This document shows, one piece after another, positions 1 to 64,000 of a DNA stretch of 64,000 nucleotides. The stretch is from assembly GCF_000160775.2 (NCBI RefSeq), contig NZ_CM001024.1:285016-349015 (forward strand). Direction: 5' to 3'. This stretch comes from Aeromicrobium marinum DSM 15272 (GTDB lineage: Bacteria > Actinomycetota > Actinomycetes > Propionibacteriales > Nocardioidaceae). The notes under the pieces were generated by a model. The model ran no database searches, was not told the origin of the DNA, and worked only from the letters and a program-made list of their open reading frames with translations. Position 1 is the stretch's first letter. Each line of letters opens with the position of its first letter. A program made the position numbers and the translations under genes.

Positions 1-1
1 G

Positions 2-118
2 ACCGAATACGCACTGATGGTCAGCATGATCACGTTCACGGTGATCGCGATCAACGCCCTCCTGGGCGGCATCGTGGCCGGGTTTTTTGCTGACCTGACG
101 GCCCTGATGGGCGGTTGA
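2..118 (+). CDS. Flp-type pilin, 3' end only
   Basis: The window opens inside this gene; 38 residues and the stop are visible. The fragment begins TEYALM, the Flp pilin motif (a Glu five residues after the prepilin peptidase cut, then a hydrophobic stretch), followed by about 25 hydrophobic residues and a short GG-ending tail. It is a second pilin or pseudopilin next to the complete flp gene at 280 and belongs to the same Tad pilus locus. The leader peptide lies outside the window, so the cleavage site cannot be inspected. Confidence 0.75.
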   Translation, partial: TEYALMVSMITFTVIAINALLGGIVAGFFADLTALMGG

Positions 119-131
119 CCCGGCCGCAGGG

Positions 132-147
132 TGTGACCTCGGTCACG
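132..147. promoter_or_regulatory. CRP/GlxR-like palindrome upstream of flp
   Basis: The sequence TGTGACCTCGGTCACG carries the GTGA-N6-TCAC arrangement of CRP-family sites. It lies about 130 bp before the flp start codon in otherwise gene-free DNA. That a cAMP-CRP or GlxR-type protein binds here is inference from the motif. Confidence 0.45.
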
Positions 148-184
148 AAGATGGCTCCGAAGAACTAGAAAAGATAGTCCGTAA

Positions 185-213
185 CTTCCAAGACAACTGA
201 GTCGTTGTACTCT
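185..213 (+). promoter_or_regulatory. Possible flp promoter
   Basis: A TACTCT -10-like box at 208-213 lies 17 bp after a poor -35 match (CTTCCA, 185-190). Transcription from here would give a leader of about 60 nt with a T-rich stretch before the flp ribosome site. GATAGT at 173-178 is an alternative -10. Weak evidence. Confidence 0.3.
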
Positions 214-279
214 AACTTTTTCTTCAGGGAGAGCCACCAACCCGGTGGCGAAAGCAACACCAAACTGAGGGAGTACATC

Positions 280-477
280 ATGACCAAGCTCAACTTCGTT
301 CTCGCCTACGCGATGTCCACGCTCGTCGCGGACCGCCGTGAGGACAAGGGCGCCACCGCCGTCGAGTACGCGCTGATCGTCGCCGGCATCGCCGTCGGCC
401 TGCTGGTGGCCGTCCAGGCCTTCGGCACCGCCCTGGCGACCTTCTTCACGGGTCTCGGCGCGCAGATCGGTATCTGA
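280..477 (+). CDS. flp: Flp family type IVb pilin
   Basis: A 65-residue major pilin of a Tad/Flp pilus. A charged leader is followed by DKGATAVEYALIVAGIAVG: the G/ATAVEYAL processing site with Glu five residues into the mature protein, then a hydrophobic assembly helix and a short glycine-rich tail. The prepilin peptidase should cut after the Gly of KGATAVEY. The start at 280 is chosen because GGGAG lies 7 bp upstream; an upstream in-frame ATG at 205 would add an unlikely 25-residue extension. A long hairpin follows the stop, so pilin mRNA is probably made in excess of the assembly genes. Confidence 0.9.
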   Translation: MTKLNFVLAYAMSTLVADRREDKGATAVEYALIVAGIAVGLLVAVQAFGTALATFFTGLGAQIGI

Positions 478-487
478 TCTAGGCCCC

Positions 488-532
488 GCAGAACGGGCCG
501 GCCGGTTGTCCATGTCGGCCGGCCCGTTCTGC
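488..532 (+). terminator. 17-bp perfect hairpin after flp
   Basis: Two perfectly complementary 17-nt arms (488-504 and 516-532) flank an 11-nt loop, starting 10 bp after the flp stop. No T-tract follows, so it is either a U-less actinobacterial terminator or a partial terminator/mRNA stabiliser that separates abundant pilin message from the tadE-tadC genes. Confidence 0.7.
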
Positions 533-661
533 ATCCCGGCCCCCCAGGGCCGGGACCCCCGGGGCGGCGGAACAGGGAAGGGAGACCCTGGACCGCACGC
601 GGGACCCGCCTCCGGGCGGTGAACCGCAGGCGCCCCTCTGCTGCAGAGGGAGAGCAGTCAG

Positions 662-1072
662 ATGAGCAACATCACGCGCACACGCGCACCGCACCGCCGG
701 CTCGGCCGCGGCGCCAGGGCCCGCGACGAGCGAGGCGCCGCCGCGGTCGAGCTGGCGCTCGTCGCTCCGATCCTGATCGCGCTCGCCGCCGGGATCGTCG
801 ACTTCGGGTTCCGCTACCAGCAGCACATCCAGTACACGAACGCCGCCATGCAGAGTGCGCGGGTCATGTCGATCACGAACAACTCCGACACGGCCACCAC
901 CGAGGCCCGGTCGCTCACGACCGCAGGCGTCGCCGTGACGGTCTCCGCCGGAGGCTGCGGGGTCGGTCAGAGCTCGGTGAGCGTGACCATCCAGGGCACC
1001 CGCGACACGTTGACCGGCCTGTTCGGCCAGACCTTCACGGTCCGAGGGACGGGACAGGTCCGATGCGAGTGA
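662..1072 (+). CDS. tadE: TadE-like pseudopilin
   Basis: A 136-residue TadE-family minor pilin of the Tad secretion system. A basic leader is followed by DERGAAAVELALVAPILIAL at about residues 22-41, the TadE signature (Gly cleavage, Glu at mature +5, hydrophobic helix), and then the conserved FGFRYQQHIQ region and a mainly beta C-terminal part with two cysteines. GGGAGAG lies just upstream. The stop overlaps the next gene by 10 bp, which implies translational coupling with the TadG-like gene. Confidence 0.88.
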   Translation: MSNITRTRAPHRRLGRGARARDERGAAAVELALVAPILIALAAGIVDFGFRYQQHIQYTNAAMQSARVMSITNNSDTATTEARSLTTAGVAVTVSAGGCGVGQSSVSVTIQGTRDTLTGLFGQTFTVRGTGQVRCE

Positions 1073-2400
1073 GCCGACTGCTGCGCCCGAGCACGATCCA
1101 CGAGGACCGTGGTGCCACGGCCATCATCACGGCCGTCATCATGACCAGTCTGTTGAGCATCGGCGCGCTCACGATCGACTACGGGGCCGCATCGCACGTG
1201 CGCCGGCAGACCCAGAACGCGGCCGACGCCACCACGCGCTCGATCGTCGAGAACTGCGCCAAGCAGGCTGCAGCGGCCGGCCAGAACGTCCTCGACGGCG
1301 CGTGCGTGAGCGCCACGGGTACGGCAGACGCCTCCACGATCGTCCAGGGGAACGCCCCGGGCTCGGCGCCCGACGCCCCCGTCATCGGCGGCGCCGGACG
1401 CGAGGTCTCGGTCACGGTCGCCGAACCGGTCGACTACCGCCTCGCCCAGCTGCTGGGCAAGGACTCCGACGTCGTCCGGTCGTCCGCGACGGCCGAGTGG
1501 ACCAACCTGCGGCCGGTCGAGGGATTCCCCGTGGTGCCGTTCGGTGTCGCGCAGTGCACGTACAACGACTTCAGGCCCTCGGCCGGCAACGTCGACGGTG
1601 CGCGGACCCTGATCCGCTCCGACGTCCTGCAGACCGTGCGCAGCCTCGTGAACAACGCGACCGGCTTGCTCTCCGGTATCGCGGGTTTCCTCCGGGGCAT
1701 CCTGTTCCCCGTCAACGACCTCATCGGGGCCATCACCGGGTCCGATGCGGAGTGCGGTGACGGGTCGGCCAACGATGTCCTCGCGATGCAGGGCGGAGCC
1801 TGGCTGACCGAGGCGATCGACCTCGATCTCGTCGGAGCCTCCTGCGACATCGACACCAGGATCGGCGTGCTGCTGTACGCCAGCAGCACCCTGCACGACG
1901 TGCTCACGAGCCGCTGTGCCGCGCGCTTCGGGACCCAGATCCGTGCCGGCGACACCATCCTGCTGCCGATCTACCGGCCCAAGGAGGTCCTCACCAACGT
2001 CACGGGGGCCTTGGGTCTCTCGATCCAGGCCTGCGGCAGCGGTGTCAGCGGCAACTGCGTCAAGGTGCCGCCGAACCTGGGGGCCGAGATCGTCGGCTAC
2101 GCACCGTTCAAGGTGACCGGTTGGCGGTTCGGCAGCAACTCCAGCTCGGACCCGTTGGCGCCGACGTGCAACAACATCACGATCTCGTTGCCGCTGCAGC
2201 AGCTGCTGTCGCAGCTCCTCCTCGTGGGCCCGCTGCTCAACTTCGTCCTGGGTCTACTCGGCTTCACCGTCGTGGAGGCGTCGGTCGGCTGCAACGGGAT
2301 CCAGGGCTACTTCACCAAGTCCTTCACGAAGGACCCCAACTTCGAGTACGCGGCGGACGGTGCCGACTTCGGCGCCGGGCTGGTGCGGCTCAAGAACTGA
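1063..2400 (+). CDS. TadG-like pilus assembly protein
   Basis: A 445-residue protein with an N-terminal DRGATAIITAVIM segment (about residues 15-27) typical of TadG/TadE-type proteins, one membrane helix, and a large extracytoplasmic region with scattered cysteines and hydrophobic stretches near residues 190-220 and 370-405. The N-terminus, with the RRQTQNAADATT motif at about residues 47-58, matches the Flp-associated Tad domain placed at the start of TadG. Start 1063 lies inside the end of tadE. Its role is probably to anchor or initiate the pilus in the envelope; the C-terminal half is poorly conserved and I cannot assign its fold. Confidence 0.75.
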   Translation: MRVSRLLRPSTIHEDRGATAIITAVIMTSLLSIGALTIDYGAASHVRRQTQNAADATTRSIVENCAKQAAAAGQNVLDGACVSATGTADASTIVQGNAPGSAPDAPVIGGAGREVSVTVAEPVDYRLAQLLGKDSDVVRSSATAEWTNLRPVEGFPVVPFGVAQCTYNDFRPSAGNVDGARTLIRSDVLQTVRSLVNNATGLLSGIAGFLRGILFPVNDLIGAITGSDAECGDGSANDVLAMQGGAWLTEAIDLDLVGASCDIDTRIGVLLYASSTLHDVLTSRCAARFGTQIRAGDTILLPIYRPKEVLTNVTGALGLSIQACGSGVSGNCVKVPPNLGAEIVGYAPFKVTGWRFGSNSSSDPLAPTCNNITISLPLQQLLSQLLLVGPLLNFVLGLLGFTVVEASVGCNGIQGYFTKSFTKDPNFEYAADGADFGAGLVRLKN

Positions 2401-2432
2401 CCATGCAGATCCTCGGATAGGGAGACGAGATC

Positions 2433-3119
2433 ATGAAGAAGAAACTGATGGCCGCCGTCATGGCGGGAGTCCTGGCCGTCGCGGGAGTGGCGCTGCTGGT
2501 GCTGTGGGCGATGAACGCGAACGATCGAGCCTTCGACGGCGCCGAGCTGGTGACCGTGGTGCGCGTCGTGGAGCCGGTGCCGCAGGGCACCAGCGCCGCC
2601 GAGCTCGCGGGCCTGGTCGAGACCGACGAGGTCCCGGTGACCTCGGTGCCGGACGGCGCGATCGAGTCCGTCGACGAGGTGGCAGGGCTCGCCGCCACGG
2701 CGCGGCTGCTGCCCGGTGAGGTGGTGCTGCGGGCGCGGTTCGCGGCCCCGGGCGACTCCGGCGCCGGCAAGGTGGATGTCCCCGCCGGCCTGCAGGAGAT
2801 CACCTTCAGCCTCGAGGGGCAGCGGGTGGTCGGAGGCCAGGTCAAGGCCGGCGACAAGGTCGGCGTGTTCGGCACCTACGACCCCGAGCAGGGCGACTCG
2901 TGGGCGAACCTGGTCAGCCACGACGTGCTGGTGACCCGGGTCGACCAGGCCACCACGGCCGACGCCTCGACGGCGATCGCCGTCACCGTGGCCGTGGGGA
3001 CCGAGCTGGCCGAGAAGATCGCGTTCACGATGGACTTCGGACGCATGTGGCTGTCGCTGCAGAACGCTGACACCGACAAGAGCGGCGAGCGCGTCATCAT
3101 CGGGGCTGATCTCCAATGA
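2433..3119 (+). CDS. cpaB: CpaB/RcpC-like pilus assembly protein
   Basis: A 228-residue protein with one N-terminal membrane helix (about residues 5-27) and then an SAF-type domain with the pattern seen in CpaB/RcpC: VVRVVEPVPQGT early and LLPGEVVLRARF near residue 95, followed by a second conserved block VPAGLQEITFSL. CpaB proteins are periplasmic/extracytoplasmic parts of the Tad machine. AGGGAG lies 8 bp before the ATG. The stop overlaps the cpaE start by 4 bp (ATGA). Confidence 0.82.
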   Translation: MKKKLMAAVMAGVLAVAGVALLVLWAMNANDRAFDGAELVTVVRVVEPVPQGTSAAELAGLVETDEVPVTSVPDGAIESVDEVAGLAATARLLPGEVVLRARFAAPGDSGAGKVDVPAGLQEITFSLEGQRVVGGQVKAGDKVGVFGTYDPEQGDSWANLVSHDVLVTRVDQATTADASTAIAVTVAVGTELAEKIAFTMDFGRMWLSLQNADTDKSGERVIIGADLQ

Positions 3120-4321
3120 CGCGCACGCTGATCCTCGGCGGGGACGACGCTCTGATGGCCCGCATCAACGTGCTTCCGGGCACACAGGTCGTCGCCCTCA
3201 GCAGCGAGACGATCCAGGCCGAGCGCTTCGACCTGCTGCGGAGTCTGGACCCGCAAGCGCTTCCGGACCTGATCATGCTCTGTGAGGAGCTGCCCATCGA
3301 ATGGTCCCTCGAACTCGCACGCGCCACCGACGAGCGGTACCCGACGATCGACCTGGTGCTGGTCGGCGAGTACTCGGCCGAGGTGGTGGTGGAGGCCATG
3401 CGTTCAGGCGTCCGCGACATCGTCACGCCCGAGGCGCCGGACTCCCGCCTGGTCGAGGTGCTGCGTCGTGCCGAGCAGCACCGGGTCGCGGGTGCCCCCC
3501 TCACGTCCACGCCGGGTGCGGCCGTGCCTGCGGCCGTCAACCCGGAGGACACGCGGGTGATCGTCGTGGTGTCGCCCAAGGGTGGGGTCGGCAAGACCAG
3601 CATCTCGACGAATCTCGCGATCGGTCTGGCCGAGCAGCATCCGTCCGAGGTGGTGCTCGTCGACCTCGACCTGCAGTTCGGTGACGTGGCCTCGACGCTC
3701 AACATCAACCCGACCTCCACGATGGAGCACGCGCTGACCGACGAGGCGGCCGAGGACACCTTCGTGCTCAAGACGATGCTCGCCGTCCACCCGTCGGGAT
3801 TCCACGTCCTGCCGGGCGCGGACTCGCCGGCAGCGACGGAGCACGCGACCGGTCGCCAGATCCGGCGACTGATCGAGCAGCTGGCCACCCAGTTCGCCTA
3901 CGTCGTGGTCGACACCGCCGCAGGGCTCGACGAGCCGACCCTGGCGGCGTTGGAGGTCGCTGACGACGTGATCGTGGTGTCGACCATGGATGTCTCGTGC
4001 GTGCGGGGTGTGCGCAAGGAGATCGAGCTGCTGTTGCAGCTCGAGCTGCTGCCCGCCTCCCGGATGGTGGTGCTGAACCTGGCCGATCGACAGTCCGGCA
4101 TGAGGGTGAAGGACGTGGAGGCCGTGATCGGTCTGCCCGTCGACGTCGTCATCCCGCGGGCGCCGGAGGTCCAGCTGGCCTCCAACCACGGCGAGCCCAT
4201 CATGCTGAAGGGCCGCAAGAAGGGCGGACCGTTCGTCAAGGCCGTCCACCAGGTCATCGACCGACTCGCGCGGCAGGGCAAGAGTGCCGACGTGAAGCAC
4301 CGGAGGGTGGAAGTCGCATGA
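3116..4321 (+). CDS. cpaE: CpaE/TadZ-like localisation ATPase
   Basis: A 401-residue protein with a degenerate receiver-like N-terminal domain (about residues 1-125) and a ParA/MinD-type ATPase domain. The deviant Walker A motif SPKGGVGKTS is near residues 153-162, followed by DLDLQFGD as the Walker A'/switch region. CpaE/TadZ proteins place the Tad secretion machine at a cell pole or site. It overlaps cpaB and tadA by 4 bp each. Confidence 0.87.
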   Translation: MTRTLILGGDDALMARINVLPGTQVVALSSETIQAERFDLLRSLDPQALPDLIMLCEELPIEWSLELARATDERYPTIDLVLVGEYSAEVVVEAMRSGVRDIVTPEAPDSRLVEVLRRAEQHRVAGAPLTSTPGAAVPAAVNPEDTRVIVVVSPKGGVGKTSISTNLAIGLAEQHPSEVVLVDLDLQFGDVASTLNINPTSTMEHALTDEAAEDTFVLKTMLAVHPSGFHVLPGADSPAATEHATGRQIRRLIEQLATQFAYVVVDTAAGLDEPTLAALEVADDVIVVSTMDVSCVRGVRKEIELLLQLELLPASRMVVLNLADRQSGMRVKDVEAVIGLPVDVVIPRAPEVQLASNHGEPIMLKGRKKGGPFVKAVHQVIDRLARQGKSADVKHRRVEVA

Positions 4322-5721
4322 GTCTCAGCGATCGTCTCGCCACGGCACGGGACCGGGCCGAGTTCAGCAGCGTCGTGACGGCGACGGCCACCGCGGCGGG
4401 TGTCGAGCCGGGCGCCGCGCCGGTGGCCCTGAAGGTGACCGACGCGCTGGCGGGGGTCAAGGCCCGCGCGGTGGAGGAACTCTTCAAGCGGCTCGGAGCG
4501 CGGATCAACGACTCCTCGCTGACCGAGGCGCAGCTGGCGGAGTTCGTGCGGGAGGAGCTCAACCAGATCATCGACGACGAGCAGCTGCTGCTGACGTCCG
4601 ACGAGCGCGGACGGTTGATCCAGGACATCGAGGACGACGCGCTCGGACTCGGTCCGCTGCAGCGGGTGCTCGAGGACCCGAGCGTCACGGAGGTGATGGT
4701 CAACGGCCACGACTGCATCTACGTCGAGCGCAACGGCAAGATCGTGCTCAGCGGGCTGAAGTTCACCTCCGAGGCCCACCTGCGTCGAGCCATCGAGCGG
4801 ATCGTCAGCCGGGTCGGGCGGCGGGTGGACGAGTCCTCCCCGATGGTGGACGCACGTCTGCAGGACGGGTCGCGGGTCAACGCCGTGGTGCCTCCGCTCG
4901 CGGTCCGTGGATCGTCTCTGACGATCCGCAAGTTCTCGGAGACACCGTTCACCGCCAAGGACCTGATCGAGTTCGGTTCGATGACCGCGCAGATGGCCGA
5001 GCTGCTGCGAGGCGCGGTGGAGGCCCGGCTCAACATCCTGGTCAGCGGCGGCACGGGCACCGGCAAGACGACGTTGCTGAACGTGCTGTCGGGGTTCATT
5101 CCGGACGGCGAGCGGATCGTGACGATCGAGGACGCCATCGAGCTGAAGCTGCAGCAGGACCACGTGGTCCAGCTGGAGTCTCGGCCGGCCAACATCGAGG
5201 GCTCCGGCGAGGTCTCGATCCGCGACCTGGTGCGCAACTCCTTGCGCATGAGGCCGGATCGCATCGTGGTCGGCGAGTGCCGTTCCGGCGAGGCGCTCGA
5301 CATGCTCCAGGCGATGAACACCGGCCACGACGGGTCGATCAGCACGCTGCACGCCAACTCGCCGCGGGACTGCATCGCGCGACTCGAGACCCTGGTGCTG
5401 ATGGCCGGGATGGACCTGCCGCTGCGGGCGATCCGCGAGCAGATCGCCTCGGCGGTCGACCTGATCGTGCAGATCCAACGGCTGCGGGACGGGACCCGAC
5501 GGATCACCCACGTGACCGAGGTGCTCGGGATGGAGCAGGACATCGTGACCCTGCAGGACGCGTTCCTGTTCGACTTCTCGGCCGGCATGGACGAGCACGG
5601 CCGATTCGTCGGCGTGCAGCGTCCGACCGGTGTGAGACCACGGTTCACCGAACGCTTCGAGGAGCTCGGCATCCACGTACCGATGGACTCCTACGATCCG
5701 GGGCAGGTGAGGGTCCGATGA
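4318..5721 (+). CDS. tadA: TadA/CpaF secretion ATPase
   Basis: A 467-residue hexameric motor ATPase of the GspE/VirB11 superfamily that powers Flp pilus assembly. An N-terminal domain carries LGPLQRVLEDPSVTEVMVNG, the Walker A motif SGGTGTGKTT starts near residue 243, the Walker-like TIEDAIELKL is near 267, and the His box STLHANSPRD is near 343. Length and domain order are normal for the family. Start chosen at the ATGA overlap with cpaE; tadB follows with another 4-bp overlap, so cpaB-cpaE-tadA-tadB is one translationally coupled set. Confidence 0.93.
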   Translation: MSLSDRLATARDRAEFSSVVTATATAAGVEPGAAPVALKVTDALAGVKARAVEELFKRLGARINDSSLTEAQLAEFVREELNQIIDDEQLLLTSDERGRLIQDIEDDALGLGPLQRVLEDPSVTEVMVNGHDCIYVERNGKIVLSGLKFTSEAHLRRAIERIVSRVGRRVDESSPMVDARLQDGSRVNAVVPPLAVRGSSLTIRKFSETPFTAKDLIEFGSMTAQMAELLRGAVEARLNILVSGGTGTGKTTLLNVLSGFIPDGERIVTIEDAIELKLQQDHVVQLESRPANIEGSGEVSIRDLVRNSLRMRPDRIVVGECRSGEALDMLQAMNTGHDGSISTLHANSPRDCIARLETLVLMAGMDLPLRAIREQIASAVDLIVQIQRLRDGTRRITHVTEVLGMEQDIVTLQDAFLFDFSAGMDEHGRFVGVQRPTGVRPRFTERFEELGIHVPMDSYDPGQVRVR

Positions 5722-6662
5722 GCGCGGCGCTGGTCGCGGGACTGGTGCTGGTGGCGCTCGCGCTCCTGCTCGGTTCGTACCTCGTCGTGGACGGATCGGC
5801 GCCGCGGATCTCCAAGGAGCGACGGACCGGTCGACCCGAAGCCTCACAGGAGCCGCTGACGAAGGTGATGTACGGCCAGCTGGTCGACGTCATCGATCGA
5901 TTCCTCCGCAGCAGCGGATGGAAGCCGTTCCGGACCAGTGAGCTGGAGCTGGCCGACATCAAGGTCCCTGCTGCGCAGCTCGTGGCGTGGGTGTTTCTCG
6001 GGTCCGCGGCCGGATTCCTGGCCGGACTGGTCCTGCGGCAGAACGTCTGGCTCGGTCTCGCTGCCGCCGTGATCGCCCCGGTCGGGGCCAAGATGTGGGT
6101 GAAGATGCGGACGGCCAAGCGTCGCCGGGAGTTCAACGCCCAGCTCGACGGGATGCTGCAGATGCTGGCGTCCTCGATGCGCGCGGGCCAGAGCTTCCAA
6201 CAGGCGATGGGGTCGTGCGCGCGCGATGCCGACAGCCCGATGCAGGACGAGCTCACGCGCATCCTCAACGAGAACCGCCTGGGCCGCGACATCATCGCCT
6301 CGATGAACGACACCGCAGAGCGGATGGAGTGCGAGGACTTCGTGTGGCTGGCCGAGGCCGTCGAGCTGACGCGCGAGAGCGGAGGCAACCTCAACGAGAT
6401 CATCGACCGGGTCGCACAGATGATCCGTGATCGGTCGGAGATCCGCGAGAAGGTGCACGCCTACGCCTCGGAGGGGCGGTTCAGCTCGTACATCCTGATG
6501 AGTCTGCCGCTGCTGATCGCGGTGGCGTACTCCTTCATCACGCCGGGCTACCTGGACCCGCTGTTCTCGACGGGTCTGGGGCTGGCCCTCGTGGGTGGCT
6601 CGGTCGTCATGTACACCATCGCGTTCCTGTGGATGCGCATCATCGTGGACATCAAGGTCTGA
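5718..6662 (+). CDS. tadB: TadB inner-membrane platform protein
   Basis: A 314-residue type II secretion F-domain protein. There is an N-terminal helix (residues 1-24), a pair of helices near 88-120, a cytoplasmic F domain with the conserved QLDGMLQMLASSMRAGQSFQ segment, and two C-terminal helices. TadB and TadC form the membrane platform on which TadA acts. Confidence 0.9.
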   Translation: MSAALVAGLVLVALALLLGSYLVVDGSAPRISKERRTGRPEASQEPLTKVMYGQLVDVIDRFLRSSGWKPFRTSELELADIKVPAAQLVAWVFLGSAAGFLAGLVLRQNVWLGLAAAVIAPVGAKMWVKMRTAKRRREFNAQLDGMLQMLASSMRAGQSFQQAMGSCARDADSPMQDELTRILNENRLGRDIIASMNDTAERMECEDFVWLAEAVELTRESGGNLNEIIDRVAQMIRDRSEIREKVHAYASEGRFSSYILMSLPLLIAVAYSFITPGYLDPLFSTGLGLALVGGSVVMYTIAFLWMRIIVDIKV

Positions 6663-6672
6663 GGAGAATGCC

Positions 6673-7569
6673 GTGATCGTCATCGCTGTCACCCTGCTGG
6701 GGCTCTCCCTGGCTGCCCTGTGTGTCGCCCTCGGTCTGATCCAGACGACCGACGCCAAGACCCGCGAGCGTCTCGTGGGAGTGGAGTCGGGCGGCGTCCA
6801 TGTCGCCAATGACGGCCGCACCGGTCTGGCCCGTCTTCAGTTCGAGGGACCGGAGGATGCGGCACGGCTGGTCATCCCGATGCGGCTGCGCACGCGGCTC
6901 GAACGCAATCTCATGCTGGCCGGGTACCCGGCGGGCTGGACCTGGCAGAAGATCCTGATCCTGAAGATCGCGGCACCGCTCATCCTGGCCGTGGCGATGA
7001 GGGAGTTCGCGTTCAGCGAGTTCTCGATGGTCAACACGACGGTCGGGGTCGGCTCGGTGATCGTGGCCTACCTCCTGCCGGATCTGCTGCTGTCGAGCCG
7101 CGCCCGCGAGCGGCAGGCTGCCATGGAGCTGGAGCTGCCGGATGCGCTCGACAAGATCGTCATCTCCTTGGAGTCGGGGCTGGGGTTCGAGTCGGCCCTC
7201 ATGAACGCTGCCGAGACCGGCAAGGGCGATTTCGCCGACGAGCTCGTCCGGACGCTGCAGGACATCCAGGTCGGCATGCCTCGGCGGGCCGCCTACGAGG
7301 CGCTGGTGAACCGCACGGAGTCCGAGGACATCAGGCGGTTCGTGCGGAGTCTGATCCAGGCGGAGGAGACCGGAGTCTCGGTGTCGACGGTGGTGCGCAA
7401 CCAGAGCGCGGACATGCGCATGAAGCGCAAGCTCCGCGCCGAGGGCAAGGCGCAGCAGGTCTCGGTCAAGCTCCTGTTCCCGCTGATCTTCTGCTTGTTC
7501 CCCGTGCTGTTCGTCATCGTGCTGGCGCCCGGCGTGATGACGGCCATCGAGGGGTTCAAGGGCCTGTGA
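6673..7569 (+). CDS. tadC: TadC inner-membrane platform protein
   Basis: A 298-residue partner of TadB with the F domain block ELELPDALDKIVISLESGLG and EALVNRTESEDIRRFVRSLI, flanked by membrane helices at the N-terminus, the middle and the C-terminus. The GTG at 6673 is preferred because GAGGAG lies 7 bp upstream and the nearby ATG at 6668 opens a two-codon frame. It is the last gene of the Tad operon; a hairpin follows 48 bp after the stop. Outer components and the TadV peptidase are not in the window. Confidence 0.9.
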   Translation: MIVIAVTLLGLSLAALCVALGLIQTTDAKTRERLVGVESGGVHVANDGRTGLARLQFEGPEDAARLVIPMRLRTRLERNLMLAGYPAGWTWQKILILKIAAPLILAVAMREFAFSEFSMVNTTVGVGSVIVAYLLPDLLLSSRARERQAAMELELPDALDKIVISLESGLGFESALMNAAETGKGDFADELVRTLQDIQVGMPRRAAYEALVNRTESEDIRRFVRSLIQAEETGVSVSTVVRNQSADMRMKRKLRAEGKAQQVSVKLLFPLIFCLFPVLFVIVLAPGVMTAIEGFKGL

Positions 7570-7616
7570 GGTCTCGGCGACCGGACCGGGCGGACGCGAC
7601 CGGGTGATCTCGGGGC

Positions 7617-7653
7617 GCCGGTGCCCGCGGCCCCTATCCGCGGTCGCACCGGC
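7617..7653 (+). terminator. Hairpin after the Tad operon
   Basis: GCCGGTG and CCGCGG arms (7617-7630) pair with CCGCGG and CACCGGC (7638-7653) around a 7-nt loop, followed by a pyrimidine run (GTCTCTCTC). It is a likely terminator for tadC transcription. Confidence 0.65.
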
Positions 7654-7690
7654 GTCTCTCTCCCGGGAGACCCGCTCCCTCGGGGGCGCG

Positions 7691-7720
7691 CCCGGGCCCG
7701 CCGAGGGAGGTGGGCCCGGG
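7691..7720. terminator. Second GC-rich hairpin before alkB
   Basis: Nine-nt arms CCCGGGCCC (7691-7699) and GGGCCCGGG (7712-7720) flank a 12-nt loop. Each arm is itself nearly palindromic. It lies between the tadC terminator and the alkB promoter and may insulate the two operons. Confidence 0.5.
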
Positions 7721-7761
7721 ACCGCGTCAACGACGGGCGGTGATTTACATGTCACATACAC

Positions 7762-7790
7762 TTGTCAAGTCACTTGACATGTCATACCTT
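7762..7790 (+). promoter_or_regulatory. alkB operon promoter
   Basis: TTGTCA (7762-7767) and TACCTT (7785-7790) are spaced by exactly 17 bp, giving a good sigma-A-type promoter with a leader of about 20 nt before the alkB ribosome site. A consensus TTGACA at 7774-7779 has no matching -10. The promoter lies entirely inside overlapping palindromes. Confidence 0.6.
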
Positions 7791-7799
7791 GATGTCAAG
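7763..7799. promoter_or_regulatory. Nested operator palindromes at the alkB promoter
   Basis: TGTCAAG-TCA-CTTGACA (7763-7779) is a perfect 7+3+7 palindrome overlapping the -35 box. CTTGACAT (7773-7780) pairs again with ATGTCAAG (7792-7799) across the -10 box. The shared CTTGACA half-site means two repressor dimers could use overlapping sites. The TetR gene that closes this operon is the obvious candidate ligand-controlled repressor, as AlkU-type regulators are in related alkB operons. Confidence 0.6.
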
Positions 7800-7818
7800 C
7801 AGGCATCAGGAGGATGAC

Positions 7819-9060
7819 ATGGCAGTTTCGACCGTGGTCGACGGACAGACCATCACGTGGCGCGACAAGAAGAAGTACCTCTGGATCATCGGAGCGATCG
7901 TCCCGCTGATCCCGCTCATGATCTGGGGCCTCTTCGCGGCCACCGAGTGGAGCGTGTGGTGGTACTTCGGACCGTTCTTCGTATTCGTGCTTGTGCCGAT
8001 CGCCGACCTCATCGCCGGCCTCGACGCCGAGAACCCGCCGGACGAGCTGATCGAGACGCTCGAGGAGGACCCGTACTACCGCTGGGTCACCTACGCCTTC
8101 ATCCCGTTGCAGATCGCCGGGTTCCTCTGGGGCTGCTTCCTGCTCGGTGACGGCACCTTCTTCGGCTGGGACCCGTTCGCCGCGTCCGTCCTCCCCGGCA
8201 TCACCGACAACCTGGCCTGGTACGACAAGCTCGGCCTGGCCACCGGCATGGGCCTGGTCGCCGGCATCGGCATCAACACCGCCCACGAGCTGGGTCACAA
8301 GAAGGAGGAGCACGAGCGCTGGTTCGCCCGCATCGCGCTCGCGCAGACCGCCTACGGCCACTTCTACATCGAGCACAACCGTGGACACCACGTGCGCGTC
8401 GCCACGCCGGAGGACCCGGCCAGCGGCCGCATGGGGGAGACCGTGTGGGGCTTCATGCCGCGGACCGTGTTCGGCAGCCTCAAGAGCGCGTGGGAGCTGG
8501 AGAGCAAGCGGTTCGCACGGCTCAAGAAGTCCAAGTACACGCTGAAGAACGACCTGATCAACGCCTGGATGTTCACCGTCATCCTGTGGGGCTTCGCCCT
8601 CGCCGCCTTCGGCCTCGCGATCTTCCCGTTCCTGGTGGTGCAGGCGATCCTCGGCATCTGGCTGCTGGAGTCGGTCAACTACCTCGAGCACTACGGCATG
8701 AAGCGGCAGAAGCTGGAGTCCGGCCGGTACGAGCGGGTCAACCCCTCGCACAGCTGGAACAGCAACAACATCGGCACCAACGTGCTGCTGTACCACCTGC
8801 AGCGCCACAGCGACCACCACGCGAACCCGACCCGTCGCTACCAGGCCCTGCGCGACTTCAAGGACGCGCCGGTGCTGCCGACCGGGTACGCCGGGATGAT
8901 CGTGCTGTCGTGGGTGCCGTGGATCTGGCGCTCGGTCATGGACAAGCGGGTCGTCGAGCACTACGACGGCGACCTCTCCAAGGCCAACATCCAGCCCCGC
9001 ATGGCCGCCCGCTACGAGCGCAAGTACGGCTCGCCGCCGAAGGAAGAGGTGGCGGCATGA
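7819..9060 (+). CDS. alkB: Alkane 1-monooxygenase
   Basis: A 413-residue integral-membrane non-haem di-iron hydroxylase that converts n-alkanes to 1-alkanols using electrons from rubredoxin. All family histidine boxes are present: HELGHKKEEH (residues 156-165), EHNRGHH (185-191), NYLEHYG (287-293) and LQRHSDHH (327-334), with about six membrane helices around them. AGGAGG lies 5 bp before the ATG at 7819. It heads an operon with two rubredoxins, rubredoxin reductase and a TetR regulator, so the whole electron-transfer chain is encoded together. Confidence 0.96.
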   Translation: MAVSTVVDGQTITWRDKKKYLWIIGAIVPLIPLMIWGLFAATEWSVWWYFGPFFVFVLVPIADLIAGLDAENPPDELIETLEEDPYYRWVTYAFIPLQIAGFLWGCFLLGDGTFFGWDPFAASVLPGITDNLAWYDKLGLATGMGLVAGIGINTAHELGHKKEEHERWFARIALAQTAYGHFYIEHNRGHHVRVATPEDPASGRMGETVWGFMPRTVFGSLKSAWELESKRFARLKKSKYTLKNDLINAWMFTVILWGFALAAFGLAIFPFLVVQAILGIWLLESVNYLEHYGMKRQKLESGRYERVNPSHSWNSNNIGTNVLLYHLQRHSDHHANPTRRYQALRDFKDAPVLPTGYAGMIVLSWVPWIWRSVMDKRVVEHYDGDLSKANIQPRMAARYERKYGSPPKEEVAA

Positions 9061-9143
9061 GCGAGCGTCAGCGAGCGATCAACGGCACCCCCATGCCGGC
9101 ACCTCCGTATCGTCTCTTCTCCTCCACGGAGGTGGCGGCATGA
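9057..9143 (+). CDS. 28-codon micro-ORF linking alkB and rubA
   Basis: An ATG overlapping the alkB stop (ATGA, 9057-9060) opens a 28-codon frame, MSERQRAIN...STEVAA, whose stop overlaps the rubredoxin start (ATGA, 9140-9143). Its first residues MSE copy the rubredoxin N-terminus and its last residues EVAA copy the AlkB C-terminus, because the frame lies between duplicated junctions. It could keep ribosomes coupled across the insertion. There is no sign of function as a protein. Confidence 0.35.
   Translation: MSERQRAINGTPMPAPPYRLFSSTEVAA
9092..9142 (+). promoter_or_regulatory. Hairpin that can mask the first rubredoxin start
   Basis: A 17-nt arm at 9092-9108 pairs with 9126-9142 with a single mismatch around a 17-nt loop. 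The right arm contains the GGAGG ribosome site (9128-9132) and the ATG of the first rubredoxin gene. Ribosomes translating the micro-ORF would melt it. Regulation is inference. Confidence 0.5.
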
Positions 9144-9436
9144 GCGAGACCGACCTGAGCGGTCAGTACGTCTGCCCGAACTGCGAGTACGTCTACGACG
9201 AGGCCGTCGGCGACCCCCGCGAGGGCTGGCCGGCCGGCACGCCGTTCGACGAGATCGATCCCGACTGGACCTGTCCGGACTGCTCGGTGCGTGAGCAGGT
9301 CGACTTCGTGCCGATCGAGCAGTTCGAGGGCAACGACCAGGACGGTAACGTCATCAGTGCCGAGACCCGCGCAGCCGCGTGGGGAGCCAAGACGCGTGCC
9401 GCCCGTGCGGAGGCACAGCGGGAGGAGCAGCAGTGA
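9140..9436 (+). CDS. rubA: Rubredoxin (longer, first copy)
   Basis: A 98-residue one-iron electron carrier for AlkB. Four cysteines ligate iron in two CxxC pairs: CPNC (residues 12-15) and CPDC (45-48), with the usual tyrosines and the DPDWTCPDC signature. A 45-residue acidic/Ala-Glu-rich tail follows the rubredoxin fold, longer than in the next gene. It resembles the AlkG1-type copy, which in other systems often cannot replace AlkG2 functionally; that subtype assignment is tentative. Its stop overlaps the next start (GTGA). Confidence 0.9.
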
Positions 9437-9600
9437 AGGTCTGGGAGTGCCAGCAGTGCGGATTCGTGTACGACGAGGCGCAGGGCTGGGAGGAGGAGGG
9501 CTTCCCGCCCGGCACCAAGTGGGAGGACATCCCCGACGACTGGACCTGCCCCGACTGCGGCGCGGCCAAGGCCGACTTCGCCATGGCCGAGGCGGCCTGA
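9433..9600 (+). CDS. rubA: Rubredoxin (short, second copy)
   Basis: A 55-residue rubredoxin consisting of the fold alone: CQQC (residues 6-9) and CPDC (39-42) bind the iron, with [20 protein letters not shown] between them. It is of the AlkG2-like size that usually transfers electrons to AlkB. GTG start at 9433 overlaps the previous stop; rubredoxin reductase follows 4 bp after the stop. Confidence 0.93.
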
Positions 9601-9604
9601 CCCG

Positions 9605-10822
9605 GTGACCGCACCGCTGGTGGTGATCGGCTCGGGCATCGCCGGCGTCAGTGCTGCTGGAGCGGCCCGCGCCGGCGGGTTCGAGGGTGACATCGTGCTG
9701 CTGGACGACGAGGCCCAGCTGCCGTACCGCCGTCCGCCGGTCTCCAAGGAGATCGTGCGGCGCGAGAAGGACGCCGACGGCATCCGCATCAAGCCCGCCG
9801 AGTGGTACGACAAGCAGCGGATCGACCTGCGGCTGGGTGTCGCGGCTGCCGCGGTCGACGTCGACGCCCGCCGCGTCGACCTGGTCGGCGGGGGCTCGAT
9901 CGAGTACGGACAGCTGGTGCTGGCGACCGGTGGGTCCGCCCGCCGACCGTGGGACGCGGCCGGTATCCGCACGCTGCGCTCGCTGGCCGACGTGCCGGCG
10001 CTCACCGACGAGCTGACCGGTGGCGGACGGCTGGTGGTGGTCGGGGCCGGGCTGATCGGCTCGGAGATCGCCGCCAGTGCCCGGGCCCAAGGGGTCGGGG
10101 TCACCCTGCTCGAGACGGCCGCCCAGCCGCTGCCCCGGCTCCTCACCCCGGACCTCGCGGCGCTGTACGCCGAGCTGCACGCCGAGGCCGGCACCGAGCT
10201 GGTCACCGGCGTCGAGGTCACCTCGATCGAGACCGTCGGCGACGTCACCACCGTCACCGCGGCCGACGGCCGCACCTGGTCGGCCCCGGTGGTGGTCGTC
10301 GCGGTCGGCATGACGCCGAACGTGGGTCTGGCCGAGGCCGCCGGGCTCACGCTGGCCGACGGCATCGGCGGCATCGTGGTGGACGCGGCCGGTCGCACCT
10401 CCGCGCCCGACGTGTTCGCCGCCGGTGACGTCGCGGCGTTCCCGCACCCGCTCACCGGTGACCTCCAGCGGGTCGAGCACTGGCAGCACGCCCAACGCCA
10501 CGGCACCGCCGTCGGCCAGACGGTGGCCGGCGCGGACACCCGCTACGACGACGTGCCCTGGTGCTGGTCCGACCAGTATGGGCACACCCTGCAGGTGACC
10601 GGGTGGCCGCGGGCCGACCACGAGGTCGTCGTCCGAGGTTCGCTCACCGAGCGGGACTTCACCGCCTTCTTCCTCGACGGCGGGACGGTCGTGGGTGCAG
10701 TGGCGCTGGGACGGCCGGCCGAGATCCGCGCCGTCCGCACCTGGATCGGCGACCGGCTCAGCCCCGACGCGACCGTCCTCGCCGACGACGCGGCCGAGCT
10801 GAAGTCCGCGGTGCCGGAATGA
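9605..10822 (+). CDS. rubB: Rubredoxin reductase (FAD, NADH)
   Basis: A 405-residue pyridine nucleotide-disulphide oxidoreductase fold flavoprotein that passes electrons from NAD(P)H to rubredoxin. The FAD dinucleotide motif GSGIAG is at residues 9-14, the NAD motif GAGLIGSEIA is near 149-158, and the second FAD motif FAAGDVAAFPH is near 272. It is related to ferredoxin reductases of dioxygenase systems, but the rubredoxin neighbours decide the call. GTG start; the stop overlaps the tetR start by 4 bp. Confidence 0.9.
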   Translation: MTAPLVVIGSGIAGVSAAGAARAGGFEGDIVLLDDEAQLPYRRPPVSKEIVRREKDADGIRIKPAEWYDKQRIDLRLGVAAAAVDVDARRVDLVGGGSIEYGQLVLATGGSARRPWDAAGIRTLRSLADVPALTDELTGGGRLVVVGAGLIGSEIAASARAQGVGVTLLETAAQPLPRLLTPDLAALYAELHAEAGTELVTGVEVTSIETVGDVTTVTAADGRTWSAPVVVVAVGMTPNVGLAEAAGLTLADGIGGIVVDAAGRTSAPDVFAAGDVAAFPHPLTGDLQRVEHWQHAQRHGTAVGQTVAGADTRYDDVPWCWSDQYGHTLQVTGWPRADHEVVVRGSLTERDFTAFFLDGGTVVGAVALGRPAEIRAVRTWIGDRLSPDATVLADDAAELKSAVPE

Positions 10823-11427
10823 CCGCGCTCGAGGTCACGCCGCCGCTGCCGGTGCTGATGCGCGACCGGCTGCTCGACGCGGCCCAGGGTCTCATCGAAC
10901 GTCGGGGCTGGTCGACCGTCACGATGGCGAGGATCGCCGAGGCGGTCGGCGTCAGCCGGCAGACGGTCTACAACGAGCTGGGCACCAAGCGGCAGCTCGC
11001 CGAGCACCTGGCGATGCGGGAGCTGGCACGGTTCCTCGACGTCGTCCGCGAGCGCATGTCCGAGCGCGACGACCTCGTCGAGGCGGTCCAGTGGACCTGC
11101 CAGGGTGTGCTCGAGATGGGTGAGCGCAGCCTGCTGGTGCGCACGATCGTCGGATCGGTGCCCGGTGAGCAGGACCCCGACCTGTTGAAGATCCTCACGG
11201 TGGAGTCCGGTGAGATCGTCGACACCGCCGGTGTCGTGGTCAAGGAGTGCATCACCCGGCACCCCGCGCAGCTGCCGCTGACCGACCCGGAGCTCGACAT
11301 CGCCGTCGAGACGGTGGTCCGGCTGGTCATGTCGGCGATCACCCGGCCGTCGAAGCCGGCCGAGGCCGCTGCGGCCGACATCGGATGGATCCTGCGCCTG
11401 GCGCTCGTCGGCGCCGCCCACATCTGA
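10819..11427 (+). CDS. TetR-family regulator of the alkane operon (AlkU-like)
   Basis: A 202-residue TetR-family protein. The helix-turn-helix lies at about residues 35-60 (IAEAVGVSRQTVYNELGTKRQL); the ligand-binding half is all-helical. As the last gene of the alkB operon, it corresponds to the TetR gene (alkU) that follows alkB-rub genes in Rhodococcus and relatives. It probably represses the operon and its own gene through the palindromes at 7763-7799, released by an alkane-derived effector. Confidence 0.85.
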   Translation: MTALEVTPPLPVLMRDRLLDAAQGLIERRGWSTVTMARIAEAVGVSRQTVYNELGTKRQLAEHLAMRELARFLDVVRERMSERDDLVEAVQWTCQGVLEMGERSLLVRTIVGSVPGEQDPDLLKILTVESGEIVDTAGVVVKECITRHPAQLPLTDPELDIAVETVVRLVMSAITRPSKPAEAAAADIGWILRLALVGAAHI

Positions 11428-11455
11428 GACGTACGTCACAGACGTCTGCTACGGT
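11428..11455 (+). promoter_or_regulatory. Possible promoter/operator of the beta-helix gene
   Basis: Two palindromes, GACGTACGTC (11428-11437) and CAGACGTCTG (11439-11448), directly precede TGCTACGGT, an extended -10-like box with TACGGT at 11450-11455. No good -35 is seen. The leader to the GTG at 11491 would be about 30 nt. Confidence 0.35.
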
Positions 11456-11490
11456 GCGCGAAATCCGTTCACCACCGTCTGGGGTCCCTC

Positions 11491-13332
11491 GTGCGTCGTC
11501 TCCATCGTCTTGCCCTCGCGGGCGCCGTCGTCCTGCCGATGGCCCTCGTCGCCACCCCCGCCAGCGCGGCCGAGCTCTCGGTGTGTGCGGTCGGGTGTGA
11601 CCACACCACCGTGGCCGACGCTGTGGCGGCTGCCGCCGCTGGCGACACGATCACCATCGGTGCCGGGACCTTCCCGACCTTCGGCGTGGTGGTCGACAAG
11701 CCCCTGACGATCCAGGGAGCCGGGGTCGGACAGACGATCCTGGACGGCGGGGGCGCCAGCGTCGGCAGCGTGCCGGGGATCTTCCGGATCCTGCCGGGGC
11801 TGGACGCCAAGGGCAGCGGCGAGATCATCGTGCGGGACATGTCCCTGGTGAACCCCGGCAAGAACACCACCGCGAGCCAGTACTTCACCATCTCGATCGG
11901 CATCAAGCAGGCCACCACCGGCATCACCGGCATCACGCTGACCGACCTCGACGTCGAGGGCACCGGGGACGCGGCCAGGACGGGGTACGGGGTCTACGCC
12001 GACACCGGCCTGACCGGCGGCGTCCCGCGGGAGACCCCGCCGTTGACCATCACCGACAGCCGCTTCTCCGAGCACGTCTTCAACGGGATCGGCGTCGACG
12101 GCTGGGGCGCGCCGGTCACGATCAGCGGCAACGACCTGCAGGAAGGCATCGGCGGGAGCTCGTCGATCCTGGTGTTCAACGAGTACCTGCCCGACCGGAT
12201 CATCGACCCCGTCGTGATCACCGACAACGTCAGTGACGGCCGGCTGGTCTACATCCGCAACATCGACTTCAACGCCACGCTCGACACGCGCGGCGGGTTC
12301 GACGACGTCACCATCGCGGGCAACGTGATCACGGGCCTGGCGAACGTCGATGCCGGCATCCTGGTCAGCACGAACTCCACGGCCGCCACCGAGCCGACGC
12401 AGATGGGCACCGTGCGGGTGCTCGACAACGACATCGTCGGAGACGGCACCAGCCCCGGCACCGCCGGTGTGACCATCGGCGGTCACGTCATCGACGCCGG
12501 GGTGCAGGGCAACTCCGTCGTCGGCGTGGGCACCGGCGTCAACGTCACGCAGGTCAAGAACCAGAACCCTGTCTCCGTCGAGGCGACCGACAACCGGTTG
12601 TTCGCCGACGACAACGGCGTGGGCAACACCACCACCACGACCGTCGACGCCAGCCGCAACTGGTGGGGCTGCCAGACGGACCCGGCCCTGGGGGCTCCGG
12701 AGTGCTCCGGCGTCTCCGGCACCGGCGGCGTCACCACCGCCCCGTGGGTCGTGGCCCGTCTCGTCTCCTCGGCCGACTCCGTGGTCGAGGGTGGCACGGC
12801 GACCCTCACGGCGGCGCTCGACCGGTTGAGCGACGGCGAGCCGGTGGGCGACGCCCTGCCGGTCGGCGGCCTCGACGTGCAGTTCTCGGCCGACCGCGGC
12901 GCGGTCGACCCGGCCGACACCGTGCTCGACGAGGCGCTCACGGCCACGTCGACGTACACCGCGCCGGCGGGACCCGGCGCCGACACCGTGACGGCCCGTA
13001 TTGACCTCGCCGAGTTCGAGATCGCCGAGCCGGAGGGTGACCTGCAGCTGCTCGCGTTCGGCGACGCCGCCGTCCGCGGCGAGGCGATCACGCTGCCCCT
13101 GACGATCACGGCCGCGGCCGTCGATCCCGGTACGGGCGGTTCCGGCGGCGACAGCGGCACGGGTGGCTCGGGCGGGACCGGCGCACCCGGTTCCGGCACC
13201 GCCGCCGGTGTCCTGCCGGACGCCGGGTCCCCGGTGGACGCAGGAGGCCTCGCGGCCGCCCTGGCGCTGCTGGCGCTCGGCGGCGTGGCGATGCGGATGG
13301 GCCTGCGGGTCCAGCCGCGTCACCGGGCCTGA
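11491..13332 (+). CDS. Secreted parallel beta-helix surface protein with LPDAG tail
   Basis: A 613-residue exported protein with a signal peptide (residues 1-27, ending ASA). A right-handed beta-helix of NosD/DUF1565 type follows (TVADAVAAAAAGDTITIGAG, IQGAGVGQTIL, then many ITDSRF/ISGN/ITDN turns) to about residue 400. An Ig-like segment, a Gly/Ser-rich linker and LPDAG (575-579) then lead into a hydrophobic helix and the basic tail RVQPRHRA. The tail resembles a sortase signal, with Ala in place of Thr. Substrate or ligand is unknown; polysaccharide binding is usual for the fold. GTG start fits the signal peptide. Confidence 0.75.
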   Translation: MRRLHRLALAGAVVLPMALVATPASAAELSVCAVGCDHTTVADAVAAAAAGDTITIGAGTFPTFGVVVDKPLTIQGAGVGQTILDGGGASVGSVPGIFRILPGLDAKGSGEIIVRDMSLVNPGKNTTASQYFTISIGIKQATTGITGITLTDLDVEGTGDAARTGYGVYADTGLTGGVPRETPPLTITDSRFSEHVFNGIGVDGWGAPVTISGNDLQEGIGGSSSILVFNEYLPDRIIDPVVITDNVSDGRLVYIRNIDFNATLDTRGGFDDVTIAGNVITGLANVDAGILVSTNSTAATEPTQMGTVRVLDNDIVGDGTSPGTAGVTIGGHVIDAGVQGNSVVGVGTGVNVTQVKNQNPVSVEATDNRLFADDNGVGNTTTTTVDASRNWWGCQTDPALGAPECSGVSGTGGVTTAPWVVARLVSSADSVVEGGTATLTAALDRLSDGEPVGDALPVGGLDVQFSADRGAVDPADTVLDEALTATSTYTAPAGPGADTVTARIDLAEFEIAEPEGDLQLLAFGDAAVRGEAITLPLTITAAAVDPGTGGSGGDSGTGGSGGTGAPGSGTAAGVLPDAGSPVDAGGLAAALALLALGGVAMRMGLRVQPRHRA

Positions 13333-13334
13333 GG

Positions 13335-14816
13335 TCAGATCCAGCGGCTGAACCACATCCGCGACCGCCAGGCGTCGTAGGACTGCAGCGCCCCGGTCAG
13401 CACGGGGTGGAACCACGCGAACGACACGACCACCGCGACGACCCACGCCACGACCGCGCCCGCCAGGGCGCGGCGTGCGCGCGGGCCGGAGCGCTCCCAC
13501 GCGAGGTGCAGCAGCACGCAGACGGCGATGATCGTGAACGGCAGCATGGCGACGGAGTAGAACGAGAAGATCGGCCGGTCGTCGAGGCGCACCAGGGGCA
13601 GCCAGGGCACCCAGGTGGCGGCGGCGCCGGTCAGGGCCAGTCCGAGCCGCCAGTCGCGGGAGCGGACCCACAGCACGAGGGCGACGAGCAGCGCCGCCGC
13701 CCCGGGCCACCACACCAGCGGATTGCCGAGCAGCGTCACCACACGGAGACAGCTGGAGTCCGCGGGCGCGCCGCACGTCGCGGCGGGGAGGTCGTTGACC
13801 GCGTCGACGGCCACCGGTCGGTCGAGGACCGGCCAGCCCCACGCGGCTGACTGGTAGGGGTGGTCCTGGCCGGCGAGGAACTCCCCGGTGTGGAAGTCCA
13901 GGGTCAGGCCGTGGAAGCGCCACAGCTGGGAGAGCGGGCCGCCGTCGCCGAGGTCGAAGCGCTCGGCGTAGACCTCGTGGTGCACCAGCCATCCCGTCCA
14001 CGTGGCCAGGTACACCAGGAAGGCGATCCCCACCAGCGAGACGAACGCCGGCGCTCCGACCACCAGGGTCGTCCGGATCCACGGCGGGGGAGCGGTCAAC
14101 CCGCCGGTCGACCAGGTGCGGCGTCGCGCCAGCACCTCCCACCCCACCACCAGCAGCCCGAACGCCGCCAGCACGAACAGCCCGCTCCACTTGGTGCCGA
14201 TCGCCATCCCGAAGCAGACCCCGGCCAGCAGCTGCCACGGCCGGACCGGCAGCCGGTCGGCACTGCGCTCCAGGCGTTCGACCAGGTGGTCACGGTCCAC
14301 GGCCAGGCACGCCACGGCGGAGACCAGCCAGAAGGTCAGGAACCCGTCGAGCAGCGCGATGCGCGACATCACGAAGTGCAGACCGTCGAAGGTCAGCAGC
14401 AGACCGGCGAGGCAGCCCAGCCAGGTGGAGCCGGTGAGCCGGCGGACCAGCCGGGCCAGCACGAGGACCGTGAGGGCACCGACGACGACGGCGCTGATGC
14501 GCCAGCCGAACGCGTCGAGCCCGAACAGCTGCTCGCCGACGGCGATGAGCCACTTGCCGGCCTCGGGGTGCGCGATCTGGGTGGGGGTGTCCTCGAGCAG
14601 ACCGGTGGTCCTTCCGGCGATGATGAGCTCGTCCGCCCCGTCGACGAAGTCGCGCACGTAGCCGTCCCGCAGCAGCGACCACGCGTGCTTGGCGTAGTAC
14701 GTCTCGTCGAACATCAGCCGGTTCGGCCGGCCGACCTCCCACACGCGGAGCACGAAGGCCAGCGCCGCGACCCCGAGGGGCCCCAGCCACCCCGCGACCC
14801 GGCCACTGATGCGCAC
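13335..14816 (-). CDS. pmt: Protein O-mannosyltransferase (GT39, Pmt)
   Basis: A 493-residue polytopic membrane enzyme that moves mannose from polyprenyl-phosphomannose to Ser/Thr of exported proteins. The N-terminal loop has the catalytic Asp-Glu pair (FDETYYAKHAW, D37/E38) and the HPEAGKW motif near residues 82-88; about ten membrane helices follow. Length and order match actinobacterial Pmt. GTG start at 14816, with a TAGGGT -10 box 6 bp upstream, implies a leaderless mRNA. It converges on the beta-helix gene with 2 bp between stops. Thr/Pro-rich surface proteins in this window are plausible substrates. Confidence 0.92.
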   Translation of the reverse strand: MRISGRVAGWLGPLGVAALAFVLRVWEVGRPNRLMFDETYYAKHAWSLLRDGYVRDFVDGADELIIAGRTTGLLEDTPTQIAHPEAGKWLIAVGEQLFGLDAFGWRISAVVVGALTVLVLARLVRRLTGSTWLGCLAGLLLTFDGLHFVMSRIALLDGFLTFWLVSAVACLAVDRDHLVERLERSADRLPVRPWQLLAGVCFGMAIGTKWSGLFVLAAFGLLVVGWEVLARRRTWSTGGLTAPPPWIRTTLVVGAPAFVSLVGIAFLVYLATWTGWLVHHEVYAERFDLGDGGPLSQLWRFHGLTLDFHTGEFLAGQDHPYQSAAWGWPVLDRPVAVDAVNDLPAATCGAPADSSCLRVVTLLGNPLVWWPGAAALLVALVLWVRSRDWRLGLALTGAAATWVPWLPLVRLDDRPIFSFYSVAMLPFTIIAVCVLLHLAWERSGPRARRALAGAVVAWVVAVVVSFAWFHPVLTGALQSYDAWRSRMWFSRWI

Positions 14817-14822
14817 CCCGTC

Positions 14823-14828
14823 ACCCTA
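14823..14828 (-). promoter_or_regulatory. Leaderless -10 box of pmt
   Basis: TAGGGT on the minus strand ends 6 nt before the GTG start. Palindromic repeat copy A begins 22 bp further upstream. Confidence 0.6.
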
Positions 14829-14850
14829 GTTCCCCACCCCCTCCCCGCCA

Positions 14851-14933
14851 GGGCGGTGGATTCGCGACCGAATGGGGGTGGCGGGTGTCAGGTGGACCGA
14901 AAGAGGCCGCATTCGGTCCCGAATCCACCGCCC
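14851..14933. repeat. Modular palindromic repeat, copy A
   Basis: Two 24-nt arms, 14851-14874 and 14910-14933, are inverted copies with one mismatch. Each arm has the form GGGCGGTG-GATTCGCG-ACCGAATG (type 1), whose centre contains ATTCG-N4-CGAAT. The 35-nt interior holds a decayed GGTGG-ACCGAA module. Copies B (15941) and C (18057) share the arms. This copy lies between pmt and the divergent gene at 15018. Confidence 0.85.
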
Positions 14934-15017
14934 GCCGGGATTGTCCACCCGCCGGGACGAGTCCACAGGGAGCGGACGGAGTCGGTGAAGGGCCGGCCGC
15001 GACGGACAGGGTGAGGG

Positions 15018-15965
15018 ATGCGCACCCCCGTCCCCCTCCCAGCAGCACTGGCCGACCGGGCCTTCACGATCCGCGAGGCCGCAGAGCTCGGCATCTCGCG
15101 ACGGATGCTGCGGCACCCTCGCTTCACCGAGATCCATCCCGCGGTGGACCGGCGGTCCGACCTCGTCCTCGACCGTCGAGGCGCGATCGAGGCCGCTCGG
15201 TTGTCGTTGCCGCCCGACGCCGCAGCCAGTCACACCACCAGGCTGGAGCTGGCCGGTCTGTCGATCGGGCCTCCGGGCCTTCACTTCACGATCGGTCGTG
15301 ACCTTCACCTCGAACTCGAAGGAATCGCCCTGCACCGCACCGTCCGGATGCCGCCGACCGGTCGTTCGGGTGTCAGCGCGGCGGCGGCCTTCATCCAGAG
15401 CGCGACGCTGCTGAAGCCGGTCGAGCTGATCGCGGCCGGCGACTGGCTGGTGCGGCACCGCCGGATGACCGAGGCGCAGGTCAGGTCGCTCGCGGCGCGT
15501 GATCCGTGGCGACCGGGCACGGTCGCGGCCCTGGCGGTGCTGCCGCAGCTCAGGCCGGACGCGCGGTCGGTGCCCGAGAGTGAGGTGAGAGTGGCCGTGG
15601 TGGCCGCCGGGCTGGAGGTGCCCGAGATCAACACCGACATCGCCGTCGGCGGCCAGTTCTTGGCGTGCGGCGACCTGGTCTACCGGCGATGGAGACTGGT
15701 CCTGGAGTACGAGGGCAGGCAGCACGCCGAGTCGCCCCAGCAGTTCGCGCGCGACATCGTCCGCTACGCCGACCTGCGCAGCGCGGGGTGGGAGTACCTG
15801 CAGATCACGGCAGCCATGCTCGCCCGGCCGCGGGCGTTGGTGACCCGGATCCACCAGCTCCTGGTGAGCCGTGGATACGACGGGCCACCGCCGGTGTTCG
15901 GGGCCGCGTTCCGGTCCCTGTACGTGCGTCCGCTCCCTCCGGGCGGTGCCCAGCGGACCGTATGA
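15018..15965 (+). CDS. Putative DUF559-like/PD-(D/E)XK endonuclease-fold protein
   Basis: A 315-residue protein of a family often seen in several copies in Nocardioidaceae. The N-terminus (FTIREAAELGISRRMLRHPRF) looks like an AbiEi-type winged helix. The C-terminal part (about residues 180-285) has an E (PESEVRV), a D and EYEGRQH spacing like the Vsr/DUF559 nuclease fold, followed by RYADLRSAGWEYLQIT. Catalysis is not demonstrated. The gene is bracketed by palindromic repeat copies A and B; copy B overlaps its last codons and supplies the stop. I call the fold with moderate confidence and no cellular role. Confidence 0.6.
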   Translation: MRTPVPLPAALADRAFTIREAAELGISRRMLRHPRFTEIHPAVDRRSDLVLDRRGAIEAARLSLPPDAAASHTTRLELAGLSIGPPGLHFTIGRDLHLELEGIALHRTVRMPPTGRSGVSAAAAFIQSATLLKPVELIAAGDWLVRHRRMTEAQVRSLAARDPWRPGTVAALAVLPQLRPDARSVPESEVRVAVVAAGLEVPEINTDIAVGGQFLACGDLVYRRWRLVLEYEGRQHAESPQQFARDIVRYADLRSAGWEYLQITAAMLARPRALVTRIHQLLVSRGYDGPPPVFGAAFRSLYVRPLPPGGAQRTV

Positions 15966-16022
15966 GCTCGCATTCGGTCCGTTGGGCACCGCCGAGGTCA
16001 TTCGGTCGCGAATCCACCGCCC
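15941..16022. repeat. Modular palindromic repeat, copy B
   Basis: Three modules. A type 2 arm (15941-15964, core CCCAGCGG) is inverted at 15971-15993 with two mismatches. After 5 nt comes an inverted type 1 arm (15999-16022). The first module encodes the last residues and the stop of the preceding gene. The last arm ends 13 bp before the rsmI -10 box. Confidence 0.85.
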
Positions 16023-16035
16023 AGGGGGGAGGTGA

Positions 16036-16041
16036 GACGAT
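16036..16041 (+). promoter_or_regulatory. Likely leaderless -10 box of rsmI
   Basis: GACGAT ends 6 nt before the rsmI GTG; the -35 position falls in the last arm of repeat copy B. Confidence 0.4.
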
Positions 16042-16047
16042 GCCGGG

Positions 16048-16875
16048 GTGCTGATCCTCGCGGCGACCCCGATCGGACAGGTCGCGGACGCCTCCTCCCG
16101 TCTCGGCCCGGCGCTCGCGGCTGCCGACGTCGTCGCCGCCGAGGACACGCGGCGGTTCCGCCGACTGGTCTCGGACCTCGGCGTCGAGGTGACGGCACGC
16201 GTCGTGTCGTACTTCGAGGGCAACGAGGCGGCCCGCACCCCCGAGCTGGTCGACCACCTCAGGGCGGGCCTGACGGTCGTCCTGGTCACCGACGCCGGCA
16301 TGCCGAGCGTGTCCGACCCCGGCTACCGCCTGGTCGCGGCGGCGATCGACGCCGGCGTGACGGTCACCACCGTCCCGGGGCCCTCCGCGGTGCTCGCGGC
16401 CCTGGCCGTGTCCGGCCTGCCGGTGGACCGCTTCACCTTCGAGGGATTCGCGCCCCGCAAGGCCGGCGACCGGGCCCGGGTGTTCGGCGAGCTCGCCGAC
16501 GAGCGGCGCACCATGGTGTTCTTCGAGTCGCCGCACCGCACCGCCGCCACGCTTGCGGCCATGGCCGACCGGTTCGGCCCTGATCGCCGCGCTGCGGTGT
16601 GCCGCGAGCTGACCAAGACCTACGAGGAGGTCGTGCGGGGATCCCTCGCCGAACTCGCTACCTGGGCTCGCGAGACCGAGAACGGGGTGCGTGGTGAGAT
16701 CACGGTGGTGGTCGACGGCGCACGTCCGGTGGCGCGGACCTACGACACGGCCGCCCTCGCCGCACTGGTGGCCGAGGCCGAGGCCACGGGGATGACCCGC
16801 AAAGACGCGATCGCGGCGGTCGTCGCCAGCACGGGCGTGCGCAAGCGCGAGGTCTACGAGGCCGCGCACGCCTGA
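16048..16875 (+). CDS. rsmI: 16S rRNA (cytidine1402-2'-O)-methyltransferase
   Basis: A 275-residue SAM-dependent tetrapyrrole-methylase-fold enzyme that 2'-O-methylates C1402 of 16S rRNA. It begins [14 protein letters not shown] and has [43 protein letters not shown] and FFESPHR, the standard RsmI blocks. GTG start at 16048 gives the family N-terminus; the frame from an ATG at 16032 is a different frame. purK follows after 44 bp. Confidence 0.93.
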
Positions 16876-16907
16876 GTCCCGGCACGATCCCGGGCCGCGC
16901 GGCTCGA

Positions 16908-16913
16908 TAGTCT
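16908..16913 (+). promoter_or_regulatory. Leaderless -10 box of purK
   Basis: TAGTCT ends 6 nt before the purK ATG. Confidence 0.5.
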
Positions 16914-16919
16914 CGCCGC

Positions 16920-18050
16920 ATGGACGCCCCCCACCTCGCCGTCGTCGGCGGCGGACAGCTCGCCCGGATGATGCAGCAGGCCGCGATCGGCTCGGGCATC
17001 CGGATCCGCCTGCTCGCGGAGGGTCCCGACGTGTCCGCCGCGCAGGTGGTGCCGGACCGTCTCGTCGGGGACCACACCGTGCTGGCGGACCTCGAACGGG
17101 TCTGCGAGGGCGTCGCCGTGGTGACGTTCGACCACGAGCACGTCCCGCCCGAGCACCTGAGGGCGTTGGCGGCGGCCGGACATGCCCCACGTCCCGGGCC
17201 CCATGCGCTGCTCTTCGCCCAGGACAAGGCCGAGATGCGGGCGCGCCTGGCCGAGCTCGGGGTGCCCGGGCCCGCGCACGCGGTGGTCGCGGATCCGCAG
17301 GACCTGACCGACTTCGCCGGACGCGTCGGGGGTTTTCCGGTCATCGTCAAGACCACGCGCGGAGGGTACGACGGCAAGGGCGTGTGGAAGGTCGACGCGG
17401 CGGACGAGGCCGCCGAGGCGTTCGCGTCGGGTCGCACGCTGATCGCCGAGGAGCTGGTGGACTTCCGCCGGGAGCTCTCGGCCCAGGTGGCGCGCCGCCC
17501 GTCCGGTGAGGTCGTCGCCTACCCGGTGGTGCAGTCACGGCAGGACGACGGCATCTGCCGCGAGGTGATCGCCCCCGCTCCGGATCTCGACGCCGGCCTG
17601 GCCGCGCAGGCCGAACAGATCGCCAGGACGTTGGCGGTCGAGCTGGACGTGGTGGGGATGCTGGCGGTCGAGCTGTTCGAGACCTCCGACGGACGGGTGC
17701 TGGTCAACGAGCTCGCGATGCGGCCGCACAACACCGGCCACTGGAGCATCGACGGCTCAGCCACGAGCCAGTTCGAGAACCACTTGCGCGCCGTGCTGGA
17801 CCTGCCGCTCGGCCCGACCGCAGCACGCGCGCCATGGAGCGTGATGGTCAACGTGCTCGGCGGGTCCGTCACCGACCTCGAGGCGCAGCTCGCCGAGGTG
17901 CTCGCGCAGGTGCCCGAGGCGCGGGTCCATCTGTACGGCAAGGCGGTCCGTTCCGGTCGCAAGGTCGGCCACGTGACGGTGGTCGGCGACGACCTCGACC
18001 AGGTGCGCTCCCGTGCCCGCCTGGCCGCCGACCTGCTCGAGAACGGCTGA
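16920..18050 (+). CDS. purK: 5-(carboxyamino)imidazole ribonucleotide synthase
   Basis: A 376-residue ATP-grasp enzyme of purine synthesis that carboxylates AIR with bicarbonate and ATP to N5-CAIR. The N-terminus has VVGGGQLARMMQQAA; the ATP-grasp part has VIVKTTRGGYDGKGVWKV and IAEELVDFRRELS; the metal-binding segment reads LVNELAMRPHNTGHWSIDG. It pairs with purE, which uses its product. The two genes are separated by repeat copy C, so they are not a simple overlapping operon. Confidence 0.95.
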   Translation: MDAPHLAVVGGGQLARMMQQAAIGSGIRIRLLAEGPDVSAAQVVPDRLVGDHTVLADLERVCEGVAVVTFDHEHVPPEHLRALAAAGHAPRPGPHALLFAQDKAEMRARLAELGVPGPAHAVVADPQDLTDFAGRVGGFPVIVKTTRGGYDGKGVWKVDAADEAAEAFASGRTLIAEELVDFRRELSAQVARRPSGEVVAYPVVQSRQDDGICREVIAPAPDLDAGLAAQAEQIARTLAVELDVVGMLAVELFETSDGRVLVNELAMRPHNTGHWSIDGSATSQFENHLRAVLDLPLGPTAARAPWSVMVNVLGGSVTDLEAQLAEVLAQVPEARVHLYGKAVRSGRKVGHVTVVGDDLDQVRSRARLAADLLENG

Positions 18051-18056
18051 CCCCGA

Positions 18057-18166
18057 GGGCGGTGGATTCGCGACCGAATGGCTCCGTCGGTGGGGATGCG
18101 ACCGTTTGAGCGTCCATTCGGTCCGCTGGGCACCGCCGGCCTCTTTCGGTCGCGAATCCACCGCCC
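18057..18166. repeat. Modular palindromic repeat, copy C
   Basis: Type 1 arms at 18057-18080 and 18143-18166 are inverted copies over 24 nt with one mismatch. Between them lies an inverted type 2 module (18115-18137) 5 nt before the last arm, the same spacing as in copy B. The copy fills the purK-purE gap and ends 12 bp before the purE -10 box. Confidence 0.87.
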
Positions 18167-18178
18167 CTGCGGGGTGGG

Positions 18179-18184
18179 TAGGGT
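18179..18184 (+). promoter_or_regulatory. Leaderless -10 box of purE
   Basis: TAGGGT ends 7 nt before the ATG at 18192. Confidence 0.55.
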
Positions 18185-18191
18185 GTGCGGC

Positions 18192-18686
18192 ATGAACAGC
18201 CAGCCGCGGGTCGGGATCGTGATGGGTTCGGACTCCGACTGGCCCACCATGCAGGCCGCCGCCACCGCGCTGGCGGAGTTCGACATCGCCACCGAGGCCG
18301 ACGTGGTGTCGGCCCACCGGATGCCCGACGAGATGCTCGCCTACGGCCGCGAGGCCCATGCCCGGGGCCTCGAGGTCATCATCGCCGGCGCCGGCGGCGC
18401 CGCGCACCTGCCCGGCATGCTCGCCGCCGTCACCCCCTTGCCGGTCATCGGGGTGCCCGTCCCGCTGGCCCACCTCGACGGCATGGACTCCCTGCTGTCG
18501 ATCGTGCAGATGCCGGCAGGGGTCCCGGTCGCGACCGTGTCGATCGGCAACGCCCGCAACGCGGGCCTGCTCGCCGTGCGGATCCTCGCGGCGGGCGACC
18601 CCGGTCTCACCGCCCGGATGCTGGACTTCCAGGCCGCGCTGGCCGAGGCCGCCCGCGCCAAGGGAGCGGTCGTCCGCGGCGGGTAG
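18192..18686 (+). CDS. purE: N5-CAIR mutase
   Basis: A 164-residue class I PurE that rearranges N5-CAIR to [13 protein letters not shown] near residue 11, SAHRMPDEM near 41 with the catalytic His, and [12 protein letters not shown] near 72 are all present. The start at 18192 matches both the family N-terminus and the -10 box; an upstream in-frame ATG at 18078 runs through the repeat and is rejected. It converges with mqo with 3 bp between stops. Confidence 0.95.
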
Positions 18687-18689
18687 CCG

Positions 18690-20213
18690 TCAGACCAGGC
18701 CGAGCGAGGTGTCGGTCCAGGACCGCAGGTCCGCCAGCAGGCTCGGGTTCTCCTGCAGCGCCACGCCGTACGACGGCACGATCTCCTTGAGCTGCGGGCG
18801 CCAGCCGTCGATCCGACCGGGGAAGCACCGCTCGAGCACGTCGAGCATGGCCGCCACGGCGGTGGACGCACCGGGGGAGGCGCCCAGGAGCCCGGCGATC
18901 GACCCGTCGGCCGCGCTGATGACCGTGGTGCCGAACTCCAGCCCGCCGCCCCAGCCCTTCTTGCGCACGACCTGCACCCGCTGACCGGCCGTGATGAGCT
19001 CCCAGTCGGAAGCCTCGACGATCGGGGCGAACACCGACAGCTCGTCGATCTTGCGGTGCTGGTTCTTCAACAGCTCCAGGACCAGGTACTTGACCAGGGG
19101 CGCCGAGGTCAGCCCGACGCCGGCCATCGGGCCGAGGTTGTCGATGCGCATCGACCGCGGCAGGTCGGTGAACGAGCCGTTCTTGAGGAACTTCGGGGTC
19201 CAGCCGGCGTAGGGGCCGAACAGCAGGGAGCGCTGACCGTCGATCACCCGGGTGTCCAGGTGCGGGACGGACATCGGCGGCGCCCCGACGGCGGCCATGC
19301 CGTAGACCTTCGCCTCGTGGCGTGCCGTGACGTCCTCGTCGACGCACCTTAGGAACTGCCCGCTGACGGGGAAGCCGGCGAAGCCCTTGACCTCGTCGAT
19401 GCCCGAACGCTGCAGCAGGTGCAGGGCGCCCCCGCCGGCGCCGACGAACACGAACCGTGCCGAGATGTTCAGGGTGCCGCCGCGCACGCGGTCACGGACC
19501 TTGACCTTCCACGTGCCGTCGGTGTTCTTGCGCAGGCTCTTGACGTCGTGGCCGTAGCGGATGTCGGCGCCCCGGTCGGCGAGGTGGGCCAGCAGCTGTC
19601 CGGTGAGGGCGCCGAAGTCGACGTCGGTGCCGTTCTGGCTCCAGTTGAGGGCGACCGTCTCGTCCTCGGGGCGTCCCTCGGCCATGAGGGGCAGGCGCCG
19701 GGCGAACTCGTCGCGGTCGTCGACGTACTCGATGCCCTCGAAGAGGGGGTTGCCGGCGAGCGCGTCGTGGCGCAGCCGCAGGTACTCGGCGTTCTCGGCG
19801 CCGCGGACGAAGCTCACGTGGGGAACGGCGTTGATGAACGACGACGGGTCGTGGAGCATCCCGTGGTCGACGCCGTGCGCCCAGAACTGCCGCGACAGCT
19901 GGAACTGCTCGTTGACGACCAGGGCCTTGGACACGTCGACCGAACCGTCGGGCAGCCGGGGCGTGTAGTTCAGCTCGCAGAGGGCCGAGTGGCCCGTGCC
20001 GGCGTTGTTCCACGGGTCCGAGCTCTCCAGCGCGGGCCCCTCGAGACGCTCCAGGACCGTGACCGACCAGTCAGGCTCCAACGACCGGATCAGGGCGCCC
20101 AGGGTGGCGCTCATGACACCGGCGCCGACCAGCAGGACGTCCGTGGTGATCCGGTTCGGATCGGCGGCGGGCTTGCGGGAGGGAAGGTTCGCGTTCAGCG
20201 TCAACGCCGACAT
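18690..20213 (-). CDS. mqo: Malate:quinone oxidoreductase
   Basis: A 507-residue FAD-dependent peripheral membrane enzyme that oxidises malate to oxaloacetate and reduces quinone (TCA cycle/respiration). The FAD motif [16 protein letters not shown] follows a short N-terminus. [22 protein letters not shown] is the family signature near residue 60, and [15 protein letters not shown] is further on. The ATG at 20213 is preceded directly by AGGAG, which is too close to be ideal; the ATG at 20237 is an alternative. Length from 20213 is normal. Confidence 0.94.
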
Positions 20214-20357
20214 CTCCTGGGATCGAGGAACATGCATCCGGGCCGGGGGTGTTCGGCCACCCACCAACTCTGCCGGTCCACCCCGGGCCACCGCCTCTCC
20301 AGACGGTGTGACGTTGCCCGGACACGCTGTGATCTGTGTCGCAGCGACCCCGTCGGG

Positions 20358-20975
20358 TCAGTACAAGCCGGTCCGGTAGGCGTCCCCGTAGTAGGCCTGC
20401 AGGTCCTCCAGGGAGTCGTCCGGGCGCTCCAGGCTCCGGGCGATCTCGGCGCGACTCGGCACCGCGTCGGGCCGCCAGGTCTGCGGCTCCCAGAGCTCGG
20501 AGCGCAGCAAGGCCTTGGCGCAGTGGAAGAAGACCTGTTCGACGGTGACCTCGCAGACCACGACCGGACGGTGGCCGCGCACGGTCATCTCCCCTGCGTA
20601 GGGCGCGTCGGCGAGCAGCCGGGCCCGACCGTTCACCCGCAGGGTGTCGCCGCGGCCGGGCACGCAGAACAACAGCCCGATGCGGGGGTTCTGGAGCAGG
20701 TTCAGGAAGCCGTCGGCGCGGCGGTTGCCGGGACGTTCGGCGATCGCGAGGGTCGCGTCGTCGACCACGTGCACCAGCGAGCCGGCGGGGTCGCCCTTCG
20801 GTGACACGTCGCAGGTGCCGTCGGTGGCCGACGTGGCCACGAGGCAGAAGGGTGACGCGGCCAACCAGGCCCGGTGCTCGGGGTGGAGCCGGTCGCGGTC
20901 CTTCTCGACGACGCGGTCCAGCGGTGTCCCGAGCAGCTCACGGAGGTGCTCGGGGGTCGTGATCTCGGTGGCCAT
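20358..20975 (-). CDS. Pyridoxamine 5'-phosphate oxidase-like FMN protein
   Basis: A 205-residue split-barrel protein of the PPOX class often annotated as MSMEG_1061-like. Motifs include FCLVATSATDGTCDVSPKGDPAG and LAIAERPGNRRADGFLNLLQNP, which form the flavin-binding strands, then LRVNGRARLL. It may use FMN or F420; substrate unknown. A TACGCT box lies 5 nt before the ATG, so the mRNA may be leaderless. mqo lies downstream on the same strand after 144 bp. Confidence 0.8.
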   Translation of the reverse strand: MATEITTPEHLRELLGTPLDRVVEKDRDRLHPEHRAWLAASPFCLVATSATDGTCDVSPKGDPAGSLVHVVDDATLAIAERPGNRRADGFLNLLQNPRIGLLFCVPGRGDTLRVNGRARLLADAPYAGEMTVRGHRPVVVCEVTVEQVFFHCAKALLRSELWEPQTWRPDAVPSRAEIARSLERPDDSLEDLQAYYGDAYRTGLY

Positions 20976-21004
20976 GCCTCAGCGTAGGCGGCCGTGCCCG
21001 TCGT

Positions 21005-21595
21005 TCAGCGGACGTACGAGGTGAGGCTCGTCAGGGTGGGCTGCGCGGGCGACGAGGCGAACCCGAACCGCACGGGCGGAGCGACCGGTGCCAGGGCGCC
21101 GAGCTCGCGGTCGTACCAGGTCGCCCCGGCGGCGGTGACCCGGTGCACGTCGCGGGCGGCATACCACTCGGTGCGGCCGTGGCCGGCTGATCCGTGCGTC
21201 TGCACCCCGGGCATGAGCCGCCGCGCGATCGGGCTGCAGATCCGCGCCCACAGCTCGGAGCGCCGCAGCGGTGCCGGCACCAGTCGCAGCAGGGGGGCGA
21301 CCCAGAGCCGTCCGCCGGGCGTGAACCAGACCTGCAGCGACCTCGAGTGGACCGACCAGGTGTCTCCTCGCGTCACGTCGACGGGTTCGATGCGCACCTC
21401 GTCGAAGGAGTAGGTCGTGGCGACGAAGTCGGCGACGTCCTGCCGAGGGGCGATGAGGGTGCGGTGGCCGGTGGCGTCCTCGACCATCGCGTCGGCGAAC
21501 CGGCCGAACGGGCTCTCGTCCCACATGCCGATCACGATCCGGGTCCCCTCGGCGGTGCCGATCCCGGCGATGTGGCCGGTGAAGGAGCTGGTCAT
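21005..21595 (-). CDS. Conserved protein of unknown function
   Basis: A 196-residue soluble protein that I do not recognise. It starts MTSSFTGHIAGIGTAEGTRI and is rich in Arg/Trp, with a segment TYSFDEVRIEPVDV and no membrane helix or signal peptide. The ATG at 21595 fits better than the in-frame start at 21628, which adds a non-conserved-looking extension. It lies 29 bp upstream of the PPOX gene on the same strand, so they may share a transcript. Confidence 0.6.
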   Translation of the reverse strand: MTSSFTGHIAGIGTAEGTRIVIGMWDESPFGRFADAMVEDATGHRTLIAPRQDVADFVATTYSFDEVRIEPVDVTRGDTWSVHSRSLQVWFTPGGRLWVAPLLRLVPAPLRRSELWARICSPIARRLMPGVQTHGSAGHGRTEWYAARDVHRVTAAGATWYDRELGALAPVAPPVRFGFASSPAQPTLTSLTSYVR

Positions 21596-21672
21596 GCCGC
21601 CAGTGTGTCCCACGGCCCGAAGGCCCACACCTCGACGATCCGCCCGCGGGGCACGGTGGCACGAGCACGCGC

Positions 21673-21678
21673 TAGAAT
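21673..21678 (+). promoter_or_regulatory. -10 box of the acyl-CoA dehydrogenase gene
   Basis: TAGAAT lies 30 bp before the GTG start at 21709; no clear -35 is seen. The short A/T-rich stretch stands out in this GC-rich DNA. Confidence 0.45.
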
Positions 21679-21708
21679 TATCAGGTCGTCCTACTATCTG
21701 GAGTCCAC

Positions 21709-22872
21709 GTGTCTGATCTGTTCGCCCTGTCCGAGGAGCACCGCGCCATCCGCGAGGCCGTCCGCGCCGTCGCCGAGAACAAGATCGCCCCGTGGGCGGC
21801 CGAGGTCGACGAGGACGCGCGGTTCCCCCGCGAGGCGGCCGACGCCCTGCTGGCGTCGGACTTCCACGCCCCGCACGTGCCCGAGGAGTACGGAGGCGCC
21901 GGTGCGGACGCCCTGGCCACGGTGCTGGTCATCGAGGAGGTCGCTCGCGTCTGCGTGTCCAGCTCGCTGATCCCCGCCGTCAACAAGCTGGGATCGCTGC
22001 CGGTGCAGATCGGCGGTGACGAGCAGATCAAGGCGACGTACCTCGGCCGTCTGGCTCGCGGCGAGGGCGGCTTCTCCTACTGCCTGTCCGAGCCCGACGC
22101 GGGCTCGGACGCGGCCAACCAGAAGACCCGCGCGGTCCGCGACGGCGACGACTGGGTGCTCAACGGGGTGAAGCGCTGGATCACCAACGCCGGTGAGTCC
22201 GAGTACTACACGGTGCTGGCGCAGACCGATCCGGAGAAGCGCACCAAGGGCATCACGGCCTTCGTGGTCGAGAAGTCCGACGAGGGCGTGTCGTTCGGTG
22301 CGCCGGAGAAGAAGCTCGGCATCAAGGGGTCTCCCACCCGGGAGGTGTACCTGGACCACGTCCGCATCCCCGGTGACCGGATCATCGGCGAGGTCGGACA
22401 GGGCTTCGCCCTCGCGATGCAGACGCTGGACCACACCCGCGTCACGATCGCCGCGCAGGCGGTCGGCGTGGCCCAGGGCGCCCTGGACCACGCGCTCGGG
22501 TACGTGCAGGAGCGCCGGCAGTTCGGCAAGGCGATCGCCGAGTTCCAGGGCATCGAGTTCATGCTCGCCGACATGGGCATGAAGATCGAGGCGGCCCGCC
22601 AGCTCACCTACGCGGCAGCCGGTCGGTCCGAGCGCGGGGACGCCGACCTCACGTTCTTCGGCGCCGCGGCGAAGGCGTTCGCGTCCGACGTCGCGATGCA
22701 GGTGACCGTCGACGCGGTCCAGCTGCTCGGCGGCTACGGCTACACCCGGGACTACCCCGTGGAGCGGATGATGCGCGACGCGAAGATCACCCAGATCTAC
22801 GAGGGCACCAACCAGGTGCAGCGCGTCGTCATGGGCCGCCAGCTCCTCGCAGGGGTCCAGTCCACCCTCTGA
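21709..22872 (+). CDS. Acyl-CoA dehydrogenase
   Basis: A 387-residue FAD enzyme that introduces the 2,3 double bond into acyl-CoA in beta-oxidation. YCLSEPDAGSDAA and WITNAGESEYYTV bind FAD/substrate, and the catalytic base is Glu365 in QIYEGTNQVQR, the position used by short/medium-chain enzymes. GTG start with GGAG 5 bp upstream. Chain length specificity cannot be read from sequence. It may degrade the fatty acids produced after AlkB oxidation. Confidence 0.92.
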   Translation: MSDLFALSEEHRAIREAVRAVAENKIAPWAAEVDEDARFPREAADALLASDFHAPHVPEEYGGAGADALATVLVIEEVARVCVSSSLIPAVNKLGSLPVQIGGDEQIKATYLGRLARGEGGFSYCLSEPDAGSDAANQKTRAVRDGDDWVLNGVKRWITNAGESEYYTVLAQTDPEKRTKGITAFVVEKSDEGVSFGAPEKKLGIKGSPTREVYLDHVRIPGDRIIGEVGQGFALAMQTLDHTRVTIAAQAVGVAQGALDHALGYVQERRQFGKAIAEFQGIEFMLADMGMKIEAARQLTYAAAGRSERGDADLTFFGAAAKAFASDVAMQVTVDAVQLLGGYGYTRDYPVERMMRDAKITQIYEGTNQVQRVVMGRQLLAGVQSTL

Positions 22873-22874
22873 CC

Positions 22875-22880
22875 TACGGT
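22875..22880 (+). promoter_or_regulatory. Leaderless -10 box of the VOC gene
   Basis: TACGGT ends 6 nt before the ATG at 22887. Confidence 0.45.
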
Positions 22881-22886
22881 GGGTGC

Positions 22887-23582
22887 ATGGCTCTGGTGAC
22901 GTTCAAGGACCTGTGCATCGACGCGTCCGACCCGGCGGTGATGACGGACTTCTGGTCGCGGTCGCTCGGACTGGCCGGCGAGGTGTTCGAGGACGACGGC
23001 AGCGGGGTCCTGCGGGGTGAGCGGCCGGAGCAGACCGTCTGGGTCAACCCGGTGCCCGAGCCGGTCGCGGTCAAGAACCGGGTGCACCTCGACCTGCGCT
23101 CGCCGTCGCTCGACCCGTTCGCCGGGTGCCGCCGGCTCACCGAGGTCGGACAGTTCCCCTGGACGGTGTTCGCCGACCCGGAGGGCAACGAGTTCTGCGT
23201 GTTCGTCGACGAGCGGACCGGCGGGCCGCAGCTGAAGGACGTCGTCGTCGACGCCGTGGATCCGCGCACGATCGCCGTGTGGTGGGCCGGGGTCTGGGGT
23301 GGCGAGGTGTCGCATCCCGAGGGGTACTCGCACGTCGACGAGATCCCGGGTGCTCCGGTCGAGTCCTTCGACTTCGTCGCGGTGCCGGAGACGAAGCGGG
23401 TCAAGAACCGGCTGCACTGGGACGTCACCCTCGAGCCCGGCGTGACCGTCGACGACCTGGTCGCCGTCGGTGCGGTCGTGCTGGCGACCCCCACCGAGGA
23501 CGACCGGTGGACGGTCATGGCCGATCCCGAGGGCAACGAGTTCTGCGTGTTCGAGCACGACGCGGCCGATGGGGTTGAATGA
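22887..23582 (+). CDS. VOC (glyoxalase-like) family protein
   Basis: A 231-residue protein made of two glyoxalase/bleomycin-resistance-fold modules, one from the N-terminus to about residue 110 and one from about 118 to the end. Both finish with nearly the same line, [14 protein letters not shown], showing internal duplication. Substrate is unknown; a role in detoxification or ring cleavage is typical of the superfamily. dapE starts only 4 bp after the stop. Confidence 0.82.
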
Positions 23583-23586
23583 GGGC

Positions 23587-24648
23587 GTGCCCCTCCTCGA
23601 CCTGACCGCGGACGTCGTGACCCTCACCGCTGCCGTGGTCGACATCGCGTCGGAGAGTCACCACGAGCAGGTCATCGCCGACGAGGTGGAGGCCCGGTTG
23701 CTCGAGCTCGACCACCTGCAGGTCGTCCGGGACGGCCACACGATCATCGCCCGCACCGAGCTGGGCCGGTCGTCCCGCGTGGTCATCGCCGGTCACCTCG
23801 ACACCGTGCCGGCCAACGGCAACTTCCCGTCGCGGCTCGACGGCGACGTGCTGCACGGGCTGGGCACCTGCGACATGAAGGGCGGGGTCGCGATCGCGCT
23901 GCACCTGGCCGCGACCGTGCCCGATCCCGCGTGGGACGTCACCTGGGTCTTCTACGAGGCCGAGGAGGTCGCCGCCGAGTTCAACGGCCTCGGCCGGATC
24001 GCCCGCGAGCGACCCGAGCTGCTGGCCGCCGACTTCGCGATCCTCATGGAGCCGTCCGACGCCGGCATCGAGGCCGGCTGCCAGGGGACGCTGCGGGTCG
24101 ACGTCACCACCGGCGGTGAGCGGGCCCACTCCGCGCGGTCGTGGAGGGGCAGCAACGCCATCCACGCCGCGGGCGAGGTGCTCGCCCGCCTGCGGGCCTA
24201 CGAGCCGCGGCGGGTGGTGATCGACGGCCTGGAGTACCGCGAGGGGCTCAACGCCGTGGGTATCAGCGGCGGGGTCGCCGGCAACGTGATCCCCGACGCC
24301 TGCACCGTGACGGTCAACTTCCGGTTCGCCCCCGACCGCGACGAGGCTGCCGCGCTGGCCCACGTGCAGGAGGTGTTCGACGGGTTCGACCTCGTCGTCA
24401 CCGACTCGGCGCCCGGCGCACTGCCGGGGCTCACGGCGCCCGCGGCGGCGGCGTTCGTGGAGGCGGTGGGGGAGTCCCCTCGCCCCAAGTACGGGTGGAC
24501 CGACGTGGCGCAGTTCTCGGTGCTGGGCGTCCCTGCGGTCAACTACGGACCCGGCGACCCGAACTTCGCGCACAAGGCCAACGAGCACGTCCCGGTCGAG
24601 CACCTGCACCGGGTCGAACGACGACTGCGGGAGTGGCTGACCACGTGA
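23587..24648 (+). CDS. dapE: Succinyl-diaminopimelate desuccinylase
   Basis: A 353-residue M20-family metallo-hydrolase that forms LL-diaminopimelate for lysine and peptidoglycan. [12 protein letters not shown] carries the first metal ligand; [21 protein letters not shown] and HKANEHVP supply the others and the catalytic Glu. The GTG at 23587 (GAGG just upstream) gives the normal N-terminus; a TTG at 23575 is an alternative. The stop overlaps the next start by 4 bp (GTGA). Confidence 0.92.
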
Positions 24649-25364
24649 ACAACTCGTTCTACAAGGGGCCGGTCCGCCTGCGCGGCGACCACATCCCCGC
24701 CAGCACCACCGACCAGCGGCTCCTCGACACCGGCGGCAGCGCCGACTGGGTGCACACCGACCCGTGGCGGGTGCTGCGGATCCAGGCCGAGTTCGTCGAG
24801 GGCTTCGGCCAGCTGGCCGAGCTGGGCCCCGCGGTGTCGGTCTTCGGCTCGGCCCGCACCTCCCCGGACGATCCTCTGTACGAGGCGGCACGTGAGCTCG
24901 CTGCCAGGCTCTGCCGAGCCGGTTACGCGGTCGTCACCGGCGGAGGGCCCGGTGCCATGGAGGCGGCCAACCGTGGTGCGCACGAGTGCGGCGGGGTGTC
25001 GGTGGGCCTGGGCATCGAGCTCCCGCACGAACAGGGCCTGAACGAGTTCGTCGACATCGGCATCAACTTCCGCTACTTCTTCGTGCGCAAGACCATGTTC
25101 GTCAAGTACTCCCAGGGCTTCGTGGTCATGCCGGGCGGCTTCGGCACCCTCGACGAGCTCTTCGAGGCGCTGACCCTCGCCCAGACCGGCAAGGTCACCA
25201 CCTTCCCGATCGTGCTGTTCGGCACCGAATACTGGGGCGGCCTGATCGACTGGATCCGCGACACGATGCTGGCCGACGGCAAGATCAGCCCCGCCGACCT
25301 CGACCTCATCCACGTGACCGACGACGTCGAGGACGCGGTCGCGTGGTTCGTGGCCCGCGACTGA
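24645..25364 (+). CDS. LOG-family (TIGR00730) Rossmann-fold protein
   Basis: A 239-residue protein with [14 protein letters not shown] near residue 100 and the signature [16 protein letters not shown] near 162, as in cytokinin riboside 5'-monophosphate phosphoribohydrolases. The likely activity is release of a base from a nucleoside monophosphate. GTG start at 24645 overlaps dapE, a dapE-LOG pairing seen in many actinobacteria. Confidence 0.88.
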
Positions 25365-25368
25365 CGCG

Positions 25369-25935
25369 ATGAGTCCGGACCTGGTGATCGGCGACGACGG
25401 CCAACCCCGCTGCCCGTGGGGTGACGCCGCCGGCGAGCGCGACTACCACGACACCGAGTGGGGCCGGCCGGTCACCGACGACACCGCGCTGTTCGAGCGG
25501 ATCAGTCTCGAGGCGTTCCAGTCCGGCCTGTCGTGGTCGATCATCCTGCGCAAGCGCGACAACTTCCGGGCCGCCTTCGCGGGGTTCGATCCCGGGGTGG
25601 TCGCGACGTTCGGCCCCGGGGACGTCGACCGCCTGCTGGCCGACGCCGGGATCGTGCGCAACCGCGCCAAGATCGAGGCGACGATCGGCAACGCGCGCGC
25701 CGTGCTCGACCTCGACCGCCCGCTCGGTGAGCTGCTGTGGTCGTTCGCACCCCCGCCGCGGCCCGCGCCGTCTCGGCTGGCCGACGTGCCGGCCACGACG
25801 CCGGAGTCGGTGGCGATGGCCAGGACCCTCAAGCGGGCCGGCCTGCGGTTCGTCGGACCCACCACCGCGTACGCCCTCATGCAGGCCGTCGGCATGGTCG
25901 ACGACCACCTGGACGGGTGCTCCGCGCGGACCTAG
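25369..25935 (+). CDS. tag: DNA-3-methyladenine glycosylase I
   Basis: A 188-residue helix-hairpin-helix-superfamily base-excision enzyme that removes 3-methyladenine. The zinc site is complete: C15, H27 (in YHDTEWG), H180 and C184 (HxxxC). LEAFQSGLSWSIILRKRDNFR and FVGPTTAYALMQAVGMVDDH are classic Tag blocks. It starts 4 bp after the LOG gene. Confidence 0.94.
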   Translation: MSPDLVIGDDGQPRCPWGDAAGERDYHDTEWGRPVTDDTALFERISLEAFQSGLSWSIILRKRDNFRAAFAGFDPGVVATFGPGDVDRLLADAGIVRNRAKIEATIGNARAVLDLDRPLGELLWSFAPPPRPAPSRLADVPATTPESVAMARTLKRAGLRFVGPTTAYALMQAVGMVDDHLDGCSART

Positions 25936-25968
25936 GTGAGACTGCGAGGGAGACGAGGAGGTCATCCG

Positions 25969-26844
25969 ATGGAGCTGCACCGGTCCGACCGGGCGAGCAT
26001 CACCGCCCGCGCCACCCTGATGATGCGGGTGCTCGAGCTCGACCGGCCGCCCAGCCGCCGGATCGTGAGCGACGAGGTCGCCCCGTACTTCCTGCCGTCG
26101 GCGGCCCGCCGCGCCCTCGCGCCCGCGGTGTATCTCGCCCCGCCCCGGCACGCGCTCGAACGAACCCCCCTGATCGCCTTCACCACCTCGGTGCTGTGCC
26201 GGCACGCGTTCATCGACGCCCACCTCCTGGAGGCGCTGCCGGAGGTCGACCAGGTGGTGGTCCTCGGTGCCGGGTACGACAGCCGGGCGTACCGGTTCGC
26301 CCGCGAGATCGGTGGGCGACCGGTGTTCGAGGTCGACCTGGCCCCGTTGTCGCGTCGCAAGGCCGCCCTGGTCGAGGCGCGTCGCGACGTGTTCGGTGAC
26401 GCCGTGGTCCGCCGGGTCGAGATCGACTTCCGCACCCAGTCGCTGCGCGATCGGCTGGCCGAGTGCGGCTTCGTCGTCGGGGCCCGCACCTTCGTGGTGT
26501 GGGAGGGCGTCGTGCCGTACCTGACCCGGGAGGCGGTCGACGAGACCCTGGCCGACCTGGCCGCGGTATGCGGCCCGGGATCGACGGTCACGATCGACGT
26601 CTGGCACTCCCTGGAGGGCGGCGGCCTCTGGCCGCGGGTCCGTCGTGCCGCGGAGAGCTCGCTGCGGCTGATCGGCGAGCCGGTCGACCTGATGCTGCCG
26701 GCGGCGGAGATCCCGGGCCTGCTGACACCCCACGGATTCGCCCCGGTCGACCTCGTCGGGGCCGAGGAGATCGCGCGCCGCCACTCCACCGACGGTCGGC
26801 CGTGCGATCCCGGCATCCATCTCGTCGCTGCACGCTCGTCGTAG
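25969..26844 (+). CDS. SAM-dependent methyltransferase (TIGR00027/LCM type)
   Basis: A 291-residue class I methyltransferase resembling the leucine carboxyl methyltransferase-like family expanded in actinobacteria. VVVLGAGYDSRAYRF near residue 95 is the SAM motif; EVDLAPLSRRK and VVWEGVVPYLTREAV follow as in the family. The ATG at 25969 has GAGGAGG about 5-8 bp upstream. Substrate unknown. Confidence 0.85.
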   Translation: MELHRSDRASITARATLMMRVLELDRPPSRRIVSDEVAPYFLPSAARRALAPAVYLAPPRHALERTPLIAFTTSVLCRHAFIDAHLLEALPEVDQVVVLGAGYDSRAYRFAREIGGRPVFEVDLAPLSRRKAALVEARRDVFGDAVVRRVEIDFRTQSLRDRLAECGFVVGARTFVVWEGVVPYLTREAVDETLADLAAVCGPGSTVTIDVWHSLEGGGLWPRVRRAAESSLRLIGEPVDLMLPAAEIPGLLTPHGFAPVDLVGAEEIARRHSTDGRPCDPGIHLVAARSS

Positions 26845-26852
26845 TTTCTCGA

Positions 26853-26868
26853 CCGCGGACGACCGCGG
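26853..26868 (+). terminator. Short hairpin after the methyltransferase
   Basis: CCGCGG-ACGA-CCGCGG, a 6-bp stem with a tetraloop 9 bp after the stop and no T-tract. Confidence 0.35.
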
Positions 26869-26904
26869 CAGGGGTGTGCCGTCACGTGTCGCCGAGGCAT
26901 GGGC

Positions 26905-26910
26905 GATAAT
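26905..26910 (+). promoter_or_regulatory. -10 box of the DUF3117 gene
   Basis: GATAAT, about 50 bp before the start, is a near-consensus -10 in GC-rich DNA; no convincing -35. Confidence 0.4.
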
Positions 26911-26960
26911 GGAGGTCTGCCCGGCCACACGGCGGCCGGGTGCGGACGAGAGGGGATGTC

Positions 26961-27122
26961 ATGGCGGCCATGAAGCCTCGGACCGGCGACGGTCCGATGG
27001 AGGTCACCAAGGAAGGGCGCTGCATCGTCATGCGCGTCCCGTTGGAGGGCGGAGGACGACTCGTCGTCGAGCTCAACAACGAAGAGGCATCCACCCTGGG
27101 GGACGCACTCAAGGCCGTCTGA
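26961..27122 (+). CDS. DUF3117 family small protein
   Basis: A 53-residue protein found almost only in actinobacteria, with the conserved order MAAMKPRTGDGPMEVTKEGR, then a VPLEGGGRLVVELN strand pair and a LGDAL helix. Function unknown. GAGGGGA precedes the ATG. Its stop is TGATG: the ATG opens a five-codon frame (MSGPA) whose own TGATG leads into the next gene. Confidence 0.9.
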   Translation: MAAMKPRTGDGPMEVTKEGRCIVMRVPLEGGGRLVVELNNEEASTLGDALKAV

Positions 27123-27139
27123 TGTCCGGACCCGCCTGA
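27122..27139 (+). other. Five-codon coupling frame MSGPA
   Basis: TGATG occurs at 27120-27124 and again at 27137-27141; CTGATGT-CGGA is duplicated 17 bp apart. The frame between them, ATG to TGA, bridges the DUF3117 stop to the next start. Probably a coupling device or duplication scar, not a protein. Confidence 0.4.
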
Positions 27140-27483
27140 TGTTCGGACTGACCGTGCGCTGGTCCCTCGAGGCCGCGCCGGCCGGCACGCTCGACCGCCT
27201 GCGCGCCTACGTGCGCGACGAGTCCTTCGACCGGTTCGCGACGCTCGACGGCCTGCGGTTCAAGACCTGGCGTGCCCGTGACGGCGAGTGGTTCGAGGGC
27301 ACGTACGTGTTCTCCTCCGCCGAGGACCGTCAGCGGTTCCAGGTGGGGTTCGAGGCTGCTGCCGCGACCGCACCGGGATCGGTGATCGTCGGCAGCGCGC
27401 CCGTGCTGGTGGAGCCGTTCACCGTGGTCGCGGTCGCCGAGGGTCCCGCCGGCTTCATGGCGTCGAACAGCGCCGAGGGCTGA
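27139..27483 (+). CDS. Dimeric alpha-beta barrel (YdhR-like) protein
   Basis: A 114-residue protein with the layout of the antibiotic-biosynthesis-monooxygenase fold: a first strand, a helix, then TLDGLRFKTWRARDGEWFEGTYVFSSAEDRQ (strand-turn-strand-helix) as in YdhR-type putative monooxygenases, and a final strand VEPFTVVAVAEG. Activity not shown. It is probably cotranscribed with DUF3117. Confidence 0.6.
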   Translation: MFGLTVRWSLEAAPAGTLDRLRAYVRDESFDRFATLDGLRFKTWRARDGEWFEGTYVFSSAEDRQRFQVGFEAAAATAPGSVIVGSAPVLVEPFTVVAVAEGPAGFMASNSAEG

Positions 27484-27489
27484 GCCCTC
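27475..27489. terminator. Small hairpin at a convergent gene junction
   Basis: GAGGGC-TGA-GCCCTC forms a 6-bp stem around the stop codon of the forward gene and overlaps the stop of the reverse gene. Weak bidirectional terminator at best. Confidence 0.3.
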
Positions 27490-28117
27490 AGTCGACCAGC
27501 TGGGCGGCGAGCAGTCCGTCGCCCACCGGCAGCAGCAGGGGACGCAGGCGCTCGTCGGTGCTGACCCGCTCGAGCAGGTCGCGGATCGCGGTCGTCTCGG
27601 GGTCGCGGTGCGCGGGGTCGGCGACCCGGTCGTGCCACAGCGCGTTGTCGAACACGACCACGCCGCCGGGCCGCACGAGACGGAGGGCCTCGTCGAGGTA
27701 CTCGCCGTACTCGACCTTGTCGCCGTCGAGGAACACCAGGTCGTAGCCGGCATCGGTGAGCCGCGGCATGACCTCCAGGCCCGCGCCGGCGATCAGGCGG
27801 AAGCGCTGGGGTGCGATGCCGGCGGCCGTGAAGACCTCGCGGGCGTGACGCTGGTGCTCGGCCTCCAGGTCGACCGAGGTGAGGACGCCGTCGGCCGGCA
27901 TGGCCCGCAGCATCCACAGCCCCGAGACGCCGCTGCCCGATCCGATCTCGGCGACCGACCGGGCCTGCACGACGGACACGAGGAAACCGAGGGCGGCACC
28001 GGCGGCGGGACCGATCGGGACCACGCCGAGCTCGTCCGCCCGTCGGCGGGCGTCGGCGAGGTGGTCGTCCTCGGCCAGGTAGGTGTCGACATAGGCCTGA
28101 CTCGCGGGGCTGGTCAT
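27488..28117 (-). CDS. O-methyltransferase (SAM, family 3)
   Basis: A 209-residue catechol-O-methyltransferase-like enzyme. SVAEIGSGSGVSGLWML near residue 53 binds SAM; LVFLDGDKVEYGEYLDEALRL and VVFDNALW are the DxD-like metal motifs. GAAGGGA precedes the ATG at 28117, and TAGGCT at 28141-28146 is a -10 box. It is divergent from sigE as Rv1220c is from sigE in mycobacteria. Substrate unknown. Confidence 0.88.
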   Translation of the reverse strand: MTSPASQAYVDTYLAEDDHLADARRRADELGVVPIGPAAGAALGFLVSVVQARSVAEIGSGSGVSGLWMLRAMPADGVLTSVDLEAEHQRHAREVFTAAGIAPQRFRLIAGAGLEVMPRLTDAGYDLVFLDGDKVEYGEYLDEALRLVRPGGVVVFDNALWHDRVADPAHRDPETTAIRDLLERVSTDERLRPLLLPVGDGLLAAQLVD

Positions 28118-28215
28118 CTGCTCGTCCCTTCCACCGCTCCAGCCTAGTGCCGAGGGGACGTCCGGCCCGCGATGCCGCGCCTGGGACCGCCCCACGGATG
28201 TCGGAGGATCCCGTG

Positions 28216-28241
28216 GGAACCGTCAGCGATCTCTGGGCGTT
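28216..28241 (+). promoter_or_regulatory. ECF-type promoter of sigE
   Basis: GGAAC (28216-28220, extended to GGAACC) and CGTT (28238-28241) are separated by 16 bp after the C, matching the -35/-10 pattern of SigE/SigH-like ECF sigma factors. It lies 30 bp before the sigE start and implies that SigE transcribes its own gene. Confidence 0.65.
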
Positions 28242-28270
28242 CTCTCAGCAAGGACGTCCACGATGGGGAC

Positions 28271-28867
28271 ATGACCGACACCGGGGAGCTCAGCACCGAT
28301 GAGGCACGCGTGATCGCGGCAGCACCGTCGCTGGAGTGGGCCGACATCGTCACCGAGCACTCGGCGCGGGTCTACCGCCTCGCCTACCGGCTCACCGGCA
28401 ACCGCCAGGACGCCGAGGACCTCACCCAGGACGTGTTCGTGCGGGTGTTCCGCTCGCTCGACCGCTACGAGCCCGGCAACTTCCCGGGGTGGCTGCACCG
28501 GATCACGACGAACCTGTTCCTCGACCGCGCACGGCGGTCGACGCGCATCAGGATGGACGGGTTCAGCGAGGGTGCCGAGGAGCGGATCGAGAGCACCGAG
28601 GTCCGCCCCGAGCACGCCGTGCACGATGCGGGGTTCGACCCCGACATCGAGTCCGCGCTGCTGTCGCTGCCCGAGGAGTTCCGCGTGGCCGTGGTGCTGT
28701 GCGACGTCGAGGGGCTCAGCTACGAGGAGATCTCCTCGGTGCTGGGCATCAAGATCGGCACGGTGCGGTCGCGGATCCACCGTGGCCGGACCCAGCTGCG
28801 GGCGGCGTTGGCGCACCGCGCCCCCCGGGCCGGCCGCACCCGGTTCCTGGGAGCGGTCGGGGTCTGA
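28271..28867 (+). CDS. sigE: ECF RNA polymerase sigma factor SigE
   Basis: A 198-residue group IV sigma factor. Region 2 has [20 protein letters not shown] and [18 protein letters not shown]; region 4 has [18 protein letters not shown], then [20 protein letters not shown] for -35 binding. It matches the SigE envelope-stress regulators of mycobacteria in sequence and in gene order. The stop overlaps the anti-sigma start by 1 bp (TGATG). The ATG at 28271 is chosen for length and for its GGGGA site. Confidence 0.92.
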
Positions 28868-29733
28868 TGCCGCACCTGGGTGTCGAGGTCGCAGCGTTCG
28901 TCGACGGGCAGCTCCCGCCCGCGGCGATGCAGGCTGCGCACCGGCACCTGGCGGAGTGCAGCCGCTGCCGCGACGACGTGGCCCAGCAGCAGCACCTCAA
29001 GCACCGGATGGGGTTCAGCGGCGATCCCGCCCTCCCGCCCGGTCTGGCGGCGGCGCTGACCCATCTGCCGGACCGTGAGGTGGCCGCGCCGCGGTCGTGG
29101 GTGCAGGAGAGTCGGGCCGTGCGTGCCGGGGTCGCCCTGGCCGGCGCCTCGGTCGCGGTCTTCCTGGCCGCCTTCGTGGTCGGTCAGCACGAGCAGCGCT
29201 CGGGCGACCCGGTGGTTCCCCGGTTCGACGAGTACGCGGCCAGGTTCGTCGCCGAGGCGGCTGCCGACCGGTCACCGGAGGCGGGCTCGCAGGTCGTGCA
29301 GGCCGGTGTCCGGCTGACGCCCCAGCGGCTCGACGAGCTGGATGCCGACGGGTGGCCGTGCGGACCGCAGCTGGCGGGCTCGCTGCACCGGGTCGAGGGT
29401 CACCGGGTCGTGGACGCGAACGCCGTCCGGCTGGCGTACCGGGGCGACGGGGTGCGGCTGCACCTCGTCGAGCAGCGGGGCTCGTTGGACCGCGCGTCGG
29501 TCGAGGGCTTCCGCGAGGCCGTCGTGGCCGGGTCGCGGGTGTGGGTCCGCGACGGCATCCCGACCGTCGTCACGTGGGACAGCGACGGCATCGTGTACAC
29601 GGTGGTCACCGACGCCTCGCCCGTCCGCATCGAGGCGGTCGTCGACGACCTGCCGAGCGACCCGGCGAGGGGAATCGCCGACCGGGTGGACGACGGGATC
29701 GACCGGATGACGGGATGGATCGCGGCGAGCTGA
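28867..29733 (+). CDS. Membrane zinc-finger anti-sigma factor (RseA-like)
   Basis: A 288-residue protein with an N-terminal anti-sigma domain carrying H27-x3-C31-x2-C34, a single membrane helix at about residues 83-105, and an extracytoplasmic C-terminal half of about 180 residues. It should hold SigE inactive and release it under envelope stress. It is longer than mycobacterial RseA and has a clear transmembrane segment, suggesting release by proteolysis at the membrane. It is coupled to sigE by the TGATG junction. Confidence 0.87.
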   Translation: MPHLGVEVAAFVDGQLPPAAMQAAHRHLAECSRCRDDVAQQQHLKHRMGFSGDPALPPGLAAALTHLPDREVAAPRSWVQESRAVRAGVALAGASVAVFLAAFVVGQHEQRSGDPVVPRFDEYAARFVAEAAADRSPEAGSQVVQAGVRLTPQRLDELDADGWPCGPQLAGSLHRVEGHRVVDANAVRLAYRGDGVRLHLVEQRGSLDRASVEGFREAVVAGSRVWVRDGIPTVVTWDSDGIVYTVVTDASPVRIEAVVDDLPSDPARGIADRVDDGIDRMTGWIAAS

Positions 29734-29802
29734 TCGGCGTCTTGTCGGTGGCCGGCCCTGCAACGGCGGCTTCCTACCGCAGGGTCGGAAACTCGTTCGT
29801 AA

Positions 29803-29818
29803 CGTGACGACGGTCACG
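29803..29818. promoter_or_regulatory. CRP-like palindrome before the 1262-residue protein gene
   Basis: CGTGAC-GACG-GTCACG, containing GTGA-N6-TCAC, lies 77 bp before the start codon; AACG and CGTT extend the symmetry imperfectly. Confidence 0.45.
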
Positions 29819-29894
29819 GCGTTAACGCAAGTGAGTACCCGTCCCCGGGGGAGGGCGGACTCGTGTCCCGACCCCGCCCGAAGGATCGCCACCC

Positions 29895-32800
29895 ATGCGT
29901 CGTGAACCCGCCCCGTCCCACCGTCGTGAGCGGTCACGCCGCCGGCCCGTCCTGAAGGTCGGCATCGTCGGCGCCCTGATGGTCGCGGTCCTGCCGGCGA
30001 TGTCCTCGCAGGCAGCGATCAACAACCTGTCCGCGGGTCAGACCGTGTCCGGACTGGTCCCGATCACCGAGGCCCGCGGTGGCCAGGAGAACTGCAACAT
30101 CGGCGACGAGTCCCGCTCGCGCATCGAGGTGCGGCGGCTGGCGGACAACGTGGTCGTCCACACCGCCAACCGTGACGGGTCGGGCGCCCTCAGCACCACG
30201 TGGGACAGCGTCGGCCAGCCGGTCGGCGCCTACCGGGTCCGTTCCTGGTACAACGACGCGCGCCGCAGCGGCTTCCTCAACCTCGGGTGCAGCCGCCAGG
30301 GCGAGGTCCTGGCCTCCGACATCTCGGTGAACCTGCAGAACCGGGCCGCCGTCTCCATCGACGTGCCGACCAGCGTCGTGACGGGTGAGGAACTCTCCTT
30401 CACCGTCCGCACCACGATCCAGGCCAACGGCGTGGCCGCCACGACGGCGGCTCCCGACCGCTCGGTGGTCGTGACGATCCCCGGCGTCGGTCAGCAGACC
30501 GTGCAGACCAACGGGTCGGGCGACGGGTCCGGCACGGTCGACCTGCCCGATCTCGCGGCCGGAGCCCTGACGGTCACCGCCACGACGGTCGACGACGCGA
30601 TCTACCTCTCCGGTGCAGGGGGCAGTGACACCACGACGCTGCAGCGCCGCTCCACCGAGACGGTCTACGACGGCGCGACCCGCGCCCAGCCCGGCGACAG
30701 CACGACCCTGCGCGGTCAGCTGGTCGACGCGACCCCCGGCAGCGACCGCGCGGGCGAGCCCGTCTCGGGCGAGCCGTTGACCCTCAGCCTCGGCGACGAC
30801 TCCGCCGACGTGACGACCTCGCTGACCGGTTCGGCCCAGCGCAACCTCGTCGTCTCCGGCCCGAGCCGGGCCGACATCGCGTCCGCGTCCTACGCCGGAG
30901 GTCCCGTCTACGGGCCCAGCTCGGACCGTCTGACGTTCTTCGTCGGTGACGCCGTCGCCGAGCCGGCCGCGGAGTCCCACAGCCTGGTGGGCGGACTGAC
31001 CCGTCTGCTCGGCTCGCTGCTGACGCCTCCGGCCACCCAGGTCGGCGACCAGCTCCTCGCGGGCACCGGCACCTTCCTGGACCAGCTCGTGACCGGCACG
31101 GTCAACCCGCTGCTGACGTTCCTCAACGGCACCCCGATCGAGGCCACGGACCTGCTCGACGTCGAGGTGCTCGGTGAGCAGATCGACCTGCTGCTGGCCA
31201 ACACGACCGGCAGCCTGAACCAGGTCGGCGACCAGGCCGACGACGCCGTCGACCGGTTGCTCACCGACCTCGCCGCCAACACCCCGTTCGGCGGCCTGAT
31301 CGACACGGCCCGCTTCCGCTGGCGCAGCGTCTACGAGCCCGCCGAGGGCGACGACGTGTCGGCCGAGTTCGACGCCACCATCGGCCTGCCGCAGCTGCTC
31401 GACGTGACCGGCGACGGCATCCCCGACGTGGTCGCCGCAGTGACGCTGGTGAACGGTGTCGTCGACGTGTCGACGAGCAACCTGGTCAACCCGATCGACG
31501 TCGAGGTGCTGGGTGGCAACGACGGCACCCTGGTGCCGCGGCTGGAGATCGCCCGGCTCGCCGGCGCCCCGGCCGACCTGCCGCTGAGCCTGCAGGCGCT
31601 GATCGACCTGCCGGACGCCTCCGAGGAGTACCGCTTCGGCTACGACACCCGGGCCGCGGACGCCCCCGAGGGCTTCCGCGCCGACATCGTGCTCGCCGGC
31701 GGGGGTGCCGGCCTCCAGGTCGCCTCGCGCGGTGAGGACGCCCTGACCGTGACCGGTGCCCTGGTGCCGGTCGGCGCCGACGGCGACCAGCCCGAGGCGG
31801 ATCCCGCCGACGAGGCAGCCGGTCTCGAGGACGAGCCGGCGATCCCGGCCGGACTCGCCCCGGAGGAGCTGCGGTTCGGCGTCTCGTTCGACCGCGCACC
31901 CGTCCAGGCCCGGATCGGTCTGGACCTCGCGAGCGGCCAGCTGGACGCGCAGAACATCGCCGCCACGTTGCAGACCGACGCCCCGACGACGGTCGGCCTG
32001 CAGCTGGTGGACGACAGCGGCGCCGACGAGGTGTTCCTCGCCGAGGGCACGCTCTCGCAGGTCGACGGCACCGTGTCCGTCGCGGTCTCCGGCACCGACG
32101 AGACCGGCCTGACGGCCGACATCTCCAGCGACACCCCGCTGGACCTGCTGAGCGTGCGGGCCCGCACGCTCGACGCCGGTGAGACCGTGAGCGACGTGGT
32201 GCTCGGCCTGACCGACGTGCCCACGCAGATCTCGTTCGCGCTCGACGCCGCCGGTGCCGGCAGCCTGACGGCCAGCGGCCCGATCGGGGTGTTCGAGGCC
32301 GGGTTCAGCTCCGGTGGTGAGCTGGCCCTGCTCGACGACCCGGCGTACCTGCGCCTGCTGAGCGAGCCGGACTACGAGTCCATCGCGGTCCGACTGCCCG
32401 GGTTCGAGGGCATGCAGGTCGATCTCGGCGAGTCCGTGGCCCTCAGCGTGGTCATCGCCCCGACCCCGCTGCGTGCGCTGGTCGAGCAGGACGACCTGAC
32501 GATCGACGCCCTCATCCAGGACGCCCCGCGGGAGCTGTCGCTCGCGCTCGGTGCCGACGGTGCGGTCGAGGTCGAGGGGTCGGCGCCGATCGACTCGGTG
32601 TCGATCGACGCCTCCTCGACCGCCGAGGACGGCATCCTGCTCGGTGCGCAGAACCTGTCGGTGCAGCTCACCGACGTGCCCAGCCGCCTGGGCGTCAGCG
32701 TCGCCGAGGACGGTGCCACCTTCGACACCGGCGGCCAGGCCATCGGTCTGGTCGAGCTGTCGGCCGACTCCGGAGACCCGCTGGTCCTGACCGGGGCCGA

Positions 32801-33683
32801 GGACGGCCTCGCGATCGACCAGTCCGGTGAGGGCGCCCGCCTGGCCGCCCGCATCCACGGTCTGCGGACGATCGAGGCCAGCCTCGGCGAGGTGCCGGAG
32901 CTGCTGCTGGACACCGTCGCGCAGAAGATCTTCGACGTGTCGATCGTCTCCGCCGACCCGGCGGACACGATCACCGCGACGATCGACCGGCTGCAGCCGA
33001 ACCTGCGGTTCGGTCTGCTGGACGACGGTTCCGGTGCGATGCGGTTGATCTACCGGGCCGACGCACCGACCAACAGCCTGTCGTTCTCGCTCTCGGGTCT
33101 CAGCGGCTCCATCGCCGGACCGCTGCCGACCGCGCTGGACGTGTGCATGGCCGACGACGAGGCGTGCCTGCCGTTCGTCGGCATCGACGACCCGGCGCTG
33201 GGCTCGATCCAGTTCGCGGCGAGCGAGTACACGACGCTGAACCTGGTGGACTCCACCGGCGGCCTCTCGGCCCAGAACCTGCGCCTGCGCCGGCTGGACC
33301 TGACCGGCTCGCTGGACACCGAGAACGGTGGTCCGGTCTACCTCAACACGACCGGCTACGCCGGTGCGTGTGCGGTGGTCGGCTGCGAGTACCCGATCCA
33401 GGGCGGTCGTGTGCTGGCCGACCTCGGGGAGGCGAGCCTGGAGTTCACACCGGGCAACGGCTTCTCGGCGGTCAATGCGATCACCAACCTGGAGCCGGAC
33501 ACGCTGTTCGGCCAGGTCATCGGTGTGAGCGGTGTCAGCGGCACCGGGATCGTCCGGTGTGTCGGAGCGACGGCCCTGCGGGTGACGGTCAACGTGCCGA
33601 TCCTGGGGGACATCACGCTCAACCTGCGCGACGCGATCTGCGACGTGCCGAACCGGACGCCGGGCACGCCGCCCCCGTTCTGA
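29895..33683 (+). CDS. Very large secreted protein with degenerate beta repeats
   Basis: A 1262-residue exported protein that I do not recognise. A very basic N-terminus (RRERSRRR) precedes a signal helix ending SSQA near residue 40. Ig-like modules occupy about 45-260, a helical stretch rich in Leu/Gly follows (350-460), then a long region in which a motif of the form [VA]P-x2-[hydrophobic]-x-[FLV]-x-L recurs near residues 691, 769, 873, 924 and 988. Cysteines cluster near the C-terminus. No sortase tail or lipobox. AAGGA precedes the ATG. It stands where mycobacteria have htrA. Confidence 0.7.
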   Translation: MRREPAPSHRRERSRRRPVLKVGIVGALMVAVLPAMSSQAAINNLSAGQTVSGLVPITEARGGQENCNIGDESRSRIEVRRLADNVVVHTANRDGSGALSTTWDSVGQPVGAYRVRSWYNDARRSGFLNLGCSRQGEVLASDISVNLQNRAAVSIDVPTSVVTGEELSFTVRTTIQANGVAATTAAPDRSVVVTIPGVGQQTVQTNGSGDGSGTVDLPDLAAGALTVTATTVDDAIYLSGAGGSDTTTLQRRSTETVYDGATRAQPGDSTTLRGQLVDATPGSDRAGEPVSGEPLTLSLGDDSADVTTSLTGSAQRNLVVSGPSRADIASASYAGGPVYGPSSDRLTFFVGDAVAEPAAESHSLVGGLTRLLGSLLTPPATQVGDQLLAGTGTFLDQLVTGTVNPLLTFLNGTPIEATDLLDVEVLGEQIDLLLANTTGSLNQVGDQADDAVDRLLTDLAANTPFGGLIDTARFRWRSVYEPAEGDDVSAEFDATIGLPQLLDVTGDGIPDVVAAVTLVNGVVDVSTSNLVNPIDVEVLGGNDGTLVPRLEIARLAGAPADLPLSLQALIDLPDASEEYRFGYDTRAADAPEGFRADIVLAGGGAGLQVASRGEDALTVTGALVPVGADGDQPEADPADEAAGLEDEPAIPAGLAPEELRFGVSFDRAPVQARIGLDLASGQLDAQNIAATLQTDAPTTVGLQLVDDSGADEVFLAEGTLSQVDGTVSVAVSGTDETGLTADISSDTPLDLLSVRARTLDAGETVSDVVLGLTDVPTQISFALDAAGAGSLTASGPIGVFEAGFSSGGELALLDDPAYLRLLSEPDYESIAVRLPGFEGMQVDLGESVALSVVIAPTPLRALVEQDDLTIDALIQDAPRELSLALGADGAVEVEGSAPIDSVSIDASSTAEDGILLGAQNLSVQLTDVPSRLGVSVAEDGATFDTGGQAIGLVELSADSGDPLVLTGAEDGLAIDQSGEGARLAARIHGLRTIEASLGEVPELLLDTVAQKIFDVSIVSADPADTITATIDRLQPNLRFGLLDDGSGAMRLIYRADAPTNSLSFSLSGLSGSIAGPLPTALDVCMADDEACLPFVGIDDPALGSIQFAASEYTTLNLVDSTGGLSAQNLRLRRLDLTGSLDTENGGPVYLNTTGYAGACAVVGCEYPIQGGRVLADLGEASLEFTPGNGFSAVNAITNLEPDTLFGQVIGVSGVSGTGIVRCVGATALRVTVNVPILGDITLNLRDAICDVPNRTPGTPPPF

Positions 33684-33695
33684 CCGAGCGGTCGT

Positions 33696-33741
33696 ACGAC
33701 GAAGCCGGCCCCCTCCTGCGGGAGGGGGCCGGCTTCGTCGT
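33696..33741. terminator. Strong bidirectional terminator
   Basis: A 21-bp perfect stem with the tetraloop TGCG (33717-33720) lies between the convergent large-protein and tatB genes. It should stop transcription from both sides. Confidence 0.9.
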
Positions 33742-33757
33742 GGTGCGGGGCCGTGCG

Positions 33758-34066
33758 TCAGGTGGCCTCGGCGTCGAACGGCGGAACCTCGCCGGGCCGC
33801 AGCAGACGCTCCTTGCGCGGCGGGGCGGCGTCGTCGAGCATCGCCTTGCGGACAAACTCGCGCGGGTTGAGGTCACGCAGGTCGAGGTCCTGCAGGTCCT
33901 GGCCGATCTCCCGGCCCAGGTCGTTCTTGGCGTTGTCGGCCATCTGCTTGACCGTCCGCAGGGTACGGCCGGCCTGCCGGGCGATGTCGGGCAGCTTGTC
34001 GGGGCCGAAGATCAGCAGCGCGACAATGGTGATGACGGCGATCTCCGCCCACCCCATCCCGAGCAT
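33758..34066 (-). CDS. tatB: Sec-independent translocase protein TatB
   Basis: A 102-residue single-span protein: MLGMGWAEIAVITIVALLIF, the FGPDKLP hinge, then an amphipathic helix (DIARQAGRTLRTVKQMADNAK) and a charged tail. This is the receptor subunit of the twin-arginine pathway with TatC. It lies 6 bp after mrp on the same strand and near sigE, as in mycobacteria where tatB is in the sigE cluster. Confidence 0.92.
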   Translation of the reverse strand: MLGMGWAEIAVITIVALLIFGPDKLPDIARQAGRTLRTVKQMADNAKNDLGREIGQDLQDLDLRDLNPREFVRKAMLDDAAPPRKERLLRPGEVPPFDAEAT

Positions 34067-34072
34067 CGGGAC

Positions 34073-35212
34073 CTACAACCGGCCCGCGGGGGCCAGACCC
34101 AGCTGCATGCCGGCCAACCCCCGGGTGCGGCCGCTGAGCTGGTCGGCAGCCGCCTGGAGGATCCTGGACGACTCGGCGTCGGGGTGCGTCACGATGACCG
34201 GGTCGCCGGAGTCGCCGCCGATGCGCAGCTGCTCCTCCAGCGGGATCTGGCCGAGCAGCGGCACGTCGTAGCCCAGCCGCTCGCTGAGGGTGGCGGCCAC
34301 CTGCTCGGCGCCGCCCGAGCCGAACACCTCCATGCGCTCACCGGACGGCAACGTCAGGTAGGACATGTTCTCGAGCACGCCGACGACCCGCTGGTGCAGC
34401 ATCGAGGCCATGGTGCCGGCCCGTTCGGCGATCTGCGCCGCCGCCTGCTGCGGGGTGGTGACCACCACGACCTCGGCGTTGGGCAGGTGCTGACCGAGGC
34501 TGATCGCCATGTCGCCCGTGCCGGGCGGCAGGTCCAGCAGCAGCGCGTCGAGGTCGCCCCAGTACACGTCGCTGAGCATCTGGACGAGCGCGCGGTCGAG
34601 CATCGGGCCGCGCCACGCGACGACCTGGTCCTTGCGCGGCTTCAGCATGCCGATGCTGATGACCTTCATGCCGTGGGCGGGCACCGGCATGATCATGTCC
34701 TCGACCTGGGTCGGGCGCAGGTCACCGACGCCGAGCATGTCGGGGATGGAGTGGCCGTAGATGTCGGCGTCGATGATGCCGACCTTGAGGCCCCGGTTCG
34801 CCATGGCGATGGCCAGGTTGACGGTGACCGAGGACTTGCCGACCCCGCCCTTGCCGGACGCGATCGCGTACACCTTGGTGAGGCTGCCGGGCTGCGCGAA
34901 CGGGATCTCCCGTTCGGTCTGGCCGCCGCGCAGCATCGTCTGCATGTCCTTGCGCTGCTCGTCGGTCATGACGCCCATGTCGACCCGGACCGTGTGGGTG
35001 GGGGCGACCTGGCCGACGGCGTTCGTCACGTCGCGGGTCAGCGTGTCCTTCAGCGGACACCCGGCGACGGTCAGCAGCAGCCGCACGACGATCTCGGTCT
35101 CGCCGATCGTGACGGTGTCGACCATCCCGAGCTCGGTGATGGGGCGTTTGATCTCGGGGTCGTTGACCCGGGCGAGCGCCTCGCGGACCTGGTCTTCGGT
35201 GACGGATGCCAT
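34073..35212 (-). CDS. mrp: Mrp/ApbC-type iron-sulphur carrier ATPase
   Basis: A 379-residue P-loop NTPase that carries Fe-S clusters. The N-terminal MIP18/DUF59 domain (about residues 1-85) precedes a ParA-like ATPase with IASGKGGVGKSSVTVNLA near residue 120 and the DLPPGTGDMAISLGQ motif. Many family members have a C-terminal CxxC for the cluster; I do not see a clear one here, only VLENMSYLTLPSGE. The ATG at 35212 has TAGGAT 7 bp upstream, so the mRNA is leaderless. Confidence 0.9.
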   Translation of the reverse strand: MASVTEDQVREALARVNDPEIKRPITELGMVDTVTIGETEIVVRLLLTVAGCPLKDTLTRDVTNAVGQVAPTHTVRVDMGVMTDEQRKDMQTMLRGGQTEREIPFAQPGSLTKVYAIASGKGGVGKSSVTVNLAIAMANRGLKVGIIDADIYGHSIPDMLGVGDLRPTQVEDMIMPVPAHGMKVISIGMLKPRKDQVVAWRGPMLDRALVQMLSDVYWGDLDALLLDLPPGTGDMAISLGQHLPNAEVVVVTTPQQAAAQIAERAGTMASMLHQRVVGVLENMSYLTLPSGERMEVFGSGGAEQVAATLSERLGYDVPLLGQIPLEEQLRIGGDSGDPVIVTHPDAESSRILQAAADQLSGRTRGLAGMQLGLAPAGRL

Positions 35213-35219
35213 GGGGCCG

Positions 35220-35225
35220 ATCCTA
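35220..35225 (-). promoter_or_regulatory. Leaderless -10 box of mrp
   Basis: TAGGAT on the minus strand ends 7 nt before the ATG at 35212. Confidence 0.6.
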
Positions 35226-35261
35226 CGGGGCCGGGACGACCGGCGACGGGTCAGCGTGGCC

Positions 35262-35771
35262 TCAGCGGCGGTCGGACCTCGTGGGGTCGGTCTCGGCCGC
35301 CGGATCCAGGGCCTCGGCCAGGCCGCGCAGCTCGCCACGGATGAAGTCGCGGGTGGCGACCTCGCCGATGCCCAGACGCAGGCTCGCGACCTCACGGGCG
35401 AGGAACTCCATGTCGGCGTGGGACTGCGCCGTCGCGTCGCGGTCCTGCTGCTGGGTGACCCGGTCCCGGGCCTCCTGCCGGTTCTGGGCCAGCAGGATCA
35501 ACGGAGCGGCGTAGGAGGCCTGCAGCGACAGGATCAGGGTCAGGAAGATGAAGGGGTAGGGGTCCCACCGCAGGCTCTCCGGCCCGACGACTCCGTTCCA
35601 GGTCAACCACAGGGCGATGAACAGGGTCATCCATGCGAGGAAGGTCGCCGTGCCCATGAAGCGCGCGAAGGACTCGGCGAACCGGCCGAACCGGTCGGTG
35701 TCGAAGTCGGCCCGCGGTCGCAGCGATCGACGGACCCGCTTGGGCTGGTCGAGGCGGTCGTGGTCAGGCAT
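35262..35771 (-). CDS. DUF1003 membrane protein
   Basis: A 169-residue protein with two adjacent membrane helices (about residues 43-60 and 72-92) containing FIFLTLILSLQASYAAPLIL, the DUF1003 core, and basic/acidic tails facing the cytoplasm. Function unknown. Its start overlaps the upstream MgtE-like gene by 8 bp. Confidence 0.85.
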   Translation of the reverse strand: MPDHDRLDQPKRVRRSLRPRADFDTDRFGRFAESFARFMGTATFLAWMTLFIALWLTWNGVVGPESLRWDPYPFIFLTLILSLQASYAAPLILLAQNRQEARDRVTQQQDRDATAQSHADMEFLAREVASLRLGIGEVATRDFIRGELRGLAEALDPAAETDPTRSDRR

Positions 35772-37026
35772 CGGTCACCTCCAGGGCTGGTTCGGGTCCG
35801 GTCTCGCGCCAGCCCTCCGGGAGCAGGTGGTCGAGCACGTCGTCGATCGTGACGGCACCGACGAGGCGTTTGCCGTCGTCGACGACAGGCAGCGCGACCA
35901 TGTTGTAGGCCGCCAGGAGGTTGGCGACCTCGGCCAGCGAGGACTCCGGCCGCGGCCACTCGATGCCGTCGTCGATGATCGCGCCGACCAGGGTCGACGG
36001 GGGCTCGCGCAGCAGGGCCTGGAAGTGCACCACCCCGAGGAAGCGGCCGGACGGGGTCTCGACCGGCGGCCGGCACACGTACACCATCGAGGCCAGGGCG
36101 GGGATCAGCTCGGGTTCGCGCACGCGGGCCAGCGCCTCGGCGATCGTGGTGTCGGGGGCGAGGACGACCGGTTCGGTGGTCATCATCGACCCGGCGGTGC
36201 CCTCCTCGTAGGTGAGCAGCCGGCGCACGTCGTCGGCGTCCTCGGGCTCCATCCGTCCCAGCAGCTGCTCGGCGCTGGCCGGCGGCAGGGAGCCGAGCAG
36301 GTCGGCGGCGTCGTCGGGACTCATCTCGGTGACGACGTCGGCGGCGCGGGCCGGGTCGAGCACCCCCAGGATCTCGACCTGGACCGACTCCGGCAGCTCC
36401 TCCAGCACGTCGGCGAGCCGCTCGTCGCCCAGCTCGGCGGCGATCTCGAGACGACGCTTGGGCACCAGCTCCAGCAGGGCGTTGGCCAGGTCGGTCGCCC
36501 GCATCTCGTCCATCGTGGACAGCAGGTGCTGGGCTCCCTGGGCCGAGTCCTGCTCCGCCAGGCCCATGACCTCGGACCACTCGGGGGTGTGGGTCGCGCC
36601 CCGCCGGCCGAAGCGCTTGCCGACCTCCTGCACCGCCACCCGGGTCAGGTACCAGTCGCGACGGGGGTCCTGCTCCATCGCGAGGTCGTACACCGTGCCC
36701 GACACGCTGCCGACGATGGTGACCTGCCGGTCGAACAGCTCGTGGACCGCCAGGGTCTCGTGCCGGCGCTGCTCGAACTTGCGGACGTTGAGCACGCCGG
36801 TGGTGATGATCTGTCCGCCGTCCAGCGACGTGACACGGGTGATGGGCAGGAACACCCGTCGCCGGCCCAGCACCTCCACGACGATGCCGAGCACGCGGGG
36901 ACGCCGGTTGGCCGACCGGACGGTGACGACGATGTCACGCAGCTTGCCCACGGGGTCGCCGGCCGGGTCGAAGACCGGCTGTCCGATGATGCGGGACAGG
37001 TACACCCGCCCAGTCGTGGGATTCAC
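35764..37026 (-). CDS. Soluble PRC-barrel/MgtE-N/CBS protein
   Basis: A 420-residue protein with an N-terminal PRC-barrel-like part (YLSRIIGQPVFDPAGDPVGK and a second half near residue 95), an MgtE N-terminal helical superhelix (about 160-280, with LLELVPKRRLEIAAELGDERLAD), and two CBS domains (about 285-405). The membrane domain of MgtE magnesium channels is absent, so it cannot transport by itself; it may sense Mg2+ or nucleotides for a partner such as the adjacent DUF1003 protein. GTG start with a leaderless -10 box. Confidence 0.82.
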   Translation of the reverse strand: MNPTTGRVYLSRIIGQPVFDPAGDPVGKLRDIVVTVRSANRRPRVLGIVVEVLGRRRVFLPITRVTSLDGGQIITTGVLNVRKFEQRRHETLAVHELFDRQVTIVGSVSGTVYDLAMEQDPRRDWYLTRVAVQEVGKRFGRRGATHTPEWSEVMGLAEQDSAQGAQHLLSTMDEMRATDLANALLELVPKRRLEIAAELGDERLADVLEELPESVQVEILGVLDPARAADVVTEMSPDDAADLLGSLPPASAEQLLGRMEPEDADDVRRLLTYEEGTAGSMMTTEPVVLAPDTTIAEALARVREPELIPALASMVYVCRPPVETPSGRFLGVVHFQALLREPPSTLVGAIIDDGIEWPRPESSLAEVANLLAAYNMVALPVVDDGKRLVGAVTIDDVLDHLLPEGWRETGPEPALEVTDA

Positions 37027-37032
37027 GTTCGC

Positions 37033-37038
37033 AGCCTA
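37033..37038 (-). promoter_or_regulatory. Leaderless -10 box of the MgtE-N/CBS gene
   Basis: TAGGCT on the minus strand ends 6 nt before the GTG at 37026. Confidence 0.6.
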
Positions 37039-37065
37039 CCGGCGCGGCTGCCCGGACCGGCGACG

Positions 37066-38118
37066 TCAGCCGCCGACGACGCGGTCCACGGCGGCTGCGG
37101 TTCGTGCCGTGCGGGACGTGCGGTGCGGCACGGGCGACGCCTCGGCCGCGGCACGGGCGCGGACGAAGGCACCGATCTCGTCGATCGCGGTGCGCGCCTC
37201 GGGCACCCACGACGCGGCGGCCTGGAACACGTGGACCTGCCGGTCCCACACCTTCAGGGTGCAGGCCACGCCGGCTGACACCAGCCGGTTGGCCATCAGC
37301 TCGGCATCGGCCATGAGGACCTCGCGGGACCCGATGTGGATCAGTGCCGGCGGCATGTCGGCCAGCGGCATGTTGACCGGGCAGATGCGCCGGCCGGCGA
37401 TGCCGCGGCGGGTCTCCATCGCGTGCGTGACGGCGGTCAGACGCGCCACCGCCCGCAGCGAGAAGGTCTGGCAGGTGTGGGCGTTGCGGTGGGCGGTCTT
37501 GCCGGCGGGATCGAAGTCCAGCAGCGGTGAGATGGCCACGATGCCGGCAGGACGGCCGAGGCCGGCGTCCATCGCGGCGCGAGCGACGGCGAAGGCCAGG
37601 TAGCCACCCGCGGAGTCGCCCGCGATCGTGATGTCCTCGGCCCGGTAGCCCTGACCGAGCAGCCAGCGGAAGCCGTCGAGGCCGTCGGCCGCCGACTCTG
37701 CGATCGGCTCGTGCGGCATCTGCCGGTAGCCGACGTTCAGGACCGGCTGGTCGGCCGCGAACGAGATGCGCGAGACCAGGCGGCGGTGGGTGTTGAGGCC
37801 GCAGGTCAGGAACGCGCCGCCGTGCAGGTAGAGGATCGCGCCGGTGTTGCCGTGGTGCAGGTCGCCGACCCCCTTGGCGCGCAGCCACTCGCTGCGGCAC
37901 TGGGGCAGGTCGACCGACCGCCAGGAGGTCCCCTCGTGCACCGGCAGCACGCGCGCGGCGTGCTCGACCAGGTTCGGGGGGAAGTAGTCGAACGGCAGAC
38001 GGGACCACAGGTCGAGCACCGGGCGGACCGTGTGCCGCAGGCCGATGCCCAGGGCGCGGGCCTGGAGACTGACACCGGGGACGAACTCGGCCTCGGCCGC
38101 GACGGACAGGTGGGCCAT
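37066..38118 (-). CDS. Alpha/beta hydrolase, hormone-sensitive-lipase type esterase
   Basis: A 350-residue serine hydrolase. YLHGGAFLTCG carries the HGG oxyanion motif near residue 119, and TIAGDSAGGYLAF the nucleophile Ser near 190; a C-terminal Asp (VLMADAEL region) and His (DRQVHVFQ) complete the triad. It resembles mycobacterial Lip esterases. The ATG at 38118 has GGGAGAA upstream. It is divergent from a WS/DGAT gene across a CRP-like site, suggesting coordinated lipid breakdown and storage. Confidence 0.88.
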   Translation of the reverse strand: MAHLSVAAEAEFVPGVSLQARALGIGLRHTVRPVLDLWSRLPFDYFPPNLVEHAARVLPVHEGTSWRSVDLPQCRSEWLRAKGVGDLHHGNTGAILYLHGGAFLTCGLNTHRRLVSRISFAADQPVLNVGYRQMPHEPIAESAADGLDGFRWLLGQGYRAEDITIAGDSAGGYLAFAVARAAMDAGLGRPAGIVAISPLLDFDPAGKTAHRNAHTCQTFSLRAVARLTAVTHAMETRRGIAGRRICPVNMPLADMPPALIHIGSREVLMADAELMANRLVSAGVACTLKVWDRQVHVFQAAASWVPEARTAIDEIGAFVRARAAAEASPVPHRTSRTARTAAAVDRVVGG

Positions 38119-38175
38119 CGGCTTCTCCCGTGCACTAGGTCCCGGTGACGGGAGACTGGTTGGTCCGGCATCTGC

Positions 38176-38191
38176 AGTGACGTGCTTCACA
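38176..38191. promoter_or_regulatory. CRP/GlxR-like site between esterase and WS/DGAT genes
   Basis: AGTGACGTGCTTCACA matches GTGA-N6-TCAC. It lies 58 bp from the esterase start and 51 bp from the acyltransferase start, well placed to act on both. Confidence 0.5.
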
Positions 38192-38241
38192 CTCGTTCGT
38201 TAGCGTACGCGAGACCGGTCCACCCTGCGTCAGGATCCCCC

Positions 38242-39609
38242 ATGCCGTTCATGCCGCCCACCGATTCGATGTTCCTGCTCGCGGAGACGCGGGAACACCC
38301 CATGCACGTCGGCGGGCTCCAGCTCTTCGTCCCGCCGGACGGCGCGGGCCCGGAGTTCGCCCGCGAGCTGGTCGAGGGGTTCCGCCACAACGACGAGGTG
38401 AGTCCGCTGTTCCGCAAGCGGCCGGCCGACCCGGTCGGGCTGCTGGGCACCACGTGGTGGACCCAGGACGACGTCATCGACTTCGACTACCACGTGCGGC
38501 ACTCGGCGGTGCCGCAGCCGGGCCGGATCCGTGAGTTGCTGCAGCTGACCTCCCGGTGGCACAGCAGCCTGCTGGACCGGCACCGCCCGTTGTGGGAGGC
38601 GCACGTCGTCGAGGGCCTGGCCGACGGCCGGATCGCGGTGTACAGCAAGGTCCACCACTCCATGGTCGACGGCGTGTCGGCGATCCGGCTGATGCAGAAG
38701 TCCTTGAGCTTCGATCCGGACGCCACGGACTGCGTCCCGCCGTGGCTGCTGAAGTCGTCGCGGAGCGGGGGCGGCGGTCGCCGGCTGGACCCGTTCGGAC
38801 TCGTGCGCGGCGCGGCCGGGGTGGCGGGCGACGTGGCCGGGCTGGTCCCGACGAGCCTGAAGATCGCCAACGAGGTGATCCGCGACGGCGACATCACCCT
38901 GCCGCGGGCACCGCGGACGATGCTCAACGTGCCGGTCGGCGGGGCGCGGCGGTTCGCCGCCCAGTCGTGGGAGATCGACCGGATCCAGCGGGTCGCCAAG
39001 TCGTCGGCCACGACGCTCAACGACGTGGTCCTGGCGATGGTGTCGGGGGCGCTGCGCGACTACCTGCTGGAGCAGAACGCGCTGCCCGACGACCCGATGA
39101 CGGCGATGGTGCCGGTCTCGCTGGCGCTGCGGGCCGGCGACAGCGACTCGGGGGGCAACTCGGTCGGCGCGATCATCGTCAACCTGGCCACCGACCGCGA
39201 GAACGGCTCGACCCGCCTGGAGGAGATCGCCTACTCGTCCAAGCAGGCCAAGCGGATCCTCGGGGACCTGTCGCCGACCCAGATCCTGGCCCTGTCGGCC
39301 GCGCAGGTGCTGCCGTTGGCGTTCGGTCCGGTGCCGGGCTACGTCAAGTACGCGCACCCGCCGTTCAACGTGATCGTGTCCAACGTGCCGGGTCCGAAGG
39401 AGGAGATGTACTTCAACGGGGCCCGGCTCGACGGCATGTACCCGGTGTCGATCGCGCTGGACGGCCAGGCCATCAACATCACGCTGACCAGCCGCAAGGG
39501 CTTCCTCGACTTCGGCATCATCGGGTGCCGGCGCAGCGTGCCCAGCCTCCAGCGGCTGCTCCTCCACCTGGAGACGGCGCTCGCCGAGCTCGAGCAGTCC
39601 TGGGGCTGA
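38242..39609 (+). CDS. Wax ester synthase/diacylglycerol acyltransferase
   Basis: A 455-residue bifunctional acyltransferase that makes wax esters or triacylglycerol from acyl-CoA. The active-site motif is VHHSMVDG (HHxxxDG) near residue 140; PLWEAHVVEGL, NVPVGGARRFAAQ and VIVSNVPGP are further family blocks. The ATG at 38242 is chosen with GGA just upstream and because MPFMPPTDSMFLLAE is the normal N-terminus. It probably stores carbon from alkane- or fatty-acid-rich growth. Confidence 0.93.
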   Translation: MPFMPPTDSMFLLAETREHPMHVGGLQLFVPPDGAGPEFARELVEGFRHNDEVSPLFRKRPADPVGLLGTTWWTQDDVIDFDYHVRHSAVPQPGRIRELLQLTSRWHSSLLDRHRPLWEAHVVEGLADGRIAVYSKVHHSMVDGVSAIRLMQKSLSFDPDATDCVPPWLLKSSRSGGGGRRLDPFGLVRGAAGVAGDVAGLVPTSLKIANEVIRDGDITLPRAPRTMLNVPVGGARRFAAQSWEIDRIQRVAKSSATTLNDVVLAMVSGALRDYLLEQNALPDDPMTAMVPVSLALRAGDSDSGGNSVGAIIVNLATDRENGSTRLEEIAYSSKQAKRILGDLSPTQILALSAAQVLPLAFGPVPGYVKYAHPPFNVIVSNVPGPKEEMYFNGARLDGMYPVSIALDGQAINITLTSRKGFLDFGIIGCRRSVPSLQRLLLHLETALAELEQSWG

Positions 39610-39801
39610 TCAGCCGGGAGGGGTGACGGTCGAGGCGAGCCCTGCCACCAGGGCCGCCAGACCGCCGAACACCAGCAGCAGGACCGCGCCGACGACGTTC
39701 TTGCGTCGGTCGATGCCCTCGCGGCGACGCGCGGTGAGGGCGAAGGCGGCGGCCAGCCCGCCGGTCGGCACGAGGATCGCCACGACGGGCAGCCATTCCA
39801 T
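39610..39801 (-). CDS. Small two-helix membrane protein
   Basis: A 63-residue protein with two predicted membrane helices (about residues 5-22 and 36-55) separated by a basic loop RRREGIDRRKN. GAGGA lies 8 bp before the ATG. No family recognised. Its stop abuts the WS/DGAT stop from the other strand. Confidence 0.55.
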   Translation of the reverse strand: MEWLPVVAILVPTGGLAAAFALTARRREGIDRRKNVVGAVLLLVFGGLAALVAGLASTVTPPG

Positions 39802-39842
39802 GGCTGCATCCTCACAGAACCGGCTCAGGGCACACTGTCGGG

Positions 39843-40715
39843 GTGAATGCGCTGCTGGCCCTCGTCGCGGTGCTCGGGGTCTCGGCGTCCGGCCCGCTGA
39901 TGGCCGCCACCCAGGCGCCGGCCCTGGCGATCGCCTTCTGGCGCAACGCCGCGGCCAGCGTGGTGCTGGTGCCGGTGGCCGCGGTGCGGCGCAGGGACGA
40001 GCTGCGGGCGCTGTCCCCGCGCGGCCGGCGGCTCGTGGTCGTGGCCGGGACGATGCTGGCCCTGCACTTCGCGTTCTGGGTCGGGTCGCTCAAGCTCACC
40101 TCGGTGGCTGCGGCGACGGCGCTCGTGACGACCCAGCTGGTGTGGGTCATCGCGATCGACCGGATCCGTGGGCTGGCGGTGCCGACGGCTGCCCTGGTGG
40201 GTTCGGCCCTCGCGGTGGCCGGGGTCCTCGTGGTGTCGGGGTTCGACTTCCAGGTGTCGGGGCGAGCCCTGCTGGGCGACGCGATGGCCGTGGCCGGGGG
40301 TCTGTTCGCCGCGCTGTACCTGGTCGCCGGCAACGAGGTGCGTCGCGAGCTCTCGACCACCGCCTACACCGCGGCCTGCTACACGGTCTGCTCGGCGGTG
40401 CTCGCGGCGGCAGCCCTGGTGTCGGGGGTGGAGCTCGCCGGTTTCGACACCCGCGACTGGCTGCTCATCGTGGCCGTGACGATCAGCGCCCAGTTCCTCG
40501 GCCATTCGCTGCTCAACCACCTGCTGGCCGTGATGACCCCCATGGTCATCTCGTTGCTGCTGCTGTTCGAGGTGCCGTTGGCGGCCCTGCTGGCCGCCGT
40601 GTTCCTCTCCCAGTCGCCTCCGTGGGGGGTGTACCTGGGCCTCGGGCTGATCCTCGCGGGTCTGGCGGTCGTCACCACCAGGCGCCCGGTGCCGGAGCCA
40701 CCGCTGGTCGACTGA
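39843..40715 (+). CDS. EamA/DMT-superfamily transporter
   Basis: A 290-residue protein of ten hydrophobic helices in two EamA repeats, the drug/metabolite exporter fold. FWRNAAAS in helix 2 and EVPLAALLAAVFLSQSPPW in the second repeat are typical. Substrate unknown. GTG start; a weak CACACT box 6 bp before it suggests a leaderless message. Confidence 0.87.
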   Translation: MNALLALVAVLGVSASGPLMAATQAPALAIAFWRNAAASVVLVPVAAVRRRDELRALSPRGRRLVVVAGTMLALHFAFWVGSLKLTSVAAATALVTTQLVWVIAIDRIRGLAVPTAALVGSALAVAGVLVVSGFDFQVSGRALLGDAMAVAGGLFAALYLVAGNEVRRELSTTAYTAACYTVCSAVLAAAALVSGVELAGFDTRDWLLIVAVTISAQFLGHSLLNHLLAVMTPMVISLLLLFEVPLAALLAAVFLSQSPPWGVYLGLGLILAGLAVVTTRRPVPEPPLVD

Positions 40716-40752
40716 CGGTCGGGCACGACGCGCAGCCCGCCGGGCCTGCGGG

Positions 40753-40758
40753 TAAAGT
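40753..40758 (+). promoter_or_regulatory. -10 box of the second acyl-CoA dehydrogenase gene
   Basis: TAAAGT lies 58 bp before the ATG at 40817; no clear -35. Confidence 0.4.
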
Positions 40759-40816
40759 CGAGCCGTCGTCCACCCGCCCCCACCTGCGCCTCGCGGCGCA
40801 CACGTCAGGAGTCACC

Positions 40817-42007
40817 ATGGGCCGTCTCGTCAGCACCGAAGGACTGACCGAGGAGCAGACCGAGATCCTCAAGGTCGTCCGTCAGTTCGTCGAGAAGGAG
40901 ATCATCCCGGTCGCGACGGAGCTGGAGCACGCCGACGAGTACCCGACCGACATCATCGAGGGCCTCAAGGAGCTCGGGATCTTCGGTCTGATGATCCCCG
41001 AGGAGTTCGGGGGACTCGGTGAGTCGCTGCTGACGTACGCGCTGGTCGTCGAGGAGATCGCCCGCGGCTGGATGAGCGTCTCGGGCGTCATCAACACCCA
41101 CTTCATCGTCGCGTACCTGCTGATGCACCACGGCACCGACGAGCAGAAGCAGAAGTACCTGCCGAAGATGGCCACCGGTGAGGTCCGGGGCGCGTTCAGC
41201 ATGAGCGAGCCGTCGCTGGGGTCCGACGTCGCCGCCATCAGCACCAAGGCGGTCAAGAACGACGACGGCTACGAGATCACCGGCCAGAAGATGTGGCTGA
41301 CCAACGGCGGCAGCTCCACCCTGGTCGCGGTGCTGGTCAAGACCGACGAGGGCGACGACAGCGTCTACCGCAACATGACCACCTTCCTGGTCGAGAAGGA
41401 CCCCGGCTTCGGCGAGACGGCGCAGGGCGTCACGGTGCCCGGCAAGATCGACAAGATGGGCTACAAGGGCATCGACACCACCGAGATGATCTTCGAGAAG
41501 CACCAGATCTCGGCCGACCAGATCCTCGGCGGCAAGCCCGGCCAGGGCTTCTACCAGATGATGGACGGCGTCGAGGTGGGCCGCGTCAACGTCGGCGCCC
41601 GCGCCGTCGGCATCGCCAACCGCGCCTTCGAGCTGGGCATCGCCTACGCCCAGCAGCGCGAGACCTTCGGCAAGCCGATCGCGCAGCACCAGGCGATCCT
41701 GTTCCGTCTGGCCGAGATGGCCACGAAGGTCGAGACCGCCCACGCCATGGTCGTCAAGGCCGCGCGGCTCAAGGACGCCGGCAAGCGCAACGACGTCGAG
41801 GCCGGCATGGCCAAGATGCTCGCCAGCGAGTACTGCAACGAGGTCGTCGAGGCGTCGTTCCGCATCCACGGCGGCTACGGCTACTCCAAGGAGTACGAGA
41901 TCGAGCGCCTGTACCGCGAGTCGGCGTTCATGCTGATCGGTGAGGGCACGTCGGACATCCAGAAGATGATCATCGGCCGTGCGCTGCTGAAGGACTACAA
42001 GCTCTGA
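40817..42007 (+). CDS. Acyl-CoA dehydrogenase
   Basis: A 396-residue flavoenzyme of beta-oxidation. FSMSEPSLGSDVAA and KMWLTNGGSS bind FAD, and Glu376 in LIGEGTSDIQKMII is in the catalytic-base position. It differs clearly from the enzyme at 21709 and probably handles a different chain length or branched acyl group. AGGAG lies 5 bp before the ATG. Confidence 0.92.
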   Translation: MGRLVSTEGLTEEQTEILKVVRQFVEKEIIPVATELEHADEYPTDIIEGLKELGIFGLMIPEEFGGLGESLLTYALVVEEIARGWMSVSGVINTHFIVAYLLMHHGTDEQKQKYLPKMATGEVRGAFSMSEPSLGSDVAAISTKAVKNDDGYEITGQKMWLTNGGSSTLVAVLVKTDEGDDSVYRNMTTFLVEKDPGFGETAQGVTVPGKIDKMGYKGIDTTEMIFEKHQISADQILGGKPGQGFYQMMDGVEVGRVNVGARAVGIANRAFELGIAYAQQRETFGKPIAQHQAILFRLAEMATKVETAHAMVVKAARLKDAGKRNDVEAGMAKMLASEYCNEVVEASFRIHGGYGYSKEYEIERLYRESAFMLIGEGTSDIQKMIIGRALLKDYKL

Positions 42008-42041
42008 GACGCGTTCCGGCCCGGTGACCGTGGCCGGTGCC

Positions 42042-42047
42042 TATGCT
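42042..42047 (+). promoter_or_regulatory. Leaderless -10 box before the small coiled-coil gene
   Basis: TATGCT ends 6 nt before the ATG at 42054 and decides that start. Confidence 0.55.
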
Positions 42048-42053
42048 CGGCCC

Positions 42054-42407
42054 ATGGCGAACGAAGGCCGGGGACGGTTCCGCAGTCTGCTCGACGTCGA
42101 CGAGACGTTGCGCGACCTCAGTGCTGCCGTCACCCGGTTGGAGGGGACCGTCGGGTCGTTCGACCCGGTGGTCGGTGAGCTCGCGAGCGCCCTGGACGAC
42201 CTGAGCCGGTCGGTCGAGGGCTTCGACCTGACGGTCGCGCGGTTCGACGCGGTGGTGGCGCGGGCGGAGCGGCTGCTGGCCGCCGCCGAGAACGTGCTGG
42301 TGGCGGTCGCTCCTCGCACCGTGCTGGCGCTGCCGCTGCAGGTCGCCGAGTCCGCGGGCCGGACGTTCGCCGGTGTGGCCCGCATGCTGACGGCCGGCCG
42401 GCGCTGA
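42054..42407 (+). CDS. Small predicted coiled-coil protein
   Basis: A 117-residue protein with heptad-like spacing from about residue 15 to 85 (LRDLSAAVTRLEGTVGSF, LDDLSRSVEGFDLTVARF, FDAVVARAERLLAAA) and no membrane helix or catalytic motif. Such small apolipoprotein-like coiled-coil proteins occur in actinobacteria near lipid genes and envelope genes; function unknown. Confidence 0.6.
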   Translation: MANEGRGRFRSLLDVDETLRDLSAAVTRLEGTVGSFDPVVGELASALDDLSRSVEGFDLTVARFDAVVARAERLLAAAENVLVAVAPRTVLALPLQVAESAGRTFAGVARMLTAGRR

Positions 42408-42448
42408 AAGGTCGGTCGCAGGGGGAACAATCGGTCGTCCCCAGGGGT

Positions 42449-42454
42449 TATGCT
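42449..42454 (+). promoter_or_regulatory. ssrA: -10 box of ssrA
   Basis: TATGCT lies 38 bp before the mature tmRNA 5' end; the -35 is unclear. Confidence 0.5.
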
Positions 42455-42460
42455 GGACGA

Positions 42461-42476
42461 CACCGCTTCGGCGGTG
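42461..42476 (+). other. UUCG hairpin in the ssrA leader
   Basis: CACCGC-TTCG-GCGGTG forms a stable 6-bp stem with a UUCG tetraloop in the pre-tmRNA leader, just before the RNase P cut. Confidence 0.6.
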
Positions 42477-42491
42477 GTTGACAACTCCAGA

Positions 42492-42859
42492 GGGGCTGAT
42501 CGGTTTCGACTGTGGTCGTTCGATTCAGATGAAGCGGGTAGAGAACCCAGGGTTATCTCTTAAACGACCCCTGGAACCTTATAAGTGCCGATTCCAAGCG
42601 CACTGACTTCGCCCTCGCTGCCTGACAGCGACTGGTGAAGGGCAGACCCGGGAGCGTCCCCGTCCCGGATCGTCTGTCTCATCAAGGGGACTTGCCGACC
42701 ACGCCGTGTCACAGGGCGTGATCGGGACTTTTCTGTGACTGAGCCTGTCGGTGACGTGTCCGTCCGAGCACCGGGGCTGAGAAAAGCGTCAGGCGGACTG
42801 CACCCGGAGAAGACCTGAATCAGCGCCAGAGGACCGGGGTTCGATTCCCCGCAGCTCCA
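42492..42859 (+). ncRNA. ssrA: tmRNA
   Basis: The ribosome-rescue RNA. GGGGCTGATCGGTTTCGAC at the 5' end pairs with CAGCTCC at 42852-42858, forming the tRNA-like acceptor stem. The T arm is GGGGTTCGATTCCCC. The resume codon is GCC at 42587 and the tag reads ADSKRTDFALAA, stop at 42623-42625; it ends in the ALAA degron recognised by ClpXP. The sequence after the discriminator A is CGA, so CCA is probably not encoded and must be added. Length of 368 nt is normal for actinobacteria. Confidence 0.96.
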
Positions 42860-42916
42860 CGACATGACGAGGCCCCACCACCCCGGTTTTGGGTGGTGGG
42901 GCCTCGTCATGTCGTG
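42858..42916. terminator. 26-bp perfect hairpin at the tmRNA 3' end
   Basis: Arms 42858-42883 and 42891-42916 are fully complementary over 26 bp around the 7-nt loop CGGTTTT. The left arm begins on the last two tmRNA bases. It acts as a terminator and may guide 3' processing. Confidence 0.88.
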
Positions 42917-43086
42917 ATTCAGGCCGGTGAATCGAGTGGGCCCCCGCTGCGAGCTCTGCGAGCAGTAGGGGATCCCCGCAGCTGTCGTGAATCAGGTCGG
43001 TGAATCGAGTGGGCCCCCGCTGCGAGCCTTGTTGCGCAGTAGGGGATCCCCGCAGCTCCAGGGGATCCCCGCAGCTGCACGACATG
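42911..43086 (+). repeat. Tandem repeats derived from the tmRNA 3' region
   Basis: Unit 1 (42911-42983, 73 bp) and unit 2 (42984-43057, 74 bp) are nearly identical except for a variable middle (about 42955-42963 against 43028-43036). Each ends GGGGATCCCCGCAGCT. A third partial copy of this end is at 43061-43076, followed by CACGACATG, which also follows the tmRNA gene. The ends resemble the tmRNA T-arm/acceptor sequence, as expected of attachment-site remnants. Confidence 0.8.
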
Positions 43087-43161
43087 CCCCGCCCCGTACC
43101 CGACCCGTATCCTTGCGTCCTGTCCTGCTGGACCCCCGCCGCCCGACGAGGAGCCCGACCG

Positions 43162-44760
43162 ATGGACCTCAGCCTGCTCCTCACCGTGCCACTGGTGTGC
43201 GGACTCGCGGCCCAGGCGGTGCGGGTGCCGCCCATGGTGGGATTCCTGGCCGCCGGGTTCATCCTCAACGCGTCGGGCGTGCGGTCGTTCGAGGCCCTCG
43301 ACGTCGCCGCCGACGTGGGTGTCACGCTGCTGCTGTTCGGCATCGGTCTGAAGCTCGATCCGCGCACCCTGGTGCGGCGCGAGGTCTGGGTCACGGCCAC
43401 GGTGCACATCGTGGTCTCCACCGTGGTGGCGGTGGCGATGATCGCCGCCCTCGGGCTCACGGGGCTCGGCCTGGTCGCCGGGCTCGACTGGCGCGGGTAC
43501 GCGCTGATCGGCGTGGCCCTGTCGTTCTCGAGCACGGTGTTCGTCGTCAAGCTGCTCGAGGCGACCAACTCGACCCAGGCCTTTTTCGGCCGGACCGCGA
43601 TCGGGGTGCTGGTCATCCAGGACATCGTGGCCGTCGCCGTGCTCACCGGCAGCACCGGCGAGCTGCCCAGTCCGTGGGCCCTGAGCCTGGTGTTGGTCGT
43701 GCCCGGTGCGTGGGTGGTCCGGTGGGTCATGGGGCGGCTCGACCACGGTGAGGTGCAGGTGCTGTTCGGGGTCGTGATCGCGCTCGTGCCCGGTTACCTC
43801 CTGTTCGACGCGGTCGGGCTGAAGGGTGACCTCGGCGCGCTCGTGCTCGGCATGCTGCTGGCCTCGCACGAGCGGTCGGGCGAGATCCGCAGGGCGATCT
43901 TCGGCCTCAAGGAGTTCCTGCTCGTCGGCTTCTTCGTCTCCATCGGGTTCGTCGGTCTGCCGTCCGCGAGCGACCTCCTGGTCGCCCTGTTGCTGGTGCT
44001 GCTGCTCGTTCCGCTCAAGGCCGTGGGCTTCGCGGTCCTGCTCGACCGGACCGGGTTGCGGCACCGCAGCGCGGCGCTCGTCGCCGCGTCCCTGGCGAGC
44101 TTCTCGGAGTTCGGCCTGATCGTCGTCGACAACGGGGTCACCTCCGGGGTCCTGGAGGAGGACTGGCTGGTGGTGATCTCCACCGCGGTGGCGTTCAGCT
44201 TCCTCGCCTCCACCGCGGCCAACACGGGCCGCGAGCAGCTGGTCACGCTGGCGGCACGGTGGCTCCCGGCCAAGGACCCGGACCGGCTGCTCGACCAGGA
44301 CCGGCCGATCGACGTGGCCCACGCGCAGGGGGTCGTGATCGGCATGGGCCGGGTCGGTCGGTCCGCGTACGAGCAGCTGGTCGACGAGCACGGACTCGAG
44401 GTCGTGGGCGTCGACGCCGACGGTGAACGGGTCGAGAGCCTGCGCGAGGCCGGCCTCCAGGTGGTCGAGGGCGACGCGAGTGACCCCGAGTTCTGGATGC
44501 GACTCACCGCTGCGGACGACCTCGACCTCGCGGTGCTGGCGATGCCGTTCCACGGCGCCAACCGCACGGCCATCACACGGCTGGAGGAGAGCGGCTTCGG
44601 TGGGGTGGTGGCGGTCGTGGTGCAGTTCGCCGACGAGGCGGCCCAGGCCCGTGAGCACGGTGCCGACATCGTGCTGCACCTGTACGACGGTGCCGGCCAG
44701 ACGCTCGCCGACGACGCCGCCGGGGCGGCCGGCCTCGGCACCGACCGCCCCAACACCTGA
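43162..44760 (+). CDS. Kef-type monovalent cation:proton antiporter with TrkA-N domain
   Basis: A 532-residue protein: about 12 membrane helices of the CPA2 Na+/H+ exchanger domain (residues 1-375, with GVALSFSSTVFVVKLL and GVLVIQDIVAVAVL), then a cytoplasmic Rossmann domain with GVVIGMGRVGRSAYEQL near 390 for NAD(H) gating. It resembles KefB/C potassium efflux systems. GAGGAG lies 8 bp before the ATG. Its stop is 4 bp from the convergent ice-binding gene. Confidence 0.9.
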   Translation: MDLSLLLTVPLVCGLAAQAVRVPPMVGFLAAGFILNASGVRSFEALDVAADVGVTLLLFGIGLKLDPRTLVRREVWVTATVHIVVSTVVAVAMIAALGLTGLGLVAGLDWRGYALIGVALSFSSTVFVVKLLEATNSTQAFFGRTAIGVLVIQDIVAVAVLTGSTGELPSPWALSLVLVVPGAWVVRWVMGRLDHGEVQVLFGVVIALVPGYLLFDAVGLKGDLGALVLGMLLASHERSGEIRRAIFGLKEFLLVGFFVSIGFVGLPSASDLLVALLLVLLLVPLKAVGFAVLLDRTGLRHRSAALVAASLASFSEFGLIVVDNGVTSGVLEEDWLVVISTAVAFSFLASTAANTGREQLVTLAARWLPAKDPDRLLDQDRPIDVAHAQGVVIGMGRVGRSAYEQLVDEHGLEVVGVDADGERVESLREAGLQVVEGDASDPEFWMRLTAADDLDLAVLAMPFHGANRTAITRLEESGFGGVVAVVVQFADEAAQAREHGADIVLHLYDGAGQTLADDAAGAAGLGTDRPNT

Positions 44761-44764
44761 CCCC

Positions 44765-45838
44765 TCAGTCGGCGCGGGAGCGACGCAGCGCCGTCGCGCC
44801 GGCGAGCAGGGCCACCAGGCCGAGCGGCAGCAGCAGGAGCTCGGGTCCGCCCACCCGGGGCAGGTCGGTCCGGGTCGAGGCCGGGTTGCCGACCGGCCCG
44901 GTCGAGCTGCTGGGGCCACCCGTGCGGGAGCCGGGCGGACGGGTCGAGCCGCCGGGGGTCCCGTCGACGGGGGGCGTCACCGTGCCGGTGCCTCCCGGCG
45001 GAGGCGTCGTGCCGCCGCCGTCACCACCGTCGCCGCCGTCACCACCGTCGTCGTCGCCCCCGTCGTCGTCGTCCCCGCCGGTCGTGGCGCACCCGGTGCC
45101 CGTGATGGTGTTGCTGTCCAGCGTCACCGCGCCGTTCATGGCCAGCAGCCGGCCCTCGAAGACGGCACCGGTCGTCGCCGTGATGCTCGTGTACGCGAGC
45201 ACGTTGCCGATGAAGACGCTGTTCGTGCCGAAGGTCGCCGAGCTGCCGATCTGCCAGTAGACGTTGCACGGCCGCGCGCCGTTCACGAAGGTCACGGCCG
45301 AGCCCGATGCGGTGGTCAGGGTCGACGGGATCTGGAACACGAAGATGCCGTCGGTGCTGCCCCCTCCGTCCAGGACCATCGGACCGCTGAGCAACGCGCT
45401 GCTGGTCACGCGGTACACGCCCGCCAGGTACGGGTCGTTCCGCGTGAGCTCGGCCGGCAGGTCGGCGGTCTGCGAGGCGCCGGCGGCGGTGTTGTACGCG
45501 ACAAGCAGGTCCTGCTTGGCCTGCTGCGTGACTCCGCTGCCGGCCTCGTCACCGGCCCCGGCGCCGGTGAAGACCCACGGGGTGTCGGTGCTGACGGTGG
45601 TCGTCTCGTACGAGCCGACGTTGCCGGCCAGGCTGGTCACGCCGGTGTTGGTGACGCCGGACCCGGCCAGCACCGAGAAGCTCCACGCGGTGCCCAGCTG
45701 GATGTCGGGGTCCGCGGCGTGCGCCGCGACGGCCACGAGGGCGGGCACGGACGTCAGGGCCGTGGCCGCCACCGCGGCGAGCAGGCGAGGTCGGCCACGG
45801 CGCGGAGCCGGACGGGCGGACGGACGGAGGTGCTGCAT
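44765..45838 (-). CDS. Secreted ice-binding-fold (DUF3494) protein with wall-anchor-like tail
   Basis: A 357-residue protein with a signal peptide (residues 1-42), a DUF3494 beta-solenoid (about 45-245) and the family line YRVTSSALLSGPMVLDGGG...IFVFQIPSTL...NVYWQIGSSATFGTNSVFIG. An acidic Asp/Gly run, a Pro/Thr/Gly linker and then LPRVG (326-330), a hydrophobic helix and RRSRAD follow. Ice binding or adhesion is known for the fold; here the surface tail suggests cell attachment. LPRVG is not a standard sortase motif. Confidence 0.88.
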   Translation of the reverse strand: MQHLRPSARPAPRRGRPRLLAAVAATALTSVPALVAVAAHAADPDIQLGTAWSFSVLAGSGVTNTGVTSLAGNVGSYETTTVSTDTPWVFTGAGAGDEAGSGVTQQAKQDLLVAYNTAAGASQTADLPAELTRNDPYLAGVYRVTSSALLSGPMVLDGGGSTDGIFVFQIPSTLTTASGSAVTFVNGARPCNVYWQIGSSATFGTNSVFIGNVLAYTSITATTGAVFEGRLLAMNGAVTLDSNTITGTGCATTGGDDDDGGDDDGGDGGDGGDGGGTTPPPGGTGTVTPPVDGTPGGSTRPPGSRTGGPSSSTGPVGNPASTRTDLPRVGGPELLLLPLGLVALLAGATALRRSRAD

Positions 45839-46074
45839 GATCGGCTCCCACAGGACTGTTGGCGATCACGGGGGAACGATCCCGACTCCCTCGCCACCGG
45901 CGCGGTCGGGGGTGGCCGGCGCAGGTGTCACGACGGGCTGCCGGGCAGTGAGTTGGCGGCAAGCCGACGATCGACGGTGCGTCGCACCCTCCTGCGCCGC
46001 GGTCCATCCATTCACGTCACTGCCTCACGGCAGGCTCACGTGACCAGCATCACACGCCACGGGGTCACGGGACG
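45839..46074. other. Gene-free upstream region of the ice-binding gene
   Basis: No gene is seen. It holds the CRP-like site at 46039 and no convincing promoter. Confidence 0.5.
46039..46054. promoter_or_regulatory. CRP/GlxR-like site upstream of the ice-binding gene
   Basis: CGTGACCAGCATCACA matches GTGA-N6-TCAC(A), about 200 bp upstream of the start at 45838. Confidence 0.4.
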
Positions 46075-46115
46075 CGTCGTCGGGCGCCGACCGATGAGGT
46101 CGACGCCCGACGACG
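46075..46115 (-). terminator. Hairpin after the choice-of-anchor gene
   Basis: CGTCGTCGGGCG (46075-46086) pairs perfectly with 46104-46115 around a 17-nt loop, 16 bp past the stop of the minus-strand gene. Confidence 0.6.
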
Positions 46116-46131
46116 GGGTCTCACGCGGTGC

Positions 46132-48276
46132 CTACGCCGCCGATCGGCGACGCACCAGGGCGACACCGGTGGCCACGAGGGCCAAGGCTGCCGCGAGGGC
46201 CGTCAGGGCGACACCGGTGCCGGTGTCGGGCAACAGGCCGTTCGAGCCACCCGGCGTTCCAGCGCCGGTACCGCTGCCCGGCCCGGCACCGTCGCCACTG
46301 CCGGCGCCGGGGGCGGCCGTGACCACGACCGCCGCGGTCGCCGTGCCCGACGGGCCGGACACCTGCAGGGTGTGGGTCCCGGCCGGCGTGGACGCCGGGA
46401 CCACCAGCGACAGCCCGGCGACCCCGTCGGCCCCGGCGGTCAGCGTGCCGAGGTCGACCGGGTCGGAGAACAGCGTGGCCGTGAGGACCTCGCCGGGCTC
46501 GGCCCCGGACACCGAACCGGTCAGCGTGCCGCCCGCCACGACCGTGGCGCTGTCCAGACTGATGGCCAAGGGGGTGTCGCCGACCTCGGTGAGGTCACTG
46601 ACGCCGAAGTACGTCGTGGTGCCCGAGACCTCGCTGCCGACGACGAGCAGGGCCTCGCCGGTCGGGGAGTCGTCGGCCGGCACGAACGTCAGGCCCTCAG
46701 GTCCGAGGTCACCCGCGGAGTCCAGCACCGCGGCCGGGTCGTCAGCGTCCTCGACCGAGACGGCGAAGTCCCGGTTGTTGGCGTAGGTCACGAACTGGAC
46801 GTCGCCGGGGGAGGTGATGTCGAAGACGCCGATCCCGCCGACGCGCTCGAACCCGATGAACGCGTAGGTCCGGTCGCCGACCGTGCCGATGGTGAGGTTC
46901 TCCGGCTCCGGACCCTTGTCGTCGCTGCGTCCCTCGAGGTTGGACTCGCTGTGGTTGGAGTTGAAGAACTCCGGCACGGCTGCCGCGGTGATCTGCTCCA
47001 GCGCGTCGCCGGAGTCGAACACCTGGGTGCCGTCGGTGGTCCAGATCGAGAACGACCGGGCGCCGAAGGAGTACAGCTGCTCGTAGCAGGTGCCGTCCTC
47101 GCGGAGACCGTTGGCGATCGAGACGTTCAGTCGTCCGAGGTCGGCGTCGCCCGTCAGGCCGGCAGCGGGGGAGTCCTCGCAGATCGGCGCGAAGCCGTCG
47201 TCGCCGAGGTCCTTGACCCGGACCGGCTCTTCGTAGTCGCCCCACTCGCGGGCGTCACCCTCGTTGGCCGAGACCAGGTAGGTCGTGCCACCTGCGGTGT
47301 AGGAGTTGAGGCCGTCGGGCATGTACATGCCGAGCACGGGATGGGTCGAGATGTCGATGCCGCCGTCGCGGTCCGAGGCGTCGAAGCCGTTGCCCTCCAC
47401 CGAGTGGTCCTTGAACCCCATCGGCCAGACGTCGGTCACCGTCGCCGAGGCCAAGTCGACGACCGCCACGGCGTTGGCCTCCTGCAGGGCGGCGTAGGCG
47501 GTGGTGCCGTCGCCGCCGATGGCGATGTACTCCGGCTCGAGGTTCGCCGAGACCGGGAACGCCTCGTTGACCGTCGGGCCGAACACGCGCACGTCCTCGT
47601 CGAGGGTGCGGTCGCCGTCGGCCTCGTACGCGTGGAAGTCGGCCGTCCGGACGGCGTCCTGGGAGGGGGCGGCGAGGGTGTCCGGCAGCGCGACGACACC
47701 GACCGATCCCTCCGGGTCGATGCTGTAGTCGTCGGCCGGCTCGCCCTCGTTGGCGACCACGGCCGTCGATCCGTCCGGGGTCAGGGTGACCATGTCGGGC
47801 AGGGCCCCCACCTGCACCGAGCCGAGGACGGCGAGCGTCGCGGCATCGGCGAACACCAGGGCACCCGGGTCGGTCTTGACCGGGGCCTCGACCGCCACGA
47901 CGACCAGGCCGTCGGCGCGGATGGCAACCGAGTTCGCCACGGCGCCCTCACCGATCTGGTCGACCGCGATCGAGCCGACCAGTGTGGGGGCCGTGGGATC
48001 GGCGGCGTCGAGCACGTCGACCCGGCCCGACAAGGCGTTGACGACGAAGGTGCGGTCGGTGGCCGGGTGGAAGGCCACGATCTCGGCCGCGCTGACGTCG
48101 AACTGACCGGTGCGGTAGGTGCCCAGCACGTCGAGCTCGACGGCGGCGTCGGGGGCGGACAGCTCGACGGCCGGTTCGGCTGCCGACGCGACGGTCGCGG
48201 TGGAGAGGAGGGCCAGGACTGCCGTCGCCGCGGCGACGGATCGGACGCGGGAGCGCCTTCGGGGGGAGGGATGCAT
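46132..48276 (-). CDS. Choice-of-anchor I family surface protein with LPDTG tail
   Basis: A 714-residue exported protein. Signal peptide (1-32), then a beta-propeller-like region matching choice-of-anchor I/alkaline-phosphatase-like proteins (FVVNALSGRVDVLDAADP, VVANEGEPADDY, LEPEYIAIGGDGTTAYAALQEANAV, NHSESNLEGRSDDKGPEPE). An Ig-like domain (about 560-640), a Gly/Ser-rich linker and a canonical sortase signal LPDTG (682-686), helix and RRRSAA end it. Its function in metal or phosphate metabolism is unproven. The ATG at 48276 has TAGCCT 7 bp upstream. Confidence 0.88.
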   Translation of the reverse strand: MHPSPRRRSRVRSVAAATAVLALLSTATVASAAEPAVELSAPDAAVELDVLGTYRTGQFDVSAAEIVAFHPATDRTFVVNALSGRVDVLDAADPTAPTLVGSIAVDQIGEGAVANSVAIRADGLVVVAVEAPVKTDPGALVFADAATLAVLGSVQVGALPDMVTLTPDGSTAVVANEGEPADDYSIDPEGSVGVVALPDTLAAPSQDAVRTADFHAYEADGDRTLDEDVRVFGPTVNEAFPVSANLEPEYIAIGGDGTTAYAALQEANAVAVVDLASATVTDVWPMGFKDHSVEGNGFDASDRDGGIDISTHPVLGMYMPDGLNSYTAGGTTYLVSANEGDAREWGDYEEPVRVKDLGDDGFAPICEDSPAAGLTGDADLGRLNVSIANGLREDGTCYEQLYSFGARSFSIWTTDGTQVFDSGDALEQITAAAVPEFFNSNHSESNLEGRSDDKGPEPENLTIGTVGDRTYAFIGFERVGGIGVFDITSPGDVQFVTYANNRDFAVSVEDADDPAAVLDSAGDLGPEGLTFVPADDSPTGEALLVVGSEVSGTTTYFGVSDLTEVGDTPLAISLDSATVVAGGTLTGSVSGAEPGEVLTATLFSDPVDLGTLTAGADGVAGLSLVVPASTPAGTHTLQVSGPSGTATAAVVVTAAPGAGSGDGAGPGSGTGAGTPGGSNGLLPDTGTGVALTALAAALALVATGVALVRRRSAA

Positions 48277-48283
48277 GGGCGGC

Positions 48284-48289
48284 AGGCTA
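48284..48289 (-). promoter_or_regulatory. Leaderless -10 box of the choice-of-anchor gene
   Basis: TAGCCT on the minus strand ends 7 nt before the ATG. Confidence 0.5.
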
Positions 48290-48352
48290 GAAGGCGTCGA
48301 TGTCGTCCCGGTGGATCCTGGGTGACGGGTGGATGGACGGTCGCCGCAGGCG

Positions 48353-48358
48353 TACGGT
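48353..48358 (+). promoter_or_regulatory. Leaderless -10 box of the pterin dehydratase gene
   Basis: TACGGT ends 6 nt before the ATG at 48365. Confidence 0.5.
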
Positions 48359-48364
48359 CGGGGG

Positions 48365-48655
48365 ATGGGACTCCTCGACGACGACCGGATCACCGCGGCC
48401 CTGACCGAGCTGGACGGATGGCAGCGTGACGGCGACGCGATCGCCAAGACCTTCACCTTCAGCAGCTTCGGCGCGGCCATGGCGTTCATGGCCGCCGCCG
48501 CACCGCGGATCGACGAGATGGACCACCACCCGGAGTGGAGCAACGTCTACGACCGGGTCACGGTCCGGCTCAGCAGCCACGACGCCGGCGGCATCACCGA
48601 GCGGGACGTCACGCTGGCCACCGTGCTGGAGCAGGTGTCCGGCACGGTCCCGTAG
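48365..48655 (+). CDS. phhB: 4a-hydroxytetrahydrobiopterin dehydratase
   Basis: A 96-residue pterin-4a-carbinolamine dehydratase. MDHHPEWSNVYDRVTVRLSS followed by a His and an Asp at the expected spacing is the complete active-site signature. It recycles the pterin cofactor of aromatic amino acid hydroxylases, or serves in molybdopterin metabolism; no hydroxylase is nearby. Start 48365 is set by the -10 box and length. Confidence 0.9.
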   Translation: MGLLDDDRITAALTELDGWQRDGDAIAKTFTFSSFGAAMAFMAAAAPRIDEMDHHPEWSNVYDRVTVRLSSHDAGGITERDVTLATVLEQVSGTVP

Positions 48656-48675
48656 GACTGACCAGGCGGGGTCGA

Positions 48676-49296
48676 TCAGGCCCAGAGGGTGTCGCCGAAC
48701 TTGAACCAGATGAGGCTCACCAGGGCCACGAACCACAGGGCGATGATCAGCACCCGCCAGTCGTTGACGAACCGGGTGAGGGCCGCGCCGGGCGCGTACT
48801 GGCGCAGCACCTGACCGGTCGTGACCACGAAGATCGGGATCATCATCGCCCAGACGACCATGCACCACGGGCAGAGCAGCTCGATGACGTAGATGCTCTG
48901 GCTCTGCAGCCAGGTGACGAAGCCGATGCCGAACAGCACGCCGACCTGCAGGCCGCCCCAGAACCAGTGGGGCAGGGTCCCGCCGCTGGCCAGCAGGACG
49001 CCGAACGCGGCCAGGATCGAGAAGCCGACGATGCCCATGAGCGGATTGGCGAAGCCGAACACCTCGGCCTGCGGCTGGGTCAGCACCCCGCCGCAGCTGA
49101 CGAAGGCGCTGATGTCGCAGTTGAGCGTCTCGCCGGGATTCTCCAGCAGCGTGATCTTGTCGTGGACCAGGATCAGCGCCGCGGCGAGCGCGACGGAGGC
49201 CGTGACGGCGAGGAACAGCCCGTACCCGCGAAGGGAGGGGGTCTCGACCGCGTCGAGGTCGGTGTCGAGGTCGGTGTCGGGAATCGGGGTGGTCAC
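48676..49296 (-). CDS. Vitamin K epoxide reductase family protein
   Basis: A 206-residue membrane protein with about five helices. The loop pair C60 and C68 (NCDISAFVSC) and the active CPWC (near residue 142) form the VKOR electron relay, which reoxidises a DsbA-like partner with quinone and so drives disulphide formation in exported proteins. No thioredoxin domain is fused. GTG start, leaderless. Confidence 0.92.
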   Translation of the reverse strand: MTTPIPDTDLDTDLDAVETPSLRGYGLFLAVTASVALAAALILVHDKITLLENPGETLNCDISAFVSCGGVLTQPQAEVFGFANPLMGIVGFSILAAFGVLLASGGTLPHWFWGGLQVGVLFGIGFVTWLQSQSIYVIELLCPWCMVVWAMMIPIFVVTTGQVLRQYAPGAALTRFVNDWRVLIIALWFVALVSLIWFKFGDTLWA

Positions 49297-49302
49297 GCGC
49301 TC

Positions 49303-49308
49303 ATCCTA
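49303..49308 (-). promoter_or_regulatory. Leaderless -10 box of the VKOR gene
   Basis: TAGGAT on the minus strand ends 6 nt before the GTG at 49296. Confidence 0.55.
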
Positions 49309-49411
49309 GGTGGAGGGCGTGCATCACGTTCGGTTCCCCGATCGGCATACCGCGGGTATCGTGACATCGTCGCTGACACATAGGTCGGTGACGTGTACGG
49401 ACGGAGACCGC

Positions 49412-50878
49412 ATGACCGCCACCGACCATTTCGACGTCGTCATCGTCGGAGCCGGGCTGTCCGGGATCGGGGCGGCCTACCGCCTCGCCGAGCAGGCGCC
49501 CGGCCAGACCTACGCGATCCTGGAGTCCCGCGACAGCATCGGGGGCACCTGGGACATCTTCCGGTACCCCGGCATCCGCTCGGACTCCGACATGTACACG
49601 CTGAGCTTCCCCTACCGGCCGTGGACGAACCGCAAGTCCATCGCCGACGGTCACGACATCCGTCAGTACATCAACGACACCGCCGACGAGTTCGGCATCC
49701 GGCAGCACATCCGCTTCGGCCACCGGGTGGTCAGCGCCTCGTGGTCCAGCGAGGCCGCGCGGTGGACCATCACCTCGCAGGTCGGGGACGAGCAGACCGT
49801 CGTCACGGCGAGGTTCCTGTACTTCTGCACCGGCTACTACTCCTACCGGGAGGGGTACACCCCGGACTTCCCGGGCCTCGAGAACTTCGAGGGCACGGTG
49901 GTGCACCCGCAGTTCTGGCCCGAGGACCTCGACGTGTCGGGGCAGCGGGTCGTGGTGATCGGCAGCGGGGCGACCGCGGTGACCCTGATTCCGTCGTTGG
50001 CCGGCCGGACCGAGCACGTGACGATGCTGCAGCGGTCGCCCACCTTCATCACCTCGCTGCCCCAGGAGGACGTGCTGGCGGGGTGGACCCGCAAGGTGCT
50101 GCCCGACGGTCTCGCGCACCGCATCACCCGGTTCCGCAACGCGTCGGTCGCGGTGGGCTTCTACGAGTTCTGCCAGCGGTTCCCGAAGCTGGCGCGGCGG
50201 ATCCTGCTCACGCGGGCCCGGCGCAGCCTGCCCGCCGACTTCGACGTCGACACCCACCTGAACCCCTCGTACGACCCCTGGGACCAGCGGCTGTGCATCG
50301 TGCCGAACGGCGACCTGTTCCGGGTGATCCGGCGCGGCGAGGCCTCGATCGTCACCGACCACGTGGCCGAGTTCACCCCGAAGGGCATCGCGCTGGCCTC
50401 CGGCGACCACCTCGACGCCGACGTCGTCGTGACGGCGACGGGCCTGCAGCTGGTGACGTTCGGCGAGGTCGCCCTGGAGGTCGACGGCCGCGCGATCGAC
50501 CCGCACGACCTGCACGTCTACAAGGGGCTCATGTTCAGCGGCGTGCCCAACCTGGCCTGGTGCGTCGGCTACACCAACGCGTCGTGGACGTTGCGGGCCG
50601 ACCTGACCTCGCAGTACGTCGCGCGGTTCATGCAGCACCTCGACCGCACCGGTCACGCCTTCGGCATGCCCGACCCCGCCGGCGCCGCGGGCCAGGAGCG
50701 GCCCCTGCTCGACCTGCAGTCGGGGTACGTCCAGCGGGTGACGTCGTTGCTGCCGCAGCAGGGCACGGCCCGGCCGTGGACGATCCGTCAGAACTGGTGG
50801 CTGGACTCGCTGGACTTCCGCCGGACCGACCTGGACGAGGCCATGGTGTGGGGCACGCAGGACCGCGTGGCCGTCTGA
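49412..50878 (+). CDS. Baeyer-Villiger-type flavin monooxygenase
   Basis: A 488-residue FAD/NADPH enzyme. VGAGLSGIGAA binds FAD, IGSGATAVTL binds NADPH, and FEGTVVHPQFWP is the FxGxxxHxxxW fingerprint. It resembles EthA-type BVMOs that oxidise ketones (or activate ethionamide in mycobacteria). In this context it could process subterminally oxidised alkanes, which is inference. The ATG at 49412 fits the family N-terminus and CGGAG upstream. Confidence 0.9.
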   Translation: MTATDHFDVVIVGAGLSGIGAAYRLAEQAPGQTYAILESRDSIGGTWDIFRYPGIRSDSDMYTLSFPYRPWTNRKSIADGHDIRQYINDTADEFGIRQHIRFGHRVVSASWSSEAARWTITSQVGDEQTVVTARFLYFCTGYYSYREGYTPDFPGLENFEGTVVHPQFWPEDLDVSGQRVVVIGSGATAVTLIPSLAGRTEHVTMLQRSPTFITSLPQEDVLAGWTRKVLPDGLAHRITRFRNASVAVGFYEFCQRFPKLARRILLTRARRSLPADFDVDTHLNPSYDPWDQRLCIVPNGDLFRVIRRGEASIVTDHVAEFTPKGIALASGDHLDADVVVTATGLQLVTFGEVALEVDGRAIDPHDLHVYKGLMFSGVPNLAWCVGYTNASWTLRADLTSQYVARFMQHLDRTGHAFGMPDPAGAAGQERPLLDLQSGYVQRVTSLLPQQGTARPWTIRQNWWLDSLDFRRTDLDEAMVWGTQDRVAV

Positions 50879-50880
50879 CC

Positions 50881-51660
50881 TCAGGTCTGGCAGTGCGGGC
50901 ACCAGAACGTGTTGCGCTGCCGGACCGGGTCGTCGCCGAGTGATCCCTGGCTGATGCGGGTGCCGCAGCGACGGCAGGGACGGCGCTCCCGGGAGTAGAC
51001 CCACCGCTCCTGACCCGGGCGCGTCGACCCGGTGAAGGACCGTTCGACCCGGGCCTTGTTGACGTCGAGCATCTGCCGGCCCCGGGCGACCAGGCGGGGC
51101 AGGTCCGGCACGTCCGACACCGGCCGCGTGGGCGCGAGTCCCGCGGTGAACAGCAGCTCGTTGACGTACTCGTTGCCGAGCCCGGCGAGGTTGCGCTGGT
51201 CGAGCAGGGCGAGGAAGACGGGTCGGGTCGGGTCGGTCCGCAGTCGGCGCACCGCCTCGGCGGCGTCCCAGTCCGGTCCGAGGAGGTCGGGGCCCAGGTG
51301 GCCGACGACGGTGTCCTCGGCGTCCCGGGGGACCAGCTCGACGACCCCCAGGGAGTAGCCGATGGCCTGGTGCTCGGTGGTCTCGAGGACGGCGCGGGCG
51401 CTGTGGGCAGGGCGACGCCAACCGGCTCCGCGGGGCTGCACGTGCCAGGCGCCCTCCATCTTGAGATGGGTGTGCAGGGTGAACGAGCCGATGCGGGTGA
51501 GCAGGTGCTTGCCGCGGCTGACCACCTCGTCGACCCGGTGGCCGGTCAGGTCGGAGGTCGCGAAGTCGGGGACGCGCAGGTCGAACGTGACCAGGTCGCG
51601 CCCGGCCAGCACCTCGTGGAGGTGGTGCGCGGTGCGCCACACGGTGTCACCCTCCGGCAC
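50881..51660 (-). CDS. nei: Endonuclease VIII-type DNA glycosylase (Nei2-like)
   Basis: A 259-residue Fpg/Nei-family base-excision enzyme. MPEGDTVWR holds catalytic Pro2 and Glu3; SRGKHLL carries the conserved Lys. A C-terminal zinc finger CRRC...CPHC follows. MPEGDTVW is typical of Nei rather than Fpg. lhr lies just upstream on the same strand, the order found in mycobacteria. GTG start. Confidence 0.88.
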   Translation of the reverse strand: MPEGDTVWRTAHHLHEVLAGRDLVTFDLRVPDFATSDLTGHRVDEVVSRGKHLLTRIGSFTLHTHLKMEGAWHVQPRGAGWRRPAHSARAVLETTEHQAIGYSLGVVELVPRDAEDTVVGHLGPDLLGPDWDAAEAVRRLRTDPTRPVFLALLDQRNLAGLGNEYVNELLFTAGLAPTRPVSDVPDLPRLVARGRQMLDVNKARVERSFTGSTRPGQERWVYSRERRPCRRCGTRISQGSLGDDPVRQRNTFWCPHCQT

Positions 51661-51741
51661 GCGTCATCCTCCGTCCGTCGCTCGTCCCGTCCATCATCGT
51701 CCCTCTCGCCCCTCCCCACTTCGCGGGGAGAGGGGGTGGGG

Positions 51742-54700
51742 TCAGCCGAGGCGCAGGCCCTTGGGGTGACGCTCGAAGCCCGCGGCCCGCAGTGCCTCGC
51801 CGAGCGGCGACCCTTCGACCGGCCGGTCGTCGGCCGACTCCACGGTGAGCCGGCCGATCCGGCCCGACCGCACCACCGAGGTCAGCGCCTCGGCCGCGGC
51901 CGCCAACGCGAGCGGGTCGTCGGTCCAGGTGAGGACCTTGCGGCCACCCTTCTCGACGTACAGCACCAGCGCCCCGTCGCGGAGCACGACGAGGGCGCCG
52001 GACTTGCGAGCCGGCCGGTGACCCGCATCGGTGTCGCGCTCGGGCCACGGCAGGGCGGCCCCGAACGGGTGGGCGGGATCCGTGGCCGCGAGGACCAGGG
52101 CGGGCACGTCGGGACCGGTCGGCGCGTCGTCGCCGAAGGCCCGCAGCCGGTCGATCGTGGCCGCTGACGCGAACTGGGCAGCGCCCAGGGAGTCGATGAA
52201 GTAGCCACGCAGGCAGGCGCCGGTCTGCTCCAGCTCCCGGAGCACGCGGTAGGCGCGGGCGAAACCGCCGGGCGTCTGCTCGGCCATGACCGACCCCCGG
52301 GTGACCACCCCGTACCGCGAGAGCAGGGTCTCGGTGCGTGCGAGAGCCTCCGCCGTGGGGTCGACCGCCGGCACCGGCAGCGCGAACCAGCGACCGCTGG
52401 CCGTGGGTGGCCCGGCAGGACGGGGCGGACGTGAGCCGCCGGCTCGCAGGCGGTGCACCCGCGCCCGGGGCGCCCGCCCGGGGGACCGGTGGGTGCCACG
52501 GCGGCCGACGAGCAGGCGGACGGGTGCCAGCGTGTCGTTGCTGACCCGGCCCTCCCACACCAGCTGCCACAGCACGTCCACCAGGTCGCCCTGCTCGTCG
52601 CCGACCGCCTCGACCAGCTGACGGAAGAGGAACGCGCCGCCGCCGTCGAGGGCCGAGATGACCTCGAGGTGGCGGTCGCCGTGTTCGCCGGGCGGCACGG
52701 TGGCGGGCAGCACCAGGTCGGCGGGGTGCAGCTGCAGCCAGCCGTCGCGGGCGGCCAGGGTGCCGGCGCCCGACCACACCACCTCGCCGGCCGCCAACAG
52801 CTCGTCGAGCATGGCGGGGGAGTAGTCGGCGACCCGCGCGGGCAGCACGAGCGACTCCCACGCCGAGGCCGGCAGTGAGACCCCGGCGAGCTGGTCGACC
52901 GCGGCCAGCACCGCATCGGTGCCCCGCCGCCGGGTGCCGACCTCGTGCCAGGCCGGCAGGAACCGGGCGAACGCCCGAGGATCGACCGGCTCGACCTGGT
53001 GGCGGGCCGCCGCGAGGGAGCGGCTGCGCAGCCGTCGCAGGACTCCCGGGTCGACCCACTCCGAGCCGGTGGCCTGGGGCCGGAACTCGCCCTCGGTGAC
53101 CCGGCCGTCCTGGCCGAGCCGGCGCAGGACGTCGAGGACGACGGCGCTGCCCAGCGACAGGCGGCCGGCGACGTCGGCGGCGGTGAACGGTCCGTGGGTG
53201 CGGGCGTACCGGGCGACGAGGTCCCCCAGGGGATCGGCGACCGCGGCCAGGTGCGCCTCGGGGACGCCGAGCGCGATGACGGCCCCCAGGGCGTCGCGCA
53301 GCCGGCCGGCGTCCTCGACGGCCGCCCACCGGACCTCCCCGCCCACGGCGACCTCGATGAGCCGTCGCTGGTCCCGCAGCTGCTCGAGCCATTCGTCGGT
53401 GTGCTCGGGCGCGGTGACGCGGGCCGCGACCTCGGCGGTGGAGAGCGGACCGATCGACCGGACCAGGTCCGCGACCCCCTCGGCGTCGCGGGCGCGGCGG
53501 TCCTCGGCGAGGCGCTGCAGCTCGGCCTCGGTGCGGTCGACGACCTCGGGGTCGAGCAGCTCGCGCAGCTCGGCGCGCCCCAGCAGCTCGGCGAGCATGC
53601 CGGAGTCCAGCGCCAGGGCCGACGCTCGTCGTTCGGCCAGGGGTGCGTCGCCCTCGTAGAGGAACGCCGCGACGTAGCCGAACACCAGGTTCTGGGCGAA
53701 CGGTGACGCCCGCGTGGTGGTGACCTCGGCCAGCTGGACCTCGCGGGAGGCGATCCTGCGGGTCAGGGCGTCCAGGGCGGGCAGGTCGTAGACGTCCTGC
53801 AGGCACTCGCGCGCGGTCTCGAGCAGGATCGGGAAGTCGGGGTACTTGCGGGCGACCTCGAGCAGCTGCGCGGACCGTTGGCGTTGCTGCCACAGCGGCG
53901 CCCGGGCGCCGGGGGTGCGGCGGGGCAGCAGCAACGCCCGTGCGGCGCACTCGCGGAAGCGGGCCGCGAACAGGGCGGAGGAGCCCACCTCGCGGGTGAC
54001 GATGGCGTCGAGCTCGTCGGGCTCGAACACGAACAGGTCGGCCCCCGGGACGGCGGACTCCTCGGCGGACCCGTCCCAGCCGCCCGTGACGTCGGGGACG
54101 CGGGCGACGATGCCGTCGTCGCTGGCCACCACGGCACCGTCGACCCCGTAGCGCTCGGTGATGCGGGTGCCGACGGCCAGGGCCCACGGCGCGTGCACCC
54201 GACGCCCGTAGGGCGAGAGCAGGACGATGCGCCAGTCGCCGAGCTCGTCGCGGAAGCGCTCGACGACCAGGGTGCGGTCGCTCGGCACGACACCGGTCGC
54301 CTCGGCCTGCTCGGCGAGGAAGGCGGCGAGGTTGGTCGCCGAGCGGTGGTCGAGTCCCGCTGGTGGCGTGGACCGGCCGCCCTGCTCGCGCACGAAGGCG
54401 CCGATGGCCTCGCCCAGCTCGGCCGAGCGGCCGATGTTGTCCCCGCGCCAGAACGGGAGGCGGGCGGGGAGCCCGAAGGCCGGCGTGACGACGACCCGGT
54501 CGTGCGTGATGTCCTGGATCCGCCAGCTGGTGGCTCCCAGGCTGATGACGTCGTTGACGCGGGACTCGTACACCATCTCCTCGTCGAGCTCGCCCACCCG
54601 CCGGCCGCCGGCCGACTCCGGGTCCTCGGGCAGGACGACGGTGAACATGCCCCGGTCGGGGATGGTGCCGCCGCTGGTGACGGCGAGGCGTTGGGCGCCG

Positions 54701-56232
54701 GGTCGGCCGGTGAGGGTGCCGGCCGACCGGTCCCACACCACCCGGGGCCGCAGCTCGGCGAACTCGTCGGACGGGTACCGGCCCGCGACGAGGTCCAGCG
54801 TGGCGTCGAAGGCCCGCCGGGGCAGTCCGGCGAAGGGTGCGCTGCGGCGCACGAGGTCGAACCACTCCTCGACGTCGAGGGGCTCCAGGGCGCACGCGGC
54901 CACGGTCTGCTGGGCCAGCACGTCGAGCGGGTTGGCCGGCACCGCCAAGGCCTCGATGAGACCGTCGCGCATGCGGCCGGTGGTGACGGCGGCACCGAGC
55001 AGGTCGGTACGCGACACGGGATGGACCACCCCCAGGGACGTGCCGCCCACCTGGTGCCCGGCACGACCGACCCGTTGCAGTCCGTTGGCGACCGACGGCG
55101 GCGACGCGACCTGGACGACCAGGTCGATGGCCCCCATGTCGATCCCGAGCTCGAGGCTGGACGTGGCGACGACGCACCGCAGCGTGCCGGACTTGAGGGC
55201 GTCCTCGATGAGGTCGCGCTGCTCCTTGCTGACCGAGCCGTGGTGCGCGCGGGCGAGCAGGCCGGAGTCGTCGTCGGCGGCACCGTGCCGTTCGGCCCAC
55301 GCCTCGTTGAGCCGGGACGTCAGCCGCTCGGCGAGGCCCCGGGAGTTGACGAAGACGAGGGTGGAACGGTGTCGTTGCACCCGCTCGAGGATGTCGGCCT
55401 CCAGGTGCGGCCAGATGCTGCCGCCGGGGTCGTCGAGCGACCGGGCCCCGGACCCGCCCTCGGTGGCGGGCTGCAGCGGCGGGATGTGGGTGAGGTCGTC
55501 GACCGGCACCACCACCTGCACGTCGAGTCGCGACGGCGACGGCGGGGCCACGACCTGCACGGTGGACCGGCCGCCCAGGAATCGGGCGACCTCGTCGTGG
55601 GGGCGCACCGTGGCGCTGAGGCCGATCCGTCGCGGCCTGCGGGCCGGGTCGTGCTGCAGGGCGTCGAGCCGCTCCAGCGACAGGGCCAGGTGGGCGCCCC
55701 GCTTGGTGCCGGCCACCGCGTGCACCTCGTCGACGATGACCGTGCGCACGTGGCGCAGGGTCTCGCGCGCTGCCGACGTGAGCATGAGGAACAGCGACTC
55801 CGGGGTGGTGATGAGGATGTCGGGCGGCTTGGCCACGAGCCGGCGACGCTCGGCCGCGGGGGTGTCGCCGGACCGGACCCCGATCGTGACGGCCCGGAAC
55901 TCCTCGCCGCGTCGGGCCGCGGTCTGGGTGATGCCGACCAACGGGGAGCGCAGGTTCCGCTCGACGTCGACGCCCAGGGCCTTCAGCGGCGACACGTAGA
56001 GCACCGCGGTGCCCTCGCGCTCCTCGGTCGTGTGCAGCAGGTGGTCGATGGCGGCCAGGAACGCCGCGAGGGTCTTGCCCGAGCCGGTCGGCGCCACCAC
56101 CAGCTGGTGGTGGCCGGACGCGCCCGCCCCCTCGCGGTCCCAGGCCTGCGCCTGCACGGGGGTCGGCTCGCCGAGTGCGTTCGCGAACCACTCCGCGGTC
56201 GCGGGCGCGAAACGACTCAGCGGATCTGACAC
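51742..56232 (-). CDS. lhr: Lhr superfamily-2 DNA helicase
   Basis: A 1496-residue ATP-dependent helicase of the long Lhr type. APTGSGKT (near residue 47), VDEVHAVAGTKRG (near 165), LSATVRP, FVNSRGLAERL, AHHGSVSKEQR and QRVGRAGHQVGG are helicase motifs I-VI; a winged-helix and Lhr-core domain follow, and a large C-terminal domain of about 600 residues as in mycobacterial Lhr. It translocates on ssDNA and unwinds RNA:DNA hybrids in repair. The GTG at 56232 has GACGAT 6 bp upstream. Confidence 0.94.
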   Translation of the reverse strand: MSDPLSRFAPATAEWFANALGEPTPVQAQAWDREGAGASGHHQLVVAPTGSGKTLAAFLAAIDHLLHTTEEREGTAVLYVSPLKALGVDVERNLRSPLVGITQTAARRGEEFRAVTIGVRSGDTPAAERRRLVAKPPDILITTPESLFLMLTSAARETLRHVRTVIVDEVHAVAGTKRGAHLALSLERLDALQHDPARRPRRIGLSATVRPHDEVARFLGGRSTVQVVAPPSPSRLDVQVVVPVDDLTHIPPLQPATEGGSGARSLDDPGGSIWPHLEADILERVQRHRSTLVFVNSRGLAERLTSRLNEAWAERHGAADDDSGLLARAHHGSVSKEQRDLIEDALKSGTLRCVVATSSLELGIDMGAIDLVVQVASPPSVANGLQRVGRAGHQVGGTSLGVVHPVSRTDLLGAAVTTGRMRDGLIEALAVPANPLDVLAQQTVAACALEPLDVEEWFDLVRRSAPFAGLPRRAFDATLDLVAGRYPSDEFAELRPRVVWDRSAGTLTGRPGAQRLAVTSGGTIPDRGMFTVVLPEDPESAGGRRVGELDEEMVYESRVNDVISLGATSWRIQDITHDRVVVTPAFGLPARLPFWRGDNIGRSAELGEAIGAFVREQGGRSTPPAGLDHRSATNLAAFLAEQAEATGVVPSDRTLVVERFRDELGDWRIVLLSPYGRRVHAPWALAVGTRITERYGVDGAVVASDDGIVARVPDVTGGWDGSAEESAVPGADLFVFEPDELDAIVTREVGSSALFAARFRECAARALLLPRRTPGARAPLWQQRQRSAQLLEVARKYPDFPILLETARECLQDVYDLPALDALTRRIASREVQLAEVTTTRASPFAQNLVFGYVAAFLYEGDAPLAERRASALALDSGMLAELLGRAELRELLDPEVVDRTEAELQRLAEDRRARDAEGVADLVRSIGPLSTAEVAARVTAPEHTDEWLEQLRDQRRLIEVAVGGEVRWAAVEDAGRLRDALGAVIALGVPEAHLAAVADPLGDLVARYARTHGPFTAADVAGRLSLGSAVVLDVLRRLGQDGRVTEGEFRPQATGSEWVDPGVLRRLRSRSLAAARHQVEPVDPRAFARFLPAWHEVGTRRRGTDAVLAAVDQLAGVSLPASAWESLVLPARVADYSPAMLDELLAAGEVVWSGAGTLAARDGWLQLHPADLVLPATVPPGEHGDRHLEVISALDGGGAFLFRQLVEAVGDEQGDLVDVLWQLVWEGRVSNDTLAPVRLLVGRRGTHRSPGRAPRARVHRLRAGGSRPPRPAGPPTASGRWFALPVPAVDPTAEALARTETLLSRYGVVTRGSVMAEQTPGGFARAYRVLRELEQTGACLRGYFIDSLGAAQFASAATIDRLRAFGDDAPTGPDVPALVLAATDPAHPFGAALPWPERDTDAGHRPARKSGALVVLRDGALVLYVEKGGRKVLTWTDDPLALAAAAEALTSVVRSGRIGRLTVESADDRPVEGSPLGEALRAAGFERHPKGLRLG

Positions 56233-56238
56233 CCGTCC

Positions 56239-56244
56239 ATCGTC
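56239..56244 (-). promoter_or_regulatory. Possible leaderless -10 box of lhr
   Basis: GACGAT on the minus strand ends 6 nt before the GTG; the same box precedes rsmI. Confidence 0.4.
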
Positions 56245-56335
56245 GCAGCCGGCGCCGACAGCGCGAGCCGGCGGCAGCAGGGGCGCCGGTGTGTCCGCAC
56301 CGGGTGGTGGGGTCCGGTGCGGCATCCTGTCAGGC

Positions 56336-57382
56336 ATGAAGCTTCGCCTGCTCGCGGTCGTGTCCGCCGTCGCCCTGTCCCTGGCCGCCTGCGGTGGGGA
56401 CGACCCCGCCCCGGCCGACGAGGCGACCGAGGGCGACAGCACGCCGCTGGTGCAGATGAACCCCCTGACCGGACTGGAGCTGCCGGACGGCGCCCCCGCC
56501 AACCCGGTGTTCGTCGTGAAGGTCGAGAACACCCGTGCCGGCGCTCCGCAGTACGGCCTGAACCAGGCCGACCTCGTCGTCGGCCAGCTCGTCGAGGGCG
56601 GCGTCACGCGCCTCGCGGCGTTCTACTACACCGCGCTGCCGACCCAGGTCGGCCACGTGCGCTCGATGCGCGGCACCGACATCGGCATCGCCGCCCCGGT
56701 GGCCGGCCAGCTCGTCGCCACCGGTGGCGCGCCGCCGACCGTCGACCAGGTGGCGGCCGCGGGCATCCCGGTGTTCTCCGAGGACGGCGGCGCCCCCGGC
56801 TTCAGCACCGACAGCTCCAAGTCGCGTCCGTACAACCGGCTGGTCGACCTGACCGCGGTCGCCGCGGCGGCGACGGCCACCGACATCCCGGGGCCGTACC
56901 TGGACTTCACGCCGGCCGAGGGCGAGGAGGCCGAGGGCGCCGAGGAGCCCGCCGAGGCCGAGGGTTCGGCGGGGACGACGGCTGCCCCGCCTGCCACCCG
57001 CACGGTGTCGTCGGCCTCCGTGCAGTTCTCGCGGTCGACCACGCACACCTGGGCGTTCGGCAACGGGGTGTGGTCGCGCACCAACGGGTTCGCCGCCGAG
57101 GGCCAGGACTTCGCGGCCACCACCCTGATCGTCGTGTTCGCCCCGGTCCAGTCGGCCGGCTACCTCGACCCCGGGGGCAACGACGTGCCCGAGACGGTGT
57201 TCCAGGGGGGCGGTCGGGCGCTGATCCTCGCCGGCGACCAGGCCCAGGACGTGTCGTGGGCGAAGGACGGCCTCGGCGGCCGCCTGACCTTCACCGACGC
57301 GGCCGGCGCCCCGGTGACGATCGACCCGGGCAAGATCTGGATCGAGCTGGTGCCCGAGAGCGGGTCGGCGACCGCCCAGTAG
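56336..57382 (+). CDS. DUF3048 lipoprotein
   Basis: A 348-residue exported lipoprotein with a lipobox LAAC at about residues 17-20 and a Gly/Asp-rich linker. The N-terminal DUF3048 part has NPLTGLELPDGAPANPVFVVKVEN and GLNQADLVVGQLVEGGVTRL; the C-terminal part carries YLDPGGNDVPETVFQGGGRAL. An Glu/Ala-rich insertion (about residues 195-225) separates them. Family widespread in Gram-positives; function unknown. Confidence 0.88.
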   Translation: MKLRLLAVVSAVALSLAACGGDDPAPADEATEGDSTPLVQMNPLTGLELPDGAPANPVFVVKVENTRAGAPQYGLNQADLVVGQLVEGGVTRLAAFYYTALPTQVGHVRSMRGTDIGIAAPVAGQLVATGGAPPTVDQVAAAGIPVFSEDGGAPGFSTDSSKSRPYNRLVDLTAVAAAATATDIPGPYLDFTPAEGEEAEGAEEPAEAEGSAGTTAAPPATRTVSSASVQFSRSTTHTWAFGNGVWSRTNGFAAEGQDFAATTLIVVFAPVQSAGYLDPGGNDVPETVFQGGGRALILAGDQAQDVSWAKDGLGGRLTFTDAAGAPVTIDPGKIWIELVPESGSATAQ

Positions 57383-57385
57383 GCC

Positions 57386-58024
57386 TCAGCGGGCGGACTG
57401 CGGGAGCAGGCGCATCCCGGCGAGGATCGTGCCGATCGACATCTCGACCCGCTCGCTCGCGACGTCGGGGTCCTCCGCGTCGGCCACGAACTCCGCGGCC
57501 GAGCGGATGGCGCCGTTGAAGATCGCCGCGAACGCCTCGTTGAGGTCGTCGACGCCGCCGATGTCCGCCAGCACCCCGTCGACGGCGTTCTGCACGACGC
57601 CCAGGGTGGCGGTGCGCTCGGCCTCCCGGTAGCGCTCGTGGCCGAGTGCGACCGGCGCCTCCTGCAGGCAGATCCGGCGGTACTGGGAGTCCCGGCACAC
57701 CTCGAGGAACATCTGCAGGCCGATCCGGGCCCGCTCCCACGGGTCCTTGGAGGTGTCGATCGCCTTCTCGATGCGGTGGACGGTCTCGCGCTGCAGCGTC
57801 GTGAAGACGCTCTCGAACAGGGCGAGCTTGCTCGGGAAGTGGTGGTAGAGCGCGCCCTTGGTGACCCGGGCGGCGACGACGACCTCGTCGAGGGAGGTCC
57901 CGGCGTAGCCGTGGTCGGTGAACAACGCGGTGGCGCTGTCCAGCAGCGAGCGCTTCGTGCCCGACATGGCGGGGCGACGGCCGGTCTTGCGCGCCGCGCG
58001 CAGCACCTTGGCGGGGTGAGTCAT
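57386..58024 (-). CDS. TetR-family transcriptional regulator
   Basis: A 212-residue TetR repressor. SLLDSATALFTDHGYAGTSLD and VVAARVTKGALYHHFPSKLAL form the HTH at about residues 25-70. Divergent from the gene at 58168 across an inverted repeat (58102-58131), its probable operator. The ATG at 58024 has TAGGAT 7 bp upstream. Confidence 0.9.
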   Translation of the reverse strand: MTHPAKVLRAARKTGRRPAMSGTKRSLLDSATALFTDHGYAGTSLDEVVVAARVTKGALYHHFPSKLALFESVFTTLQRETVHRIEKAIDTSKDPWERARIGLQMFLEVCRDSQYRRICLQEAPVALGHERYREAERTATLGVVQNAVDGVLADIGGVDDLNEAFAAIFNGAIRSAAEFVADAEDPDVASERVEMSIGTILAGMRLLPQSAR

Positions 58025-58031
58025 GGGTCAC

Positions 58032-58037
58032 ATCCTA
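58032..58037 (-). promoter_or_regulatory. Leaderless -10 box of the tetR gene
   Basis: TAGGAT on the minus strand ends 7 nt before the ATG at 58024. Confidence 0.55.
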
Positions 58038-58101
58038 CGCACGGGGGGTACAGGTGCTCGGAATCACAGTGCCCGTGAGTGGCCTGACCTGCGCAAATGC
58101 C

Positions 58102-58131
58102 ACATACTCGAAGTACGTACCGCGAGTATGT
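58102..58131. promoter_or_regulatory. Candidate TetR operator
   Basis: ACATACTCG (58102-58110) and CGAGTATGT (58123-58131) are perfect 9-bp inverted arms around 12 bp containing GTACGTAC. The site is 37 bp before the 58168 gene and 78 bp before tetR. Confidence 0.6.
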
Positions 58132-58167
58132 CGCTCGTGGTCCAACGGCACCGAAAGGAACACCACC

Positions 58168-58680
58168 ATGACCTGGGATGCCTACCACCTGCGCAAGGCC
58201 GCGCTGCAGCAGATCCTCGCAGTGGCCGATGCGACCTCCGAGATCACCGCGGACTCCGCGCTGGACGCCGTGCCCGGCGCCCGCGAGGCGTTCCACGACG
58301 CCGACGCCCTGCTGTTCGACGTCCAGATGTACTGGTCGGCCCAGCTGAGCAACCAGCTCGAGCAGCTCGTCGGCCCCGGAGCGGAGACCCCCGAGATCGG
58401 GGTCGTCTCGGCCTGGGTGAACGCCGCCGCGATCGCCCCCGGCGCCCGCCGGATCCTCGACTCCGCCCTCGACAACGAGGCGCTCGCCCGTGCCTTCGAG
58501 AAGGAGGACGAGCTGATCGCGCGCGCCGCCGGCGTGCCGGTCATGTCGCCGAACCTGCTCGAGCGCGGTCGCGAGATCGGCCGGACGGCTCGCCGCTCGG
58601 CGGTGCTGCCGGAGATCGCCCCCGCCGAGCCCGCGCCGGTCACGATCCTGTCGTGGCTGCGCAACACGCTGGCTGCCTGA
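58168..58680 (+). CDS. Predicted helical protein of unknown function
   Basis: A 170-residue, mostly helical acidic protein with no signal peptide or membrane helix: MTWDAYHLRKAALQQILAVA, then several amphipathic helices and a C-terminal segment of the form PAPVTILSWLRN. AAAGGAA lies 7 bp before the ATG. It is divergent from a TetR gene with a palindrome between, so it is probably the regulated target. I do not recognise the family. Confidence 0.65.
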   Translation: MTWDAYHLRKAALQQILAVADATSEITADSALDAVPGAREAFHDADALLFDVQMYWSAQLSNQLEQLVGPGAETPEIGVVSAWVNAAAIAPGARRILDSALDNEALARAFEKEDELIARAAGVPVMSPNLLERGREIGRTARRSAVLPEIAPAEPAPVTILSWLRNTLAA

Positions 58681-58692
58681 CCACCCACCGGC

Positions 58693-59484
58693 TCAGCCGG
58701 CCGCGTCTGCTTCCGGCAGGACGCGGCCGAGCTGGGTCGTCAGCTCCGAGTCGATCGCCTCGCCGAGCTGGGCCCGCAGGATCGCGACCGTGATCTGTCC
58801 CGAGACGGGCAGCAGCTCCTCGATGATGGTGAGGATCCTGGACCAGTCGTGCTCGGGCATGCCGGCCGCGACGAACGGTTCGACGATCTCCTCGAGCACC
58901 GAGGCGACGAACGCGTCGGCGATCGCGCGCAGACGCGACTTCATCAGCGGGTAGAGCCGGATGATCGTGTCGGGCGCGAGGCCGAGGGCCACGGCCGTCG
59001 CCCCGATCCGGACCACCTGCGGCTGCAGCACCTCGACCATCTCGTCGTCGAGGTAGCGCACCAGGCCGTGCTCGGCCATGGCATGGATCAGCTGGTCGTC
59101 CCGTTCGACACCGGCCAGGGCGGCCAGGGCGTCACGGGACATGATCTCGGGCTCCACGTCGTGGGGCGTGTCCAGCAGGTGCAGCAGGTCCAACGTGTGC
59201 CCCGCGGTCGCCGGTCGGGCGTCGCGGATGGCGGTCTCGACCGCCGCGAGGGTGATGCCGCGGTCGAGCAGCTCGCGCACCAGCTGCAGGCGCTGCACGT
59301 GCTCGCGGTTGTAGAAGCCGGTACGTCCGGCCAGCCTCGGGGGCGGCAGCAGACCACGGCTCGCGTAGGCCCGGACGTTGCGGACCGTCATGCCCACGTG
59401 GGCCGCGAGCTCGTCGACGGTGTACTGCTCCTCGCCGGACGCCGAGGAGTCCGACGGCTCGGCTGACGATGTAGGGGCAGTCAT
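58693..59484 (-). CDS. MerR-family regulator
   Basis: A 263-residue regulator. The winged HTH is at about residues 20-90 (YTVDELAAHVGMTVRNVRAYA, PPPRLAGRTGFYNREHVQRLQLV), and the rest is a long helical effector-binding domain with no cysteine metal site. It is divergent from yqgE with only 17 bp between the start codons. Confidence 0.85.
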   Translation of the reverse strand: MTAPTSSAEPSDSSASGEEQYTVDELAAHVGMTVRNVRAYASRGLLPPPRLAGRTGFYNREHVQRLQLVRELLDRGITLAAVETAIRDARPATAGHTLDLLHLLDTPHDVEPEIMSRDALAALAGVERDDQLIHAMAEHGLVRYLDDEMVEVLQPQVVRIGATAVALGLAPDTIIRLYPLMKSRLRAIADAFVASVLEEIVEPFVAAGMPEHDWSRILTIIEELLPVSGQITVAILRAQLGEAIDSELTTQLGRVLPEADAAG

Positions 59485-59489
59485 GCGGG

Positions 59490-59496
59490 CATCATA
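59490..59496. promoter_or_regulatory. Overlapping back-to-back -10 boxes of merR and yqgE
   Basis: The minus strand reads TATGAT (59491-59496), 6 nt before the merR ATG. The plus strand reads CATCAT (59490-59495), 6 nt before the yqgE ATG. The two start codons' first bases are 18 bp apart. Confidence 0.65.
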
Positions 59497-59501
59497 GAGG
59501 T

Positions 59502-60056
59502 ATGGACACGATGCGGGGCCGGTTGCTCGTGGCGACCTCGGCGATCGAGTCCGGGGTCTTCTGGCGCAGCGTCGTCTACCTGATCGAGCACGACGCCGAC
59601 GGGGCCCTGGGCGTGATCGTCAACCGACCCCTGGACGCCGACGTCGACGACGTGCTGCCGGACTGGGTCGACTCCGTCATCTCGCCCGGTTGCCTGTTCG
59701 AGGGCGGGCCGGTCGCCGCCGACGCCGCGCTGGCGCTCGGCATCCTGCCGGAGTCTCCCCCCTCCGACCCGCCCGGCTGGCGCCGAACCGACGGACTCGT
59801 GGGGCTGGTCGACCTCGACGCGCCGCCGCCGGCGGCCGGGGACTTCCGCGGGGTCCGGGTGTTCGCCGGCTACGCGGGCTGGGGTCCGGGTCAGCTGGAG
59901 GACGAGGTGGCCGAGTCGTCGTGGATGGTCGTGGCCGCCGACCCCGAGGACCTGCTCTCGCCCCACCCCGACACGCTGTGGCGGCAGGTGCTGCGCCGTC
60001 AGCAGGACGACCTCCGGTTCTGGTCGACCTACCCCGACGACCCGCACGACAACTGA
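59502..60056 (+). CDS. YqgE/AlgH family protein
   Basis: A 184-residue member of the DUF179/YqgE family: RGRLLVATSAIESGVFWRSV, YLIEHDADGALGVIVNRP, LFEGGPV and FAGYAGWGPGQLEDE are all present. Function unknown despite wide distribution. Start set by the bidirectional promoter. Confidence 0.92.
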   Translation: MDTMRGRLLVATSAIESGVFWRSVVYLIEHDADGALGVIVNRPLDADVDDVLPDWVDSVISPGCLFEGGPVAADAALALGILPESPPSDPPGWRRTDGLVGLVDLDAPPPAAGDFRGVRVFAGYAGWGPGQLEDEVAESSWMVVAADPEDLLSPHPDTLWRQVLRRQQDDLRFWSTYPDDPHDN

Positions 60057-60082
60057 CGGCACGAAGGGTCACCGGGACTCGT

Positions 60083-60088
60083 TACGAT
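60083..60088 (+). promoter_or_regulatory. Leaderless -10 box of the DUF3039 gene
   Basis: TACGAT ends 6 nt before the GTG at 60095. Confidence 0.55.
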
Positions 60089-60094
60089 GGTCCG

Positions 60095-60370
60095 GTGGGA
60101 TTCTTCGGCAGCGGTACCCAGACGGTCCAGGACGAGCGCACCGACCTGCGCACCGAGGACGGTGACCACGAACGGTTCAGCCACTACGTCCCCAAGGACG
60201 TCCTCACCGAGGCGATGGTGATGGGGACCCCGTGCGTCGCGCTGTGCGGCAAGGTCTGGGTGCCCAGTCGCGACCCGAAGCGCTACCCGGTGTGCCCCAC
60301 CTGCAAGGAGATCTGGGACGGCATGCAGGACGGCGACGGCGACGGCGGCGGGTCCGGATCGGGTGAGTAG
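60095..60370 (+). CDS. DUF3039 zinc-ribbon-like protein
   Basis: A 91-residue actinobacterial protein. Core FSHYVPKDVLTEAMVMGTPC...CGKVWVPSRDPKRYPVCPTC, with two cysteine pairs likely to bind zinc, and a Gly/Asp-rich tail. Overlaps the helicase gene by 8 bp and is probably cotranslated with it. Function unknown. Confidence 0.88.
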   Translation: MGFFGSGTQTVQDERTDLRTEDGDHERFSHYVPKDVLTEAMVMGTPCVALCGKVWVPSRDPKRYPVCPTCKEIWDGMQDGDGDGGGSGSGE

Positions 60371-62048
60371 CCCCAGGCTCCGTGCCTGGCAGCGCACCGC
60401 CCTCGAGACCTATCAGCGGCGACAGCCTCGGGACTTCCTGGCGGTGGCGACGCCCGGCGCCGGCAAGACGACGTTCGCCCTGACTCTCGCGGCCGACCTG
60501 CTGCACCGCGGCGTGGTCGAGCGGGTGGTGGTGGTGGCACCCACGGACCACCTCAAGACGCAGTGGGCCCACGCCGCCGCCGGTGCGGGCATCTCGCTGG
60601 ACCCCGGGGTCGCCGGCTCGGGCGCGCTCGGGGCGGGATTCCAGGGATTCGTCGTCACCTACGCCGGTCTGGCCGTCAACCCGGCGGCGTTCCGGGTGCG
60701 CATCGAGCACCGTCGCACCTTCGTGATCCTCGACGAGGTGCACCACGCCGCCGACGCGCTCAGCTGGGGCGAGGCCGTCCGCGAGGCGTGCGAGCCGGCC
60801 GAACGGCGCCTCGCCCTGACCGGCACCCCGTTCCGCTCCGACGACCACCCGATCCCGTTCGTCACCTATGCACCGGCCGACGACGGGACGACCACGAGCG
60901 TCGCCGACCACTCCTACGGGTACGGCTCGGCCCTGCGAGACGGCGTGGTGCGGCCCGTGCTGTTCATGGCCTACTCCGGTGCGATGCACTGGCGCACGCG
61001 GGCCGGCGACGAGATGGTCGCTCGGCTGGGCGAGCCGTTGACCCGTGATGCCACGGCGCAGGCGTTGCGGACCGCTCTCGACCCGGCCGGGTCGTGGATC
61101 CCTCAGGTGCTCCGGGCGGCCCACACGCGGCTGCTGGAGGTGCGACGCGACGTGCCGGACGCGGGTGGTCTGGTGATCGCCAGCGACCAGCAGTCGGCGC
61201 GGGCGTATGCCGCGATCCTGCGTGAGATCGCCGGGGTCGACCCGGTCGTGGTGCTGTCGGACGATGCCGGTGCCAGCCAGCGGATCGCGGAGTTCTCGGC
61301 CGGCATGGAGCCCTGGATGGTCGCCGTGCGGATGGTCAGCGAGGGCGTCGACATCCCACGACTGTCGGTCGGGGTCTACGCCACGACCACGGCCACCTCG
61401 CTGTTCTTCGCCCAGGCGGTCGGCCGGTTCGTCCGGCTGCGTCGTCGGGGGGAGACCGCCACGATCTTCCTGCCCAGCGTGCCCGCCCTGCTGGGCCACG
61501 CCGGCGACCTGGAGACCCAGCGCGACCACGTCCTGGGTCGACCCGTCGACGACGCGGCCGACCTGTTCGCGGCCGAGGCCGAGCTCCTCGCCCGGGCGCA
61601 GCAGTCCGAGGCGGCCTCGGCGGACGAGCTCGGCACGTACAAGGCGCTGGGCAGCGACGCCTCGTTCGACCGGGTGCTCTACGACGGTGGCGAGTTCGGC
61701 TACGAGAGCCTCTCCGACGACGGCGAGGAGCTGGACTTCCTGGGCATCCCGGGCCTGCTCGACCCCGAGCAGGTGGCCGAGCTGCTGCAGCGGTCCCGCC
61801 GTCAGCGCAAGCCCGCCACGCCGGCTGCGGTGCGCGAGGAGGTGCTCTTCGAGCAGCGGGGAGCCCTGCGGCGCGAGCTCAACGGGCTGGTCGGGGCGTG
61901 GCACCACCGCACCGGTGAGCCGCACGGCGTCATCCACACCCGGCTGCGGTCGGGCACCGGCGGACCTCCGGCGGCGTCCGCCTCGTCGGCGGTGCTGCAG
62001 CAGCGGATCGACCTGATCCGGTCGTGGGCCCTGCGCGCGTCGAGCTGA
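60363..62048 (+). CDS. DEAD/DEAH-box helicase
   Basis: A 561-residue superfamily 2 helicase. ATPGAGKTTFAL (near residue 29), ILDEVHHAADALSWGEA (near 122), LTGTPFRSD and SEGVDIPRLSVGVYATT...QAVGRFVRLR (motifs V-VI) are present. An N-terminal LRAWQRTALETY Q-motif-like line is typical of the RadD/XPB-like group. Substrate DNA or RNA is not known. The pair DUF3039-helicase is common in actinobacteria. GTG start. Confidence 0.88.
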   Translation: MSSPRLRAWQRTALETYQRRQPRDFLAVATPGAGKTTFALTLAADLLHRGVVERVVVVAPTDHLKTQWAHAAAGAGISLDPGVAGSGALGAGFQGFVVTYAGLAVNPAAFRVRIEHRRTFVILDEVHHAADALSWGEAVREACEPAERRLALTGTPFRSDDHPIPFVTYAPADDGTTTSVADHSYGYGSALRDGVVRPVLFMAYSGAMHWRTRAGDEMVARLGEPLTRDATAQALRTALDPAGSWIPQVLRAAHTRLLEVRRDVPDAGGLVIASDQQSARAYAAILREIAGVDPVVVLSDDAGASQRIAEFSAGMEPWMVAVRMVSEGVDIPRLSVGVYATTTATSLFFAQAVGRFVRLRRRGETATIFLPSVPALLGHAGDLETQRDHVLGRPVDDAADLFAAEAELLARAQQSEAASADELGTYKALGSDASFDRVLYDGGEFGYESLSDDGEELDFLGIPGLLDPEQVAELLQRSRRQRKPATPAAVREEVLFEQRGALRRELNGLVGAWHHRTGEPHGVIHTRLRSGTGGPPAASASSAVLQQRIDLIRSWALRASS

Positions 62049-62074
62049 CCCTGGTGGCCCGGGCCGCCGCCCGC

Positions 62075-62080
62075 TAGGAT
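62075..62080 (+). promoter_or_regulatory. Leaderless -10 box of the MpaB-family gene
   Basis: TAGGAT ends 7 nt before the ATG at 62088 and decides against the in-frame ATG at 62079, which overlaps the box. Confidence 0.55.
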
Positions 62081-62087
62081 GCGAGTC

Positions 62088-62993
62088 ATGATTCGCATTT
62101 CATCGTGGCGGTCCCGTCGACGCGACCACTGGCAGCGCGAGGTCGACCGGCTCGACCCCGCCACCGACCACGGCCGGATCGCCCAGATCCTGGCCCTGCA
62201 CGAGTTCCCCTGGGACCTCCAGCAGGCCCTGAGCTTCGCCCTGTTCCGCACCTACGCGGTGCCGTCGATCGGCCGGCTGCTGTACGACACCGGCCAGTTC
62301 ACGACCGACACCCAGAAGCGGCACGACGACACCGTCCTGGTGCTCGAGTCGGTGCTCGACCACGGCACCGAGTCGGCGGACGGTCGGGCGGCGATCCGCC
62401 GCATGAACCAGATGCACGGCAGCTACGACATCAGCAACGACGACATGCGCTACGTGCTCGCCACGTTCGTGGTGATGCCGGTGCGGTGGATCGCCGACCA
62501 CGGCTACCGACCGCTCACGGCGACCGAGATCGACGCCACCACCCGCTACTACGCCCGACTGGGTGCCCTCATGGGCATCAAGGACCTGCCGGAGGACTAC
62601 GTGGGGTTCTCCGACCTGCTCGACGCCTACGAGGCCGAGCACTTCGTCTATGACCCCAAGAGCCGCGCCGTGGCCGACTCGACGCTCGAGCTGCTCGTGT
62701 CGTTCTACCCCAGGCCGCTGCGCGGTGCCGTCGAGCTGTTCAGCCGCAGCCTCATGGACCAGCCGCTGCTCGACGCGTTCGGGTACGAGCGGCCGCCCGG
62801 CTGGGCGGTCTCGGCCTCGCGGCGGGCCCTGCGCCTGCGGGCGGCGTTCGTCCGCCGCCTCCCGCCGCGGCTGACCCCCACCTACGCACGGGATCTCGCG
62901 CGGGTGCGGTCGTACCCCAACGGCTACCTGGTGGAGCGGCTCGGCACCTTCCCGTCGACGATGCCCGACCTCGACGACGAGCGGGTCGCCTAG
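62088..62993 (+). CDS. Oxygenase MpaB-family (DUF2236) protein
   Basis: A 301-residue protein with conserved FPWDLQQALSFALFRTYAVP, RRMNQMHGSYDISNDDMRYVLATFV and a DYVGFSDLL-YEAEHFVYD segment, as in the MpaB/Lcp-like haem-oxygenase fold family. The His in MHGSYD is a candidate haem ligand. Substrate unknown; oxidative cleavage of long hydrophobic chains is known for relatives. Confidence 0.85.
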   Translation: MIRISSWRSRRRDHWQREVDRLDPATDHGRIAQILALHEFPWDLQQALSFALFRTYAVPSIGRLLYDTGQFTTDTQKRHDDTVLVLESVLDHGTESADGRAAIRRMNQMHGSYDISNDDMRYVLATFVVMPVRWIADHGYRPLTATEIDATTRYYARLGALMGIKDLPEDYVGFSDLLDAYEAEHFVYDPKSRAVADSTLELLVSFYPRPLRGAVELFSRSLMDQPLLDAFGYERPPGWAVSASRRALRLRAAFVRRLPPRLTPTYARDLARVRSYPNGYLVERLGTFPSTMPDLDDERVA

Positions 62994-63038
62994 GCGGGAG
63001 CCGGGAAGAGCCGCGACCCGCGTGGCGTTGACCCGGGG

Positions 63039-64000
63039 GTGAAGCTCTCCGTCCTGGACCTCGTGCCCCTCCGCTCCGACCAGAGCACCGGCGACGCGCT
63101 CGCGGCGTCGACCGCCGTCGCCCAGGCGGCGGACCGAGCCGGGTACACCCGGTACTGGATCGCCGAGCACCACAACATGCCGGCCGTCGCCGCCACCAGC
63201 CCGCCGGTGATCATCGCCCATCTGGCGTCCCGCACGTCGTCGATCCGGGTCGGTTCGGGGGGAGTGATGCTGCCCAACCACGCGCCGCTGGCGGTGGCGG
63301 AGCAGTTCGCGCTGCTGGAGGCGATGCACCCCGGCCGCATCGACCTCGGCATCGGCCGGGCGCCCGGGTCGGACCCGGTCACCTCGATGGCCTTGCGGGG
63401 GCCGGCCGGCAGGGACGACACCGACGTGCAGCGGTTCCCGCAGTACCTCGAGGACGTCGTGGCGCTGATGGGCGCCGACGGGGTGCGGGTTCCCGTCCCG
63501 CGGCAGGAGTACGTGCTCCGGGCGACGCCCGCGGCCCGGACCGAACCCGCCCTGTGGCTGCTGGGCTCGTCCTTGTACTCCGCCCGGCTGGCTGCCGCCC
63601 AGGGCCTGCCCTACGTGTTCGCCCACCACTTCTCCGGACAGGGCACGGCCGAGGCGCTGGCCACCTACCGCCGCGAGTTCGTGCCGAGCGCCCGGTGCGC
63701 GGCGCCGACCACCTTCCTCACCGTCAACGCGTCGGTCGCGCCCACCCACGCCGACGCCGTGGCGGCCGCACTGCCGCAGATGCAGCTGATGGCGCGGTTG
63801 CTCGGCGGACTGCCGCTCCGTGCGATCGACCTCGTGGAGGACGCGGCCGAGGTCGAGCTGCCGCCGCGCCTCCAGGAGCTGGTCGAGGCGGGTCTGGCCC
63901 GGGCGGTGCTCGGTGCCCCGGACGACGCGGCGGACCAGCTCCGGCGTCTGGCCGAGCAGTTCGAGGTCGACGAGGTGATGGTCAACCCCATCGGTTCGGC
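63039..64000 (+). CDS. LLM-class flavin-dependent oxidoreductase, 5' part
   Basis: A luciferase-like monooxygenase-fold protein cut by the window end after 320 codons; no stop seen. It begins LSVLDLVPLRSDQSTGDALA and has YWIAEHHNMP, GSGGVMLPNHAPLAVAEQFA and HPGRIDLGIGRAPGSDP, the MsnO8-type LLM signature. Flavin (FMN or F420) is expected; substrate unknown. GTG at 63039 fits the family N-terminus. Confidence 0.88.
   Translation, partial: MKLSVLDLVPLRSDQSTGDALAASTAVAQAADRAGYTRYWIAEHHNMPAVAATSPPVIIAHLASRTSSIRVGSGGVMLPNHAPLAVAEQFALLEAMHPGRIDLGIGRAPGSDPVTSMALRGPAGRDDTDVQRFPQYLEDVVALMGADGVRVPVPRQEYVLRATPAARTEPALWLLGSSLYSARLAAAQGLPYVFAHHFSGQGTAEALATYRREFVPSARCAAPTTFLTVNASVAPTHADAVAAALPQMQLMARLLGGLPLRAIDLVEDAAEVELPPRLQELVEAGLARAVLGAPDDAADQLRRLAEQFEVDEVMVNPIGS

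Follow-up and report, generated by a model that had tools for sequence, protein, structure and literature searches.

The whole stretch of Aeromicrobium marinum DNA analysed here (hereafter the window) comprises 64,000 nucleotides, positions 285016-349015 of the single contig of a 3,079,740-bp genome, and carries three copies of a modular palindromic repeat in the neighbourhood of pmt, rsmI and purE. Element A (14851-14933) lies between pmt and a divergently oriented nuclease gene, element B (15941-16022) overlaps the 3' end and the stop codon of this nuclease gene and precedes rsmI, and element C (18057-18166) occupies the purK-purE gap, beginning 6 bp past the purK stop codon; the start codons of rsmI and purE are found 25 bp past the ends of B and C, respectively. 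The three are 3-, 3- and 4-module versions of a single design, namely + + - in A (14851-14874 (+), 14880-14903 (+, degenerate) and 14910-14933 (-)), + - - in B (15941-15964 (+), 15971-15994 (-) and 15999-16022 (-)) and + + - - in C (18057-18080 (+), 18085-18108 (+, degenerate), 18115-18138 (-) and 18143-18166 (-)). The gene bracketed by A and B (15018-15965, + strand) encodes a 315-aa protein that joins an AbiEi-like N-terminal domain to a nuclease domain of the Vsr/DUF559/MTES_1575 type, and is the candidate cognate gene of these repeats.

A preliminary description of this DNA had placed three copies built of 24-nt modules at these same coordinates, and all of them are there, but the degenerate modules 14880-14903 of A and 18085-18108 of C had to be added. 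The succession of a type 2' and a type 1' module common to B and C is likewise real, but the linker between them measures 4 nt, not 5, and in place of only two core types many more were found. As to the three neighbouring promoters at which the copies were said to sit, the actual positions are a space between divergent genes (A), a nuclease stop codon (B) and the sequence just past the purK stop codon (C).

The repeat population of the genome

Sequence was read in the stretches around the elements and around the nuclease genes, and genes were called with a codon-usage script. The module of this family (family 1) is 24 bp long and has the form GGGCGGTG-N8-ACCGAATG; the window holds 13 matches to it with up to three mismatches, as compared to a mean of 1.6 and a maximum of 6 in shuffled sequences. 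Genome-wide, matches to the type-1 24-mer (GATTCGCG) at up to three mismatches number 54, versus none for the reversed control, and the family-1 modules form 30 elements of 54-121 bp. Each element contains 2-4 modules, mostly in the order + + - -, with an invariant centre of fixed length, 6 bp. Facing + and - modules are 30 bp apart from start to start, giving 54 bp for a two-module element, and modules on the same strand are 28-29 or 39 bp apart, a difference of about one helical turn. The outermost modules are mainly of type 1 or near it and are better conserved than the inner ones, which are variable, and the fixed half-sites are retained even where the cores fail to pair. A second repeat family in the same genome has the sequence GGCGGTAGGTGAGCAACCGAATG and a spacing of 31. 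The element sequence differs from species to species, and a search of the GTDB contig collection for exact matches, in which near records were possibly left out, returned a single one, in an Acidobacteria MAG (L067).

The location of the elements is strongly biased. A 3'-end position, with the nearest stop codon at -53 to +16 bp, is occupied by 25 of the 30 elements; convergent gene pairs surround ten, in the form TGAcccc...ggggTCA and with no downstream start, whereas divergent pairs surround only three, element A among these. It had been suggested that a mobile REP-like element might have become a regulatory module at promoters. The first half of this proposal pointed in the right direction, since A, B and C are not alone and there are 30 dispersed, palindromic, intergenic copies. 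A relation to promoters is largely lacking, however, so that the regulatory half is unsupported.

The elements have stable predicted folds, and the hairpin is followed by a G-rich sequence, with neither a T-run nor a U-tract. Core pairing proved no better than in shuffled controls in this genome (G000) and in the related G011, but it exceeded them in G004 and G032, possibly through a mixture of module subfamilies. Since pairing stays at the shuffled level in G000 and G011, the main constraint lies elsewhere than in hairpin pairing, and selection for an RNA hairpin was rejected in that capacity. The usual bidirectional terminators of the genome, as found at 33684-33757 of the window and in the convergent gaps of two other stretches (L083, L101), are GC-rich hairpins of near-perfect pairing, each with a stem of some 20-25 bp and a TTCGTCGT-like end, and are unlike the elements. 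Canonical terminators were rejected because they differ from the elements in sequence and design, and integron attC and Xer/dif sites, considered for their layout of two arms plus a spacer, because their sequences do not fit. By inspection, no target-site duplication was seen in the flanks of the 30 elements, the ends of which are inverted; nor, again by inspection, is there a GTAG or CGTC tetranucleotide at the foot of the hairpin, family-1 modules beginning with GGGCGGTG.

Nuclease genes and the repeats around them

The AlphaFold model of the protein encoded between A and B has a mean pLDDT of 95. Among solved structures, the best Foldseek match of the C-terminal domain is the catalytic domain of the homing endonuclease I-Bth0305I (3r3p; TM 0.80 on target, probability 1.00 and a modest E of 0.038), which is listed, weakly, by a profile search of PDB sequences as well, and residues E187, D219, E230 and H236 are invariant in 56 homologues. 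The N-terminal model is best matched by the AbiEi antitoxin 6y8q (probability 0.99 and a modest Foldseek E of 0.011), and AbiEi profiles match 39 of the 56 members. The Pfam scores of the protein are under the curated cut-offs, so that the family names are approximate. No AbiEii (DUF1814) toxin gene adjoins it, the neighbours being pmt and rsmI, and an AbiE toxin-antitoxin identity was rejected on this ground. The inverted repeats bound by AbiEi proteins are 23 bp long, and Rv2827c occupies four such repeats, separated by gaps of 4 bp and 13 bp (PMC7319586); I-Bth0305I forms a dimer on its target, which spans nearly 60 bp (PMC3943268). We infer that the 54-bp two-module element could accommodate a dimer on its two inverted modules, with the cut in between. 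The preliminary suggestion that the repeats are recognised by some factor thus also pointed the right way, the likely cognate protein being encoded between A and B.

The arrangement of this gene recurs. At the same syntenic locus of G004, the nuclease gene lies between G004-type elements; in G011, a homologue at another locus lies between G011-type elements; and in the genome studied here, a 45% identical paralogue lies between elements of family 2. A de novo test, applicable to any gene, asked whether the two flanks share an inverted repeat, with a threshold score of at least 16: it was positive for 53 of the 70 nuclease homologues versus 0 of 295 other genes, and all high scorers of the control set, four in number, turned out to be nuclease genes. 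For the other 17 homologues, no clear flanking inverted repeat was found at this threshold. Similarity of the repeats follows the identity of the proteins (Spearman rho 0.43; permutation maximum 0.10). Paralogues from the same genome, 55 pairs in all, never have repeats in common. The module count is associated with the presence of a close nuclease (p 0.002), yet weakly, because one fixed pattern misses the cores of most species. Outside the family, but within the order, flanking repeats occur beside about 12 of 31 homologues. Some of the homologues there (L341, L346, L349, L354) lie between palindromes of quite another sequence, e.g. TGGTGGGTTAACCCA, which suggests that the pairing of gene and repeat is older than the genus. 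A search of open-licence papers found no account of a connection between dispersed palindromes and proteins of the DUF559, AbiEi or MTES_1575 type.

A third nuclease paralogue led to the prediction of a third repeat family, which a genome search then confirmed. This gene (G000 C1:1783700-1784561, L312), apparently split by a frameshift into two overlapping reading frames, is bracketed by CCCAGAAGTGCTCCCGAACCAACC, and a search with this sequence yielded 22 arms versus 0 in the control; these lie in the two elements beside the gene and at ten loci elsewhere. The third family has the best-preserved palindromes (65 bp; 24+17+24), whose two arms often carry an identical variant, although the nuclease gene looks frameshifted. 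A fourth, remote homologue (G000 C1:654848-655636, L313) is flanked by a fourth palindrome, CGAGTGGCGCAGTT, with more copies in two other stretches (L102 near 1344 and L103 5491-5566), so that a fourth gene-repeat pair is likely present in the genome.

Repeats and nuclease genes in related species

Comparison of related species of the genus, with one genome per species, revealed populations of their own, of the same architecture and with different, species-specific cores: AGTGTTCC in G032, and GATCCTCC, GATCTGCC and similar ones in G004 and G011. The distance between + and - modules is identical in 49 of 51 pairs when these three species are taken together. At shared loci, the core matches the host genome, not the site; thus, the purK-purE gap contains an element both in G000 and in G032, each with the core of its own genome. 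Element sites common to different species are few, their count being too small for a firm rate. In G033 and G008 (L150, L151), the purK-purE gap holds an unrelated repeat (GACGGCTCGTTCCTCGCCGTCGC and similar), from which it appears that this gap attracts or tolerates repeats.

The pmt-rsmI gap contains the nuclease gene in 17 species. Across the genus, this gap may be empty, contain an element only (G011, G012) or contain the element-gene-element unit in either orientation, and in many relatives it is only 50-140 bp long and has no element. Four species (G005, G066, G028 and G018; L267, L268, L273 and L275) have the gene reversed relative to G000, as if flipped between inverted flanks, and G070 (L376) has a 300-bp gap without the nuclease and with another palindromic sequence, CATCTCATGGCAGATCTGCCCTGAGATGTG. 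The divergence of the nuclease at pmt-rsmI tracks that of rsmI (rho 0.75; 0 of 999 permutations), which indicates mainly vertical inheritance at this locus.

A nuclease-associated counterpart of REP/RAYT pairs?

When this system is set beside those already described, the likeness to REP/REPIN-RAYT systems (REPtrons, TIRtrons; PMC3116915, PMC3733652, PMC8049555) is extensive. In both cases, palindromes, mostly inverted pairs, are dispersed over intergenic sites, within 20 bp of 3' ends in the case of REPs (PMC3733652) and at about this distance here; the cognate gene lies between its own repeats, with one repeat family per paralogue; and the gene is mainly inherited vertically, as are the single-copy RAYTs, around which repeat populations are found (PMC8049555). 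Unlike these systems, the protein is an unrelated AbiEi-nuclease fusion without an HUH/Y1 domain, there is no GTAG or CGTC foot, the modules come in threes and fours at fixed spacing, and the copies number tens, not hundreds. The Y1 (HUH) transposase profile PF01797, positive in five control genomes, has no match in the genome studied here, and a Y1/RAYT transposase is thereby ruled out as the mobiliser. Hence, the system works like REPIN-RAYT but is not a member, since both the defining Y1 transposase and the GTAG/CGTC foot are missing. With the CGTC-tagged REPs, described as lacking a dedicated transposase (PMC3733652), it has in common a REP-like population without a known enzyme of this kind, in other sequences and other phyla.

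Nor is this a known homing system or a toxin-antitoxin pair. The protein resembles AbiEi antitoxins, including Rv2827c (PMC7319586), in its N-terminal fold, and its repeats, like theirs, are inverted, 23-24 bp long and grouped in twos to fours, the gaps differing by about 10 bp in length; here, however, a nuclease fusion replaces the antitoxin domain, no toxin gene adjoins and the repeats are found all over the genome. With EDxHD homing endonucleases (I-Bth0305I; PMC3943268), the protein has in common the catalytic fold, the conserved E, D, E and H and the expectation of a long target, whereas it is encoded outside any intron or intein, its DNA-binding domain is a distinct one and it is paired with a non-coding repeat population. 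MITE and IS-derived elements also have inverted ends, but no target-site duplication was seen here.

Comparison of sequences establishes the repeat population with its architecture and 3' location, the pairing of gene and repeat, the specificity of each paralogue and the domain make-up of the protein. Accounting for all of these, the elements are probably a REP/REPIN-like population that is recognised, and propagated, by an AbiEi-nuclease fusion and not by a transposase; each such family, with its own nuclease gene between the same repeats, looks like an undescribed counterpart of REP/RAYT pairs. Under this scenario, each 24-bp module would be a site bound by the AbiEi-like N-terminal domain of the cognate nuclease, which for A, B and C would be the protein encoded between A and B, and a nuclease dimer would find its target, about 54 bp long, in a pair of inverted modules with the fixed 6-bp centre between them. 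Cutting, at the target or nearby, would fall to the Vsr/homing-endonuclease-like C-terminal domain, whereupon repair or recombination could copy the elements into 3'-end intergenic sites and make the cores in each genome alike. The autonomous unit would consist of the nuclease gene and two flanking elements; the inheritance of the gene would be mainly vertical, like that of RAYT genes, while the surrounding repeat population would turn over. On balance, we consider this whole explanation, with modules bound and cut by a cognate nuclease and copied by repair, rather more probable than all others together. Counting against it are the 17 homologues that lack a clear flanking repeat, the apparent frameshift of the third nuclease gene despite its well-preserved repeats, the low Pfam and modest Foldseek scores, the missing sign of a target-site duplication and the small number of sites common to different species. 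A more specific version, to which we would give somewhat less than even credence, holds that these are transposase-independent mobile palindromic elements: the fusion would bind the 24-bp modules and cut the 6-bp centre, break repair would copy both the cassette and the non-coding elements, and a genome would harbour several mutually orthogonal lineages, a situation extending across one order of Actinomycetota.

Several other explanations deserve consideration. The modules might be AbiEi-like operators serving autoregulation and a wider regulon, with the nuclease domain incidental and no movement involved. AbiEi and Rv2827c do autoregulate through arrays of 23-bp inverted repeats (PMC7319586), and the same-strand spacings about one helical turn apart, as well as the half-sites retained where cores fail to pair, would suit such operators; the 25 of 30 elements at 3' ends and the ten between convergent genes would not, nor would the presence of elements on both sides of the nuclease gene and not on the promoter side alone, and we regard this explanation as unlikely. 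We take an equally reserved view, if not a slightly more sceptical one, of a domesticated nuclease useful to the host that recognises or processes palindromes in defence, chromosome organisation or cruciform resolution, with copying rare or extinct. It would agree with the mainly vertical inheritance at pmt-rsmI, with the description of RAYTs as domesticated (PMC8049555) and with the occurrence of AbiEi-like domains in defence systems; taken alone, it leaves the dispersed copies, the genome-wide turnover of cores and the several families per genome unexplained.

It is still less probable that the elements are MITE-like and moved by another transposase, with the nuclease gene as cargo or a frequent neighbour, even if they are short, with inverted ends and outer modules better conserved than inner ones: target-site duplications were not seen, no other type of gene is bracketed among the 295 controls, and the pairing with one protein family is constant over many different repeats. 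The strict 3' location and the stable predicted folds could also point to elements preserved for their function as terminators or RNA-stabilising hairpins, an explanation that we consider very improbable given the missing U-tract, the different look of the usual terminators, core pairing at chance in G000 and G011 and the pairing with nucleases, which it does not address. Least credible of all is the promoter-associated regulatory module of the preliminary description. B and C do end 25 bp ahead of the rsmI and purE start codons, but most elements follow stop codons, many of them without a downstream start, and many relatives have a short, element-free pmt-rsmI gap; moreover, a TAGGGT-like box just before purE is kept in relatives that have no element there, so that this box, a likely promoter, is independent of the repeat.

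Should the nuclease-driven copying that we propose prove true, the system would be categorically new. The pairing of gene and repeat described here suggests that an unrelated protein may have given rise to the REP-RAYT arrangement a second time. For some REP populations, such as the CGTC REPs, no dedicated enzyme is known, and the pairing supplies a population of this kind with a candidate; it also suggests a role for a group of AbiEi/DUF559-like proteins, which existing family models hardly detect. The scenario predicts which DNA each paralogue would bind, as well as a cut at the invariant 6-bp centre, and the several gene-repeat pairs would offer natural sets of orthogonal protein-DNA pairs.

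Follow-up and report, generated by a model that had tools for sequence, protein, structure and literature searches.

Gene-matched repeat modules behind ssrA and tRNA genes in Aeromicrobium and other Actinobacteria

The ssrA locus of Aeromicrobium marinum

The window analysed here is a 64,000-nucleotide stretch of the 3.08-Mb, one-contig genome of Aeromicrobium marinum DSM 15272, and its ssrA gene, encoding a tmRNA with the tag ADSKRTDFALAA, lies at 42492-42860 on the forward strand according to ARAGORN and at 42492-42862 according to the Rfam tmRNA family, RF00023. In the Rfam search of the window, the gathering score was reached by tmRNA alone, and no further RNA family was found. The last ~20 nt of ssrA, TTCGATTCCCCGCAGCTCCA, form the copied end, hereafter X. 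Behind the gene stands its tail (42858-42916), a perfect 26-bp hairpin that begins on the final tmRNA bases and is terminator-like, without a T run, its arms being a perfect 26-nt inverted repeat (42858-42883 and 42891-42916).

The tail is followed by tandem units on the same strand. The left arm of unit 1 (42917-42935) is a decayed inverted copy of the tmRNA end, judged by the relatives at loci L095 and L123, which keep full, exact 20-nt inverted arms, and its exact part is GAATCGA alone (42929-42935), the reverse complement of the T-loop sequence TCGATTC. Its core (42936-42974), located by the core pattern, reads GTGGGCCCCCGCTG, hairpin, CAGTAGGGGATC and folds into one hairpin (z -1.3), and its right arm (42973-42983) is a direct copy of the tmRNA end, TCCCCGCAGCT. 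Unit 2 comprises a decayed left arm (42984-43008) with GAATCGA at its end (43002-43008), a core found by the same pattern (43009-43048, fold z -1.7) and, by reading, the direct copy TCCCCGCAGCTCC (43047-43059). The array closes with a third, partial end (43061-43086) found by repeat search, in which GGGGATCCCCGCAGCT is followed by G and a copy of the first tail bases, CACGACATG; the tail, the right arm of unit 1 and the left arm of unit 2 were delineated by repeat search and reading. In the window units, the shared core sits between each GAATCGA and each GGGGATCCCC.

Direct repeats run through the whole block. A 45-nt repeat starts at 42910 and 42983 (96%, spacing 73), a 22-nt repeat at 42962 and 43036, with a further copy at 43055 at 86% (spacing 74 and 19), and the tmRNA end together with CACGACATG (42846-42875) recurs at 43066-43095 (83%). 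The structural observations of the earlier note thus hold, namely the hairpin on the last tmRNA bases, the two 73/74-bp tandem units with a third partial end, CACGACATG after both the gene and the last repeat (42858-42866 and 43078-43086), and unit ends resembling the tmRNA end, which are indeed copies of its 3' end. What had escaped it is the inverted T-arm piece GAATCGA and the core before each GGGGATCCCC; only direct ends had been noticed because the inverted arm of the window has decayed to that heptamer.

A Kef-type antiporter gene (PF00999, PF02254) begins, probably with the ATG at 43163, ~75 bp past the end of the tandem block, and an ORF at 44765-45838 on the reverse strand looks by eye like a secreted ice-binding-like protein of the DUF3494 type. 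When the own genome was searched with a 179-bp query, the ssrA locus was the sole full-length match; next best was a 21-bp match to the tmRNA end, and the others measured 14-32 bp.

Recurrence of the module and its match to the resident gene

The same layout recurs at many genes and in several genera. Its order is the 3' half of a gene, a tail hairpin, an inverted copy of the T-arm end, a hairpin core of ~40-80 bp belonging to one of a small number of shared families, and the 3' end of the gene once more in direct orientation, frequently with the first tail bases; the module is about 73-125 bp long and holds no gene. At ssrA, X and the tail hairpin are followed by an arm that closes with GAATCGA, then by GTGGGCCC or GTCGGGCCC, a hairpin that varies, GGGATC and the direct copy of X. 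Such a module stands behind ssrA in 23 of 30 Aeromicrobium-group loci, which are the own locus and those of 29 relatives, taken as best matches from a search in which 56 of 58 genomes gave a match. As for the remainder, one locus has the left part alone, five have none beside ssrA, and in one the contig ends too early. Unit number differs between loci, the direct copy reaches into the tail by 9 nt in the window, 8 nt in L043 and more than 40 nt in L193, and G005 and G028 form a pair of genomes of which one has the module between copies of the ssrA end and the other lacks it there.

Modules with this kind of core (type A) were assigned to a gene in 57 cases, after L055@7 had been left out of 58 as a regex artefact: tmRNA 29, Gly-CCC 21, Ala-CGC 2, Ala-TGC 2, Gly-TCC 2 and Val-TAC 1. 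They are found behind tRNA-Gly(CCC) in relatives and in the own genome (L129), tRNA-Gly(TCC) in Buchananella and G008, tRNA-Ala(CGC) in Nakamurella silvestris, tRNA-Ala(TGC) beside tRNA-Ile in G021 and G014, tRNA-Val(TAC) in G035 and G021, and the tmRNA gene of Actinobacteria bacterium 69-20, and at every such locus X differs according to the gene. A second core family, type B, has the same layout with the elements GGATTYG, GGAGGAG, hairpin, GACGG and TCC. It occurs in the own genome behind Ser-GCT, Ser-GGA and Arg-TCT, in relatives behind Ser-TGA and others (G005) and Leu-CAG (G018), and beyond the family behind Ser-GGA in two genomes of another family. Type A is therefore known at six gene kinds and type B at five others, ten of them besides ssrA. 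In the own genome, tRNA-Phe(GAA) (G000:C1:2310427 region, L148) has 18 nt of its end copied exactly at +124 together with its terminator, and the arrangement encloses a third kind of core.

Placement behind such genes is close to a rule. Among 60 type-A modules from Aeromicrobium, Nakamurella and other actinobacterial loci, from which six further matches of the class and viral scans had been excluded as chance, 54 have the gene just upstream, four lie at a contig edge and two are orphans. Both orphans, L114 (G032, ~984) and L040 (G009, ~1503), carry end copies of the tRNA-Gly(CCC) kind without an intact upstream tRNA, and L040 retains a tRNA 3' remnant. Across the class, the pattern matched 9 of 393 genomes, six of which are Aeromicrobium including the own genome, and in the other three no tRNA was found near the match. 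In a scan of tRNA and tmRNA genes for a copy of the gene's last 18 nt (at least 15 matches, within 350 nt downstream), 6 of 46 genes of the own genome, 6 of 48 in G005 and 2 of 47 in Nakamurella had a copy of their own end, while cross comparisons between genes gave 0.72% of 2070 in the own genome and 0.7-0.8% over the three genomes. One G005 match, at tRNA-Pro (15/18 at +263), lacks a core, and one Nakamurella match is a second tRNA-Met gene; neither was taken as a module.

Each module matches, in both of its copies, the gene behind which it stands. The right arm fits its own gene above the mean of the other gene types in all 57 type-A modules. For the left arm, the summed score was 641, against a mean of 521 (s.d. 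14, maximum 566) with permuted hosts and 0 of 2000 permutations reaching it, a significance that is overstated because related species are not independent. This signal comes mostly from Gly(CCC) (20 of 21) and Gly(TCC) (2 of 2). The left arms at ssrA (n=29) are decayed for the most part; compared with the best other host, 4 were better, 15 equal and 10 worse, and in the same full-arm test the left arms of both Ala kinds and Val were beaten by the best other host.

The T-loop heptamer is more telling. GAATCGA is present in 46 of 52 modules with TCGATTC hosts and in 0 of 14 others, and GACTCGA in both modules with TCGAGTC hosts and in 0 of 64 others. In type B, the exact heptamer was found with 3 of 8 TCGAATC hosts, 2 of 4 TCAAATC hosts and nowhere else, and by a looser pattern all 9 modules pair GGATTTG with TCAAATC or GGATTCG with TCGAATC hosts. 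The T-loop alleles are thus mirrored in the modules, with no foreign case. As the search patterns predetermine part of the arms and the species are related, the contrasts within types and within genomes weigh most.

Origin of the modules

The subtype of core in the window, consisting of CCCCGCTG, a hairpin and CAGTAGGGGATC, was found in 3 of 49 genomes of the genus, behind ssrA here and behind tRNA-Val in G035 and G021, and outside the genus behind tRNA-Ala in Nakamurella and tmRNA in Actinobacteria 69-20. Such patchy spread, together with gene-matched flanks, suggests from a handful of loci that the core passes from gene to gene and from host to host, and the flanks would then be re-made from the resident gene.

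Bacterial mobile DNA lands by preference in the 3' ends of tRNA and tmRNA genes, and in some relatives islands have landed at ssrA. In G005, a C-terminal remnant of a large serine recombinase (PF13408, 31.3 bits) lies ~1 kb from ssrA and adjoins a copy of the ssrA end; the clipped serine-recombinase ORF scores 21.9 bits, under the cut-off. Within this island (L181, 700-8400), an rve transposase ORF splits the remnant, and genes for two methylase/restriction-like proteins of Eco57I type are also present. G028 has the same left end straight at ssrA, with the module displaced by ~4.2 kb. In G008, ~17 kb separate ssrA and its module from a second module array that is bounded by ssrA-end copies; this insertion (L096) includes a 4007-aa ORF, RHS/YD-repeat-like by eye. 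The recombinase zinc-ribbon family stands beside ssrA in 1 of 49 genomes, namely G005. Elsewhere in the own genome, a PF00589 integrase (G000:C1:2250227-2250963; L155, L182) starts ~150 bp downstream of tRNA-Lys(TTT) on the opposite strand, and it belongs to an integrated element.

The earlier note had taken the repeats for duplicated att cores left by successive integration and excision at ssrA, and had proposed comparing the junction across relatives and looking there for integrases. Its premise that the ssrA 3' end serves as an integration site is borne out in some relatives, where the comparison revealed the islands of G005 and G008. That phages or islands using an ssrA or tRNA 3' end as attB left these repeats as site-specific integration scars is nonetheless unlikely. 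It would agree with the likeness of the direct gene-end copies to attR, with the islands at ssrA and with the integrase behind tRNA-Lys, but it leaves the inverted arm and the shared hairpin cores unexplained, the modules are geneless and only about 73-125 bp long, and no PF00589 integrase was found within 100 kb of ssrA in any of seven genomes, the recombinase remnant at ssrA in G005 being of the serine type. Moreover, 50,697 phage records gave no module match, plasmids gave two weak partial matches and no convincing module, and six IMG/VR pattern matches, considered as virus-borne attP sites, were rejected since they lie in coding-like DNA without a nearby tRNA. The note itself held that the same units at many non-ssrA loci would speak against att scars in favour of a general repeat. 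The layout at ten other gene kinds largely supplies that refutation and disposes of scars peculiar to ssrA. A general dispersed repeat does not take their place, as the own genome has no other full-length unit and the modules stand nearly always at tRNA or tmRNA 3' ends, with copied ends that differ by gene.

Two further readings assign the module a structure that is recognised or selected. In the one, arm, core and copy would fold like an attC site, and a putative recombinase, perhaps the host Xer, would insert the cassette behind tRNA genes. The topology of complementary outer arms, a variable centre and tandem units is like that of integron attC, one shape-reading enzyme could serve many gene ends, and G005 has modules at ssrA, Gly and Ser genes despite just two PF00589 matches in all. 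We regard this as improbable, as the modules have no candidate enzyme associated with them, the complement of the T-loop finds its pairing partner in the gene and not in the direct copy, and the folds are ordinary: the z-scores are -1.32 and -1.71 for window units 1 and 2, and -0.81 and -1.32 for the others. Fold energies in this range (z -0.8 to -1.7) also lend no energetic support to a structural role in RNA or DNA, which bears on the other reading, in which the module is a selected RNA element, be it a terminator, a processing signal or an rtT-like small RNA, whose arms are kept in step with the gene by compensatory mutation. The presence at ssrA in 23 of 30 loci, the conservation of cores across families and the small RNA, RttR, that by annotation is released from analogous repeats in E. 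coli would fit such selection. Yet the arms range, depending on the locus, from exact 20-nt copies to near loss, the unit number varies, and at ssrA the 26-bp hairpin that precedes the module probably ends transcription, which makes a selected RNA a poor prospect too.

The reading preferred here, which we hold with middling confidence, is that the window repeats are two-and-a-fraction copies of the recurrent module and that they arose by copying with strand switches around a core that spreads. Both copies would stem from snap-back (strand-switching) DNA synthesis at the end of the gene, with the palindromes of tail and T arm seeding the switch; recombination at the near-universal T-arm sequence may spread cores between genes, whereupon new flanks would be re-made from the resident gene. 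Units could be gained or lost through recombination between direct copies, by which the gene end would always be kept intact, and islands may land now and then in the same gene ends. This scheme is preferred because it covers the gene-to-tail palindrome, the copying of tail bases, the gene-specific flanks and the varying unit number. The participation of an enzyme is conceivable, since some relatives have recombinase-bearing islands at these very ends.

More tentatively, and with some doubt, the modules might represent an unrecognised class of minimal mobile DNA, to which the tyrT repeats of E. coli would belong as a remote example. Such DNA would be a hairpin core of ~40-80 bp which, across the Actinobacteria, inserts itself behind tRNA and tmRNA genes, takes on the end of the local gene in inverted and direct copy, and forms tandem arrays. 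A family of modules with flanks re-made from the gene they follow would offer many natural replicates through which the origin of such repeats becomes testable, as does their role in guarding against or attracting integration. Furthermore, a copy of a tRNA end near a tRNA gene is alone no proof of an integrated island.

Comparison with known systems

A literature search of titles and abstract openings returned no description of these modules, which share features with several known systems. Like att sites in tRNA and ssrA genes, they show a direct duplication of the 3' end, an intact gene and a boundary in the T arm; unlike them, they have no integrase gene or cargo, carry an inverted copy and share cores at unrelated genes. 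Integron attC sites are imperfect palindromes in tandem arrays, and so are the modules, whose arms, however, follow the neighbouring tRNA gene and not a fixed motif. REP/REPIN and MITE sequences are short palindromic non-coding repeats with a sequence shared genome-wide, whereas the modules are few, lie nearly all at tRNA or tmRNA 3' ends and take their flanks from the resident gene.

The closest likeness is to the tyrT/tyrV-rttR repeats of E. coli (rtT RNA, tpr); PMC2965389 cites Bosl and Kersten 1991 on rtT. There, 178-bp units stand in tandem behind a tRNA gene, as the modules do here, and close with the tRNA-Tyr 3' end in direct orientation (19/20 nt at +158, +336 and +514). Ahead of the hairpin-rich core, each has an exact 10-nt inverted piece, GGGGAAGGAT, at +59, +237 and +415, a length reached in 6 of 2000 shuffles; a 20-nt inverted match scoring at least 13 was not found. 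An inverted gene-end piece thus precedes the core in all three settings; its exact stretch measures 7 nt in the window, 10 nt in E. coli and as much as 20 nt in relatives. The E. coli repeats differ in their unit of 178 bp against about 73-125 bp, in their core, in their confinement to one operon where the modules serve many genes, and in their annotated small RNA and short ORF. To our knowledge, the origin of the tyrT repeats is unexplained. Since no Rfam family other than tmRNA was matched in the window, the likeness is one of architecture, and the modules may be regarded as a variant of tyrT/rttR-type repeats by layout, not by common descent.
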